Shown: positions 1 through 64,000 of the stretch, piece by piece | How the letters are laid out: each line of letters begins with the position of its first letter | How positions within the stretch are numbered: the first letter of the stretch is position 1 | Origin: Erodium maritimum | Lineage: Eukaryota > Streptophyta > Magnoliopsida > Geraniales > Geraniaceae | Assembly (NCBI GenBank): GCA_963921825.1 | Contig: OY997595.1 | Span: forward strand, 14,625,228 to 14,689,227 | Direction: 5' to 3' | DNA length: 64,000 nucleotides | Position numbers and translations under genes: made by a program | The notes under the pieces: model-generated | The model's input: the letters and a program-made list of their open reading frames with translations, nothing else | The model's database searches: none | What the model was told of the DNA's origin: nothing

Positions 1-27
1 GAGTAATGGCATTGCCACTTTCACGTT

Positions 28-1906
28 TTTTTTATAAGCTCGAAATTTTTATTAATAAGACTAATTCCAGAATGGAATTAAAATGTCATGCTTCAAGAAG
101 AAACATGGTAGGTACCAACGATTACAAGGGGGCTCCAGCAAAGGAAGCCAAAAGGCCTAACCTTTTAAAGCAAATAGAAACAAAGAACAGTAAAAACTCA
201 GAAAAACACAGGAAAAACCCCGCTAATCCTCGACACCCGAAGTTAACGTCGATCCTTAGCATCCTTCTTGGCAGCTAACTCATGGATTGAAGTCCATGCG
301 TCAACGCCCTGTGATGATGCTACGACCTGAGTGTTTCTGGTTTTAACTTGCTCAATTTGTTTCCCAATATCGACTAGACGGATATATCGCTCGCGATCAG
401 AGACCTTTGGTTTGCACTGAATGGTATAAAACTCCGTCAAGTATTTAGGTGGACGGCTCACACGCTTGGACTGCATGAGAACGTCCTTCCACAGGGAAGA
501 CTGGCCCGTGGAAACAGTAACAGGATCAGATGATTCGTGTATGGGTTCTGCTATAGGCCCTTTAGGAACTGATCCATAACAAGTGACAAGCCCATTCGGA
601 TGTGTCCCTGACGACTCTGTCACATAACACTGGGCCTGGCCAAACCCATCACCTACAACAGCATCACAATCTGTCGTCCCCACGCGATTGCGAATTTCCA
701 CCCCGGATTCACGGACACCATCCCCATAATCACGGCTACAATCCTCCACAAAATCACGACCGTGATCTTCGTCAGCGCTGCCATCACCGGAGTCGACATC
801 CGTGATTTTTGGAGACGAGATCGCCATTTGAACGAGAGAATCTCGAGTTGAATGAGTTTGAATCTGATCGAGCAATCCCATCTCAACCGAACCAGACGTG
901 AGCTTTGGCTCCTCACCGGCAAAACTCAACTCCGGCGACTCCTTACCTTGACCACTCAAGTCTGGCGAAGATCCATCAATCCCCAAAACGCCATGGCTCT
1001 GTTTTGAAGATGCTGGTATCGAGAGCAAACCAGTCGTGAGCCTTGGCTCCTCACCAGCAAAGTTCAACTCCGGCGACTCCTCACCTTGATGGCTCAACTC
1101 CGGCGAAACTCCGACCACACCGGACTCGTACAGTCCATCGATCCCCAATACGCCATGGCCAGCCCCACCCTGCATACTCTGTTTTGATTCAGAAACAGAG
1201 CATAAAGACGAGCGACTGCGCCACGCCTTGGTGACGAATAGCTTGTACCCGTTGATCGTAAATCCATTCAAAACCTCTATCGCCTTGGCTGCTGCGTCCT
1301 TTGAATCAAAACGAACAAACCCAAAATAACGTTGACTGCGGCTTGGACGTTTTGGTACTTTGACGAACAGAATTGAACCGAAAGGGCTAAACAAATTCCG
1401 TGTCCAATCCTCGGTCGATTCCAAAGGTAAACAATTCACGAAAACCTCGTCTTCTAATTCAACAAAGCCTTCACTCGTTTTCTTAGAACGACGAACAACC
1501 CTTTTCGCCGATTGCTTCACAGCTGGAATTTTTGACATGGTATCTACACAAAGTGTCGATTGCTTCATAACCGGTTGTGGCTCAATACCATCCCGCGTCG
1601 CTTTTTCTGCCACATGGTTAGATTTTACTGCTGCAGATCGTCTCCTTCTTCGACGAACAAAGTCGGGATCCGAAACAACTTTCTCCATCTCTCTGTGCGT
1701 CTTCTCCTTCGTCTTTCGGACCTTAACCTGGTGTTTCTTTGTTGAAACACTAGAAGTCCTCGACTCCGAAATCGTCAAGACATGATTCAACGCCGTGACT
1801 ACAGCACCCAACACCACCGTCACCTCCGCCAAGAGCCCATTGACAGATTTGGTTCTCCGGCGAAGAGCCGACGGCGAAAGAGAAGGAGCTTTGGACTCTC
1901 TCATTC
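28..1906 (-). mobile_element. Non-LTR retroelement or retrocopy carrying only an RRM ORF
   Basis: A perfect 16-bp direct repeat, TTGCCACTTTCACGTT, lies at 12-27 and again at 1907-1922. Directly inside the left copy is a T run, which on the minus strand is a poly(A) tail. Read on the minus strand, the insert therefore starts two bases before an ATG, carries one 553-codon ORF and about 200 bases of 3' UTR, and ends in A. A long target duplication plus a poly(A) tail is the signature of LINE-mediated target-primed insertion. No endonuclease or reverse transcriptase lies between the repeats, so the unit cannot move by itself. It could be an ORF1-only LINE derivative or an intronless retrocopy of a cellular RRM gene; the sequence alone does not decide. 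Confidence 0.75.
243..1904 (-). CDS. RRM-containing protein, LINE ORF1-like, intact 553-codon frame
   Basis: The frame is open on the minus strand without introns. A further in-frame ATG at 1929-1931 lies partly outside the insertion, so its first nine codons are flanking and duplicated target DNA; I chose the ATG at 1902-1904 as the element's own start. The N-terminal third is basic, with a run of arginines after SDPDFV. One RNA recognition motif sits at about residues 155-230, with RNP2-like VFVNCL and RNP1-like RYFGFVRF. The acidic middle holds an imperfect internal duplication beginning HGVLGIDG. The C-terminus has a basic RPPKYL motif. RRM-bearing ORF1 proteins are known in a plant L1 subclade first described in beet (BNR). 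A role in binding the element's own RNA is inference; a retrocopied cellular RRM gene is the alternative. Confidence 0.6.
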   Translation of the reverse strand: MRESKAPSLSPSALRRRTKSVNGLLAEVTVVLGAVVTALNHVLTISESRTSSVSTKKHQVKVRKTKEKTHREMEKVVSDPDFVRRRRRRSAAVKSNHVAEKATRDGIEPQPVMKQSTLCVDTMSKIPAVKQSAKRVVRRSKKTSEGFVELEDEVFVNCLPLESTEDWTRNLFSPFGSILFVKVPKRPSRSQRYFGFVRFDSKDAAAKAIEVLNGFTINGYKLFVTKAWRSRSSLCSVSESKQSMQGGAGHGVLGIDGLYESGVVGVSPELSHQGEESPELNFAGEEPRLTTGLLSIPASSKQSHGVLGIDGSSPDLSGQGKESPELSFAGEEPKLTSGSVEMGLLDQIQTHSTRDSLVQMAISSPKITDVDSGDGSADEDHGRDFVEDCSRDYGDGVRESGVEIRNRVGTTDCDAVVGDGFGQAQCYVTESSGTHPNGLVTCYGSVPKGPIAEPIHESSDPVTVSTGQSSLWKDVLMQSKRVSRPPKYLTEFYTIQCKPKVSDRERYIRLVDIGKQIEQVKTRNTQVVASSQGVDAWTSIHELAAKKDAKDRR

Positions 1907-1922
1907 TTGCCACTTTCACGTT

Positions 1923-2822
1923 ACTTGCCATCTATAATTATGGAATACTGAGAATAAAATTTGAAGTCGTGTCATCATATTATACCCCAGACCAATTACT
2001 CACAGTCCGAGAAGATAGCAAAGAGATCGTATTTACGTTGTACTTTCATTCGGTCGTTTCGGGAAATAACAATATGAGACGGGTCGGGTCGCCTTTTGTT
2101 GTTTTTAAAATTAACTTCAATTGGTCCGGAATTAGACCGAATCGGTCTTATCCCACTCCGACCACAAAACAATTAGACTCAATTTTCAAGGTCTAATTGT
2201 CACTTCTTCTTCCAAATTTTCTTTAATTGGACCGAAAATAAACCGATCTATTTCCGCTATGAAAGGTCTAAATATGCCTGAATTTGTTACAAGAAGAAGA
2301 GTAAGACATTTACGCATGTACCCAAACGCATTAGAGTCGAATTTGTGTACCCAACCCGATCCAGATCATATGTTTATATCAACAAGGAAAATGGATATGA
2401 AAAGATGTGAAAACTAACCAATAGTATAATTTACTGTTAATTTGGTCATACATACATCTTATTGACAAACAATTACTGCTTCGGTAAACAGCATGCATTG
2501 CCTTGGAGAAAGTCTCTCACCTGTGTTCCCAATTAACATCAAACAAACATAATCAGACCCATGATTCTAACATCCCTCATGTGACTTGTGGAAATTGGAG
2601 TGCCTTGTTGAGTTGTCTGAATCCGAAGCTGATTCTTAAACCAGCACAGTGCTACAAAATGACAAGTGGCATATACATGTCAACGAGTTAGACCTTCATT
2701 TTGCTACCTCTTGCCATATAATACTCGAATGAGTCACAAGTCTTAAGTGTTCAGATTCTTGATCCATCTACACCGAGCTCTACCTCTGCAATCTCCATAT
2801 TTCCCGATCATCATAGCTAAAC
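1923..2822. other. Intergenic, 5' flank of the raffinose synthase-like gene
   Basis: AT-rich sequence with no ORF of interest. A weak TATA-like TATAATA occurs at about 2717-2723, roughly 100 bases before the start codon of the next gene. Nothing else recognised. Confidence 0.4.
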
Positions 2823-5800
2823 ATGACATTGATCACAGCTAGTGCTGGTCCGTGCATTGAAAATGGCTGCCTCTCGGTGGGTGGTAGGGTGGTGCTCACT
2901 TCCGTCCCCTCCAACGTCGTCGTCTCTCCGGCAGATTCTCCGTGCTCCGCTTTCGTTGGTGCTACCTCGGCGACTCCTACTTCTTACCATGTTTTCAACC
3001 TTGGAGTTCTTCAGTGAGTTCTATTTCATGTATCTTCCGTAAACATATGTTCATTTTGTAGATAGACAATTTTAAGATTGTTGGAGAATCTTTGAGCGAG
3101 TCCCACATTGAAAAGAATTGCTCTTAATAAACATCGTTTTTTATCAGATTTTTTTTAATAAAGGTCTTCTTTTTAAATAAAGAGACCGACTACATAACAA
3201 GAATTCAAATAGTCAACACAAACCAGAACGAAGAGAAAAAACCAACAAAAATTATATAGCCAATATGTGGTTTTGTCATACAGTAAGATCCAATTTGTTT
3301 GGACTCGTTACGTTTGGCCCATTACCTTGAGTGAGGCCTAACATGTCCCCCCTTTGTCATGAAGACGAGCGAGTGTCCTGATGAAAGGCACATGGCCTAA
3401 AAGAGATGTAGCATTACGAGCTATTTCTAGAAGTGGTGTATTATTAAGCTCTATACGAGATGATCGATTGAGAAATCTATACAAATATTGATAGAAAGGG
3501 CTAGATAGGAAGCCTAGAAGGGATAGGTTTCACCCTGTTTCCCCCACAAGCACCCCTCGGCTCAGGGGGACCAGAAAAGACTTTTTGTTTTAGAAAGACA
3601 TTATTACCTTAAGGCTTTCAACACAAAATCAGCCATAAACTAAAAGGAAAACCATGGATCCTAACTTATTGTGAGCTTTATTTTTGCGATTAAAAGGGCT
3701 TGACTTTTTTCGTACTTCTTAATTAAAATATTTTTATGGATTAACATTTTCCGTCTGCAAAAACATTGCCGTTAATTTTGGACGGGAAAAGCCCAAAATA
3801 CTATAGTAGTATAATAGTAGTGCTGATTCTTTCAAAAAAAAAGTGGTAGTGCTGATAGACTTAGTAAGTGATGTTGGTGGATACTATACTACACACAGGA
3901 AATGCAGGTTCATGTGTCTGTTCAGAGCCAAAATTTGGTGGATCATACCTCGGGTTGGAGACTCGGCTAGTGAAATTCCTCTGGAAACTCAGTTCCTTCT
4001 CTTAGAAATGGGACGAGAAGATGACGACAATGGCCCCACCTACATTCTCTTCTTGCCTGTCTTGGATGGACAATTCCGGGCAAGCCTGCAAGGAACTCAT
4101 CAAAATGAGCTCCATTTGTGTGTCGAAAGCGGTTCGGCCCTTCCTTATCATTCCATCATTTATTCTGTCGTGTAATGTCCTTGGTAAGCTGAGTTTTGCG
4201 GTTCCTTTAACAGGAGATGACACCGTACAGACCTCCCAAGCACTGGAGGCCTTACATGTCAATTACGGGCGCAACCCCTTTTTGCTCATTAAGGATTCTG
4301 TCAAGTATGCATAAATCTCATTACTCAGACGACAGTTTTGTTAACTTGATTCGTTAATCATCGAGCTTTTCGTGTAGGATACTAGAGAAGCATAAGGGAA
4401 CATTCGCTCGTATTGAAGACAAGAAGGTACTTCACTTCAATGAACTAATTTGACTTATATGTATGTGATGCTTCATTGATCATGAGGTAACTTAACAATC
4501 AATCGTTAGATCCCCGAGTACTTAAACTGGTTTGGGTGGTGTACGTGGGATGCGTTCTACAGAAATGTCAATCCGCAGGGGATCTTGGATGGCCTCCAAA
4601 GGTACTTACTAGTTACTACATAAGTAACATTACCATACACTGACGGTTTTGTTACTTCATTAAGACCGATGTTTTGTAACTTGATTAGCTTCGCTGATGG
4701 AGGCTGCCCGCCAAAATACCTCATCATTGATGATGGATGGCAAGATGCTGTAAATGAATACAGCAAAGAAGATGACATTCCTATTGCAGGAGCCAAGTGA
4801 GTAATCGCTTTGTAACCATGACTTCGAACTAGTCATCTTGTTGATCATTGTGCTCGGCTTTTCTGTTGACTTATAGGTTCGCGCCAAGATTGGCAAGCAT
4901 CGAAGAGAACAAAAAGTTCAAGAACTCGGACTTAGATGACAAAAACAAATGCAACAATCTACGTGATTTTATTCGATTGATCAAAGAGAAACATGGACTC
5001 AAGTAGGCAAAATCTGTTTTTTTTTTTCATGTGAAGTTCCCAATTTGATCAAATTGATGCAGGTATGTTTACATGTGGCATGCTTTGACGGGCTATTGGG
5101 GAGGGGTTCTTCCGACATCAGAGGCAATGGACAAGTACAATCCTAGGATGGTGCGTCCGGTTCAGTCTCCGGGCAACGTTGGAAATCTCAGAGACATTGC
5201 CATGGACTACTTCGAGGAATACGGCGTTTACCTTGTTGACCCTTCCAAAATTTATGATTTTTACAACAATCTCCACAGCTATCTCGCGAGCTGTGGCGCG
5301 GACGGAGTGAAGGTAGATGTTCAAAACGTTATGGAAACTTTGGGGTCAGGTTATGGCGGGAGGGTCAAGTTGACTAGGCAGTATCAAGAGGCCCTCGAGC
5401 GATCAGTTGCAAATAACTTCAAGAACAACAATCTCATATGTTGCATGTCTCACAACACGGACAGCATATACAGGTACCCATTGAACTAAAAGTCGATAGT
5501 TGATGGATCAATTATAGTTTTATATTTTAATATAAGAGAGTTGATAGCTCAAAGGCGAGCGCGGTTGCGAGAGCATCGGAGGACTTTATGCCAAGAGAAC
5601 CAACTTTTCATACCTTGCACATAGCTTCCGTGGCCTTTAACAGCCTTCTTCTGGGAGAGATCGTGGTGCCGGATTGGGACATGTTCGAGGTAAGAGTAGT
5701 AGCCTTTTTTCGCCTGCAACCAGTAATCGAGCCACCAGTGCACTCACATAGTATTGTTTTTCATGTCAGAGCACACATGAAACTGCAGAGTTCCATGGTG

Positions 5801-6920
5801 CTGGAAGAGCAATTGGAGGATGTGCAGTGTATGCAAGGTGAGTTGCAATAACAAAGAACTGGCTTTCTTTAATTATTTGATACAAATTTAAAACCTATGA
5901 TTGCAGCGACAAGCCAGGACATCATAACTTCAAGATCCTCAAAAGGCTGGTATTGCCCGATGGATCTATCCTCCGGGCTAGGCGTGCTGCATTGCCTACT
6001 CGGGACATCTTATTTAAAGATCCCGTCATGGATGGAAAAAGGTAAAAGTATATATTCACTCTTTTTTAAAATTCAGATAGTTGAAAGTCCAATTATAATT
6101 GTATATTCTTTAATCACTTGCATTGGTTCTATTGGGTCTGTAGCTTGATGAAGGTATGGAATTTGAACATGTTATCGGGGATCGTTGGGGTATTCAATTG
6201 CCAAGGAGCAGGAGCTTGGCCATTGAAGGAACAGCCCGTCACTGCATCAAAACTTCCGCCCATCTCTTGCCGTGTAAGTCCTGTGGACGTTGAGTTTTTG
6301 GAAGAAGTAGCCGGTGAGAACTGGAATGGGGATTGTGGGGTGTATGCATTCAAGTCAGGTTAGTACTAAGCTCACTCGTATTGTTATCATAACCACTTGA
6401 ATTGATCAAGTTGGCATTGCAGGCTCACTTTCAAGGATGCCAAAGACAGGAACTTTCGAGGTTTCCCTAACAACGTTACAATTTGAAATATATACGATCT
6501 GTCCAATCAGGGTAAGCACAATCTACTAGTTGTGCATTGTGCGAGTTCACGAAACCCGTCCCATACCCATCCCGTTGCCATACTATTCTTCTTGTGAAGT
6601 CATGTTAATGTTTTCGTGAGCAGGTTTTTGGCGGGGATATTCAGTTTGCTCCAATAGGGTTGCTGGGGATGTACAACTCGGGTGGGGCTGTACGAGCGCT
6701 GAACTGGTTCGTTCATCCTCCGTTGTGCACGGTAAGGGTCGAAGCGAGAGGGTGCGGTAGGTTTGGATCGTATTCGAGCACTAAACCCAGGTGTTGTTCT
6801 GTGGACGAGGGGGAGGTTGACTTTTGGTACAATGAAGAAGATGGACTGTTGACAGTTGAACTCCAAGGTTCGTGCAATGTCAGAGAGATTGAATTTGTGT
6901 ACCAAGTTGACCAGGAGTGA
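2823..6920 (+). CDS. Raffinose synthase / seed imbibition protein family (GH36-type), 748 aa, 14 exons
   Basis: Exons 2823-3013, 3899-4131, 4214-4304, 4378-4426, 4510-4601, 4689-4796, 4877-5002, 5063-5473, 5548-5689, 5770-5837, 5907-6041, 6144-6358, 6423-6511 and 6624-6920 join in phase to 748 codons plus stop, each with GT/AG borders. Family signatures are [16 protein letters not shown] (about residues 231-237), DGVKVDVQN with the predicted nucleophile Asp382, CMSHNTD, PDWDMF and NCQGAG. Family members transfer galactose from galactinol to sucrose or act as alkaline alpha-galactosidases. Length and domain order fit the RFS/SIP/DIN10 group; no plastid transit peptide is evident, suggesting a cytosolic enzyme. 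Which activity this divergent member has cannot be read from sequence. Intron 1 is 885 bases and contains unclassified AT-rich repeats. The gene appears intact. Confidence 0.92.
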
Positions 6921-7871
6921 TTGGCAGTTATGAAGCAACTATGGAAGTATTGGGTTTTCGTTGTTGTTGTCGTCAAAACCTTGTGTTGATTTGAAGTGAT
7001 ATTTAGTTTGTTACGGACTCTAGTACACTCCATTTAGTGATACTCCATTTAGTGTGTCCTGGATTCTAAACGTAGTAATTTGGGGGAAGAATATATGATA
7101 GATTTTTATTTTAAACGAGTAGATGGGGTATTGGATTACTGTAAAATGTAAATCGTACAGGTTAGGCATAACTGTCCAGGATTCCAGATATTTGTCCCAG
7201 TCGATCATAGTCCACCAGACGCTCATAGATATATAGAAATGCTTCTGCTCGCAGATCTTAACTCAGGAGTTCCTCTTACCGATATTTCAAAAATAATAGA
7301 CATCAAATACATAAAGCAAATTGACCAAATACCTAATCGACCTAGGAGCAAAAGAAGATGCGGACTTAAAAAAAATCGAAAATAATACTTTGATTGCGGC
7401 TTTCCCGAGACTCTCCAACACTGGTTATCTACTCACTAAACACCCTTGAAGAACAACAATACCACACATGGTAGTACATAACAGGTCTAAAACCAGTGAT
7501 AAGAAAATGAAGGCAAACAAATACAGACTAATCTAAACCAAACCAATTGAAACAAACAATAAGGGTCAGAAATACCCCGAAAGTCGTCTGTAAGCACAAC
7601 CCAAGAGCTCAAAGTGTTCGATGGAAGCCCCTTGAAACCGAGCCCCAAAGTCTCCAAACACGCAGGCACCATTCAACCAACCGAAATCCTCCACCCTAGT
7701 CCCCAGCAACTGATGAAACCTCCGGCCAGCACCAAACAAGTATCATGTCAATCAAGATCAGAGGAGTAGGGTAAGAGTTACCAGTCGGTGATGCAAGAGA
7801 GTACCTCAAACCAATGTTGTCCTTCTCAAACCAAACTCACCGAACCACTTGCGGTGGTCGCTTTGGTGTTG
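6921..7871. other. Intergenic, no gene seen
   Basis: 3' flank of the raffinose synthase-like gene followed by unclassified sequence with only short chance ORFs. From about 7280 it has the base composition of decayed retroelement DNA, but I found no diagnostic motif. Confidence 0.4.
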
Positions 7872-8505
7872 TACAACCGAAACCCCGGAAAAGAGCAGCG
7901 ATGAGATCCCAGATCTACGACTATCTCCACCAAAAGACGAAGAAGAATCTCCCACTAATAGATCTGAGATACCCACTAGTAGAGGAAAGAAATCGACACC
8001 CGAAAAGAAAGGGGAAGCTCAATCGAAGAAATCGACCGGAAAAAAGAAAAAGGAAAAAGGAAAAAGACGAGGGGTTGAGAAGAGGGGTTATGAACGATGG
8101 AGGAAGAGGGAAAAAAGGGAAGAAAGAAGACAAGGGTCGTTTAAAAGGGATGGAGAGTTAGATGAGATGACCCCCACCGGTAAGGAACATGGCCAAGGCC
8201 ATGGCCGTCACCAGCGAGCACAGAAAAGGGGGAGGGCGGCGGGTTTGGTGAACGACTAGAGTTTGTGAACAGGGAGAGCAAACTCAATAGTGAGAACATG
8301 AGATATTTCTACTTCACTCTAAATTTAAAAAGTCCTCTATAGGGGAACCATTCACTAAGATTGAAGGGTAAGCTTGCAAAAAAAACATCTAATCAACTCC
8401 GAACCCCATTGCTTTCAAATAACAATCCACATAACCTCAAATTAATTTTGTCATTAGTCTTCTTGAAATCTAGCTTCAAGATCACCACTTTCTCTTTAGA
8501 CTTTT

Positions 8506-8826
8506 TCACCGAATGAATAGCCTTATAGGTACAAGAACTCCATCCACCAATTGTCTCCCAACTACAAATCTATTTTGGCAATCAGAAATTAACTTAAGGA
8601 GTTTCTTTTCCAGTCTTAAGGCTAACGTTTTCGTCAAGATTTTGTAAGGGGCAGTCACCAAACTTATAGTCCTAAACTCATCTGCTACTTCTGGGTTCTT
8701 TGTTTTCGGGATCAAAGCCACAAAGGTATAATTCAATTCTTTCCATATTAAACACGTCTCATGAAAGGCCTTCATAAAGTCATCCCCCCAAGGTCCGATG
8801 CAAGCTCTGAAGACACCCCGACCCAC
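8506..8826 (-). pseudogene. LINE reverse transcriptase fragment, copy 1
   Basis: The minus-strand frame contains LINE-type RT landmarks in order: FVALIPK, a DEFRTISLV block matching the DFRPISL motif, YKILTKTLALRL, and LISDCQNRFVVGRQLVDG matching the Q.AFV.GR motif. It is only about 105 codons, the catalytic YxDD block is absent, and the frame closes at both ends. It belongs to the duplicated block and is non-functional. Confidence 0.8.
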
Positions 8827-9463
8827 GTCCCCTTACCTGAACTTTTAAAACCATCGCCCAAAATGGCCAAAACCCCTCGTAGGAAAAGCATGGTCCAACG
8901 AGGCCCGAAAACACGAAAACGATGAAAAAATAGGGGAAGGAGGCCGAACCAGGAGCAATACAACCGAAACCCCGGAAAAGAGCAGCGATGAGATCCCAGA
9001 TCTACGACTATATCCACCAAAAGACGAAGAAGAATCTCCCACTAATAGATCTAAGATACCCACTAGTAGAGGAAAGAAATCGACACCCGAAAAGAAAGGG
9101 GAAGCTCAATTGGAGAAATCGACCGGAAAAAGGAAAAAGACGAGGGGTTGAGAAGAGGGGTTATGAACGATGGCGGAAGAGGGAAAAAGGGGAGAAAGAA
9201 GACAAGGGCCATTTAAAAGGGAGGGAGAGTTAGAGGAGATGACCCCCACCGGTAAGGAACATGGCAAAGGCCATGGCCGTCACCAGCGAGCACAGAAAAG
9301 GGGGAGGGCGACGAGTTTGGTGAACGACTAGAGTTTGTGAACAGGGAGAGCAAACTCAATAGTGACAACATGAGATATTTCTACTTCACTCTAAATTAAA
9401 AAGTCCTCTATTTGGGAACCATTCACTAAGATTGAAGGGTAAGCTTGCAAAAGGAACATCTAA

Positions 9464-9808
9464 TCAACTCCGAACCCCATTGCTTTCAAATAACAATCCA
9501 CATAACCTCAAATTAATTTTGTCATTAGCCTTCTTGAAATCTAGCTTCAAAATCACCACCTTCTCTTTAGACTTTTTCACCGAATGAATAGCCTTTATAG
9601 CTACAAGAACTCCATCCACCAGTTGTCTCCCAACTACAAATCTATTTTGGCAATCAGAAATTAATTCAAGGAGTATCTTTTCCAGTCTTAAGGCTAACAT
9701 TTTTGTCAAGATTTTGTAAGGGGCAGTCACCAAACTTATAGGCCTAAACTCATCTGCTACTTTTGGGTTCTTTGTTTTCGGGATCAAAGTCACAAAGGTA
9801 GAATTCAA
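9464..9808 (-). pseudogene. LINE reverse transcriptase fragment, copy 2
   Basis: This is the second copy of the same RT segment. It is slightly longer and better preserved: TFVTLIPK, DEFRPISLV, YKILTKMLALRL, QNRFVVGRQLVDG, then KVVILKLDFKKANDKI, which corresponds to the KlDf.kAyD block containing the first catalytic aspartate. It terminates soon after. With the linker fragment at 10072-10408 it represents part of one minus-strand LINE ORF2 cut by the C run. Confidence 0.8.
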
Positions 9809-9847
9809 TCCTTTCCATAACTCGTCTCCTGAAAGGCTTTCATAAAG

Positions 9848-9871
9848 CCCCCCCCCCCCCCCCCCCCCCCC
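9848..9871. repeat. 24-base C homopolymer
   Basis: An uninterrupted run of 24 cytosines at the join between the second duplicated block and the rest of the LINE. It may be real or a sequencing/assembly artefact. Confidence 0.9.
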
Positions 9872-10071
9872 ACCCTTTGATTTTCGTGACAGTACATTGC
9901 TCTTCCAGCCAATCTCTTTAACCCTTTGGATAGAACAATAAAGGGATAATCCGGTTGAGTTAAGCTTATTTCAATTGAACTTAAAAATTTATTCTTGAAA
10001 TGATTAGCTATGTGTTTTTTAATGTCCTCTCGGTTGAAAAGAGCGACTGGTCCATCATGTAGTTGATGAAT

Positions 10072-10408
10072 TCAATTCCGAATGACTCGAAAATTAGCCA
10101 TCCGATGAAAGTTCCTCGAGCACCCGTGACCTTCCTCGAACCACTTTAAACGAGCTTTTTGACACCATATTCTTGCCAATACCTTTTTTTTACGAATCGA
10201 CATAACTTTGGCAGCAGCATGATCAAAACATTCTTTGTCTGAAACTCTCCTCACGTCTAGTAAGTTGTCCAACCTCTTTATTTCAGCACTGAGTTCCTTC
10301 ACTTCTCTTTCGATATCCCCAAACACATTCATGCTCCAAAGCTTCAAATCCCTATTTAAATTCCTGAGTTTGAACCACAACACATAGCTTGGAGCACCCA
10401 ATACCATA
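10072..10408 (-). pseudogene. LINE ORF2 linker fragment between endonuclease and RT
   Basis: The minus-strand frame reads LRNLNRDLKLWSMNVFGDIE followed by a charged helical stretch (VKELSAEIKRLDNLL) and KARLKWFEEG. This is the usual linker preceding the RT domain of plant L1-type LINEs. It is cut at 10409, where the Harbinger-like element begins, so that element appears to have inserted into the LINE. The open frame continues into the GC-rich transposon end, but that part is not LINE sequence. Confidence 0.7.
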
Positions 10409-10703
10409 TAAGAGCATGTACAACGGGTTGGACCTGTGCCCCACTCCGCGCGCGCGAGGACCGCAGCACGCGGGCCGTCCCGCTGTGGAGGCCGAAAAAC
10501 GCGCGCCCGCTCCCCAAAATCGCGCTCCCTCCCCCCGCTCTGCGTGCCGCGTGCCCCGATCGCTGGCCGCTCCCGCTCCCGCTCCCTGTGCGCCGTCGCT
10601 GCCGTGGCAGCCTGTGGCTGCGCCACGTGGCCCGACCGTTGGCAACGGTCGACAACTAACGGCTATATTTTTTTTTAATTCAAAAATCACCAAAAACTAA
10701 CCC

Positions 10704-10711
10704 TATAAATA
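10704..10711 (+). promoter_or_regulatory. TATA box of element A gene
   Basis: TATAAATA in the context CCCTATAAATACCC, 107 bases before the start codon at 10818. The same arrangement is conserved in copy B. Confidence 0.7.
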
Positions 10712-10817
10712 CCCATCTTCACTCTCATTTTTTCCACACCACTCTATACTTTCACTCTCCAACTTCACTCTCATCTTCCCAAATTCTCCTCTCTCGTTTC
10801 AATTATTCGCGTGAAAA

Positions 10818-12354
10818 ATGTCGGGCGACGCTGGGTCTCGTGTACATTTAGCTGGTGACGAAGTAGGATTCACCGAGGACGAACTAGCACGAGGTTTCGG
10901 AGACATTCTAACGGGCAATCGCAACTACTCCCCAAATTCACAACCGGGGTCGAGTTCAGGTAAATGCAAACTTATTATTTATGTAACGTAATTTTGTTAA
11001 TTAATTTATTGTATTAATGCATTCTATTCATTTTTTATTAATGTATTATATTATTAATGCATTGTTAATTAATTTATTGTAATAGGCCAATACCGTCCCC
11101 CACAATATCAAATGGCGCCAGGGTTTCAGGTGCGATCACAGTATGATATGTACGCACAAGGGTTCCAGACGCCACCGTATGGGATGCCCCCGCAAGGGTT
11201 CTCGATGCCAACCCAATTTTACAACTACAAGGGGGCACCCACTACCCGACGTACAAACCCCCCAACCATCATCTGCCGGACCTTCCCAACGACGATCCCG
11301 AGCCCCTGCTGCCCGAGCCCAACCCCGAGGCCAACCCCAAGACCCAGAACCGGATGGCCGGACATTCAGCAAGCAGGAGGACCACCACCTCATTACTTGT
11401 TGGTTGAGTTCTTCGAAAGACGCCATCAAGGGCAACTCTCAAACCGGCACCACATTCTGGTGCGAAGTTACAAAGAAATACAACTCGAATGGAGGTTTCC
11501 CAGTGCGACGGTGGGAAGCTATTAAGAAACGTTGGGGCAGAGGTTCCTCTCAGACAAAGAGGTTCCCCGGCTATTTGAAGAGGTCCAAGGAGGAGAAACC
11601 GAGCGGCGCCAACCAGGCAGAGCACATGAAATGTGCGAAGCAACTGTGGGAGGATGCAGGGAAAGTGATTAGAGACCACCCACTAAAGTTTGACCTGGAT
11701 CATTGGGTGGAGAGGCTCGAGGGCGTCTCGAAGTTCACTGCCCACGAGGGCACAATGGGAAATGTCCGCCGTCAAGTACGCCAACAACGACAGCGGTTGG
11801 ATGAGGTTGGGGCTTACAGCTCAACCTCACTCAAAAGCACAGGGGAGGAGGGCACACATATCAGTGGTGAGTCCCAACAACCAGAATGGGGAGGAAGCGA
11901 GAACTACGAGGGGACTCAAGTCCCTCTCAGCGACACACCGCCATCCCCTGAGGCCGAGCCAAGTCCCCCTCACCGACCGCAAGGGAAGAAGGCAGCGAAG
12001 GCCGCAAAGAAGGGGGTCGTCCTAACGGCCCAAATGTCTGCCTTCGCCGAACTGGAACGTGCACGAATCGACGCTGAACGTGCACGGTTTGAGGCTCAAC
12101 GTTCACGTGGCGAACAACATGCAGAAAAGTATCGCATGATACAGGCATTAACCCAACAGTAGGAAGCAAACCTCGCCAACTACAAGGCCTTGGTGGGGAC
12201 GGATACATCTTCCTACGACGAAGAGGCTATGACAGACCATAAGTTTTGCAAGACCCAACTGCGAAGACTCATCACTAGCCTTGAAGCCCAAATTGATGAT
12301 CTTCGAAGCCAACCCCCACCACCAGATGTCGACCCAACAGAGGATGATTATTGA
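10818..12354 (+). pseudogene. MYB/NAM-associated-type transposon gene, copy A, frameshift and stop
   Basis: Exon 1 is 10818-10959 (starting MSGDAGSR) and exon 2 begins at 11086. Compared with the intact copy B, copy A changes frame near 11235, in the segment just after FYNY, and has a TAG at 12160-12162 where B has a tryptophan codon. The remaining frame still shows the SANT/trihelix-like block (FSKQEDHHLITCWLS, RRWEAIKKRW) and the NAM-associated-like tail with GKKAAKAAKKG. The last roughly 200 codons and the 3' UTR are nearly identical to B, while the 5' exon 2 is clearly diverged. Confidence 0.8.
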
Positions 12355-12969
12355 ACTTGTATTTTGTTTTGGGTTGTATTACAAGGGATTGAATAAAATT
12401 AGAAGTTCATTTATATTCGTGTTGAATTTATTAATTATTGATTGTCATTAATTAATTATTTCCAAAATTGTTTAAATTATGACTAAATTAAACGGTTTCT
12501 GATAACGAATTAAATAAAACAGGAAAATATCAAATAATAATCCAGTCAACACTATTCTGCACTCCCAGGGCCTGAGAGGTCATTTCTGTTGTAGAGAACC
12601 CACTTTTCTACACTCCCACTCCCTGACTTTTGTCCAGTCAGCACAAGGGCCTCAGGGCCAGGGCCTCACCCAGGGCCGTTCTGTTGTACATGCTCTTAGA
12701 GCAGGCACAACAGAACAGCCCCGCTCCCCGCGCCGTGACGTTCGCTGGCCGTTCCGGTGTTAAGGCCGAAAAATGCGGCCCCGCTCCCCTTGCACGCGCT
12801 CCCGCTCCCCTTGCACGCGCTCCCGCTCCCCTCTCGCTGGTCGGGCGCGGTGGACGCGCCGGCGCGCCGTCTGCTGCGCTGGCAGCGTGTGGGGCTGCCA
12901 CGTGTCCCGACCGTTGGCACACTAACGACTAGTTTTTTTTTTAAATTCAAAAATCAGCAAAAAAAACCC

Positions 12970-12977
12970 TATAAATA
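12970..12977 (+). promoter_or_regulatory. TATA box of element B gene
   Basis: TATAAATA, 112 bases upstream of the start codon at 13082, conserved with copy A in sequence and spacing. Confidence 0.7.
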
Positions 12978-13081
12978 CCCCTCTCCTCTCATATTTTTCA
13001 CACCACTTCCTACTTCAACTATCCAACTTCACTCTCTCCTTCCCAAATTCTCCTCTTTCGTTTCAATTATTCTCGTGAAAA

Positions 13082-14625
13082 ATGTCGGGCGACGCTGGGT
13101 CTCGTGCACAGTCAGCTGGTGACGAAGTAGGATTCACCGAGGACGAACTGGCACGAGGTTTCGGAGACATTCTAACGGGCAATCGCTCCAACTCCCCAAA
13201 CTCGAATCCGGGGTCGAGTTCAGGTTAGTGCAAACTTATTATTTATGTAACGTAATTTTTGTACTTATTTTATTGTATTAATGCATTGTATTCATTTTTT
13301 GATTAATTATTTGCACTTATTTTATTATTTTGCACTTAATTTATTGTATTAAATTTTTTTTATCAGGGCAATACCGTCCCCAACATTTCCAAATGGCGCC
13401 AGGGTTCCAAGTGCCATCACAATGGGGCATGGCCCCACAAGGTTTCCAGATGCTACCGTTCCAACCACAATCACAATGGGGTCTGCCACCCCAATTCTAC
13501 AACTATGAGTGTCATCCACTACCCAACGTACAAACCCCTCAACCATCCTCTTCCCAACGACGAGGCCGAGCCCCTGCCCGAGCCCGAGCCCAACCCCGAG
13601 CCCAACCCGAAGAACCAGATCCGGAGGGCCGGACATTCAGCAAGGAGGAGGACCACCACCTCATAACTTGCTGGTTGAGCACAACAAAAGACGCCATCAA
13701 GGGCAACTCGCAAACCGGCAGCACATTCTGGTGCGAAGTGCAGAGGAAATACAACTCTAAGGGAGGTTACCCACATCGCCGCTGGGAAGCTATCAAGAAA
13801 CGTTGGCTCAGAGGTTCCAGCCAGACAAGGAGGATGCTCGGCTATTTGAAGAGGTCCAAGGCTGAGAATCTGAGCGGCGCAAACCAGGAAGAGCACTTGA
13901 GACGTGCGAAGCAACTGTGGGAGGATGATGGGAAAGTGATTAAAGACCACCCGATAAAGTTCGACCTGGATCATTGGGTCATGAGGCTCGAGGGCAATGA
14001 GAAGTTCAGTGCCCAGGAGGGCACAATGGGAACTGTCCGCAGTCAGGTACGCCAACAACGACAGCGGTTGGATGAGGCTGGGGCTTACAGCTCAACCCCA
14101 CCCACAAGCACGGGGGAGGAGGGCACACATCTCAGTGGTGAGTCCCAACCACCAGACTGGGGAGGAAGCGAGAACTACGAGGGGACTCAGGTCCCTCTCA
14201 GCGACACACCCCCATCCCCTGAGGCCGCCCCAAGTCCCCCTCGCCGACCGCAAGGGAAGAAGGCAGCGAAGGCCGCAAAGAAGGGGCCCGTCCTCACGGC
14301 CCAAATGTCTGCCTTCGCCGAACTGGAACGTGCACGAATCGACGCTGAACGTGCATGGTTTGAGGCTCAACGTTCACGTGGCGAACAACATGCAGAAAAG
14401 TATCGCATGATACATGCATTAACCCAACAGTGGGAAGCAAACCTCGCCAACTACAAGGCCTTGGTGGGGACGGATACATCTTCCTACGACGAAGAGGCTA
14501 TGACAGACCATAAGTTTTGCAAGACCCAACTGCGAAGACTCATCACTAGCCTTGAAGCCCAAATTGATGATCTTCGAAGCCAACCCCCACCACCAGATGT
14601 CGACCCAACAGAGGATGATTATTGA
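13082..14625 (+). CDS. MYB/SANT-like protein with NAM-associated C-terminal region, transposon-borne, 466 aa
   Basis: Exons 13082-13223 and 13367-14625 join in phase. Residues 1-47 are acidic and conserved with copy A. A proline/glutamine-rich region (MAPGFQV, PQFYNY) and an arginine/proline stretch follow. Next comes a SANT/trihelix-like domain (FSKEEDHHLITCWLS, FWCEVQRKYN, RRWEAIKKRW), then a conserved DHWVMRLEGNEKF and a helical NAM-associated-type region with GKKAAKAAKKG and ELERARIDAERA, ending DPTEDDY. Proteins like this are often auto-annotated in plants as 'glutathione S-transferase T3-like' but contain no GST domain. The first ORF of PIF/Harbinger elements is MYB-like and helps nuclear import and DNA binding of the transposase, so a transposition accessory role is likely. 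Host domestication is an alternative. Confidence 0.8.
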
Positions 14626-15914
14626 ACTTGTATTTTGTTTTGGGTTGTATTACAAGGGATTGAATAAAATTAGAAGTTCATTTATATTCGTGTTGAATTT
14701 ATTAATTATTGATTGTCATTAATTAATTATTTCCAAAATTGTTTAAATTATGACTAAATTAAACGGTTTCTGATAACAAATTAAATAAAACAGGAAAATA
14801 TCAAATAATAATCCAGTCAGCACTGTTCTGCACTCCCAAGACCTCAAGGTCCTTTCTGTTGCAAAACACTCATTTTTCTACATTCTCACTCCCTGACTCA
14901 CTTTTCTACACTCTCACTCCCTGACTTTTGTCCAGTCCTTTCTGTTGTTCATGCTCTAAGAATTCTACCGTTCCCTTACTAAAGCAAAAAAAGGCCTCGG
15001 TCCCCTTCACAGATATCTGAAAGCCCATGAGAGGTACAAGGAAAGCCCAATATTATCCGGCAATTTTGGACCATCCATCAGATTTTTTCTACTAGTATAA
15101 GCAGACCAATCTTCTTCACTACCCAAAACCTCTTCCTCCGTTCCCAATTCCCATACCCTTATCCTCATCTCCTCCTCTCTAAACCCTCCCCTTCTCTCTA
15201 ATATGTCTGCAACGAGCACCTCCGTCTTCAAGACCTTGTCAATGGCGGACTCGTGCCTCCTTTCCCTTCCCTCCATCTTCTCCTCCAAGTCTTCGCCCTC
15301 GGCTTTCTCCATCCCCGCCCGACCCGTCAGGCTGAGCCTCTCCTGCGCCTACTCCACCTCATTTTCACCGTCCCTCTCGCTCAAAAAGAAGACCCATTCC
15401 CCCTCCATCGTTACCTTCGTCCAGACCGAGGAAGACAACACTGCCACGCTAGAGCAGGAGGAAGGGGCCGAGGTGGAGAGCGAAGCCGAGGCGGAGAGCG
15501 AAGCCGAAGGTGGAGAGAGCAGCGGGGAAGCCTCTTATCAGGAACCTTCCGAAGACGCCAAGATATTTATTGGGAATTTGTCGTACGATGTCGACAGTGA
15601 ACGATTGGCCATGTTGTTCGAGGACTCCGGAGTGGTGGAAATTGCAGAGGTAAAGTTTGGGTTTTTACTTGATTTTTGATTCTGTGAAAGATGGGCTTTT
15701 CTTAATTTTGAATTGGGTGTTTGTGTTTTTGGTTGCAGGTTATATACAACAGGGAAACTGATAGGAGCCGTGGATTTGGGTTTGTAACATTTAGCTCCGT
15801 TGAAGAGGCTGAGAAGGCTGTAGAGAAAATGAACGGTTATGTAAGTTTCTTCCTTTATTTTTACAGAATTCTGAAGATTGCTTACTGAAACGTTTAAACT
15901 TTGCCTGTACTTAG
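14114..15914. repeat. 1801-bp segment repeated after the N gap, copy 1
   Basis: This segment (tail of element B, the CP31 5' flank, and CP31 exons 1-2 plus part of intron 2) recurs at 16115-17915 with a constant offset of 2001 bases and no difference that I could find. It ends exactly at the first N. Confidence 0.9.
15203..15840 (+). pseudogene. CP31: Partial CP31 gene copy cut by the gap, probable assembly duplicate
   Basis: Exons 15203-15649 and 15739-15840 match 17204-17650 and 17740-17841 of the complete gene, introns included, then the sequence enters the N gap. Intronic identity is not expected of an old paralogue. I regard it as the same locus represented twice rather than a second gene. 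Confidence 0.8.
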
Positions 15915-16114
15915 NNNNNNNNNNNNNNNNNNNNNNNNNNNNNNNNNNNNNNNNNNNNNNNNNNNNNNNNNNNNNNNNNNNNNNNNNNNNNNNNNNNNNN
16001 NNNNNNNNNNNNNNNNNNNNNNNNNNNNNNNNNNNNNNNNNNNNNNNNNNNNNNNNNNNNNNNNNNNNNNNNNNNNNNNNNNNNNNNNNNNNNNNNNNNN
16101 NNNNNNNNNNNNNN
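15915..16114. other. Assembly gap, 200 N
   Basis: Exactly 200 Ns, a typical fixed-size scaffold gap. The identical flanks argue that no real sequence is missing and that the two sides overlap. Confidence 0.97.
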
Positions 16115-16626
16115 GGGAGGAGGGCACACATCTCAGTGGTGAGTCCCAACCACCAGACTGGGGAGGAAGCGAGAACTACGAGGGGACTCAGGTCCCTCTC
16201 AGCGACACACCCCCATCCCCTGAGGCCGCCCCAAGTCCCCCTCGCCGACCGCAAGGGAAGAAGGCAGCGAAGGCCGCAAAGAAGGGGCCCGTCCTCACGG
16301 CCCAAATGTCTGCCTTCGCCGAACTGGAACGTGCACGAATCGACGCTGAACGTGCATGGTTTGAGGCTCAACGTTCACGTGGCGAACAACATGCAGAAAA
16401 GTATCGCATGATACATGCATTAACCCAACAGTGGGAAGCAAACCTCGCCAACTACAAGGCCTTGGTGGGGACGGATACATCTTCCTACGACGAAGAGGCT
16501 ATGACAGACCATAAGTTTTGCAAGACCCAACTGCGAAGACTCATCACTAGCCTTGAAGCCCAAATTGATGATCTTCGAAGCCAACCCCCACCACCAGATG
16601 TCGACCCAACAGAGGATGATTATTGA
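16115..16626 (+). pseudogene. Duplicate 3' part of the element B gene, probable assembly artefact
   Basis: Repeats the last part of exon 2 of the element B gene (14114-14625) and its 3' UTR, starting without a start codon directly at the gap edge. It has no independent existence if the overlap explanation is right. Confidence 0.8.
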
Positions 16627-17915
16627 ACTTGTATTTTGTTTTGGGTTGTATTACAAGGGATTGAATAAAATTAGAAGTTCATTTATATTCGTGTTGAATT
16701 TATTAATTATTGATTGTCATTAATTAATTATTTCCAAAATTGTTTAAATTATGACTAAATTAAACGGTTTCTGATAACAAATTAAATAAAACAGGAAAAT
16801 ATCAAATAATAATCCAGTCAGCACTGTTCTGCACTCCCAAGACCTCAAGGTCCTTTCTGTTGCAAAACACTCATTTTTCTACATTCTCACTCCCTGACTC
16901 ACTTTTCTACACTCTCACTCCCTGACTTTTGTCCAGTCCTTTCTGTTGTTCATGCTCTAAGAATTCTACCGTTCCCTTACTAAAGCAAAAAAAGGCCTCG
17001 GTCCCCTTCACAGATATCTGAAAGCCCATGAGAGGTACAAGGAAAGCCCAATATTATCCGGCAATTTTGGACCATCCATCAGATTTTTTCTACTAGTATA
17101 AGCAGACCAATCTTCTTCACTACCCAAAACCTCTTCCTCCGTTCCCAATTCCCATACCCTTATCCTCATCTCCTCCTCTCTAAACCCTCCCCTTCTCTCT
17201 AATATGTCTGCAACGAGCACCTCCGTCTTCAAGACCTTGTCAATGGCGGACTCGTGCCTCCTTTCCCTTCCCTCCATCTTCTCCTCCAAGTCTTCGCCCT
17301 CGGCTTTCTCCATCCCCGCCCGACCCGTCAGGCTGAGCCTCTCCTGCGCCTACTCCACCTCATTTTCACCGTCCCTCTCGCTCAAAAAGAAGACCCATTC
17401 CCCCTCCATCGTTACCTTCGTCCAGACCGAGGAAGACAACACTGCCACGCTAGAGCAGGAGGAAGGGGCCGAGGTGGAGAGCGAAGCCGAGGCGGAGAGC
17501 GAAGCCGAAGGTGGAGAGAGCAGCGGGGAAGCCTCTTATCAGGAACCTTCCGAAGACGCCAAGATATTTATTGGGAATTTGTCGTACGATGTCGACAGTG
17601 AACGATTGGCCATGTTGTTCGAGGACTCCGGAGTGGTGGAAATTGCAGAGGTAAAGTTTGGGTTTTTACTTGATTTTTGATTCTGTGAAAGATGGGCTTT
17701 TCTTAATTTTGAATTGGGTGTTTGTGTTTTTGGTTGCAGGTTATATACAACAGGGAAACTGATAGGAGCCGTGGATTTGGGTTTGTAACATTTAGCTCCG
17801 TTGAAGAGGCTGAGAAGGCTGTAGAGAAAATGAACGGTTATGTAAGTTTCTTCCTTTATTTTTACAGAATTCTGAAGATTGCTTACTGAAACGTTTAAAC
17901 TTTGCCTGTACTTAG
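16115..17915. repeat. 1801-bp segment repeated around the N gap, copy 2
   Basis: Starts at the first base after the gap and is followed by unique sequence at 17916, exactly the point at which copy 1 ran into the gap. This geometry is what two overlapping contigs joined without merging would give. Confidence 0.9.
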
Positions 17916-18626
17916 TTTAAATGATATAACTTGAGTGTCTTTACATAGGTAATTGCATACCTATGCATGCTTTTCACATAAGATGGTAATATTACCCATG
18001 AGACCAATGTCATTGATGATGGACCTGGTTGCTCAATTTTTTTTCAGACTTAAATGTTGTGGTATGTGATTGGAATTGGATCCTTAATATCGAGATTAGG
18101 ACATGTAGTAACTGTGTAAACCAACTGTTCTTCTTCTACAATTTCTGTTGCAGTTTAAGTTTCTTGTTATCATCAAGTTGTGTTGGAGGTAATGTTACCT
18201 TTTGAACAGGAATTGGACGGGAGGATTTTAACCGTTAACAAAGCTGCTAAAAGAGGAGAACGCGTGGAACGTCCTCCTCGCACATTTGCACCTGGATTTA
18301 GGGTTTATGTTGGTAACATTTCATGGGATGTGGATAACTCTCGCCTCGAGCAGATTTTTAGCGAATACGGCAAGGTGCAGGATGCACGTGTAGTTATGGA
18401 CAGGGAGACGGGTCGCTCACGTGGTTTTGGATTCGTTACAATGTCGGATGAAACTGAGATGAACGATGCCATTGCTGCTCTTGATGGACAGGTAAAAATA
18501 GCTGCGCCCTTTCGTGTTCAAGCTGGAACTTCTAACTTTTGACAATGCTACTATGGATTTTTTTCCTAAGATGTGAATGTCATTCGTTTGTGTGTTAATT
18601 ATGTCACATAATTAATCGGGCCTAGG

Positions 18627-18661
<35 letters not shown>

Positions 18662-19427
18662 AATTGGCACCTAGGCGGGGATTTTTAGAACACCAACCCG
18701 ATTTTAACAAATGGGCGGCTCTAGGCAGATTTGGAAAAATCGGGTAAGGGTTGTAAAATTCCTCGCCTAGTCGGGGTTAATCGGCATCTAGGCGGTGCCT
18801 AGGCCTGTTTTTTTACAACATTAATCCGATTTTTATGTTTTTATCTTAAGTATTTATTATTAATTGTTTTATATATTTCTTATTATTATTAAAATAATAT
18901 TTACTATTAAAATATATCTTTAAATATATGTATTTTTTTATTTCTAAAGTTAATTATAATTATAATAATCATAGATCATATATACTTAAATCTTAAATAC
19001 TTGTGGATGTTAATGCTTTACTTGTTCATTGATACTTTTTTCTTTATCTTTGAAGGATAATATCATACTAACTATCATTTGTTTATTACAATTATTATTT
19101 TTTCCATAAAGATATTGTTTTGTCATTAAGGATGTGAATGTAACAAATATATTATTTTTATATTTTTTAAATGTTTGCTACTGTTTTTTCATAGTACAAT
19201 CATATTTTGATCATATATAATTAAATATTTGTTAAGAAATTATAAAAAAGTAGAAAAATAAAAATCTGATTAATCTTTGACTAGTCCCCGATTAATCATC
19301 GAAGGCCCTAGCCGCCCGCCTAACGCTTTTTAAAAACCTGATTATGTGTCTGTTTGGGTTTTTGCAGAACATCGAAGGCAGGGCCATCAGAGTAAATGTT
19401 GCTGAGCAAAGACCAAGGCGCTTTTGA
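17204..19427 (+). CDS. CP31: Chloroplast 31-kDa-type RNA-binding protein (two RRMs), 296 aa
   Basis: Exons 17204-17650, 17740-17841, 18210-18491 and 19368-19427 join to 296 codons plus stop. Residues 1 to about 70 are rich in Ser, Ala and Pro and poor in acidic residues, as expected for a plastid transit peptide. Residues about 76-118 form an acidic Glu-rich domain. RRM1 (about 120-196) has RNP2 IFIGNL and RNP1 [11 protein letters not shown]2 (about 214-290) has VYVGNI and RGFGFVTM. The order transit peptide, acidic domain, two RRMs defines the cpRNP family, and the acidic domain and size fit CP31A/CP31B. These proteins stabilise chloroplast mRNAs and are needed for editing at particular sites. 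Intron 3 (876 bases) carries a 31-base G run and a CCTAGGCGG-rich repeat. Confidence 0.93.
18612..19320. repeat. CCTAGGCGG-rich AT-rich insertion in CP31 intron 3
   Basis: Begins near TTAATCGGGCCTAGGCGG, repeats CTAGGCGG or CGCCTAG motifs four or more times in the first 200 bases, and continues with very AT-rich DNA. The right side again has TAATCATCG and GCCGCCCGCCTAA. It resembles a degenerate inverted-repeat element; related motifs occur at about 35055-35235. No coding content. Confidence 0.4.
18628..18658. repeat. 31-base G homopolymer
   Basis: Uninterrupted G run directly following CCTAGGC. It interrupts a short motif that recurs nearby without the run, so its length is suspect. Confidence 0.9.
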
Positions 19428-19647
19428 TCATTAGGGTAGATACTATGTCCAATTATGGTCTTTTCTCCCCTTTTCCTTTCCTTTTTCTCATGTGACAGTA
19501 TTAGCTTCTGATTTTGGCCTGCTGGTATCAGTTCATCGCTTTTTAAATTCATGTATGCAATTCTATTTTCTTGTCCATGAGCAATGTTGTTAATGAAACA
19601 TGAATCTGTTTCAATATATTGTCCCATTAAGTGTTCATTGTTTATGT

Positions 19648-20045
19648 TAGGGTTATTTTTATCCCACTACTCTAATTATGTGGTTTTTTCATTTCACTAC
19701 CCTAACTATTTTTTGTGGCATTTCACTATCCTCTAGTGCATTTTTTTTTCACTTTCATACCCGCCGTCAGTTTGTCATCCATTTTTGGATGAACACTTAA
19801 AAAGTCTAATACTCAGCACTAACAATCAAATTTTCAAAAGCATTCTATTGGTTTTCAAAATCTTTAAAAAAATCAGTTTTTAATGTCACAAAAATGCATT
19901 CTAGGGTAGTGAGGTGTCACAAAAAATAGTTAGGGTATGAAAGTGAAGAAAAGACATTCTAGGATAGCGAGGTATCACAAAAAATAGTTAGGGTAGTGAG
20001 ATGAAAAAAAACCAGATAGTTAGGGTAGTGAAATGAAATGGACAT
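19648..20045. mobile_element. Fold-back MITE downstream of CP31
   Basis: Long imperfect terminal inverted repeats of about 110 bases. The left arm contains CACTACCCTAACTATT and CACTTTCATAC; the right arm contains AATAGTTAGGGTAGTG and GTATGAAAGTG. The unit TAGTTAGGGTAGTGA occurs several times within the arms. No ORF. It lies about 220 bases past the CP31 stop codon. Confidence 0.6.
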
Positions 20046-20330
20046 TTGTATGTTTGTACCCATATCTTTCAAATCGTTTTTGGTTGTGGCTCAAAACCGT
20101 TATGGGTTGAGGTCCCAAACTCAATACTTTGTTGCGCTTTATGACAATTTATTACAAAGTGATAATTTTTCAAACTTTCAATTAAAAATCAAAGTTAAAA
20201 GACATACATGCAAAACAGATTTTCAAATGTTATTATCATAATCAACTTTTTGGTTCTACTAATTGGGTTAATGAAATCCTACATTTTATTTTCTTACTTT
20301 TAATTTTCATGGACATAAACTTCGTGTCAG

Positions 20331-20530
20331 AGCATCTACATCTACAGTAATAGATGTTAAGAGGTTGTTTATGTCTGGTAATTCTGTTGAACAGAAAGAG
20401 AAATGAAAAGCATCTACAATGATAGATGTTAAAGAGGTTGTTTATGTCTGTTGAACGGAAGAGAGAAATGAAAAGAGGCTGCTAGACTGTCAATGGAAAG
20501 AGAGTATGTTACCTAGTGAGAGAGATTGTA
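20331..20530. repeat. Imperfect tandem duplication of about 80 bases
   Basis: AGCATCTACA..AATAGATGTTA..GAGGTTGTTTATGTCTG appears at about 20331 and again at about 20410 with small indels. The end resembles a short transposon terminus (GAGCATCTAC). The copia element at 20573 inserted just downstream. Confidence 0.55.
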
Positions 20531-20572
20531 TAAATATGATGATTTGTTGAATATACCAATTAAGGAATCAAT

Positions 20573-20807
20573 TGTTGTGATAATTTCTCAAACGATCGAA
20601 AACGAAACTAATAAACTTGATTTGTCTTAATAAAATAAGTTGATATAGTAATACTCTCTTTGATTTTAATTTCTGTCTTTTGTCTCTATACTTCATACAT
20701 GTACATTACATATATATAGTCTTCTCACTTTGCCTTAGTCATCAATCAAATGTGTGCATGATTGTCACGTATATGAGATGTGGTGGCCATCTATGTGCTC
20801 TACAACA
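20573..20807 (-). repeat. 3' LTR of the copia element
   Basis: 235 bases, bounded by TGTTGT and ACAACA. It is the 3' LTR in element orientation because the polypurine tract abuts it. Confidence 0.9.
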
Positions 20808-20820
20808 CTCCCCCTTGGAC
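20808..20820 (-). promoter_or_regulatory. Polypurine tract of the copia element
   Basis: Read on the minus strand the sequence is AAGGGGGAG immediately before the LTR, the position and composition expected of the plus-strand primer. Confidence 0.8.
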
Positions 20821-20849
20821 ACCACCATATACGAATGTATCAAATGCGC

Positions 20850-21310
20850 TTTAAGTTGCCTCGTTAAAAACCTCCTCAGGAAAACTCGGTGGGACGAAAC
20901 CTGTAAGGCAAAGAGTGCAACGCGCAAAACGTGCTTCATGCTGTGCTTGATCCTGCCTCGTTAAAAACATTTCCAATAAAACCATGTGAGACAAAACTTG
21001 GATAAGGGAAAAAGAGTGCAGCGCACAAAATTTATCCCCCCCTAACTTCAGGCAGGTTACTTTGGTTGTTCGGTTGAGTCGACACATCCTCATTTTGAAC
21101 ATTAACCTCTCAACAAGTGGATGTCAGGAAAGCCATACCGAGTAGAGTGCTTCTTCCATTTATTCACTTCTGGTGAGCTGGACGTGCATAACGGCTGCCT
21201 CGTTAAAAACCCTTTCAGGAAAACCTCGTGGGACAAAACCTGAATAAGGGAAAAAGAGTGCAACGCACGGAAACATACTCCCCCTGACTGTCGCTCCCCC
21301 TGAAGACCGA
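20850..21310 (-). repeat. Copia 3' UTR repeats
   Basis: The motif GCCTCGTTAAAAAC recurs at about 20858, 20956 and 21197, each followed by AGGAAAAC or a variant, GGGACAAAACCTG and, further on, GAGTGCAACGCAC. Minus-strand AGGGGGAG also recurs at about 21280-21303. Such repeats mark the 3' non-coding end of plant copia elements. Confidence 0.65.
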
Positions 21311-23739
21311 ATGAGTAATCTCGGCTACTTGCAAATTCGACTCATATTTTCTTGTACTCTGACTTTCCCAAAACCGATGTTACCCAATTATCAGTGAACC
21401 AAACCTGCAGGATTTTCACTACGTGATTCTGATTGACGTCAATCTCATGACTCTTCTAGAGTTCATGATAAAAGGATTTCAGAGCACTTAGTGGTTGCAA
21501 CCAAAACACTGAACACTGAAAACTGTCTTCCCAAACTATAACCGTCCCAGGACATGGTTTGCAGATCTGCTTCTTTCTCAAAACCGGTAAATAGTTTCTG
21601 AACTCAAAACTGGCTAGCACATTTACTGCGAATTTTCTATCAGGCCTTGTACATCATAACGTCTCAAATTTAGATATGGTACTCCAGAACCAAATATCTT
21701 TCCATCTCTTTGATACAAATGAGATCCTCTTTAGGACCTAAATATCGATCGATCGTTTGAATATTAAGTCGAAAGCGCTTCAGGCGTTTTCTTAACATAT
21801 GCATATTTATGGATCCATTTGAAAATACGCTCGATCTTCAGGCCAAGACAATAATTAACCATCAAAGCTTTCATTTGAAAGTCTTTCTTTAGACATATTG
21901 CAGTTTCAAGGACCTCTTAAGGAGTCCATATATTATCGACCCACACTGCTTACTGAGTACATGGTTTCTCATACCATGTCTCATTACCTCATGCAAATCT
22001 AACCCTTCAGAGAGTCATTTCTCTAGATAATCATAAATCCTTTGGGGAATGGAATTGCTTCTGGCAATTTAAATTTTCAAGGGATTTGCTTTAGGCAAGT
22101 TGCAATGTTTCAGGCAATGCATGAGATTTGCTTCAGGCAAACTATAATGCTTCAGGCAAACTGCAATGCTTCAGGCAATGTAGGTCCTTCGGGGACTTTT
22201 ATAAAGGTCGGCACTTAAAATTACCATTAGCAGTGGGTACATATATCTAATATACCATGGTGATCACACAACACAACTTTATCAAAAGTTGGCTTTAAGT
22301 TATTTGAGAAAAATACCTTTATAAGGCGCGTTTTATATTCAGCATCTTTGTTTTCTCATTCATCTATATCCAGCTGATAAAATATCCTTCGATGTTTTGA
22401 TCATGATTTTGAACATTGGACATTATACCAATAAGTCAATTCTTCTGGAATGACATTTTCTCGTATTGGCCAAACATGTCTTTAAATGACAGTAGTCAAC
22501 ACCACGTGGTTCAATGTCAAAATCATCTAGCATTTCAATCATGGTAATAGTAATGCCTTTATCAATGGAACCGATTTTCGGTTCCATGATTCTCAATATG
22601 TGAGAACGATATGCATTTGCTCATTCCTTTGTTCTTCTGGAACTAACGCTTTTGTTTGAACTGATATTCTTCTTAAATCAATTTCGAGAATAAATTTATA
22701 TCACGCTCATTCACGATCTGCCTTTTTGGCAGAAGCGATTGATTCTTCTGGAATCGACGGTTTTTCTTAAACCGAAGTTTCTGTTGGAACAGATTCCGAT
22801 AGTGAAGACATATTATGTTCATCATTAAAATTCGCCTAATTCTTTCTCTCTTGTTCAATATTATTTGATCCAAGTATCCTCTCACACTTCTGGCGTGTAC
22901 AAGAGGAGTCATTCTCCACCTTCACAAAGCTTTTAAATTTTCGCTGGTATCTTGGTATGACCTTATTATTTTTATAAATGTGTATAGCATTCGGTTTGCA
23001 ACATTTTTCAAATGTGCGAGCTTATATACTTTAGGTACATATGATGAGACAAAAATAATTCTTCCAAGAACATTTCATGCCTTATTTTAGGAAGGTCTTC
23101 TCTCTTCACTTCAAGGTGAACGATATCGTCTCATCAAAATGAAACTGACAGATCATGCAATAAACATCTTGTCCTTCAGGGACTCAAGATACCAGCATTG
23201 TCAAGGCGATCGATTTTATAAAGCGTTAGCAAATGCAATGTTACACGATAAGACCATCTTCTGGATGCGTCTCTTATAAAATAAGTATTAAGATACTTCA
23301 TAAGACCATAAGACCATTTTTTGGATGTGTCTCTTATAAAATAAGTATGGTCACATCCTCATGAATTCTGTACTTGAGTAATTAAAATTCCATACTAAAA
23401 TTGTCTTTGGATGGTTGGACCACAAAATATATCTTGTGAGAAGCAACACAAAATACTTCATAGGACATTTGAACATTCTAGTTCTTTAAATAAAGTCCGT
23501 ACTAATTCTCAATGATCCCACGCATCATCTTCGATCCAAATGATCAATACGAATACGTCGACATATAAAACATTTTCATTATCGAACTTCTAGTTCAATA
23601 TAGCGTAGGCATTGACTGTTCTTGTATAACTTATGTATATGAACATTTAGATTTCTAGTACTTTCTTTTCACCATGTTTATCACTTCTGGTGATACAGAG
23701 AAACTCAGTCTCATTTGTGGTCTCCACATGATCGTTGAC

Positions 23740-23845
23740 ACTAAGTAGATGCTTCTGGATCTACTTTCATATAGAGCATTTTCAACACTGAGTAGATGCT
23801 TCTGGATCTATTTTAACATTGAGTAGATGCTTCTGGATCTACTTT
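23740..23845. repeat. Three copies of a GAGTAGATGCTTCTGGATCTA unit
   Basis: The hairpin unit AGTAGATGCTTCTGGATCTA starts at about 23744, 23791 and 23822. Stem is AGTAGAT with loop GCTTCTGG. A local amplification inside the hairpin ladder. Confidence 0.75.
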
Positions 23846-24614
23846 CATATAGAACATTAATGCTTAACTTCATTGTAAACCTCAATGACATGGTAGGTCT
23901 TTCGGAAACCTTAGTTTTACCAATGGCAACCGTATTATGTAGTGATGCACATATCATTTTCATTTTTGCACATGAATTGATCGCTTCAGGGATCAATATA
24001 TAATAGACGAAATGAACCATGATTATATCGGCTACATCGTTATATAGAGTCGTCTGAGACATTCAATTCATTTAGATCTTCCGGATCTAGGTCATCAATC
24101 AGACTTTATCTCTATCACCCTTTTCTTTTACCCTTGTTTGATGTTTGATGTAAAGGCATCAAAACATTTAGTCATACAACATGTATTCGACCAATGATCG
24201 CTCGTCTCATATATAACATAAACTTTCATCGTTTTCGGGAGTTCAACTCTATAAGCAGCTTTCTTTGTGCCTTTCGTATTTGTCCCACTTCGGGTGGGAT
24301 TTTGAGATCGAAAGTTATAATGCATGCTAGAATGATCGAGGTCTCAATATGTTCCGAGTCTAGAATTACCATCATGATTTATCTCATTCACTTCTGGGAA
24401 TGGTATACTGCCAATATGGCGAGTTTGATGGTTTTTCAGTAATAACTTATTATTTCGACGATGAGTATACATGAAATTAATTACGAATATATAAGTTCGT
24501 ATTCCCCGATACTAATACTATTGGAGCATGTGGGATAAAGGAACAAATATTTTTTTTATAGCCAAACTAATATGGCGATGTTTGGAAATAATTATATCTT
24601 TGAAATGAACTGTC

Positions 24615-24960
24615 AGGTTTATATGAACTTCTGGTCATATAAATAACAAGATTGCACCCTGAATCAGAATCTCAAGCTCTGTGAAATTTAAGTCGGTATG
24701 AACTTCTGGCCATATGACATTTAACAATATTGCACATATAAAATTCTCATTAAAAGAATGGTTCATTACATTTATTTCAGATTCTATGAAACTTTAAGTC
24801 CGTATGAACTTCTGGTCATACGACATTTAGACATGGTGCACATATAAATTTCCATTTGAACGATGGTGAAATGAACTTATCTCAAATCCCGTGAAATGTT
24901 AAGTCTGTATGAACTTCTGGTCCTACGACATTCAACAATGGTGAACATATCCGTTTCACT
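24615..24960. repeat. Degenerate tandem units around GTATGAACTTCTGGTCATAC
   Basis: Four units with spacing of about 80-105 bases, hairpins at about 24618, 24694, 24798 and 24903. Stems are kept by partly compensating changes (TTTATATGA/TCATATAAA in one, GTCnGTATGA/TCATACGAC in another) while the loop ACTTCTGG stays the same. Confidence 0.7.
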
Positions 24961-25086
24961 GGAACGAATAATTTAATGAACTTGTCTTTGACGGTTTTGG
25001 AACTTCGGGTCCAAAGTATCATGATATTTGTAAGCTTCGGGTTACATATATTCAACATTTGAATAATCATAATTATATATATAAAA

Positions 25087-25320
25087 CCACACAATGAGCG
25101 AACTCACGGGGTAAACATAAGAAACGCGTGAATTAGATATAGGTATAACCGCACAACGAGCGAAATCGCGGTGTATAATAAATATATAAATCAAGTATAT
25201 ACATAACCGCACAACGAGCGAACTCGCGGGGTAAGCATAATAAACGCTGAAATTAAATATATAAGTATATCCTCACAACGAGCAAGCTCGTGGGGTAGAC
25301 ATACTAAATATAAATAGTTT
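25087..25320. repeat. Four tandem units of about 60 bases, CCGCACAACGAGCG
   Basis: Units begin at 25087, 25149, 25207 and 25271. Each has C-C-N-C-ACAA-NGAG-CNAA-NTC-NNGG(G) and an AT-rich tail. The core forms CGAG/CTCG with loop CGAA, which is a TTCG loop on the minus (element sense) strand. It lies in the leader side of the copia element, between the hairpin ladder and the 5' LTR. Confidence 0.7.
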
Positions 25321-26007
25321 CATATAAAATTTTAGACTTCAAGCCTTGGACACAAGTTACAGGCTTCAGGCCAATGCTTTCAGCTTGTGACCTTAATACA
25401 AGTTATATGCTTCAAGCATGTGGTCTGTATTCTGCCTTTTAAGGACATGTTACAGGCTTCGGGCCTGTGATTTGTCAATCGGTCATAAATACAAGTATCA
25501 AGCTCCAGGCTTGTAATTTATCGTTTGACCGTATAGGCAAGTATCGGGCTTCGGGCCTGTGATTTATCATGTGGCCGTAAAAGGAAAAATATCAATCCCC
25601 AGGATTGTAATTTATTATTTGTCCATAAAATCATATATATCAGGCCTCGACCATGTGATTTTTCATTTGGTCGTTCAGGCACATATCAAACATTGGCTTA
25701 CGATTTTTCATTTGGAGCTTCTGGTCTCAAATGATTTGGTTTCGGTATAATACTGTTTCACAAATAATGTTACTAAAATAAATCAATATCGACAAAGCTT
25801 AACACGTAACAAGATTTCAATATGACCATATTTTCTGATGTGAAATATCCAAAATATTATTTGGCGATCACAGAGCACTTGTAGGGTATAAAAATCAGAT
25901 CCAAATAAGTACGGAACGAACACAAATATATTTCACGAGTACCGTTAATAAATAATATCAACGAATCAAATTTATGATAATATGAAACTTTATACCTGAA
26001 CGATCGA

Positions 26008-26031
26008 ACCGAGCTCTTCGTGCTGATAACG
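26008..26031 (-). promoter_or_regulatory. Probable primer-binding region of the copia element
   Basis: On the minus strand the LTR end ACAACA is followed at once by CGTTATCAGCACGAAGAG. This is where a tRNA primer-binding site must lie. I could not match it to the usual initiator-Met site (TGGTATCAGAGC), so the primer is not identified. Confidence 0.5.
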
Positions 26032-26266
26032 TGTTGTGATAATTTCTCAAACGATCGAAAACGAAACTAATAAACTTGATTTGCCTTGATAAAATAACTT
26101 GATATAGTAATACTCTCTTTGATTTTAATTTCTGTCTTTTGTCTCTATACATCATACATGTACATTACATATATATAGTCTTCTCACTTTGCCTTAGTCA
26201 TTAATCAAATGTGTGCATGATTGCCACGTATATGAAATGTGGTGGTCATCCATGTGTTCTACCACA
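26032..26266 (-). repeat. 5' LTR of the copia element
   Basis: 235 bases, the pair of 20573-20807. It contains the promoter side of the element in minus orientation; no further elements assigned. Confidence 0.9.
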
Positions 26267-26271
26267 TCAAT

Positions 26272-29263
26272 ACAATAATTAATGAGATTATATATTAATT
26301 AACATGAGTTGTAAAACAAACTTTCATTCCAATAGCTTGATAATTATATGAATGAAGACTTTTTTTATCACAATAATAATAGTGAAATATTATCAAGGAA
26401 AATTGATAGAAGACTAAACATAGTTATGGACATATCTGGAACGCTGAACCCATGAACAAATATACTGGATAACTCAGTTAAAATATTAAGGGCAGGATCT
26501 TTACTCGAAGATTGACGCTCTACAAAAACTACGAAAACTTCATCCGGCTTGATTCAGGTAAAGTTGTGTTGTATCAAATGCTTGTCAATCATGCTAAGAA
26601 GACCCCATGAGATTAAGAACGACAGGTAACCAAGGAGACATTTAGGGGAAGGAGGAGGATTGGGAACGAGTAATCTCAGGCCCCTCTGGGACAGGATACA
26701 ACTACTCTCTAATACCTCGGAAGTCCTGCGACTCATTGGACCTGGCGAGGCCACATAGTAGACCTCGTTTGGTTGATGCTTCCTTGTTCTTCGTACATCA
26801 GGGACAACGAGCGGGCAAATGCGGTGGAGCCATAGGTGGTGAGTCGGCGCTGGTTGGGGCGAAGCCGGTAGTCTTGAGGGTGGTTGCGATGGGGGGAGCA
26901 GATGCGGGAGTATCTCACACTGATTAGGCGGACTCGGTGATGGCGGTGGAGATAGTGGGGATGAGCGGGGTGCTGGCGAGAGCAAAGGAGATGGATGTTG
27001 GTGTAGGTGGGGAGGTGGAGGGGAGGGAGATGGTTGAATTAGAGCACCGGAGAAGGAGCAGCGTGACATACACAACAGGAGGCTAGGGCCAGCTGGAGGA
27101 AAGCTCTCCATCGTTTCCTGAGCAACTAATATTTAGTTGACGTAATGTGAATGAAGACTAATTACGTTACAAAACATCATATCTTGTTGAGAGATTCAAA
27201 ATTCCTCAAAAGCAGTAGTTAGTAAGGTCTTATACAGTTTGATCGTCTACTCTCTTCTGTCATCTTATAATCGTCCATATTTTTCAAATTTGCAATCTTC
27301 AAGTTGGATCTCTCTCACAATTTTCTTTTGTTCAAAACTCATGATGGTTATAAGTTGCTCGTTGTCATTTTTGATCGTGCATCAGACATTGGCAGCTTTC
27401 CTTTCCTTTTCACCCCATTTTGTCTTTATTAACAGACTTCCATCAATAGAGATGGATTAGTTCCAACAAGGTCTGCAGAATATTCATGTTGAGACCACTC
27501 TTAATCGTTTGATCCAGCTAGTTGGAATAAGATGTATGCAACAGATTCGTCCAACCATGTCCTCTTTAAGACTTGAAAGTCATACTCCCTCATCCGTTTT
27601 GGCTTTGTTTTGAACTAATCCCATCAATGCCTCCAAACGAACCGGGAAAGTGTTTCATTATGCGTGTGTAACTTTCTCGTCTTACCATAGAGCTAGTCAT
27701 CCATATGACCACTCATGTAGATTTCTACAACTATTCCAGTACTCGTGAAATTTTTTGACCTTATTGTTGATCTTAGACCAATAATCCTTGAATTGTTTCT
27801 TAGTTACGTTGATATCCTTATAGTGTTCTTTTCTTTATCGAGAAAAAATATAAATGAATTGAAAAGATGGAATGGGTCTTGGGATGGAAACCACATAGCA
27901 GCAAAACAAATTCTAACAATACCACAAGAAAGAAAAATAATACAAGGGTAGAGTAACCCACCACACCCTATAGAGATTGAGAAACCACTACCCCTTCCAA
28001 TTAGCAAGTGGTAACGGATTATCCCCAAACAGAATACACCATAAGAGAACGAGACAAAAGCAAAGAAACCAAAACATAAAGAACACAACTATTTGAGACA
28101 ATATAAGAGAGAAACCATAAAAGACTCATGAAATATTGATCTGAATGATGCACCCAACTTATCTAATGTTGGACCCTAGCAACAAGAAGTCTTAGAGAGA
28201 TGACCTCATCACCTTATGGCACCCTCATATTATGACCGAACCAGAGATTCCACGAACCCAACAACCCAATGCAAGACCAATCCTTCTTTAAGTGTCGATA
28301 GCTCAACAAAGGCCAAGAAGAAATGGGGAGAGTTAGTGAGAAGTGAAGGCCTAACACTCTAACAACATAACACTAAGAACCAGAACCGCCAAGACCAAGG
28401 ATAACATATTAATAAATCAGAGACATCCTATTGCAAAAAATTGTACAACAACCACGTTCATCTCCCAATAAGAATAAGGAAACCCTATCCCCAAGAAACA
28501 AGAAAGTGGGGGCTACCTCTAAGTGTATAACTAAGTGAGGGTCCAAAAGGAGGACCAAGGAAAAGTAGCAATTGACTCTCGATCGTAATAATCTCAAAAT
28601 ACCTAGAGAAAGAATAACTCTTAGAACCCAAATAGAAATATCAAACTTCCTTGGATCCATTCAAACCGCACAAAAGAGTACCTGAATCTTCTCTGAAACC
28701 TCCAAATCTCGATCCCAGAAAGTCCACCTGAAGGACCAACACCGATCACCACTCAATCAAAAATATACAACTACTTTAACCTACCCAAAAGTCAAAGCGC
28801 AAAGCTTAGGATACTAATGACCAAATGAACTTTATAAATCCAAGCATCCTCCCAAAAACATATCATAAGACCCGAACCCAATGACCCTTAAAGTGTTGTG
28901 AATCCAAAGACGGACTAATAATACTGATCTCGAGCAAGCGAAATAACATGACGAAGAAGCAAGGATGAAGAACGAGGAGGAAGAGGTAAGTCTTCCAACT
29001 ACCATCCCGACTTCTCCACTTATATTGGACGCATAAATCACATTTACAAGGATCCGGCCTCTGGGTAGTGAACATCCACCACCATTTTGTTGACCACACA
29101 CAAACTACGTACCTCAAGTTCACCATAATCTTTGGATGCACACACCATTCTCAAAGGAATCTTAGATAAACCCACACGATCAATACTAGAAATCCACAAG
29201 ATTTTCCTTCGATATATCTTCATTAAATGAATCCCTTTCTTAGGCTCTCTAAACATAAACATA
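26272..29263. other. Intergenic, decayed repeat DNA, no gene assigned
   Basis: A minus-strand open frame at 26554-27111 is Pro/Ser-rich with no recognisable domain, and its opposite strand is equally open, so I do not call it a gene. Near 27830 the minus strand resembles a LINE 3' end (TTTTTTCTCGATAAAG), suggesting old LINE sequence rightwards to about 29260. No RT motif was found there. Confidence 0.4.
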
Positions 29264-29663
29264 TAAAAATCAAGGGAAAACTCTCTTTCCTAACCTTTAC
29301 AAACGTTTCATTATCAGAACCTAACCCAGGCCAACGTTTGGTCTCAATTCCTAACATAATAGGTTTGGAATTTCTCAGAAACTATAAAAAGTCGTCCAAA
29401 CTCACGATTCCGTCAACTCGTCGAGCATTGGGTTCGGTTGCTTGAGAACGAGGATAAGTTCAACGTCGAGGAAGGCACCATGGGTAATGTACGCCAACAA
29501 CGACAACGCTTGGATGAGTTGACGGAATCGTGAGTTTGGACGACTTTTTATAGTTTCTGAGAAATTCCAAACCTATTATGTTAGGAATTGAGACCAAACG
29601 TTGACCTGGATTAGGATCTGATAATGAAACGTTTGTAAAGGTAAGGAAACAGAGTTTTCCCAA
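29264..29663. repeat. Fold-back: inverted arms around a captured transposon-gene fragment
   Basis: The left arm (about 29264-29419) and right arm (about 29513-29663) are reverse complements of about 150 bases with few mismatches. The loop at about 29426-29518 translates to HWVRLLENEDKF, then EEGTMGNVRQQRQRLDE. This matches the DHWVMRLEGNEKF and EGTMG...RQQRQRLDE part of the Harbinger-like gene at 13082. The arms themselves are not in that gene. A transcript would form a long double-stranded RNA stem. Confidence 0.8.
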
Positions 29664-30510
29664 AAATCAACAAGTCCATCAGAAAGTTAGGAACTTGTCT
29701 AAGACAAGAGCTTAGAGAAAGACAAGGCTTAAGTTTCCTAATAGAGAAAAACTCAAAAGGTGAAAGAAAAATGTCCAAAAATACCGTACATAGCATTCAA
29801 TTGGGCATCCAACAACACGCAATTCATCACCTCCAACACCGATTCATTACGGTCCCGTCAATTCCACCTCCAACACAGCTATTGGATAAAATAAACCAAC
29901 ACAACATAAGAGAATCCACAACGCTGGACGCAGAGCTGCTGGCGGTGATGAATCGGCGACAAGAAGCAGGCGGGGAGCTGACAGGGAGCTCGCTGGCGGT
30001 GAGGACCGACGGTGAGCTCACCTCCTCTTCTCAACGCCGGCTGTGAGCAAAATTGTGAAGAAAAAGGCACTTACCATCAACTCTTTACCACCTAGCATCG
30101 TAGGGTAGTGAGTATTAAAGCTGGTGGTGAAGCTCAAAAATTATATTTTAATCATCCCACCAGCACCGAGCGTTGTGGATGCTCTAAGATATAAGTCACA
30201 ACCTGCCTCCATTTGAAGATGAGAGTGCCAATATGCAAAAGCCTGATGATTTCAGATATATTTTACAGTCGTCCTTTTTAATTATTCATTAAACATGAAT
30301 TATTGAAATTATTCAACCTGACTCTGGCTCCAATCCCTGTTGGGTTGGTCATTTAGCCATCTCTACCCATGGGAGAAAACACATTTGCAGAATAGGAATC
30401 AGGAATTCAAACTACCAAATATAAGCTTCTGCAGTATCATGACATTATATATACAAGTAACTGGAAACACCATCTGCAACTCAACCGTTTCACAATGCAT
30501 AACTTTATCA
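29664..30510. other. Intergenic, 3' side of the isoaspartyl methyltransferase gene
   Basis: Only chance ORFs, including a GC-rich stretch at 29925-30050 open on both strands. GTTGTGGATGCTCTA at about 30171-30186 looks like a short DNA-transposon terminus, but no partner end is clear. Confidence 0.35.
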
Positions 30511-32944
30511 TCATCCTCGCAACTGAGCATCTCGACTTGTTAGAGGAACATAACGAACAGAGGTCTCGGTTCTGATAGTGACAGAACCATCCTCACTCTT
30601 AGTCACTACTTCCAAATCTTGATACATATTCCCAACAGGAATCACCATCATGCCTCCTGGCTTTAACTGGTCAATAAGTGGCTGTGGTATTTCGGATGCT
30701 GCTGCTCCAACGTGTATAGCATCATAAGGTGCAAACTCTGGCCATCCTTCCCTTCCATCTGCCACAGTAGTTAACTTATCAGTCTTTGAAGAAACTCCAG
30801 AAAGTAAACATACATATGACATATAGACTTACCACCAACATGAATAGACAATGACCCTTCTTTCAATAATGGAGCTGCAGCACTTTTTTCTATATTCTTG
30901 ATTGATGAAGTGACCAACTCTGAGATATGTTCTACACCAACAGCACGACCTTGGGACCCAACCATTATTGCAAAGCATGCTGTCAAATATCCGGTTCCTA
31001 TAATCCGATTGCCAAAAGGACATTTAGGATCTCATTTTCCCAGGTAAAAGGAACGTGGACATAGTTCATCGTCAAATGAAAACATAATCCATGTGACGAC
31101 CTTAGCAAATCATGTAATCGGATATCAACATTTGATACTCGAACAGAGTAAGACAATCAAAGTCTTTTTCACCTCCTCTCACAACCCTGGGAATGGGATA
31201 TACCAAAGCTTCATCCAAGTTAAACTTAACCACTCTATTCCTAGGCCATTAAATATTTAGTCAACACACAATCCACCCTCAATCAAAAAATAAATGTCAA
31301 GTGATGCATTACTTTCTGCCTAGCATTACTTGGAAGCAAAGATGGGTATTCACACATTGATTCACATTTAAGCAAAAATTTATTTTTAAATCACCAACTC
31401 TGAGAGCATATAGTAATGCAAATACTAGTGTTAACCTGGCGATGACAATAAGTATTGTCATCATAGAACTTAAAACTAGTCCAAACTGAATAACAGGACA
31501 AAAACGAAACTCACATATAATTGCATAGTTAATAGAAGAATGATTAGAAGAGAATAACACTTTTGACAGAGTAAGATAACCACCTGATCCCACATCTAAA
31601 GCACGCATGCCTGGCTTCAAATTATCCTCCAACAGTTGAAGACATGTTGCATGCATATGAGGTGCAGATATAGTGGCATTGTAACCTATTGCCATCGGAC
31701 TGTCCACATAAGGTGGTGCATCCTCAGGGACAAACAAAGCTCTGTCGATAGTCTCCATTACTTCAGCTATCCTTTTTGATCTAATTATTCCATACCTTTG
31801 CAAATTCTCAACCATTCCTTTGTTTCCATTGATGCTACTTCCATTCCAGTATTGCTGTTCATTTAAAATAAATGGGGTGCAAGTGGCTTCAAGCATTAGA
31901 AGAAAAAAATACATCTCTTACATGACTCACAGATAACAAACTGAGTAAAAATGAGGAAACCCCCACAGAAATAAACATAAGTGTTGAGGAATCCCATATG
32001 GATCATAACCAACTCATGCACAGCTGCAAGTCACAACAACTTAAGCTCCAGTCTAACACTTAATGTTTTACAAGACAAACATATAAACCTCCACGAGTGA
32101 ACTCTAGCTCATAGATGCACACCTTTGTGGGTTTTCATTACCCCCATGTAATGGAAGATTAATGCCAGGGTCAATAAACTCTAATATGTGTTTAGTTGAC
32201 TATGATTAATTGATCATCAAGCTCAGCTGTAAAAAGTCAATGTTGCAAGATATATTCCACAGAAATTGGCAATTTAGCTCAAAATACTTCACATAAACTA
32301 AATTTCCCGTAAATCCATAAGAAAAAGATACAGTTTTGCACCAAATTGATCCGAAACAACAAAACCAACATAGCATCTACTTCTTAAGAAACGCTATTAA
32401 ATAAAACTATACTGTCAAAAATAAGTAAATACACCTCAAGTTGTTCCCACATCAATATTATCAGAAACAAAAACTACTTAAATTTAAACATTCCTTAATT
32501 AGATCTAAACTCAATAATCTCGTCAGAAGCTAATCCATTTAAAATCACCCAATCCAAATGCATAAACCAACTCCATGATTTTTTGTTTGTTTCAAATATG
32601 CATATATTTAAAATGACACCACAACTAATATACAATTCAACAAATTAACGAATCAAACAATCAGAACCATTTCAGAATTCAGTCGGAGTATATCAACCTC
32701 CGATCAGAAATTCAAACGGATGAGCAGAAAGGGTTGTGTAAGATACCTCCATGCGCGATAAGAGAGAGGTACCAGAGAAGCGGAAGAGAGGGATTAGGAG
32801 GCGGAGCGAAGAGGAGCGACGTGCACCAGATGGAGTCTGATGATGATGAAGCGGAGGGTAGGTTAAGAGGAGGCTCACATGAGGCGCACGATAGCGGAAG
32901 CCACACGCTAACGCTACCACTGGTGATAGATTAAGGTTGGGCAT
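30511..32944 (-). CDS. PIMT: Protein-L-isoaspartate O-methyltransferase with N-terminal extension, 293 aa
   Basis: Minus-strand exons 32747-32944, 31584-31854, 30833-30997 and 30511-30758 join in phase to 293 codons plus stop. The enzyme uses S-adenosylmethionine to methylate L-isoaspartyl residues and so starts repair of aged proteins. Seen: MVENLQRYG and a YVDSPMAIGYNATISAPHMH-type substrate block, SAM motif I LDVGSGTGYLTACFA, YDAIHVGAAA, LKPGGMMVIPVG and ETSVRYVPLTSRDAQLRG at the end. An in-frame ATG at 32750-32752 would give the compact 228-aa cytosolic form (MEQYWNG). Starting at 32944 adds 65 residues rich in Ser, Arg and Leu and almost without acidic residues, resembling an organelle-targeting peptide as reported for plant PIMT2. 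Both starts share exon 1. Confidence 0.9.
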
Positions 32945-33201
32945 CTTTTCTTTTCCATTTCCTCACTCCCTCCATTGACACTCTACTTTGCTACACACTT
33001 GTCACGCGCTCGCTCTCACGTGATCCTTCTCCGCCGACTGTTGTTGTGACCAAAGGTGTCTACTTCGATGCTTGGGCCTCTTTTCAAGGGCCCAGTTATC
33101 TAATTGAGGCCTAAATCAATCTACTCAATATGGCGCTTTGCGTCGATAAATAAAAGCCCGTCAGTACCGGTTTTAAACGCTGGAAGCACAGGGAAGTGTT
33201 C
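32945..33201. other. 5' flank of the isoaspartyl methyltransferase gene
   Basis: Short intergenic stretch, pyrimidine-rich on the + strand near 32950-33000. Nothing else recognised. Confidence 0.4.
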
Positions 33202-33219
33202 TACCAAAAATTTACATTT

Positions 33220-34891
33220 TTTTTTAGTATACCGGACGCGATTTTTTTATTGATATGATAATAAAATAAGCATGCTGACCGTACACAGAAGAACAACAAC
33301 GAATAGGATGAGATGTAGTTTCGGTGACATCCGTAACACTGTATCTATAACTAAATACCCGATTAAATCAGGGAAATGTTAAGGGGTGAGTCCTTATTCC
33401 AACCGTGCATAGTGTTGTGGTTCCATAAGGTTTTTACCGTCTCGACTTGATCCATACCGCTATCTTGTATCGATCGATCAAGGAACATGTCAGGAAAAGG
33501 AGGAGGCTGGGAATCAGAAGGTATTCTGATCCCTAGAGGCTTGAATCAGCCAAGTAAGGGTTGCTTACATTCAGCTCTGGTGGGCGTCTGTAGTGGTCCG
33601 CAACCAGGGCAAGCGGGGAGAATCCTAAAAACTCGGTCGACATATCCTGGGTCATACCCCCTCTAGGATAGGTGCGGAGGTGGACTTGCTCCCGGTGGGG
33701 GCGTTAGCGAGGTTGGCTGTATCTGAGAAGGCAGGATCGGTAGTAACGATCTAGGATGAGCAGCTAGTGGACCGCATTGGGGTGGCTTAGAAGCTTCCGA
33801 GGATCTTTTACCATTAAGAGGGGATCCATGGTTAGGCAGGAGGTCCTATATTGCCTCCGCCTCTTCAAGCCCTAAATATCGATCCCCGTCGGGGATCAGT
33901 TGAAAGAAATGGACACAATGCACCCCGTTTCCGCTGATGGTGTTACGTTAAGGAAGAGATCTTGTATCGATGCTGGGTTTGAGGGGGACCAGTTAGTCAG
34001 GCATGTCCCTGGGTGTAAATTCAACCATTGGGTTGCCCACGGGCTGTTCGGTAGTACTTGTAGTGGATGACAGTATTGTTTGGACTTCTCTCGGGTCAGG
34101 TCCCCCATATCTCGAGGTGTGGGAAGATGACGCAACGGGGGCAGTAGGTGGTCGGGACCTCGCCCATTATCTTCAATTTTCATTGGAGGTGACCCTTGTA
34201 ATAGTCTCTCTGGCGACGTCAAGTTAATGGCAGCTTTCCCATGACATAAGGGATCCCATCTAAGGAAAGCTCGGGGTTGGCTCTCCGGTGTCGATATGGG
34301 GCGAGTTCGCTTTCGTATACCTAGATAAGCCATCCATGTGCATCTTGGGAAGCTGAGCATGCATCCCCAACCCAAACGGATGAGGGGGAGAGGAGACAGT
34401 CGTTGCAGGCTAGGCTCATTCAAAAGGGTTCTGGGCTCAGTGACCTCCCTAGTTGACGACGATGGTCGCAACTGACGGCTTAGGGATTCCGACAATCGAT
34501 TGTCCTACGATTCACGGTTAGGAAGTGGTGAGGCTTCGCTCTATTCGATCTGGACCGAGTTGGATGAGAAGGGTGTTTGGATGTCGCTTTTTCCTCCGAA
34601 ATCGTTTCGGATTTATAACCTCTAGTGTTGGTGCCGGAGGTATGGAGGGTGGCGATGAGACAGGGAAGTGGGTGGTTTCATGCCGAGTAGTCGCAATCAC
34701 TTGGGGACTTGTCACGGGGGCGGTTGTCTCTAGTAAAGAAATCGTCACAAGGGGTATGGTGGGGGGCATCGGTGGATTCGTGGTGAAGTGGTTGAGGCTG
34801 ACTTGAGGTTTTTGACTATGGTGGCAGCTCGTAGAGGCAAGACGGAGAAGAGGAGAAGAGAACCCTAGAGGAACAGAAGCCTCTTTTTTTT
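33220..34891 (-). mobile_element. Short non-LTR retroelement without reverse transcriptase
   Basis: Bounded by imperfect direct repeats TACCAAAAATTTACATTT (about 33202-33219) and TACCAAAAATTCACATTT (about 34892-34909), 17 of 18 matching, with a poly(A) tail on the minus strand next to the left copy. The tail is preceded by a 3' region (GTCACCGAAAC..ACATCTCAT, then AATAAAA) shared with the copies ending at about 58912 and 60382. The minus strand has two open segments, 34518-34769 and 33896-34495, separated by a frame break. They are Pro/Ser/Thr-rich and resemble the variable part of plant LINE ORF1. No endonuclease or RT is present. Confidence 0.65.
33896..34769 (-). pseudogene. ORF1-like frame of the short non-LTR element, broken
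   Basis: Two minus-strand frames (34518-34769, about 83 codons; 33896-34495, about 199 codons) probably form one former ORF. The first has a basic patch RFRRKKRHPN. No domain is recognisable, so the assignment rests on position within the element. Confidence 0.4.
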
Positions 34892-35054
34892 ATACCAAAA
34901 ATTCACATTTGATTTTCGTTTAAGCAAAACTGAAAAAATATGTTCTAAATTTGATGAGATTTGAAAATTTGTTGTAAAACAAGTTATTAAAACGGGATGA
35001 AAAACATAACCATTATCTGTTTGGAAAATATTCGAAGGTAAACTTTTTTGGCAT

Positions 35055-35235
35055 CTAGGCATGGTTGTAAAAATCACCGCCTTAAGCTAATTAGGTGCCA
35101 CCTAGGCTCCAAAATCACTCATGCCTCCTCGATTCAGGAAACTAGGTCGGCTCTAGTTGGTCATCCGACTAAACGACGATAAGGCGGTCTAAGGCAGAGC
35201 AAGGCGTCCCGAGGCGCCAAGATGGAACTAGGCGG
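35055..35235. repeat. CCTAGGCGG-type repeat
   Basis: GGTGCCACCTAGGC, AAGGCGGTCTAAGGC and ACTAGGCGGTGC occur within 180 bases, reminiscent of the block in CP31 intron 3. It looks like a degenerate fold-back element. Confidence 0.4.
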
Positions 35236-36680
35236 TGCAAAAACTCTGAAAAATCGACCACCATGAAGAGGATGACAACCTCAATTCCTTCAATTCTAGT
35301 TTGACAGAGAGAACCGTAAGTAAGATATGAATATTGTGATGTCGTGTATGTCATAAGATAAGAATTTATGACTGATGGGTAAAAATTGAATAACAAAAAG
35401 ATAAGGAGGATTAAAGCTGAAGCCACAACCAATTTATGATTAAAGCTATCCCACCACCTCCGGCTCCGTCGTCGATTTATCGTCGCCGCCAACGACCCTC
35501 CTGTTGCTCTCCAACCTGAAGCCACCACCAATTCCTCTACTAATAGCTTTTGCTCCGTCAATGTTGTCGCATCTGCTTCCCTCGCCACCTTCTCCACGAG
35601 TCTGTGGATTTGTTGAGGTCCCAAAGGGAAGTCATCAAAGTCGTCGCTTCCACCTCCTTCGTCGCATCCACCTCCTTCGTCGCCACCACAATCACCTCTT
35701 TCGACGCAACCAACGTCGCCGCCCTCTGATCATCCAATCTCATCAGAGGCCAAATCCATGGTCCGATATTGTGAGTGCGGCGCTCCTGATCACTCGGGGC
35801 TTCCGTGTAGGGCCGCCCCAACCATATCTATTGGATCAGGGTTCTAACATGGTGACAACCTCCCTTTCGTCCCTAAAGAAAAGGAGCCGGGATGCTCCTA
35901 TCCCGGTCAAGGAAACAGTTGCTCTAGAACAATTAGAGGTGAGGTTTGCCAAACAGCCTCGCCAGGGGTCAATGAGCGACCTATCAAGCAACGAGGTGTG
36001 TGTGGGGACGCACATCTCGCTTTTCCAAGGTCGGTATCCGACAACATGGTTCCCCATTTCCAAGTGTTCTCCCTAAATGCCCGTTATCCCATGAAACGCC
36101 CCCGATCTTTACCACAAGAATTTTTAGGTCGAGATTAAGAAATGTTCATCATCTACTAATATTGAAAAACCACTAGTTTGGATATCGGCTCCCAGTATTT
36201 GTCCCTTATAACCAGGTATTTCACAATAGGGATAATGTTCGATACCTACCAGTTTAGAATTTCGTCTCGCCCTTTTTATTTTTATCATTTTCATATTATA
36301 TAATGTTTGACTTCCATGGTTAATAAAAGTCTCATTGTGCTAGTAAAAACAGTTTTCAAAAGAAGAAGAAAATATGGAATATCAACATGTTTGTATGGAA
36401 TAATTTTTTTACTAAAGGCATTATACGTGTTGTATACCCGTTAATTAATATGGGGTTGGAATTACATCTACAATTTGAATTTCATTTTCCCAACATTTCA
36501 CATGAATTTGGTATTCATTCTAAATTCATTGGTTTGCGAGACATAATTGCACTACATATGAGAAATGACCAAATTGCCCTTGGGATGACCGACGGTTTGG
36601 TGGCTATAAATACTACCACCTCCATCACTTATCCTCACCACTTCCTCCAGAAGCTCTGAAAGAATTTATTCTCCACCGAA
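35236..36680. other. Intergenic; one long frame of doubtful meaning
   Basis: A + strand frame at 35504-36076 (190 codons) is Pro/Ser/His/Arg-rich early on and has no recognisable domain, while the minus strand is open over much of the same stretch. It may be a remnant of a LINE ORF1. A TATA box (CTATAAATAC, about 36604) lies 80 bases before the degenerate MYB-like frame that follows. Confidence 0.35.
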
Positions 36681-37078
36681 TTGCTGATGGACCGCCATCG
36701 TCGAACCTTTCCATGGTCACACAAAGAGAAAATGGTGTTGGTCCTTGTGTGGCTTGAACATGCTAGCCCGGGCCCAAACATCTGGTACTGGTCGGATGTA
36801 TACAACAACTACGTCCAATCGGCCCTGATGCTTCCCTGGTCCAAACCGAGAAGTAGTGCAAGGACCACTGGCAAAGGACGTCGAACAAGGTACTTCGTTT
36901 CAATTTAATCTACCGTGAAATTTTTTATGCTCGCCTGCCGGGACAAACGAATGATCAACTAAGAGCCTTGGGTGCGGCCATGTATCTAGAGCGACATCGT
37001 CAAACTTTCATCAAGTTCGCGATCTGGAATCTCCTTAATGACCAACCGAAGTGGCTAAAATACGTTCACGAAATATAA
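36681..37078 (+). pseudogene. Degenerate MYB/trihelix-like transposon ORF1 of a second lineage
   Basis: The first frame (36681-36908) has a SANT-like start, KEKMVLVLVWLEHA..WYWSDVYNNYVQ. Shifting frame near 36830 gives QTEK-stop-CKDHWQRT, the third-helix pattern of MYB/trihelix proteins. From about 36915 another frame reads LGAAMYLERHRQTFIKFAIW then NLLNDQPKW, the F-x-F-x-x-W..L..PKW pattern of the plant transposon family often auto-named GST-T3-like. It differs strongly from the genes at 10818 and 13082. One frameshift and one stop show it is dead. Confidence 0.6.
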
Positions 37079-38279
37079 ATTGTTGTTATGCTATGTTTAG
37101 CTCTTGCTTCAGGGATAATAAATTGTGGTTAACATATATGTTTAGTTTAAGCTTTGATAATATTAACCTTGTAATATTAATGTGTTTATTTAAATAAAAA
37201 TGTTATATTTAATATTGATTCATTCGAGCAGTCAGTAACGAACAATTAACAGAAAAAACACTTTTAAAAGTTACTAATTGTTCGTGATGGCTGATGGATG
37301 AGAAAGGGCTGGAATATTATGTTTTAAATCAAACAGTCAACACGAACAATCAGCACGAATAGACTGCCATTGAAGATGCTTTTAGTAAGCTTTTTTTCTT
37401 CAATCTGTCTTAAAAAGCCCATTCTGTATCGAACGTGGATTTCTTCCCCGGTACAAGGATTGTTACTCGGTGAATATTTGGTGATCGTTATTATTCGTGT
37501 GAAATCTGCAAAACTTGTCTGTGGCCACCATGTTGTCAGGAAGACTGGAACCATTGAGTGATGTATCATTCTGGTCTGATAAATCATATTGTTGGTATAA
37601 TAACTCACAAACCTGTGTGTAACCTGATTGTCTAAAAATGGAACTAACATTCTAGTATAGCATGAATCAGATGCCTAGCAATCAGCTATTACCATAAACC
37701 TGATAGAAATTGCTCACTTGGTTCAGTCATTCATGTGTTCTGGCACACAATATAGAGGCATGAATCTTGACATAGAGACGAGGGAAACAAGGCACATTAA
37801 TTAGGTACTCGTCGACAGACACAGTATCAGAGTAATGCACACTTTGGTGATCATATTTAACTTTGCGCAATCTCAATCTAAGCTTAGTTCACTCAGAATT
37901 GGAACTTTTCAACCAGCACATCATCCTGCCAGCAATAAGCATATCGGCGATGACAAAAGTTCTATCTAAACTACCATTCAAGAAACAAGTTCCTTGAAAC
38001 TGTTGACTAAATTGTCTCCACACATAAGTTTCTGATTTCCCATATATATGTCAACCAAAAACAGTGCGAGAGGAGATCCAAGGAGAAAGAAATACATCAA
38101 GCACACAGTTAGAATCGACACGAGGGCTTAACTCATAAAAAGCTAATATGAATCTTTAGTTACTTGGAGTGTTTCACACACATCAAAGAAGCACATAACT
38201 ACCAAATAGAACAACTAATTGTATATGATTTTAACACCAAATGTCTTTGCTAACCCATGTGATGAAGTTCCAGATCACC
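37079..38279. other. Intergenic, 3' side of MHF2
   Basis: AT-rich; TIR-like CCATTGAAGATGCTTTTAG at about 37368-37386 could be the right end of the element holding the MYB-like relic. No left partner was found. No gene seen. Confidence 0.35.
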
Positions 38280-39402
38280 TTAAAAATCCAAAAGTAACTG
38301 CGGAAGAATCCTCTCCAGATGAGTTGCTTCAATTTTACTAACTTGCTCTACTTCAGCAATTGTAGCAGCTCGCTGAATGGCCTCTGCATCAGTAAAATAT
38401 GTTTTTTTAAAAAGAACTATAGCACAGAAATGTACAGCTGACAACAATTTCACCTTCACAATAAAAGAAACGGAATTCACCTGTGATAAAGATTCGAAGA
38501 AGCTCAGAACTCAACTTCAGAGCATTTGCATTAGCTACACCAGTCAATTATTCAAAGAGACGTCAATAATCAAAATGATGCATGCAATCTGCCAATAATG
38601 ATCAAGCACACAAGAGCACAAACACCAAACAATCCACAAATTTAATCAAACAGAGAGAAAACCTCGAAATAAATTAGTTAAAGCAACGAATTAAGATACC
38701 AGAAGTGAGTCGAGTCTTCTTGGATGTTCCGGCAGCTGCCTGCACCACAGATTAGGGTTGATTTCAGACCAAATACACAAACATGCATACAGTCAAGAAC
38801 AAGTGTTGCTTGCAGAAAATACATCTAATTAACAGAAGAAATCCACCAAACCAATCAAATTCCTACAACCTGAAGATGTAATTGTATCAATCATCATCAT
38901 CACCCAGTCAGCCCCTAGAGTTTATGTTTCTATTTTCACAATCAATTAATAACTCCATTGAAGAGAAATTCCAAAATTGGTGACACATAGCACCAATTTA
39001 TAACAGAAGAATCTAATACGAGCCAAAAACAGCCGGGGATTATGAAAAATCGGTGAATCTATCGATGGATAAAAGTTGGAAAAGACGAAAATTGGGAATT
39101 CTGGAGTAGCTACCTCCAAGTCCATACCATCGGTGCCTTCATTTCTCTGACGCTCTGCAAATCAGAAACCGAATAGAAAAATTCTGAGAGAAAGCGAACA
39201 GAAACGGAGGTGAGGAATGGAAGCGGGAGTCAGTTTCGTACCTAGAGCCCTCTTGGTCCATACGCGCTTGAAAATGGCAAGAATCAGATCCTGGCACAAA
39301 CGGAAGCACCTGCTCGGGTCATTTACGTGAATAATTAACAGAGTATTGAGAAGCAGAAAGGAGAATTAGGGCTTTTACAGGGTCGAATGTGTTGTCCTCC
39401 AT
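38280..39402 (-). CDS. MHF2: MHF2 / CENP-X histone-fold protein, 103 aa, six exons
   Basis: Minus-strand exons 39379-39402, 39242-39290, 39114-39154, 38700-38739, 38481-38534 and 38280-38383 sum to 312 bases in phase. The first exon codes only MEDNTFDP, so it is easily missed. The product continues DLILAIFKRVW, then RLTSANANALKLSSELLRIF, and ends VSKIEATHLERILPQLLLDF, the conserved end of the CENP-X/MHF2 (Stra13) histone fold. The partner is MHF1/CENP-S; the heterotetramer binds branched DNA, works with FANCM in fork repair and limits meiotic crossovers in plants, and belongs to the CENP-T-W-S-X set in animals. Length fits the family and all splice sites are GT/AG. The tRNA-Thr gene starts 142 bases upstream on the opposite strand. 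Confidence 0.92.
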
Positions 39403-39544
39403 TGATGACGGTCTGCGACAGCTTCGATTCTTCTCAGAGTCGCGACTGTTTCTGGCTCTGATGTTTTGATTTGGTACTGCCGCGCGTTTTATCTTCTACA
39501 GTACATTTTGAATTTAGATACTTAGCCGATTAACAGATTGTACA

Positions 39545-39616
39545 GCCCCTATAGCTCAGTGGTAGAGCGCCAGTCTTGTAAACTGGAGGTCTGTAGTTCG
39601 ATCCTGCATGGGGGCA
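39545..39616 (+). tRNA. trnT-UGU: tRNA-Thr, anticodon UGU
   Basis: 72 bases. The 7-bp acceptor stem pairs GCCCCTA with TGGGGGC (one G-T). The D arm has TAGCTCAGTGGTAGAG. The anticodon stem CCAGT/ACTGG encloses CTTGTAA with anticodon TGT. The T arm has GTTCGATC. Discriminator base A, no encoded CCA. A- and B-box promoter sequences are internal and look normal, so a functional nuclear gene is likely. Confidence 0.93.
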
Positions 39617-41743
39617 CAGAATATCTCTACATTTTGTTTTAAATTAATCAAGGTTTTTTGAATAGTTTATTAGGCATGAACTTAAACTAATTTAGTTGTT
39701 TAGTAAATGGGCCTTGGGCTCAAAAAGCAGAATGTTGAGCTACACTGTTACGCAAGAGAATGAGATGGCCTTTTTAGTGTCATACACATGTCTTTCTCTT
39801 GATCATGAAGATGCTACTCTGTCTTAGACACATGAAATTTCTGACATTGATTGACGCTCAAGACCGCGTTCGTGTACTAATGTGTTTGGACTATTTTTTC
39901 TAAATCCTACTCCATAGAATTATTTGATGTGTTAGTGAGAGGTTCAAATTTGTGAATACGTGTTTTAATATATTATCTTACATGTTTGTACAAAAATGTT
40001 TGAGTGATCAAAACTTAACTTTCTCGTAAAAGACTTTGAATTCAATTATGAAATTACATTAATTACATGTGAGCTATGCACTTGTTGGGTATTAGGTTGT
40101 ATCGAAGATATTTTTTCTTAAAGGAATACGAATTGATATATTAAACGAGAGAAAAAACATTACTCAATTTAAAGTGGATATCGTAACATAATAGCAAGTA
40201 AAATACATAACCGAACAAAGGCCCTAACATCATGGAGTGATAGTGGAAATATAAAATTACTCAAGAAACCGACATACTCTCTATATATGCGTTTAGTAAC
40301 TAATGACGTGGTAGTGTCTGATGACACCAATACAGGAGAGCCAAACTGAGAGTTAGAACATAGCCGACCCATTGTCGGAGAGGTGCTATGGTGGACTATG
40401 AACTCTTCTGAGGTACCAACGTGCGTTATCCTTCCGGAAATGATATAGCAGGGCCCCTAGAACGCAAGAGTACTAGCATCCGAGATGGTAGGAGAGTATC
40501 ATGCCAGGACTTGGTGGAACCACTACCACCTTACGTCACTAGGGCGATGTTGCTGGCCAACCCCCTAGTGGACCACGAACTCCTCATTGATGGAGGCGAG
40601 GGTGTTTGACGCCCCCACCGCTATTCGATACGCCCCCTCGGAACGTACAAAACCCACTGGCTCTAAGACCTGATCCTCTTGTGCTGGCCTAGCTTTTGGG
40701 CCTGGTGGACCTCCAAAAATCTCATGTCCATAATTAGATGAGACCCCAAAACTCTTTGGGCTACAAATAGGTGGGTCTGCCCGACCCTGGCTAAAACTAA
40801 GAGAGCCGCCCATGTCTTAGCCTTGTTCGCCCCGAGACCCGACCCACATTGTTGAAGCCCTAATTCTTGTAGTTGGCACCATAGATTGTCATGTATTCCT
40901 TCTCATTTGAATGTAATATATATCGATGTTTCCTTTAAAAACATATGTATTACCTTACCTCTCAAATCTAAATTGTATTTTTACTAAAAATAAGCTAGTT
41001 TAAGGTCTATTAAAAACTATCTCAAAATGTATGTAATTTTTTTTATCATTTATGTATATATAGTGTACCATATAAACAAATGAGTATCACAGTATCACTC
41101 CACAATGCATTCATGTCATTTTATACTCTTATAAACTTTTCAACTCCTTTAAAAGTATCACATTTTTTCAAGGAAACAGGGAGGAAAATCATAAAAATGT
41201 ATATACACACACATTACAAGGAACTCAAACAAATGAAAAATATATAAGATAAGATCAAATATAAAATCAATTGATATTTAGATCTTATTTTGTTTGTTTT
41301 GAAACATGATAGTTTTGTTTAACAAAAAACTAGAGAATACACATTTGGCCTACAATGAAGGAGTTGGAATGATATTAAATTGTTAGGGAAGTGACAAAAG
41401 AGACACGTGGGGTAGTCTCACATTTTGAGGGTAATGTCCACAACAAACCAACATGCTCCTCTTATTATTTCCATTGTTATAAAGCATTGGACCAAATATA
41501 ATGCCTTGTATACTCAAATACTTGGTGGTGGCCTTCACTTCTCTTTCATTCATTCATGGGTTTCTCTTCCCTCACACATCAATATGTATTCATTCTTTTA
41601 TTCCTTTTTCTGTCCATATCCTCCTATATTGTCACTATTCATCACCATTTCACAACCCTACATCAAATACATGTATTTTTGTCGGTTTATACCCTGTACA
41701 AGTTGTCGAGTTTTGATTCTAAGCTTTAATCTGTATCGAATGA
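39617..41743. other. Intergenic, no gene seen
   Basis: AT-rich apart from a more GC-rich stretch at about 40380-40860 with short frames on both strands, probably old retroelement DNA. No domain or terminal structure recognised. Confidence 0.4.
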
Positions 41744-41753
41744 TTTGTTAAAA

Positions 41754-43247
41754 GGGAAAATATCAGTTTAATACCCTTAACTATACACTTTTAACACATA
41801 AGGTACCTTAACTAAAAAATGTAATAAAAAGATACCCTAAACATCACAAAATAACACGTTACTACTTTCCGTCCAATTTTGGACTGAAAACGGTCATATG
41901 ACCATGTATTTTACAAAAATACCTAAAATACCCTTGAACACATTTTTAACCCTAATTCTATTCATCTCATCTTTTATTTCACTTTCTCTCCCTCTCTCTA
42001 CAACTTCTCTCACTCTTTGCAAATCATCTCATCTCTGCATCTCTCTATAACTCATGAATCAAGGCTTCATCTCCATTGGAGGAGCTCAATCTCTACCGGC
42101 TCCCGAGAATTCGAGTGCGTCTCCTCCTTGGGACTGGTGGTCAATTTTTCCAATGAATGGGTCTCCTCCGTGGGATTGGGTTGTTTCTGTATTTTTTTTT
42201 TGTGGGTTCCTTTTGTAACTTCTCCATATCAGTAATTATTTTTTGTTTTTTCATTCTTCATCCTTCACATAATTAGGATCTGGCTTCCAAATAACTAGAA
42301 GCTGATTTTTTTTGTAAACATGTGTCTTGAATTGTTGAAGATGTCCAATTTGTTGTAAGTTTTGAAACAATTCAATATATGTGAAGATATGTGCTTGATT
42401 TGTAAATATGTGTAAGTTTTGTTTGATTTAAGATAAGTTTTGAAATTGCAAATAATTTGTAGATCTGAATTTTATTTTTTGAAAAATAAAAAATGTAATT
42501 AATGAAAAATTAAATAAAATTGACTTTTTAAAATAAAAACTGACTTTATAAAATAGAAACTGATTTTCTTAAATAAAAACTTATTTCTTTTAATAAAACT
42601 GATTTTCTAACAACTGATTTTCGAAATATAAAAACTGATTTTCCGAAATAAAAACTGTTTTTAAAAATAAAATTGATTTTCTAAATAATAAAACTGAAGT
42701 ATTAAAATAAAATTTGTATTTTAAAAAAATAAAATGAATTTTTAAAATTTAAAAAAAAAATTTAAAAAGGAAATAAATAAACTGATTTCATGAGAATAAA
42801 TCTGATTTTTTGAAAGTAAAAATTGATTTTCTAGAAATAAAAATTAATATTTTAAAAATAAAACTGATTTTTTAAAAAATAAAAATGATTGTTAAAACCA
42901 TCTGATTTTTCAAAAGCAAAATTTGATTTTTTTCAAAATAAAAAAAATTATTTTCAAAAAATTAAAACTGATTTTTAAATACATATATGAGTTTTTAAAA
43001 CAATTTTTTGATTTATATAAAATAAATAAATAAAAAAGAATTTTAGAAAACAAATGGCATCAGTTTGAAAATTGGATAGTAAATGAAGGGTATTTTGATC
43101 TTTTTACGTTTTTTGGATGGAAATTTAACATCCAAAACTGAACTGATATTTTGTCGTAAGTTAAAGTACCTTGTAATACATAAAATTAGTTAAAGTACCT
43201 AAAGTGATAAAAACGTCTACTTAAGAGTACCAATATGATATTTTCCC
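41754..43247. mobile_element. Mutator-like non-autonomous element
   Basis: A perfect 10-bp direct repeat TTTGTTAAAA lies at 41744-41753 and 43248-43257. Inside it the ends are GGGAAAATATCA and TGATATTTTCCC, and imperfect inverted similarity extends for about 130 bases on each side (for example AAGGTACCTTAACT on the left and AGTTAAAGTACCTT on the right). A 9-10-bp duplication with long inverted ends is characteristic of MULEs. No transposase frame; the centre is a degenerate AT-rich array. Confidence 0.8.
42505..43010. repeat. Degenerate array of AATAAAAACTGATTTTC units
   Basis: About 20 imperfect units of 16-22 bases built from (A)AATAAAAACTGATTTT, each slightly different, filling the centre of the MULE. 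Single units are close to palindromic (AAAAT...ATTTT). Confidence 0.75.
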
Positions 43248-43257
43248 TTTGTTAAAA

Positions 43258-44162
43258 TTACGATGTGAATGTTGTACAAGATAGCGTCTCTCTCTCGAAG
43301 AAATTGACTAGACTTGGTCATGGACACAACAATAAGGGTTGTTGCAATATGATAGTGTAATTAGAGGCTAACTATGACTTGTCGAGGAGCGTTCATAGAA
43401 GTAGTACAAAACAAAATACAAGTATTGCCCTTTTGTCTCCCAATGTTTTGAGTAAGAAATACACGTTTGGTATGAGTTGTCTCTTTGTTATTGCATTTCA
43501 CATTGTTTTCTTTTCATATTTTAGACAAAATGCCGAAAGTGCTTCTACTGGAAATCATACAGCCACGTGTACCCAAATGGCACACCCTGTCCGAAGCCAT
43601 TTTAATAATACCACGCACCTTTTCTTCTTCCCTCCCTTAGCTTTACAATATTTGCACATTCTAACGCAAAGTAGAGAATGAATCGTAAGTATGAGGACGA
43701 AAGTAGAAAAAGAAAAAAAGTGAGAGACCCAGAAGTGCAAATAAAGAAACACGAGGGTGACACGAAAACTGGACCACGGTCTCGGTCTCGGTCTGAGAGA
43801 AGAGAAAGAGGCACTGCGTGTGACTCTATCATTGCCCTATAAAAACGTATGGCCAGGACAGATACCCAGAAATTAATCAAATTGAATAATTTAAAAATAA
43901 TTAAATTGCTGTAAAATCATTCTCAGTCCTTCTTCTTCTTCTTCTTCCCCAAGAGAGAGAGAGAGAGAGAGACCTGACTCATTGAGCAGACAGTGAATTA
44001 GCAACTTTCATGAACTCGAATTGGGAAATGAGAAGGGAATGCCGAATTTCTTCTGATTCACGCTTATAGACATCAGTAGAAGAGAGAGAGAGAGAGAGAG
44101 ACAGAGATATATATAAATTTGGGTTAATTTTTGGTATCGTTGAGAGAGAGAGAGAGACGAAG
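43258..44162. promoter_or_regulatory. 5' region of the ABHD17-like gene with GA microsatellites
   Basis: Contains CTTCTTCTTCTTCTTC (about 43931) and three GA runs (about 43955-43975, 44079-44101, 44140-44155), the last ending within 10 bases of the start codon. CT/GA-rich leaders are common in plant 5' UTRs. A TATA-like TATAAAAA occurs at about 43839. Confidence 0.45.
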
Positions 44163-47080
44163 ATGGGTGGGATGACTTCATCCATGGCTGCGAAATTCGC
44201 TTTCTTTCCGCCAAACCCACCTTCGTACAAGCTGATGAGGGACGAAGGCGCCGACCTGCTGGTTCTGGAGCCGTTCCCGCACCGGGAAAACGTCGACGTC
44301 TTGCGGCTGCCGACGCGGCGGGGAAACGAGATTGCGGCGATGTACGTGAGGTACCCCATGGCCTCCACCACCCTTCTCTACTCTCATGGGAATGCTGCCG
44401 ACATTGGCCAGATGTATGAGCTCTTCATCGAACTCAGCCTCCACTTGAGAGTTAATCTCCTCGGGTAATTTTCTCCCATGCTCACGTCATACTCTCACTG
44501 TATTTGCATATTGCTTTCTGGGTCTTACTGTAGTGTCCACTTGGAATTTATTGATCATAATGATAGATACATACTGTATCTGCATCTTAGTGTGTGTCTG
44601 TGTGATAGAGAGAGAGAGTCATTAGGGGACTTATTTGACACAAGGCAATGGATTTTTTTTTTAATTGAAGGTTGAACCCAAAGGATTGAATTAGGACAGT
44701 GCTCTGTTTATCTTTGTAGATCTGTTTTTTTTACCTGGTTTGGGGATGGTTGTTGAATCTTAGGTAGATGATCGAAATTAGACGATGGAATGTCTTAGTT
44801 TTAGTTTATTCAGATTGGTTAACTGTCTCAACTCAATCAAGTTGTGGAGAGAAGGTAATTTGTATACTCTGGGTTCTTGGGGATAAGAATTTTATGATAA
44901 AATAAACTAGGATTTGGCTGTATGTTATTGGGGCCTGAGTACTACTATATAAGGGAAATGATCCAATTGAAGTTTAGCTTTGTCAAGTTATTTTTATCTA
45001 TTTGTTGTGAGCTAAAAATACTCGAGAAAGTAGGAAATGCAATGGGGCAGGTCTTAAAATATGGTCTCCTTCATGTCCGGGAAGGTTATACATTTCATCT
45101 TCTTCCCATTAGGAGGATAGGTATTACTTACTCCCCGTTTCAGCAATTCCATAATTAATTAATATCACTGTTATTATAAAATGTATATTTTGATTTGAAG
45201 AATACTATATAAATATATATGATTTGTACAAAATATCAAACATTTATTGTTGGCTATGGGTGAATCATGGTGGGAATGTGGGAGTCGTCTCTGTACTAGG
45301 GTAGCTTAAACACTAACTTCCTGTTTTAATATATGCAGGTATGACTACTCTGGATATGGTCAGTCAACGGGAAAGGTAACTTTTGTCCGAATCCTCTCCT
45401 GTTTGGTGCATGATTTATAAATGTACTGTACAATAATCACCGAAGTGAACATGTATATCCTTGTGCAGGCAAGTGAGCACAATACCTATGCAGATATTGA
45501 AGCTGCTTACAAATGTCTTGAAGAGAACTATGGCACTAAGCAGGAAAATATCATCCTTTATGGCCAATCTGTTGGAAGCGGCCCCACTTTGGATCTTGCA
45601 GCCCGTTTACCTCGACTGCGAGCCGCTGTTCTGCACAGTCCTATACTATCAGGATTAAGAGTCATGTACCCTGTTAAGCGGACATACTGGTTTGATATCT
45701 ATAAGGTTAGTTAACTTTATTTTATCAGTTTTGATCTGATGTTCTTATTATTTTTTTAATATTCACGCTTCATCCAAGTCTTTGATCACAAAATTACATT
45801 TATGTTGTGCAGAATATTGACAAAATCCCCCTGGTTAAGTGTCCCGTGCTTGTAATTCATGTAAGTATTCTGAATTCAATATCTAGTATTTTTAAATTAC
45901 ATTGATTAATATTGAGCAAGTTCATTTCTTCTGTGTAGACTTTCTTTCACTTATACAATAGAGCTTATAACAGATGAGTAGTAGATTCCAATCAATCGTA
46001 TGCAGCTCATCCTTAGGGGGGAATTAGACACCATGTGAATAAAAAAGGGTCCTGTGTGGATTTGATTCTCTCTTGGTTCACTACTTTTTCTGTCAGGTCA
46101 GGACATTAAACTATATGAAAATCAAAATAGAGATAGACAGGGTAAATTGTTTGGCATAATATACCATTCAAAGGTTTTGTGTTGTTTGAGCCCCTAGATT
46201 TAAATATTGCGAAATGTAATTGGATGTATGAAGCAAAATCTGCAAAAATAAAAAATTGCAAAATCCGTTCTCTTTTTTTTTTTTTTGAATTTACAAAGGT
46301 TAAAACTCAAGGCTTTGGTTATGTAGAATCAATCTCTTCACCTCTTGGTTAACTTATGTTGATACCATATGATCCACTTGCTAAGACACTCCTATAGAAA
46401 GAACTAACCCATGCAATAATGTTAGTGCTTATTGGTAATGCATGCATGATTGGTTGTTATTTTTGAAATATCCATTTTAGGGACGTGTATTATCTTATTG
46501 ACTCATCCCTCGAAAGAACACATTGTTGCTTCTCAGAAAAGAAATTTAGTAGCTTTTTTTAATTTGACTTCATTTGGCATTTATGTAGGGAACTGCTGAT
46601 GAAGTTGTTCACTTCTCTCATGGTAAGCAACTATGGGAGTTGTGCCAAGAAAAGTACGAACCTTTGTGGGTAAAAGGCGGCAACCACTGTAACTTAGAAC
46701 TGTACCCCGAATATCTGAGGCATCTCAAGAAGTTTATATCAACAGTTGAAAGATGGCCTAGCCATAGGAACGGTTCAAGAAAAAGCGTGGAACGGATTGA
46801 GCAATCTAGAAGAAGTGTAGATTGTTACGAGGGCCCGAGGAAGAGTACAGACCAGAGAGAGAAACCAAGGAAAAGTGTAGACAGATCAGAGAGACTGAGA
46901 ATTCAAGAACACAAGTTCAGTAAAGTGGAGAAGTTTGATAAGCTGAACATCCCCTTCGAGCAGATGGAGAGGTCTCGGAGGAGTGTGGAGTATCATGACA
47001 AGTCGAGGAAGGGCATGGACCAGCAGCTGGATAAGGCGCGAAAGAGTGTTGACTGGATAGATAGAATAAGAGCTGTGTAA
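44163..47080 (+). CDS. ABHD17-like alpha/beta hydrolase with basic repeat tail, 371 aa
   Basis: Exons 44163-44464, 45339-45375, 45469-45705, 45813-45860 and 46589-47080 sum to 1116 bases in phase. The hydrolase core has [14 protein letters not shown] (oxyanion region), [11 protein letters not shown], the nucleophile elbow GQSVGSGP with Ser147, Asp212 in GTADEVV and His241 in GGNHCNLE, giving a complete triad. It belongs to the ABHD17/FAM108 family; animal members are membrane-attached depalmitoylases that remove S-acyl groups. That activity here is inference. After about residue 262 there is a tail of roughly 105 residues made of about nine degenerate 10-16-residue units around R-K/R-S-V/T-D, for example RKSVER, RRSVDC, RKSTDQ, RKSVDR, RRSVEY and RKSVDW. 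The tail is very basic and offers repeated RxxS-type phosphorylation contexts. Confidence 0.93.
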
Positions 47081-48616
47081 ACCAAAACCCATTTGTAAAA
47101 TCCGTTTGATTTTAGGGGGTGGGGGCAAAAAATAGAGGAAAGAAATGAAAGGGGGAGGAAATTGGGGAGAATCTAGTTTATGGTGTGTGTGTAATTTTAG
47201 CCTTTTGAATTTCCATGATAACTTTCATGGAATACATGGTTTGGTATATTGGATTCATTATCTTTGATTGTTGATTGAATGAACAAATTATAACTTACCT
47301 TTTGTTCCTCCATTGAAGTGTATTTCGACTTTTTTTTTCTCTTGTCTTATATTTGACATTGTTGTTTGCTAATTTATGTTTAATCCTAACTTTGCTATAT
47401 ACAATAATGTTAAATCAGTGTAAGAAATTGATTGTTTAACATATGCATAATACAATCATGCTACATGCGATACTAAATATAAATAATTTGTTTTCCTCCT
47501 CTTCTCTCAGTTGATCTCTCTAGCCTGTTATTTTCTTGCATTTCTGGATTGCATTGGGTCTTGTTCTTGGTGAAAAAGATGAAATCTTTCAGGTGATTAG
47601 AAGAGGACGACGAGAGGGAAGCGATGAAGCACGCTTTGAAGAAGCTGCTATGGTCACAGCTCTTCTCAGACCATTTATTTCTCAGGTACCATCTTTCTCT
47701 TTCTCAACTTCAACCCAACTTCCCTGGTTAAGTATAGGGTTCTGGGCTTGATCAATAGAACTTGAGTTGATCATTCATACCGTGAAAATGTGATTATTCT
47801 TGTTGTGTTTTGGAATGTAGTTATTTTTTTTTTTGAAGAAAGGGTAAGACTTTCATATCATTAATTTCGAAATATTACAACCATACAAATCAATGGATAA
47901 AACCCGAAGCAATCCTAAGGTTTGGCCAGCATTCTCCCTTTGCTTAAACAGGTGATCTGGCGCACTAGGATAATCATAACATGCACTTCTAATACAGTAC
48001 ACTAGAAGGGAGTTGTCAATAATAGATAAGCACAAAACACAAGAATATGGATCTAAATACACGTCTGGGTGATTGTCTTATCTTGCGAGGTGGTGACTAT
48101 GATCGTTCCCAGTAACATGACCCCATCTGGCCGAAGCTAACCCAGGTTGGGTGACTAAGAAGAATTGTCAGTTTTCGCATAGTCTTCGAGTTCTACAACT
48201 CTAACCGACACTCAAACGCTAAATAAGTTGATGAACTCAATGACCATTTGTGCAACGACAACATTAAATAGTGTTGACGGAAAAAGCATCGAGTTCATCA
48301 TTAAACGCTGATCAGCGTGGCCGCGCATGCTCTTAGGAAGCCCCTTGCGTCCCCTGATAGTCGTTTGCACTTGAACACGAGTCAGTATGCTTGATTTGTT
48401 TTCTTGGGTTCATAGAGTTCGTGTGTATACAAGTTCGATTAGAGTATCTATGGTGTGGTCAAAACTGTTGTTATTCGGTGAAAAAATAATGGAAAGGTGG
48501 CGTTTCTGCTTCTCTCTCCGTTTCTTTCTCCTAGGGTCGATGAATCTATCAAAGTCGAATCTGGGTCGAATAAAGCAATCTCTTCTTCTCTATGCAGAAT
48601 CCTCTCTCTTCCCTTT
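47081..48616. other. Intergenic with a probable LINE 3' end and an exon-like stretch
   Basis: At 47823-47880 the minus strand ends in a poly(A)-like tract after TTAATGATATGAAAG, typical of a LINE 3' end pointing left. An open stretch at 47593-47687, bordered by AG and GT, reads VIRRGRREGSDEARFEEAAM; I could not identify it, and it may be a leftover exon. No complete gene. Confidence 0.35.
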
Positions 48617-49293
48617 TGTCACGCCCCAAAATCTGGTATTGACCGGACTAGAGACGTGAATCGGAAATGATAGAGAAAACAATTTAAAAAGCATAATTAA
48701 AATCCAAAACTGTAGATAAATATAATAATAATCAAGGTCTGAAAATCTGAGTCCTACGCTCAGTCAAATACAATAGTCGAAAATAACAGTGCGTCTCTAA
48801 GACACATGAAAATAAACCCAGGCCTCCGCTAGCTCCCAAGCCCTGCGTAACCCTCTACTCCAACTCATAGCTAATACCTGTAGAAAACATGGTAAGGGGT
48901 GAGCTTGACGTTCAGTAGGGAAAAAGCCACAAAATCCACCTAATAACAAACTTACACAGAAAGCCTTTCCAAAGTTTAATGTTTAATAAAAGGGTTGATA
49001 AACGGATGCGACACTTAAACCATTTTTAAAGACAACACCCATTTTAGTCTGACACTCACCAGACCAACAATTCCAACCTTAAATCAACACTAACAACCAT
49101 ACCAAGGCAAACACCGAAGGAACAACAAGGAAAACACCCATAGCCACAAAAACAACAACACTCATTCAAAATCCAAGGCATTCTCAACACAAGCAGTTCA
49201 CACATTTGCACGGTTTCGGGAGCAACCCGCTCGGCCCGGAGAAGTCACACACAACTTTCCCCAACACACAGTCGGGAGAGGCGGTCGACCTCA

Positions 49294-49535
49294 TCGCGGT
49301 CACAGCGTTTTACCGATACAAGGAAGGCAGGGAAATCGCCTCTTCGCGGAACAACCTCATCGCAGACACAGCGTTTTACCGATACACGGAAGGCAGGGAA
49401 ATCGCCTCTTCGCGGAACAACCTCATCGCGGACACAACGTTTTACCGAGTGCTAGTCGGAAGGTAGGGAAACCACCTCTTCGCGGGACACATCGTTTTAT
49501 CGACTCTAGGTCGGAAGGTAGGGAAACCACCTTTC
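49294..49535. repeat. Four tandem units of about 50-66 bases
   Basis: Core units ACAGCGTTTTACCGATAC, GGAAGGCAGGGAAATCGCC and TCTTCGCGGAACAACCTCAT are repeated with increasing divergence: the first two units are nearly identical, the third and fourth are diverged and shorter. Confidence 0.85.
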
Positions 49536-50239
49536 TCATGTAACCACATCATCCACAATCACAATCACAATCATACTCACACAACTATCACGTATTTACC
49601 ATCACTTACCGACACCACACTCAACGTGGTAACCCCACCGGCTTAGCCGGTATCCATTCCCCGATGCCCACATTTCAACATGTCATATAACATGAAATAA
49701 CCACTCAAGTCACTAATATGCATCATTAAGTTCAACTCTACTCGTTTTCATGCTTGTTAATTATTAACCGTTTAAACAACACAGAGCACACAAGCAGACA
49801 TAATCAGCAAACAATCCTACATGCACGACATGGCCCGATTCTACCAGCACGACAATTCCCAAATCTACAGCACTACCAGGTTCGTAAATGTTCACAGTTT
49901 ATATGTTTACGCTAGTTATTCACATCCTACATGCATACTAGTTCTTTATCCGGTTATTAAGTTTCCTATATGCATTCTAGTACGTCCGTAATAAAGTGAG
50001 GTTCCGAGGTATTTCCCTACCTCTCAAATCTCTATCTGGATCGCCTAGCTGCTGACGTCCGGGCCTACCTCCGGTCTTCTCCACGCTCGAGGTCAAAGCC
50101 TGGTTTTAACAAATAAGGACGATAGTTAGTCTCGGTACAGTCCGTAACAGTCCTCTAATTTTATCAGTTAAGTCCTTTAATTTTTCCATTTTAAATTATT
50201 TAATTATTTGAATAGTTAAATAATTAAATAAAGTTGTCC

Positions 50240-50430
50240 TGACTCGGCCCGACCCGGATCCGACCCGAATCCAGACTCGAGCCCGACCTAGACCCGGATC
50301 CAGACCCGAGTCCAGACCCAAGTCCAGGCCCGACTCAGACTCGAGTCCAGGCCCGGTCCGTTCTGGCCCGAGGCCCAAACTGAGCTAGAGCCCAATGTCG
50401 TGTCTCGTCCTGGCCCAAGCCCAAGGCCCA
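50240..50430. repeat. Short-period GACCCGAGTCCAGGCCC array
   Basis: About a dozen imperfect 12-18-base units combining CCCGAC, CCGGATCC, CTCGAG and GTCCAG. They create a spurious Gly/Leu/Ser-rich frame on the minus strand. Confidence 0.7.
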
Positions 50431-51360
50431 AACTGAGCTGGAGACGGCGAGCTAGGGTTCCAGTGAGGCTGAGGAAGGCGGCAGGCGACCGGGGTTGGTT
50501 CTCGACGGCGGCGGCGACGGCGTCAAGAGAGCTCGGAGGGACGAGGGTGGTCGTTGGTGCGAGTCCAGAGCCTATCCGTCCAGATCTGACGGCGTGAGGT
50601 GCTCGCCAGCGTGGGAGCGAAGGGCTGGAGCTCGAGAACTCCGGCCGTGTCTCTCCGGCCGAGCTCGGCCAAATCGAGCTCGCTCACGCTCGATTTCCAG
50701 GGAAGGACTGACAGAGCTGGTGAATCAGGCCGGGAAGGTGGCTCACTGTCACTGATTTCTTCTGTTGCAGGCGCGACGAGGCTCGAACGGGAATAGGCGG
50801 TGTTGGTCGCCTCGATTTGGGAGGAAGAAGGGAGAGAGGAAGGGCTTCTGGTGCTTTCTGGTGGCAAGGGTGGATCGTGGGTGGAGGAGAAGGGTCAGGC
50901 GATGATGCTGGAGCTCCGGTGAGCTGTGCGAGGAGGAGGGAAGAAGGATCTGAGAGAGGGAGGCGAGAGAGAAGAGAGAGCGAGGAAGGAGACGAGCTTC
51001 GGGATGCGTGCGAAGAGTGAGGGTGAAGCTAGGGTTAGCCCGAGTTGGGCTTGGGCTTGGGCTGGCGATGGTGAATTGGGCCTGGCAGGCTGGGCCTGGT
51101 CCAACTGACTGGGCCTGGTCTGCTTGGCCCAAGATCCTGTTTTTTTTTCTTCTTTTTATTTTTTATTTCGATCCAAAATTCAACCCGTTCTCCAACCCAC
51201 GACGTTCCAATTTAATAAACTAAATATTAAACCTTTTAACCGAGACGGTCTTTACACCTTTTCATCTTTGATGCGACCAACAGAATCGACTCCTCACTGT
51301 GTTCTCTTACCGAATCGATCCTAAATTTTTGCCGATTAGATCGTGCACAATCGACTCCAT

Positions 51361-52391
51361 TGTAGACACTCTTTTAATTTCTTAGCTTCAATGTTGGATT
51401 CACAGAAATTAATTGAGGATGCATATCCAATAATTGAGGCTTGCTTGCTTTGAGCAGAGAGGTTTGGAAGTAGATCAAGAGAGGTAATGTACGCAACACA
51501 AAACAATGTGAAAGTGAGTTTCAGAGCAGTATCATCATCTGAATCCTCCCAGAACTAGAGTTATGGACAAGCTCCATGGAGGAAGCTTGCTTCTCTTTTT
51601 GGGTTCAATTTGAATACTCTATTACGATATGGAGTGAAATGTTCGTAGAATACAAGTGCACTCTTACAAGCAATGTCTTCCTCTTGTCTTCTAATTATTT
51701 GTTAGGGGAGGTTCCAACTTTGTTTGGGACTGCTAAATAATATCATATTCATCACAAAAAGTTCATTTGAGCAAATACACAAGTGTCATGATCATTAGAC
51801 TTATAAACAAATTTATAGGTATAACCCAACAAAAATAATTAGTTAATAAATATTATTACCTAAACAATTGTATCTGATTCACCATTTCTGTAAATATCAC
51901 CTCAATCTAATTCCCCCCCTTTCTTCCTCTTAACATTGTCATTAGCGTGTAAAAAAACCCAACATGATTCTTATAGGCTGCTCCGCTCTGTATTGTTAAC
52001 CAAGTGTTAAGCAATTAATTTGACATTTATGTATATAACAAAATTGTGGACGTGTAATTCATACACACACCATAAATTAATTTGTTGAGTATGAAACTTA
52101 ATTCCCCCAAATAAGAGTTGTTGCTTGTGACACTGAATTCAATCAATTATGCTAAACCTGTTTCCAATTTTTTTAACACCCCATACCAATCTCCAGAAAA
52201 AAAAACAGAGAGGATAAATCTCTATTATTTGGACTTAGTTGATGCCAACAAGTAACTTATGCCTTGTTCCTTCATTCCTTCCTCTTGCTCTTCTATATAA
52301 ACCCAACCTCAGAGACCCTAGAGCACACACCAACTAGATTCAATCCACTACATAGTACATACAGCAAACACAGACACAAAGAAACTGAGAG
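51361..52391. other. 5' flank of the cysteine endopeptidase gene
   Basis: AT-rich intergenic DNA without ORFs of note; promoter of the protease lies at its right end. Confidence 0.5.
52294..52301 (+). promoter_or_regulatory. TATA box of the cysteine endopeptidase gene
   Basis: TATATAAA in the context TTCTATATAAACCC, 98 bases upstream of the start codon, in good position for a short 5' leader. Confidence 0.75.
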
Positions 52392-53726
52392 ATGAAGAGG
52401 TTTGTTCTTGCAGCTCTCTTGGTGGCTCTGGTTCTCGCCGTGGCCGAGAGCTTTGATTACCACGAGAAGGAGCTACAGTCCGAGGACAGCCTCTGGGATA
52501 TGTATGAGAGGTGGAGGAGCCATCACAGAGCTTCTCACAGCCTGGAGGAGAAGCACAAGAGATTCAACGTATTCAAAGAGAACGTCAAGCATGTTCACAA
52601 CACTAACAAGATGGACAAGCCTTATAAGCTGAAGCTCAACAAGTTTGCAGACATGACAAGCCACGAGTTCAGAACTACTTATGCCGGTTCCAAGGTTAAG
52701 CATCACAGGATGCTCCGGGGAAAGCAGCAAGGAAACGGGGCCTTCATGTATGAGAAAGTGGACCGTGTCCCGGCTTCAGTGGACTGGAGGAAGAAGGGTG
52801 CTGTCACCCCTGTTAAGGACCAAGGCCAATGTGGTAAGAACAGTTCTTTACAATTCTATGTAACGCTCTGCTCTAAAATGATTCACTAACTAGTTTTGAT
52901 TAATGTTTATGGCATATATAGGTAGTTGTTGGGCGTTCTCAACTGTTGTAGCTGTGGAGGGTATCAACCAGATTAAGACAAATAACCTAGTTCCTCTATC
53001 CGAGCAAATGTTGGTTGATTGCAACACTGGACAAAACCAAGGATGTAATGGTGGGCTGATGGACTTGGCATTCGAGTACATTCAGCAGAAGGGAGGCATC
53101 ACAACAGAGGAAAACTATCCTTACAAGGCTGAAGATGGAAGCTGTGATGCTACCAAGGTATGTGATCAAAATACATCAGTTGATTCAAATGGTGGGTTAT
53201 GAAATATGATTGTGGACTAATGGGTTGGGATGAACAAAATGCAGGAGAACTCTCCTGTAGTGTCCATTGATGGACATGAGGACGTCCCTGAGAATGACGA
53301 GGATGCTCTGCTCAAGGCAGTTGCACACCAGCCTGTTTCAGTGGCCATAGATGCTGGAGGTTCAGACTTCCAGTTCTACTCAGAGGTAATCTTTATACAC
53401 AATCTAAATTATAATGATTAGTTACAGATGTTCTTAACACGTTCATGTTGTTGCAGGGGGTATTTACAGGGCACTGTGGTACAGAGCTTGATCATGGTGT
53501 TGCAGTTGTGGGATACGGAACAACACTCGATGGAACTAAGTACTGGATAGTGAAGAACTCTTGGGGAGCTGAATGGGGAGAGAAGGGATACATAAGGATG
53601 GAGCGTGGAGTCTCTGCTAAGGAGGGCTTGTGTGGAATAGCAATGGAAGCTTCATATCCTATCAAGGAAACAGCCTCTAACCCTACAGGATCATCATCTA
53701 GGACCTCTCCCAAGGATGAACTCTAA
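52392..53726 (+). CDS. CEP: KDEL-tailed papain-type cysteine endopeptidase, 362 aa
   Basis: Exons 52392-52833, 52922-53157, 53245-53385 and 53457-53726 sum to 1089 bases in phase. A signal peptide covers about residues 1-20 ([20 protein letters not shown]). The I29 inhibitor propeptide has the ERFNIN-type pattern ([16 protein letters not shown]) and [12 protein letters not shown]. The mature C1A domain starts near VPASVDWR. Catalytic residues are Cys150 in CGSCWAFS, His286 in LDHGV and Asn307 in KNSWG; the oxyanion Gln is in DQGQCG. The C-terminus KDEL is the ER retrieval signal. This combination defines the plant CysEP/vignain group, stored in ER-derived ricinosomes and released in programmed cell death and seed storage-protein breakdown. 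Length is typical and no granulin domain is present, as expected. Intact. Confidence 0.96.
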
Positions 53727-54022
53727 ACAAAATTCGCACAAATAATACATGTACCACACAGAATATTTCAAGGCTAGTGGTCTTGACAAATACTGTATGT
53801 ATCATACAATTTGATGCTGATTCATCTATATTATGATCCACTTTATGTACAAAGCTGAATGTGGGAGCAGTTGAAGCAAAAAAAAAACAAATAACAAAAT
53901 GTTTAGTATTATTGGGATATGATCATTTCATGAAGCACAGAGTACAAATAAACAAGCTATCCAATGTCAAACGACTGGTAATAATAACACAAATCTGAGA
54001 AAGAAGTTTACCATATTGAGCA
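53727..54022. other. Convergent intergenic region between protease and MsrA
   Basis: 296 bases between two convergent stop codons; AT-rich, with AATAAT- and AATAAA-like signals on both strands. No other feature. Confidence 0.5.
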
Positions 54023-55494
54023 TCAACCATAGCACCTGATGGGATCATTGCAACCCTTTTCAGCAGATTGCTTGGAGCCTTGACGGCCTCCCTTCTCAAG
54101 ATACTGCTGATGGTACTCCTCTGCCCTGTAAAATCTCTTTGCTGGAAGAATTTCAGTCACAATCTTTATTCCCTTCAGCTCCAACTGCTTAGCTTCCATT
54201 GATTCCCGGGCAAGACGGGCCTGGTTCTCATTGTAGTAGTATATCCCTGATCTATACTGTGTGCCCTCATCACCACCCTTACACACACAAAAACAAAACA
54301 AAAACAAAAAACATTAATCCATTACATGAAATCAATTTGTTAGTAGTATTAAGCTACCAAGTACTTAATGATTGGAAAAAGGAGATTGATTACCCTCAAA
54401 ACAATAATATTATGACAATCATGATTACAAATGCACTTGCAGCCATACTCATTACCTCTTTTATTTATTTATCATCATGTTATAAATATAAAAGAACACA
54501 AGAATATGTCGGGAGCAGTTGCCTACTTGGATAATCCAATTTTAATAAAAAGAAAAGAAGAAGAAGCTCCTGAAATAATAATGTAATTGAATTGTTAATA
54601 CGGAAGTGATGATGATAAGCAGAACAAGTCCACACTAAACCTTCACCTACTATTGCTCCCATACAACACATATTCAGTGCTTACCAGTTCATTCATTCAA
54701 CATTACTATACAGTATACATACATCATTCATTTTCCATCCACAAGGACAGTGGAAACATTAACATTTAAATTCTAGGGAAAACTACAGAAAACAACTATG
54801 TTTTGACTTTGTAACACAAGATATAATGATTGACTTTGCTATCGCTCAAAATACATGGTTTGCCAACAAATTTTCCAAAAACTATGATTTTATCCCAAGA
54901 GACGGAATATTCAGGAATATTCTGTTCAAAACACGGAATATTCTGTCAATCAACATTTGTTACCAAACCATGTACGTGATAGCAAAGTCAATCGTTTTAT
55001 CTTGTATTACAAAATTAAAAGATAGTTGTTTCCTATAGTTTTCCTTCAATTCTACTTGAGAAAAGTTCACAGAGACATTTCATCAAACATTAAGGGCACA
55101 AGTGCACATCACACACAAACTTGTGGGAATTCATATGCAAATACAAATACAATTATAGAGAATCCTGAACACACACACACACCTGGCGGTTGAGAGTGGT
55201 TGGGTCATGGCGGGACCAGAACAGAGACAAGAGGTTAGTGTAGGGGCAGGTTTCCGGGTCGAACTGGACCCGAATAACCTCGGAGTGGTTGGTGGATCCG
55301 GAGCAGACGAGTCGGTAATTGGGGTCAGGGACGTTCCCCTGAGAGTAGCCGACCTCAGTCTTCACCACGCCGACGACTCGTTGGAACGCTAGCTCCACTC
55401 CCCAGAAGCAGCCAGCTCCGAATTGAGCGAACTCCAGACCCGGTTGGAGCGGGCTGTCCGTATCCGGATCCAGAGCAGGATTGCCTGTAGCCAT
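54023..55494 (-). CDS. MSRA: Peptide methionine sulfoxide reductase A, 188 aa, two exons
   Basis: Minus-strand exons 55183-55494 and 54023-54277 join in phase (567 bases). The active-site motif GCFWG is at residues 28-32, with the catalytic Cys29 that reduces the S-epimer of methionine sulfoxide. The core continues VEVGYSQG-like [34 protein letters not shown], and after the intron [11 protein letters not shown] and [12 protein letters not shown]. The C-terminal [11 protein letters not shown] carries two cysteines in the position of the resolving cysteines regenerated by thioredoxin. No N-terminal transit peptide ([10 protein letters not shown]), so a cytosolic plant MSRA is likely. The single 905-base intron contains a fold-back MITE. 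Confidence 0.95.
54776..55045. mobile_element. Fold-back MITE in the MsrA intron
   Basis: Inverted arms of about 100 bases. The left arm has GGGAAAACTACAG, AACAACTATGTTTTGAC and GATTGACTTTGCTATC; the right arm has GATAGCAAAGTCAATC, AAAAGATAGTTGTTTCC and ATAGTTTTCC. A short centre contains repeated GGAATATTCTG. No ORF; clear flanking duplication not resolved. Confidence 0.7.
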
Positions 55495-56160
55495 TATCGC
55501 CGATTCTCAAAGAGGTACACGATGAAGATGAAGATGAAGAGAATGGACTTATAGGCGTGAATGGTGGATGGATCTAGCCGAAGGTGCTGGTCAGATGCAA
55601 GCATGGCGGTTTTACGTGGACCAATTCACCGAGTTGACCTCTATTAGTTGACTTGTCAAATAGGCCTATGTGAATAATATCGTATGAGCCACATTACATA
55701 TATAGACTCGCTTTGATATGTAGTGATCTATATGGGCTGGTACGGCCCATTAAGCATGGGGATCATTTTGTAACCCATTGGACCCAAAATTTCGAAAAAG
55801 ATAGATCAATGGTGGATCCGAGTAGGCCCACGCACATGGATTCCTTGTTGCTCTAGCCTCTAGGCATGCCATAATAATTGCCAGCTCCAAAACATTTGTT
55901 ACGAATCTGACCCACCCATATCATTGATTTCATAATACAAAGTAGAAACATGGGTTTTTTTTTCTTTGGTCAAGAGACCAATTGAGACCGTAGAGAATAT
56001 CGTGTTAAAGTTTATTTAATCGTGTGGGTCAATTTAACTGAGAGTACCTCATATCAAATAAGATATTAGTAAGTTTAATCTAAATCGGTTCATGTCAAAT
56101 AAAAGTATTCATCATGTTTTATATGCTAATTTAACACCGCTGGTACAACCGTATCACTAA
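55495..56160. other. 5' flank of MsrA, intergenic
   Basis: No gene or repeat recognised in this stretch. Confidence 0.4.
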
Positions 56161-58336
56161 AATTTTCACACTCCAACTCTCTTTTGTTCCGTTGAGTGTC
56201 TCTCTTGAGAAACCCTAACCCTAAACTTGTGGAGCTCTCTGGTGTCGATGTCGACAATTCTACAGCCCTTGTCGGTCTTGTCCCATTGTCGCCTGTTTCG
56301 TGCAGTTCTCGGCACTTGTGCCTCCCCCTCGCCCATCTTTTGATGTGCTGCCTCCCTTAAAGCCACGAGGTAGAAGGAGATCGAAGCAAAACCCATCTGG
56401 CGAAGCTCTCCTGATCTCACTTCCCCCACCGTCCCCCACTCAACCGTCTCTACCATCCACGAAACTCGTGGCCATCTCTCCAGGGTTCTCTACTCCGATA
56501 GTTAAGCCACAGAGAGGTCGTCCGCTTAAGGATTTGACTGTTGCTTCCTCTGTAAGCAACATTATGGATTTGGATTCCCCACCATCCATCACCCTTGTTG
56601 AAGGTTTGAAGGGGGTGACGTTGTCCACGGTTGTACCCAACATCATCCCGCCGCAACTAACTGCTCAAATCGGTGTCTCGTCGCCACTAAATGCTCCCAT
56701 CGACGTCTCGTCGCCCCCACGGTGTCAGCACCCTCTTCATGGGAAACCACCCATGGTCGAGCCGGGGAGGAAGGAACTAGAGGCTTTGTGCGATGCGATC
56801 TCAATCCCTAATGTGGAGCGCATCCCAGTGATTCTGCCCCTGCTCACTCTGCCACCTAGTTTGGTTCATCGTCGTCTGGTCTTCAAATCAAAGGAAGCCG
56901 GTTCTAATTTAGGGGTGAAGGATGTGCTGGATTCCCTCGAATCTAACATGGCTACCTTTCAAGACAGAATTTCGTCATGCTCGTTAGAGGAGGAGGAAGA
57001 AATTGATGTTTTGGTACCATACTCTCCGATGAGCCCTCTGTTATGGCTCACCAATAGTTTTCCATGATGGGTAACCTTTGGGGATCTAAGCCTCCCTAGA
57101 AGGAGGTTTTGCTCCGGATCATCACCAAAGGTTGAAGGAAGTCGGTTGAGAGCTTTGTGATCAAGGACATTAGTCCCCAGAGTATTCAGGTTCTACTTCG
57201 AGTTGAAGGAGGCTCGTGCATGGGTTCATGGAAACGAACCTTGGTGCTTTGATGGACGACCACTCCTGCTAGGGGATTTGGAGCTGATGGCAAGGGAGCC
57301 CCCCGCTCTGGATCGCCTTCAACTATGGGTTCACGCTCACGTTCTCCCTCCATTGGAACGGACCCGAGCAACTGAAGAGACGATTGGCTCTACTATAGGG
57401 TTGTGTGTCGCTGTACCGTGTGACCAATGGGGCCTTTCTTGGGGAGGAACGGTGAAGGTAAGGTTTTGGCACCTGGTGGAGCGCCCCTTGCGCCGTCATC
57501 TGCTGTTACACTTTCGGGAGTTTTCTGACTCGGTCCGTGTCTTGCTCACCTACACTAAGCTGCCTGCATTATGTTTTAATTGTTGATTGATTGGAAACGT
57601 AATCCATAAGTGTGACCGGGCGATGGTTGGCACCCCACGGTTTGACTCGTCTATGCTGGAGTTCCAGAGGGATCGGGACGTCAGGCCATACGCAACGGAT
57701 TGGGGTTATCACGAGTCTTAGAGACATGTATCCTTGAGTACTGCACCTAAGGGCACCTTGCCTCAGGAACGGGGCCCAATTGTATCCTTGAGTACTATAC
57801 CTAATGGTACAAATCCTCGGGGTCACATCCAGGCCCAGAAGATGGACTCGGGTTGGAAGAACTTGGTGGTCGGCTAGCGCTCTGGTAGTCGGGAACCCAA
57901 AACCCCAAGCCTTCCTAGGCACAAAGATAGAGTTGGAGCTGGAGCATGAGTTGGGGGGGTGAAGAGGTGGTCTACTGGTGAACCCCGAGATGACCATGCG
58001 AGGGCAGGGAAGTAGTCGCGTCAAGAGGAATAAAGGGATTCAGTGTTGTTGGGACTGGCCTTGGGAGGGGTCCCTAGTAAGAGCTCTACCTCCCTTTGAA
58101 ACTGATGAAAGCAGGTTCGGTCGCACTCTACAGAGTATGTAGTGGTTAGGCAACACCTTGAGCGGTCATAGTCAGTTTCGTCATAGTTTAGTTTTAGCTT
58201 GCCTATATGGCTTTTCCAACACCGTTTGTAACGATTCAGTTGTCTCAGATTTATTTGTAAAGAGACCTTCTGAGGCTCTACATAGTGTAATGGCTCTTTT
58301 TATTATTTAAATGAAATATATGCATCTTCTAGTCAA
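56161..58336 (+). mobile_element. LINE-type relic with ORF1 and a 3' tail
   Basis: Contains a DUF4283/zinc-knuckle ORF1 relic and ends near 58300-58336 in ATTATTTAAATGAAATAT..GTCAAAAAA, a LINE-like 3' end. No endonuclease or RT frame lies between the ORF1 relic and the tail, so most of ORF2 is missing. No target-site duplication identified. Confidence 0.5.
56300..57720 (+). pseudogene. DUF4283 / CCHC zinc-knuckle ORF1 relic
   Basis: The first frame (56300-57067) is Pro/Ser-rich with AT-hook-like RGRRRSK and KPQRGRPLKD. After stops and a frame change, 57186-57586 carries the DUF4283 end: FELKEARAWVHGNEPWCFDG, PALDRLQLWVHAHVLPP, then TKLPALCFNC. A stop follows, and the same frame continues IGNVIHKCDRA, completing a C-x2-C-like/H-x4-C knuckle as in plant LINE ORF1 and related proteins. 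Several stops and shifts make it non-functional. Confidence 0.6.
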
Positions 58337-58912
58337 AAAAGTCGTTGGTATCCCTCTCCTTTTAGGGCGAATGATTCCGACCCCTATCCAAAGGATATAG
58401 AAGCCTCGTTGATACTTTCCTTTTCTAGGGAAGGATGAATCTAATATCCCCACCCAAGGCAGTTTAGAATCCATAGACACAACTGAGGAAAATGGCCTCG
58501 ATAAGGCAGGAGCGAGGCACGGTGAGCTGCCTCGCGGGTCTCCATGAGTCACTAAGTGCACCTCAGGTTATATATATGAGGAGTCACACTCTGGTCTCTG
58601 TGAATCATATACCGTCTGATTTCCAACTTCCTCCTTTCTCTAACATACCCCTTGATCGAGTGGTACGACATAACAGTATCGGTCATGTCGAGATGGGGAA
58701 AGTCCAATGGATTCACAAGGCTCAGCACAGTTGGAATAAGGAACCACCCCTAGCATCTCCTTCGGTCTAACCAGATATTTAGATATAGGATAAGTGTTTC
58801 GTCCGTCACCGAGACTGTATCTCATTATGTTAGTTCATTTCCACTCATGTACGACATTTACGACCTTTTAAATTCTATATCAATAAATAGTCTCGTTCAT
58901 GTGCTAAAAAAG
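58337..58912 (+). mobile_element. Fragment of the short non-LTR family, 3' end intact
   Basis: Ends GTTTCGTCCGTCACCGAGAC, TGTATCTCAT, then AATAAATAG and GTGCTAAAAAA, matching the 3' ends at 33220 (minus strand) and 60382. The 5' boundary is unclear; 58337 is simply where the preceding LINE tail ends. Confidence 0.5.
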
Positions 58913-58923
58913 TACTAGAATTA

Positions 58924-60382
58924 CTGAAACAAAAACAATATAGCCTAAGTTATCAGCCATCAAAAAATTTGGCCAATAGGGTTTTTCAAATCTCCTATTC
59001 TCCTTCATATTTTTGTAATTATTGTCGCAAGCCATCAGTCACCATGGCTCCCCATCCACCACCACTATCAGGAGGATCCCCGGTCACTCGCCTCGCCATG
59101 CGCCGTTCAGCCGTGCCACGAACAATCATACCCACAATTGACAACTATTGTCACCTCGCCCCCTCCCCCCCACCCCCACCCCCACCCCATGGTCACCCCG
59201 CCTATTGCCCTTAGGTGATTATAGCCCTCCCCTTCATCTCTTGTCTATACAACAGACCCAACCTAGGCTGGTTGTCCCTACCCTCTCCATACAACCCCAC
59301 CCTTCTTTAGCTGGGAGAGTTGATGCCCCGATATGGAACATCCTGTCTATGAACCCCACCCCTCACCCCCCATGCACTATCATCGGCCCGGAGATACACG
59401 TGGGAAAAACCACCAACAACAATGGATGTTCAAGGGATTTGTAGTACCAGATAGGGCCTAGAATAGCAGATGTACTCGAATCACGGCTCATCCACTAACG
59501 CCCCCTCTTTGGAAGGACTCGGGCCTTCCTACTTCATCGCCCGACACAGGGGCCAACGAGGCACTTACGAACTCGGCTAGAGGGGTTCCATCTCACGCGA
59601 TCCCCTAAAAAATGATAGGGTGCTACGCAACAGGAAATCCCCCCATGGAGAACGATCTTCTTGCAAGTACGGGTGATTAAGGAACTGATCAGTTTAGGAT
59701 GTGGACCACGAACTACCCGACCAGTACCAAGAGTGTGCATGATTCTACACAAGACTCATATCATTGTGGATACACGACCTAGACTGCGAAGATTAAGAGG
59801 CATCTGTCTCTAGGGTAGATACTTCCACCTCCCTACTGATTACCATAGAGATCACACAGCTCCTAGAGCTCGGGATGACCAGGAGATGGAATGATCTGAT
59901 TTCAAATCAACTACTCGGACCGTTAGATCGAGAAGTGTTACGTAGACCCCTTTGATAAGGATGATGGACCTAGTGGGGCGACAACGAGGCTTGATCTCCA
60001 ACCTTGCCGGCCAACATGATGATCATGTGGCATTACAAGGTACAGTAGAAGAGCCACACCCCGGCCCCGATAGAATAGACATCCTCTATTCCTCAGCCTC
60101 CTTCGTTCTCTGTTATACTCGTTGGACGTATGTTATGACACAATAAACTAGTTCAATTCAAGATGAGGATAATTTACTAGAACTCTTGCACATACCACTG
60201 TATGAATAAGGACCCACCCCCTCGTTTTCTCCCTTTTAATACCGGACATATTGCCGTAGGATCATTGTATCGACCGTCACCAGAATTGTATCTCATCATA
60301 TTTTTATTTCCACGTCTTGCACGATCCTCGTGATCCTTTCTTTTCATTATCAATAAAATTATTTTGTATGCTAAAAAAAAAA
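58924..60382 (+). mobile_element. Short non-LTR element with 11-bp target duplication
   Basis: TACTAGAATTA occurs at 58913-58923 and 60383-60393. The insert ends ACCGTCACCAGAATTGTATC, then CATTATCAATAAAATT and a poly(A) run, and so shares the family 3' end. It landed immediately behind the poly(A) of the previous family member. The only early frame (from 59044, MAPHPPPLSGG) is Pro-rich and closes after 57 codons. No RT. Confidence 0.65.
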
Positions 60383-60393
60383 TACTAGAATTA

Positions 60394-63300
60394 GTAATTT
60401 GATTATAATGCAAGTTGCAACTACGATTATGGTATACCATTAACAATTCTACTGTTGTTTCATTTCTCTTTACTTTTCTGAAATCCTGAAGAAAAGTTGT
60501 AGTGATGGAGAACTAAATTAGAGTGGTGGCGGTGACAGATGTGGTGACGGAGGCGGCTTCTTCATAAGAGAAATGGTAGTTCCCCGACCGAAATCTGTGG
60601 GATCATGCTTAAGTTTTCTTATGCAGTAGCCGCACATGTTTAACCTCCTACACTTTCCAATAGAAATACTTGTGTATTGGTTAGCAGAGCTCTGGAGAGA
60701 GAAATTATGGGGTTATTTAGACGGCTAATGAAAGGGCCCATGTGTTGGCAGGTGAACCTTGGCCCTTCAAACAACCGTTGGTGATCTTTGCGGAGCTGCG
60801 TCCGTAAATGCGCCCCTGTGACATATTCTTTATGCATTTCTCGGTGTGGGTGCGAGTTTCTAACTTACCTGTTAGGGCCTGGAAATTAGGAGTGAGATTC
60901 CGAATCAGCAAAGGATTGGGAATATGCTTAGCTGCGACGATGATACGGATGAACTGAGCTGAGAGATTGTATGCGGATTCAGGTTCTTCTTAACTCACGT
61001 CTACCTCTGCAATGACATATTTGGTTCTAAAAAATGGGTTTAGAGGTATGATATTTACTTCGCCATGAGTATGAATTGCTACTAGATTATTGTCTAGACT
61101 ATGATTGTGTGGGACACATCTCTAGTGCATGTTCCGTCAGCTCTAGGCTCTGAGGTCCTTCCATGAGGTTCATAGTAGAGTCGTTGGGTAGTTGAATACC
61201 AAGAAGGACTTGTAGGAATCGTCCGGGCCCAACCAGGGGCACCTGGAAAGGCTCGTCTAGGACTCTTTATGCTCAAGGAAGAACCAAATTGCCTCCAAAC
61301 CTTCACATGTAGGATACTCAACCTCCCCCAAGGTTTCAATAGACCAAACATTTGTGGAGACGTATGAGGAGGATCCGTCAGAACAAGAAGAGTCACATGC
61401 CGTCAGGCACGCATATGCCTATGCTCCTTCCACCTCACAAGGAAGGTCACATCCCGTCATAGGGTACCCATTGGGTTCAGGTGAAGGATGTAGTTAGAGT
61501 AGGAAGACTCCCTTCCCATACACCACACTCTCATGTGGGTAGCTTGTTGGAGTGAGTGGGGATCAGACATAGAATCTATTATTGTAGGTCACAAGATCCG
61601 TTCCAATATTGGGGAAACGATCAATTGTGGATTTCCTAAGCTTAGAGGTAGGGAACCTGGATGATTCTAATGTAGCATCTAAGATACAGGAGGGGTCGTG
61701 GTGGAGGTAAACACATATGCTTGTGCTAATGAGTACGATTGGGGCCAATAAAAGGGAGGCTAACACCACTCTTTCACTAGTTTGTAGGTGGTAGAGGATT
61801 CACCTAGTATTGACATAATCAACCCTAATCTTATTCGGTTTCAGCATCTTAAAGATATTTAGGCCCTCACTATTTACTAGAAGGCGGACGGCGTCCATTG
61901 GACCCAGTAGGGATATTCTAGTCGGAACGTGCACCACCCTGATTCTGGTGCCTTGTTGGCTTCGGTGCGACTTATCATCATTAATAGCTGCGTCAGTAAT
62001 TTTGGTCGCTATAACAATGATACCATGAAGGCAATCGAGCACACCGGTCTATCAAACCCTTCTGATAGGTTTTTATTTTCTTGATCTGCCTATAATATTC
62101 GGGCTTGTTACATTTCATTTTTATGTGTGTTTTTTTCAGGCTCGAATTACTATTCCGGTGCCTTGGACTTTTTAACACAGAGCAATTTATTTACTACAAA
62201 CTATTTTTACGCTGAAAAAAATGATATACCATTAACCTTTATGAAAGCAGTTAAACCTTAAACTTACAGGTTTTCTCAAATAACTTTCCAAACACAACTC
62301 ATCGTGACATCTCCACCAAATCCTTGTAGACTTGTAGTTGTTACAAAGTAGAAATAGAGAGCAATGGACTATTAACCCCACGTGGTGGCTTAAACATCAA
62401 AGCCTCTCCTTTTCGCAATAGATTAGCTATAAGCTCAAAACCTATGCCCCGTGTTCATTTCATTCCTAGGGTTGCATATTTTCCAAGTAAGGTGGTGAAT
62501 ATTAGGTTGCATATATTGTGGGGTTTGGCTTGTCTCCCACACAATGATACAATGATCAATGATGTGCCTTCTTTAACTTTTGGTCCTCTTGGAGCTCACC
62601 TTGATTGACTCTCCTACCACTATGCTCCTTGGATAGTTGTTGAATGGATGCGCCTACTTCATATTTTCAATGTGTAGCAAGACCTTCCAAGAAGGGATTA
62701 ACATTAGATTACTATAATTTTGTTTCATCCATGCTTAACCTTTTGTACAAGTTAACTTTTTTTTACTTAAACTTTGATCATTATACCTGAACTTCCTAGT
62801 ATTTGACTACTTATCACATAAATTTTTTAAATAGATGCTTAACTTGATTTTGCTTTTACCCTTTTCTTATATTAAATTTAGTTGTATTCCGAAACAAACT
62901 AGACACATTGGCTGTGCAAAATCAATATTGGACAAGCCAGCTAGCCAATTTTGTCAAGGAGTCCCAATGAATAAGGACAAGAAGTGAAAAATGTAATAGT
63001 ATCACATACCAGCCTTGGTCTTTCTTGACTAGGTTTATTTGTATTCCTTAGGTGAGCCTTACTTGCTTTCGGGTTGGTCCGGGGTAGGTTTGTCTCCCCA
63101 TTTAGATATTTTTCTCCTTTTTTATATCTAGTGCAAGAATGTTGGGAATATCAATCAAAATATTCATGTGACTAACAACTGACATCAAAAAGTTTTTTTT
63201 TTCTTTTATTTTAATTGTTAAGAATTTTTTTATTTTTTTATTAAAATATTCAATTTCATTAATTTAAATTATCAACTACAAGTGAGTGCATCAGGAGAAA

Positions 63301-64000
63301 TTCCTGATTACGAAGAACAGACATAGAACACAAATTGTTCGCCATTCTTTTAACATTATAACCGTCACCGACGATATTAGATGAAAAGCCATATATGCCA
63401 TCGCCATATAGGCAGAAAGGAAAAGTGGGGGGTTGGAAGACGGTACTGGAAGTCCTACTCCGAAACCTGGCCAAAGACTACATCAATAGGAGGAGGCTGT
63501 ATATGGGGGAAAAGCGACCAAATTTGAACTTCAACGGTTGTATTGGGAGGATATACGCGAAACAGGTTCCCTCATAGGAAAAGTCCATGAATCTATGCTC
63601 GCTAGTTTTTGAACCTGTAAAAACGAAATCAGATAAAATAAAAACGGCCCACTCGATTAGCCAAATCCAGAATCGAGAGAGGGGTCGAGGAAGGTGCGGT
63701 CGCGGAGGCCAGGGAGATGGACGCGACAGCGGTGACGGCTTCAAATGCGACGGCGACGACGACTTCATATGCGGTTTCAGAGGCGGGCTCAGAGGCGGCT
63801 TCAGAATCCCCTGACAGTTCCACGCCAGTATGCGAGTGTCTGGTTCTTCTAGCTGTGATGGGAGGACCCCTGAGCCTGGGTCCCAATTTCGATGTGATTG
63901 GACAGTAGCCGGAAGTGGAATATGGGAATTGGGGGGAGGGGAATGGGTTTTATGAGATGGGGGTGGAGATCGAGTTCGCGGCGGATGGACATGTCCTAGC
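60394..64000. other. Intergenic to window end, no gene assigned
   Basis: Includes minus-strand frames at 61094-61396 and 61800-62042 (about 80-100 codons) lacking recognisable domains, and a GC-rich stretch at 63640-63830 with GCGACGGCGACGAC-like repeats open on both strands. Long AT-rich parts at 62700-63260. The last 600 bases could contain exons of a gene continuing beyond the window, but nothing supports a specific call. Confidence 0.35.

What the first reader, a model, noticed from the sequence alone, without database searches (positions are those of the whole stretch)
21660..25740. Hairpin ladder: dozens of stem-loops with different stems but one loop core inside a copia element
Across about 4 kb the sequence repeatedly takes the form stem, then CTTCNGG-like core, then complementary stem. 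Stems of 5-10 bp have unrelated sequences, yet the loops are TTCTG, TTCAG, TTCGG or ACTTCTGG again and again. Stems are preserved by paired changes between local copies, as in the units near 24618, 24694 and 24798. On the + strand many loops match the very stable C(UUCG)G-type RNA tetraloop class; on the element's sense strand they read as CNGAA loops. This is not a normal tandem repeat and not what random decay of gag-pol would leave. It could be a selected RNA structure (packaging, protection, small-RNA source) or the scar of repeated template switching during reverse transcription that copies a short arm back in reverse.
Basis: partly seen in the sequence, partly recalled or inferred. Interest (0 to 1): 0.8.

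Follow-up and report, generated by a model that had tools for sequence, protein, structure and literature searches.

The report
Conserved hairpin array in plant retrotransposons
A family of plant jumping genes carries about thirty tiny hairpins with the same loop but different stems, kept by natural selection even in copies that no longer make any protein, which suggests that the hairpins are the tag by which their RNA is recognised and copied.

Summary
Interval 21660-25740 holds 31 CTTCNGG cores on the + strand and none on the - strand; 16 have a perfect stem of at least 4 bp (dinucleotide shuffles: means 0.65 and 0.01). The host element is a 5.7-kb LTR retrotransposon (sense = minus, TSD TCAAT) of the Bianca lineage of Ty1/copia, without coding capacity. 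The array is not decay: nine protein-coding copies in the same genome carry 22-26 cores in gag-pol, in all three frames, with far more stems than synonymous-codon shuffles. A Bianca element from another plant (contig L077) has them too, 11 of 15 pol cores at the same codons as here, with three compensatory pair changes. Changes shared by three or more copies are depleted in cores and stems, in coding and non-coding elements, while private changes are not: purifying selection during replication. Eight other copia loci lack the hairpins. Best mechanism (inferred): dispersed recognition hairpins for the element's own RNA-binding machinery, most likely Gag-mediated packaging, used in trans by non-coding copies. 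Acting strand and binder are not shown. The template-switch-scar reading is not supported.

The parts
20568..20572 (.). left target-site duplication TCAAT
   Evidence: equals 26267-26271
20573..20807 (-). 3' LTR of the element (235 bp, TG...CA); no core inside
   Evidence: 11 differences of 235 from the other LTR
20808..20818 (-). polypurine tract (sense CCAAGGGGGAG)
   Evidence: sequence; named by position and composition
20808..26031 (-). internal region, 5224 b, 33 hairpin cores on the sense strand, no coding capacity (stop-free frames >=100 aa in 19901-27000: one of 106 aa at 20644-20961 on +, one of 148 aa outside the element)
21660..25740 (-). interval of the finding: 31 cores (sense CCNGAAG), 16 with perfect stem >=4 bp
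22053..22069 (-). hairpin AATTGC-TTCTG-GCAATT (+ strand letters)
22741..22755 (-). hairpin GATTC-TTCTG-GAATC
23679..23695 (-). hairpin TATCAC-TTCTG-GTGATA
   Evidence: core in 18 of 24 aligned sequences, the window's counted
23743..23766 (-). hairpin AAGTAGAT-GCTTCTGG-ATCTACTT (unpaired G beside the closing pair)
   Evidence: core in 13 of 22; the coding copy L012 has a core and the same arms here
23822..23843 (-). hairpin AGTAGAT-GCTTCTGG-ATCTACT
   Evidence: core in 18 of 24
23976..23997 (-). hairpin ATTGATC-GCTTCAGG-GATCAAT
   Evidence: core in 22 of 24
24073..24089 (-). hairpin TAGATC-TTCCG-GATCTA
   Evidence: core in 20 of 24
24283..24299 (-). hairpin TCCCAC-TTCGG-GTGGGA
   Evidence: core in 9 of 9 sequences with the site
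24385..24402 (-). hairpin CATTC-ACTTCTGG-GAATG; a homologous hairpin lies in the gag ORF of the coding copy L012
   Evidence: core in 6 of 7
24618..24643 (-). hairpin TTTATATGA-ACTTCTGG-TCATATAAA
   Evidence: core in 21 of 24
24801..24822 (-). hairpin CGTATGA-ACTTCTGG-TCATACG, two paired changes against 24618
   Evidence: core in 15 of 21
24996..25015 (-). hairpin TTTGGA-ACTTCGGG-TCCAAA
   Evidence: core in 16 of 23
25029..25046 (-). hairpin TGTAA-GCTTCGGG-TTACA
   Evidence: core in 14 of 21
25452..25468 (-). hairpin ACAGGC-TTCGG-GCCTGT, one of a local row of similar hairpins
26018..26031 (-). primer binding site (sense CGTTATCAGCACGA), complementary to the anticodon arm of tRNA-Ile(AAT) with C opposite position 34
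   Evidence: the 17-mer around it has 490 exact copies in the genome, 0 for the reversed control
26032..26266 (-). 5' LTR (235 bp); no core inside
26267..26271 (.). right target-site duplication TCAAT

Best explanation
The ladder is a dispersed array of about 30 selected stem-loops, sense form stem-C[CNGAA]G-(optional unpaired base)-stem, found in coding and non-coding elements of the Bianca lineage of Ty1/copia. Loop core and pairing matter; the letters of the stems do not. Shown here: presence in coding and non-coding elements, strand-specific cores, synonymous-codon shaping, purifying selection on core and arms but no sign of it on the free loop base, and conservation with a few compensatory changes in another plant's element. 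Inferred: the hairpins act in the element's genomic RNA as repeated binding sites of the element's own RNA-binding protein, most likely Gag (the coding copies' gag has one CCHC knuckle), for selective packaging and assembly of the RNA, in the manner of dispersed packaging signals of RNA viruses. The non-coding element in this window keeps LTRs, PBS, PPT and the array, and so can be packaged and copied in trans by coding relatives.
For: Nine coding copies (stop-free gag/pol stretches): 22-26 cores against means of 7.8-10.4 in 300 synonymous shuffles each; 13-15 with stem score >=4 (closing pair counted) against 1.1-1.9, max 6. 556 distinct core contexts from 61 sequences: Watson-Crick stem >=4 in 232, against 22 when right arms are re-dealt (contexts of related copies are not independent). 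Selection, coding (reference L013, 15 other copies): changes shared by >=3 copies at 1 of 274 core+arm sites against 198 of 4324 others; private changes 53 of 274 against 528 of 4324; 0.0007 of mask shifts reach this; third codon positions alone 1 of 86 against 93 of 1441, p=0.025; shared/private table p=2.4e-6. Selection, non-coding (21 of 24 sequences): shared changes at 3 of 72 core and 10 of 128 arm sites against 262 of 1048 others and 63 of 322 near neighbours; free base N 3 of 12. Another plant (L077, pol 69% identical): 17 coding cores, 11 with stems, against 5.9 and 0.67 (max 9 and 3 of 500 shuffles); 11 of 15 pol cores at the codons of L013 cores, codon-shifted alignments give 0.09 on average, max 3; 3 compensatory pair changes in 9 shared hairpins. 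PBS-anchored copies: cores in 19 of 20, 100 sense to 1 antisense. Eight other copia loci: 0-1 core each, none with a stem. CCHC in gag of L013 and, intact, in 6 of 7 other coding copies searched. Local pairing probability of core stems on the sense strand 0.54-0.68 in four elements, against 0.24-0.27 for equal stems without the core.
Against: No binding, packaging or expression data. The acting strand is not settled: wobble counts are mixed, and the only shared arm change in the coding set makes A-C on the sense strand. Isolated hairpins are more stable on the antisense strand in 4 of 4 elements. Close relatives show little covariation: 20 both-sided Watson-Crick cells against 9-14 in slid controls. 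A first test that did not separate shared from private changes showed no depletion of variable sites in cores or arms. Coding arms alone are marginal (p=0.02; 0.054 of mask shifts). Private changes are in excess in coding cores and arms (53 of 274, p=0.001), which I put down to their make-up without a test. With the three poorly aligned non-coding copies kept, the core depletion against near sites is absent at a threshold of 2 copies (23 of 72 against 112 of 322, p=0.68) and weak at 3 (p=0.12); the arm depletion stays (p<0.001). Six of the one-sided changes between L013 and L077 are to or from mismatches. Cross-species DNA rests on one contig.
Confidence: 0.5

Rival explanations
1. The hairpins are selected in the element RNA but bind a host factor (nuclear export, stability, escape from silencing), not Gag.
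For: All sequence evidence for selection fits. Non-coding copies keep the array, so translation is not the point; export or stability would serve them too.
Against: A single export or stability element would usually do; about 30 sites spread over the whole RNA fit cooperative coating better (inference). No host binder is known to me here.
Confidence: 0.25
2. The hairpins act in the single-stranded minus-strand cDNA or in an antisense RNA (+ strand of the window, C[TTCNG]G loops), for instance in reverse transcription or strand transfer.
For: Isolated hairpins are more stable on that strand; among pair states held by >=3 non-coding copies, G-T of that strand outnumbers A-C 18 to 9, though slid control pairs of the same alignment also mostly hold more G-T than A-C (5 of 6 shifts).
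Against: Between species, one-sided changes favour sense wobble 6 to 2. I know of no antisense transcript, and made no search for one.
Confidence: 0.12
3. Mutational scar: fold-back template switching at a CCNGAAG-like pause creates hairpins, without function.
For: Many stems with one loop core; local duplicates of units (24628, 24703, 24809, 24914). It could still be how new hairpins arise.
Against: Shared changes are depleted in core and arms while private ones are not; hairpins at the same codons with compensatory changes across plants; codon choice in gag-pol is shaped.
Confidence: 0.05
4. Protein constraint: Pro-Glu rich repeats in pol explain the cores.
For: More than half of coding cores lie in the Pro-Glu frame (14 of 24 in L012), several in a repeat-like linker.
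Against: Other frames carry 10 of 24 in L012; stems exceed synonymous shuffles; three non-coding elements have as many or more (33, 34 and 43).
Confidence: 0.02

Closest known systems
Bianca lineage of Ty1/copia (Neumann et al. 2019, PMC6317226, passages seen)
   Same: Half-tRNA-Ile PBS; copia gag and pol in two ORFs; this element and its coding relatives fit these two marks
   Different: The passages that I saw describe no hairpin array; 'hairpin' occurs 0 times in that main text; its supplements were not seen
Dispersed packaging signals of RNA viruses (MS2, hepatitis B virus and others; Twarock et al. 2018, PMC6281560, passages seen)
   Same: Many dispersed stem-loops with varied sequence around one recognition motif, in MS2 with an unpaired base near it
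   Different: Here in an LTR retrotransposon; binding not shown
LARDs, large retrotransposon derivatives (PMC7215508, passages seen)
   Same: Non-coding LTR elements with conserved RNA structure, thought to be mobilised in trans
   Different: Here the structure is a repeated hairpin shared with the coding partner, which links the two
Ty1 packaging region (PMC8396678: passages seen; PMC5454406: search listing with start of abstract)
   Same: Structured RNA recognised by a copia-type Gag
   Different: Ty1 signals lie at the 5' end (pseudoknot, kissing loops); here about 30 sites over the whole RNA, and the loop is not self-complementary

Membership tests
Bianca (Ty1/copia) | PBS complementary to half tRNA-Ile with edited anticodon | tested here: met
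   PBS 26018-26031 pairs with the anticodon arm of tRNA-Ile(AAT), C opposite position 34; the tRNA pattern has 41 places in the genome, 2 were examined and both are tRNA-Ile(AAT) genes; definition from PMC6317226
Bianca (Ty1/copia) | copia-type gag and pol in two separate ORFs | tested here: met
   In the coding relative L013: gag PF14223, pol rve and RVT_2, about 100 b apart. The window copy itself has no ORFs; it belongs through LTR, PBS and partial homology
Bianca (Ty1/copia) | position in an RT tree | not tested
   no tree was built
LARD | LTRs, PBS, PPT and TSD without coding capacity, multicopy | tested here: met
LARD | transcribed and mobilised in trans | not testable with these tools
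   intact insertion structure implies past mobilisation only
Dispersed packaging signals | multiple dispersed stem-loops sharing a recognition motif | tested here: met
Dispersed packaging signals | motif and pairing under selection independent of coding | tested here: met
   non-coding copies, (depends on the threshold, see the Against line); third codon positions
Dispersed packaging signals | specific binding to the capsid protein and effect on assembly | not testable with these tools
   needs binding and packaging assays
cUUCGg tetraloops | UUCG loop closed by C-G | tested here: not met
   the base after UUC is free; G there on + (sense C) in 61 of 556 contexts
Rfam families | match to a curated covariance model | tested here: not met
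   0 matches up to E=0.5 in 20500-26300

The most novel reading that the evidence does not exclude
Bianca retrotransposons carry a genome-wide code of about 30 Gag-binding packaging hairpins, conserved across distant plants and written over the gag-pol frame by codon choice; non-coding relatives have shed all proteins and live on as an RNA whose main content is this packaging code. It would be, as far as my searches and memory go, the first dispersed packaging-signal array in an LTR retrotransposon.
Probability: 0.45. Interest if true: 0.9.

Novelty: new variant of a known kind. Interest (0 to 1): 0.82.

Why it matters
How plant LTR retrotransposons pick out their own RNA, and how non-coding copies borrow the machinery, is to my knowledge open. 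Here a precise seven-letter motif with pairing arms can be counted, is under measurable selection, and comes with a natural experiment: many non-coding copies that kept it (for each of three pieces of the element the 40 best places were scored out of 406-450 candidates). It makes packaging specificity, trans-mobilisation and the idea of dispersed packaging signals directly testable outside viruses, and may serve as a mark by which Bianca elements and their parasites can be recognised.

Tried and rejected
Covariation within close relatives alone: too little divergence, and both-sided changes scarcely exceed slid controls. Strand from wobble pairs: mixed. Rates per site without separating shared from private changes: the share of variable sites in cores and arms did not differ from shifted masks; the change rate of core+arm was lower (0.03 of shifts). 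The split into shared and private changes was made after seeing this, so its threshold of 3 copies is a choice; other thresholds for the non-coding set are. Evenness of spacing: 2 of 6 elements more even than random, 3 of 6 rather uneven. Pro-Glu dipeptides as a cross-species proxy: 355 against 241 expected in 64 Bianca-like pol proteins, reverse dipeptide 227; 8 more distant proteins 23 against 31.7: suggestive only. Viral contigs: no relative. Plasmids: three distant copia matches at 25-32%, not used. Kissing-loop dimerisation rejected by reasoning: the loop is not self-complementary. enod40 stem-loops from a copia element (PMC10578108, passages) and TGTT/AACA elements (PMC5659011, passages): no link found. 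Literature: nine answered searches, most with lists cut at 10-20 rows, showed no paper on such an array; most subscription papers are not held.
Full report
What is there. The interval lies in a 5.7-kb LTR retrotransposon in a genome of 763 Mb, which I take for a plant's. Sense is the minus strand: two LTRs of 235 bp (20573-20807, 26032-26266; 11 differences), 5-bp target-site duplication TCAAT, polypurine tract at 20808, PBS at 26018-26031. The PBS is complementary to the anticodon arm of tRNA-Ile(AAT), with C opposite position 34, the mark of the Bianca lineage of Ty1/copia according to the passages of PMC6317226 that I saw. The copy has no long reading frame, yet its target-site duplication shows that it was inserted as a complete element.

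The observation. CTTCNGG occurs 31 times on + and 0 times on - in the stated interval, against 6 and 13 in 57.3 kb of the window outside 20301-27000. Of the 31, 16 have a perfect Watson-Crick stem of at least 4 bp outside the closing C-G pair; dinucleotide shuffles give 0.65 cores and 0.01 hairpins on average, maxima 5 and 1 of 500 shuffles. The internal region holds 33 cores, the two LTRs none. In sense letters the unit is stem-C[CNGAA]G-stem, often with one unpaired base 3' of the closing G. Over 61 sequences, 1022 core occurrences fall into 556 distinct contexts, many of them related; 232 have a stem of at least 4 in the best of five registers, against 22 when right arms are re-dealt among contexts; N is free.

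It is not decay. Of 20 long copies taken as the best matches to the 3' end, nine carry long gag and pol frames (L013: gag PF14223, pol with rve and RVT_2). These have 24-30 cores per 8-kb stretch on the same strand and 0-2 on the other, in all three reading frames. Shuffling synonymous codons within each frame leaves on average 7.8-10.4 of the 22-26 coding cores, and 1.1-1.9 of the 13-15 with a stem score of at least 4, the closing pair counted. Twenty PBS-anchored copies, about every fifth of the first 100 listed of 490 exact PBS sites, hold 100 sense cores and 1 antisense, with cores in 19 of 20. Eight loci with the best RVT_2 matches hold 0-1 core in their longest frame and none with a stem; I did not type their lineages, and six share the same frame length, so they may be few families. 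So the array is a property of the Bianca elements of this genome and not of one broken copy.

Selection. I compared changes shared by at least three copies (which passed through replication) with private ones (mostly after insertion). In coding copies (reference L013, 15 others; left out of the 20: the reference itself, three non-coding copies, and L024 with 453 aligned bases), shared changes hit 0 of 150 core sites and 1 of 124 arm sites, against 198 of 4324 other coding sites. Private changes are not depleted but in excess (53 of 274 against 528 of 4324). Only 0.0007 of shifted masks do as well for core plus arm, 0.005 for core, 0.054 for arm alone; third codon positions alone give 1 of 86 against 93 of 1441, p=0.025; the shared/private table gives p=2.4e-6. 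An earlier test that did not separate the two kinds of change showed no fewer variable sites in hairpins. In the non-coding relatives of the window copy (24 sequences, 3 of them dropped for identity below 0.73), shared changes hit 3 of 72 core and 10 of 128 arm sites, against 262 of 1048 other sites and 63 of 322 neighbouring sites; the free base N has 3 of 12; private changes are not depleted. With the three kept, cores have 11 of 72 against 78 of 322 near sites at a threshold of three copies (p=0.12), 3 against 63 at four (p=0.0008) and 23 against 112 at two (p=0.68); arms are depleted at every threshold tried, p<0.001. Selection thus acts on core and pairing in elements that make no protein, with the caveat that the core signal depends on the threshold and on leaving out the poorly aligned copies.

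Another plant. A scan of bacterial and archaeal genomes with an alignment of 18 pol proteins found one contig of 5601 b under Solirubrobacter sp. CPCC 204708, which encodes a Bianca pol 69% identical to L013 over 1176 aligned residues; I read it as plant DNA in that assembly. It has 21 sense and 2 antisense cores; in its coding frames 17 cores, 11 with stems, against 5.9 and 0.67 in synonymous shuffles (max 9 and 3 of 500). Of its 15 pol cores, 11 align with cores of L013 at the same codons, and of 22 pol cores of L013 likewise 11; shifting the alignment by 4 to 600 codons gives 0.09 on average, at most 3. Two of the 11 lie in a repeat-like linker where the alignment is doubtful. In the other nine, three pairs changed on both sides and stayed Watson-Crick (one in a register with two unpaired bases), 29 were unchanged Watson-Crick, six one-sided changes were between Watson-Crick and sense G-U, two between Watson-Crick and A-C, and six to or from a mismatch.

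How it most likely works. A non-coding element needs from its internal region only what its RNA must show to the borrowed machinery: recognition, packaging, priming and the like. About 30 equal loops on unlike stems, spread from 250-400 b inside the PBS to about 250 b from the PPT in five elements of this genome and absent from the LTRs of the window copy, fit repeated binding sites of one protein. Gag is the likeliest: it is the RNA-binding protein of the coding partner and has one CCHC knuckle. The architecture matches the concept of dispersed packaging signals (PMC6281560, passages). Shown: array, strand-specific core, selection, conservation. Inferred: RNA as the acting form, Gag as binder, packaging as function. 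The strand could not be settled: leans to the antisense strand, to sense, one search is even (3 sense G-U, 5 A-C). Isolated hairpins are more stable on the antisense strand; in the local context both strands pair about equally (0.54-0.68 and 0.48-0.71) and well above control stems (0.24-0.27).

Relation to the known. LARDs are non-coding LTR elements with conserved RNA structure (PMC7215508, passages); this element is of that kind, and the shared hairpin ties it to its coding partner. Ty1 has packaging signals near its 5' end (PMC8396678, passages; PMC5454406, listing). Rfam has no match. My nine answered searches, with lists mostly cut at 10-20 rows, showed no description of such an array; that is not proof of absence, as most subscription papers are not held.

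Noticed in passing
window 25080-25310: Four spaced copies of a second imperfect hairpin type (CCRCACAAYGAGCRA...CTCGYGGGG-like) with some paired differences between copies, different from the ladder hairpins.
   Followed up: partly
window 20840-21290: Direct repeats (TGCCTCGTTAAAAACC...GGGACAAAACCTG-like) beside the polypurine tract, also seen in the copies aligned, matching each other at about 74-89%.
   Followed up: no
L009, L010, L018, L019, L023, L025, L027: Mosaic copies: about 2 kb next to the 3' LTR is like the window's non-coding element (83-89%), the rest gag-pol-like, which points to recombination between coding and non-coding RNAs.
   Followed up: partly
window element, L011, L022, L013, L023: Non-coding and coding elements have nearly the same internal length (about 5.0-5.4 kb, some ends set by hand), as if length itself were kept.
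   Followed up: partly
L077 (NZ_QPKJ02000023.1): A Solirubrobacter assembly holds a contig that encodes a plant-type Bianca pol: probable contamination. A protein filed under Corynebacterium sp. MC-13 (P0086) looks alike.
   Followed up: partly
plasmid records NZ_CP115454.1, NZ_CP115302.1, NC_015657.1: Small 'plasmid' records of actinobacteria encode distant copia-type pol proteins (25-32% identical), perhaps plant retrotransposon DNA in those assemblies.
   Followed up: no
L077:5370-5601: Four near-identical hairpins with the core, about 65 b apart, in the 3' part of the contig beyond the pol frame.
   Followed up: no
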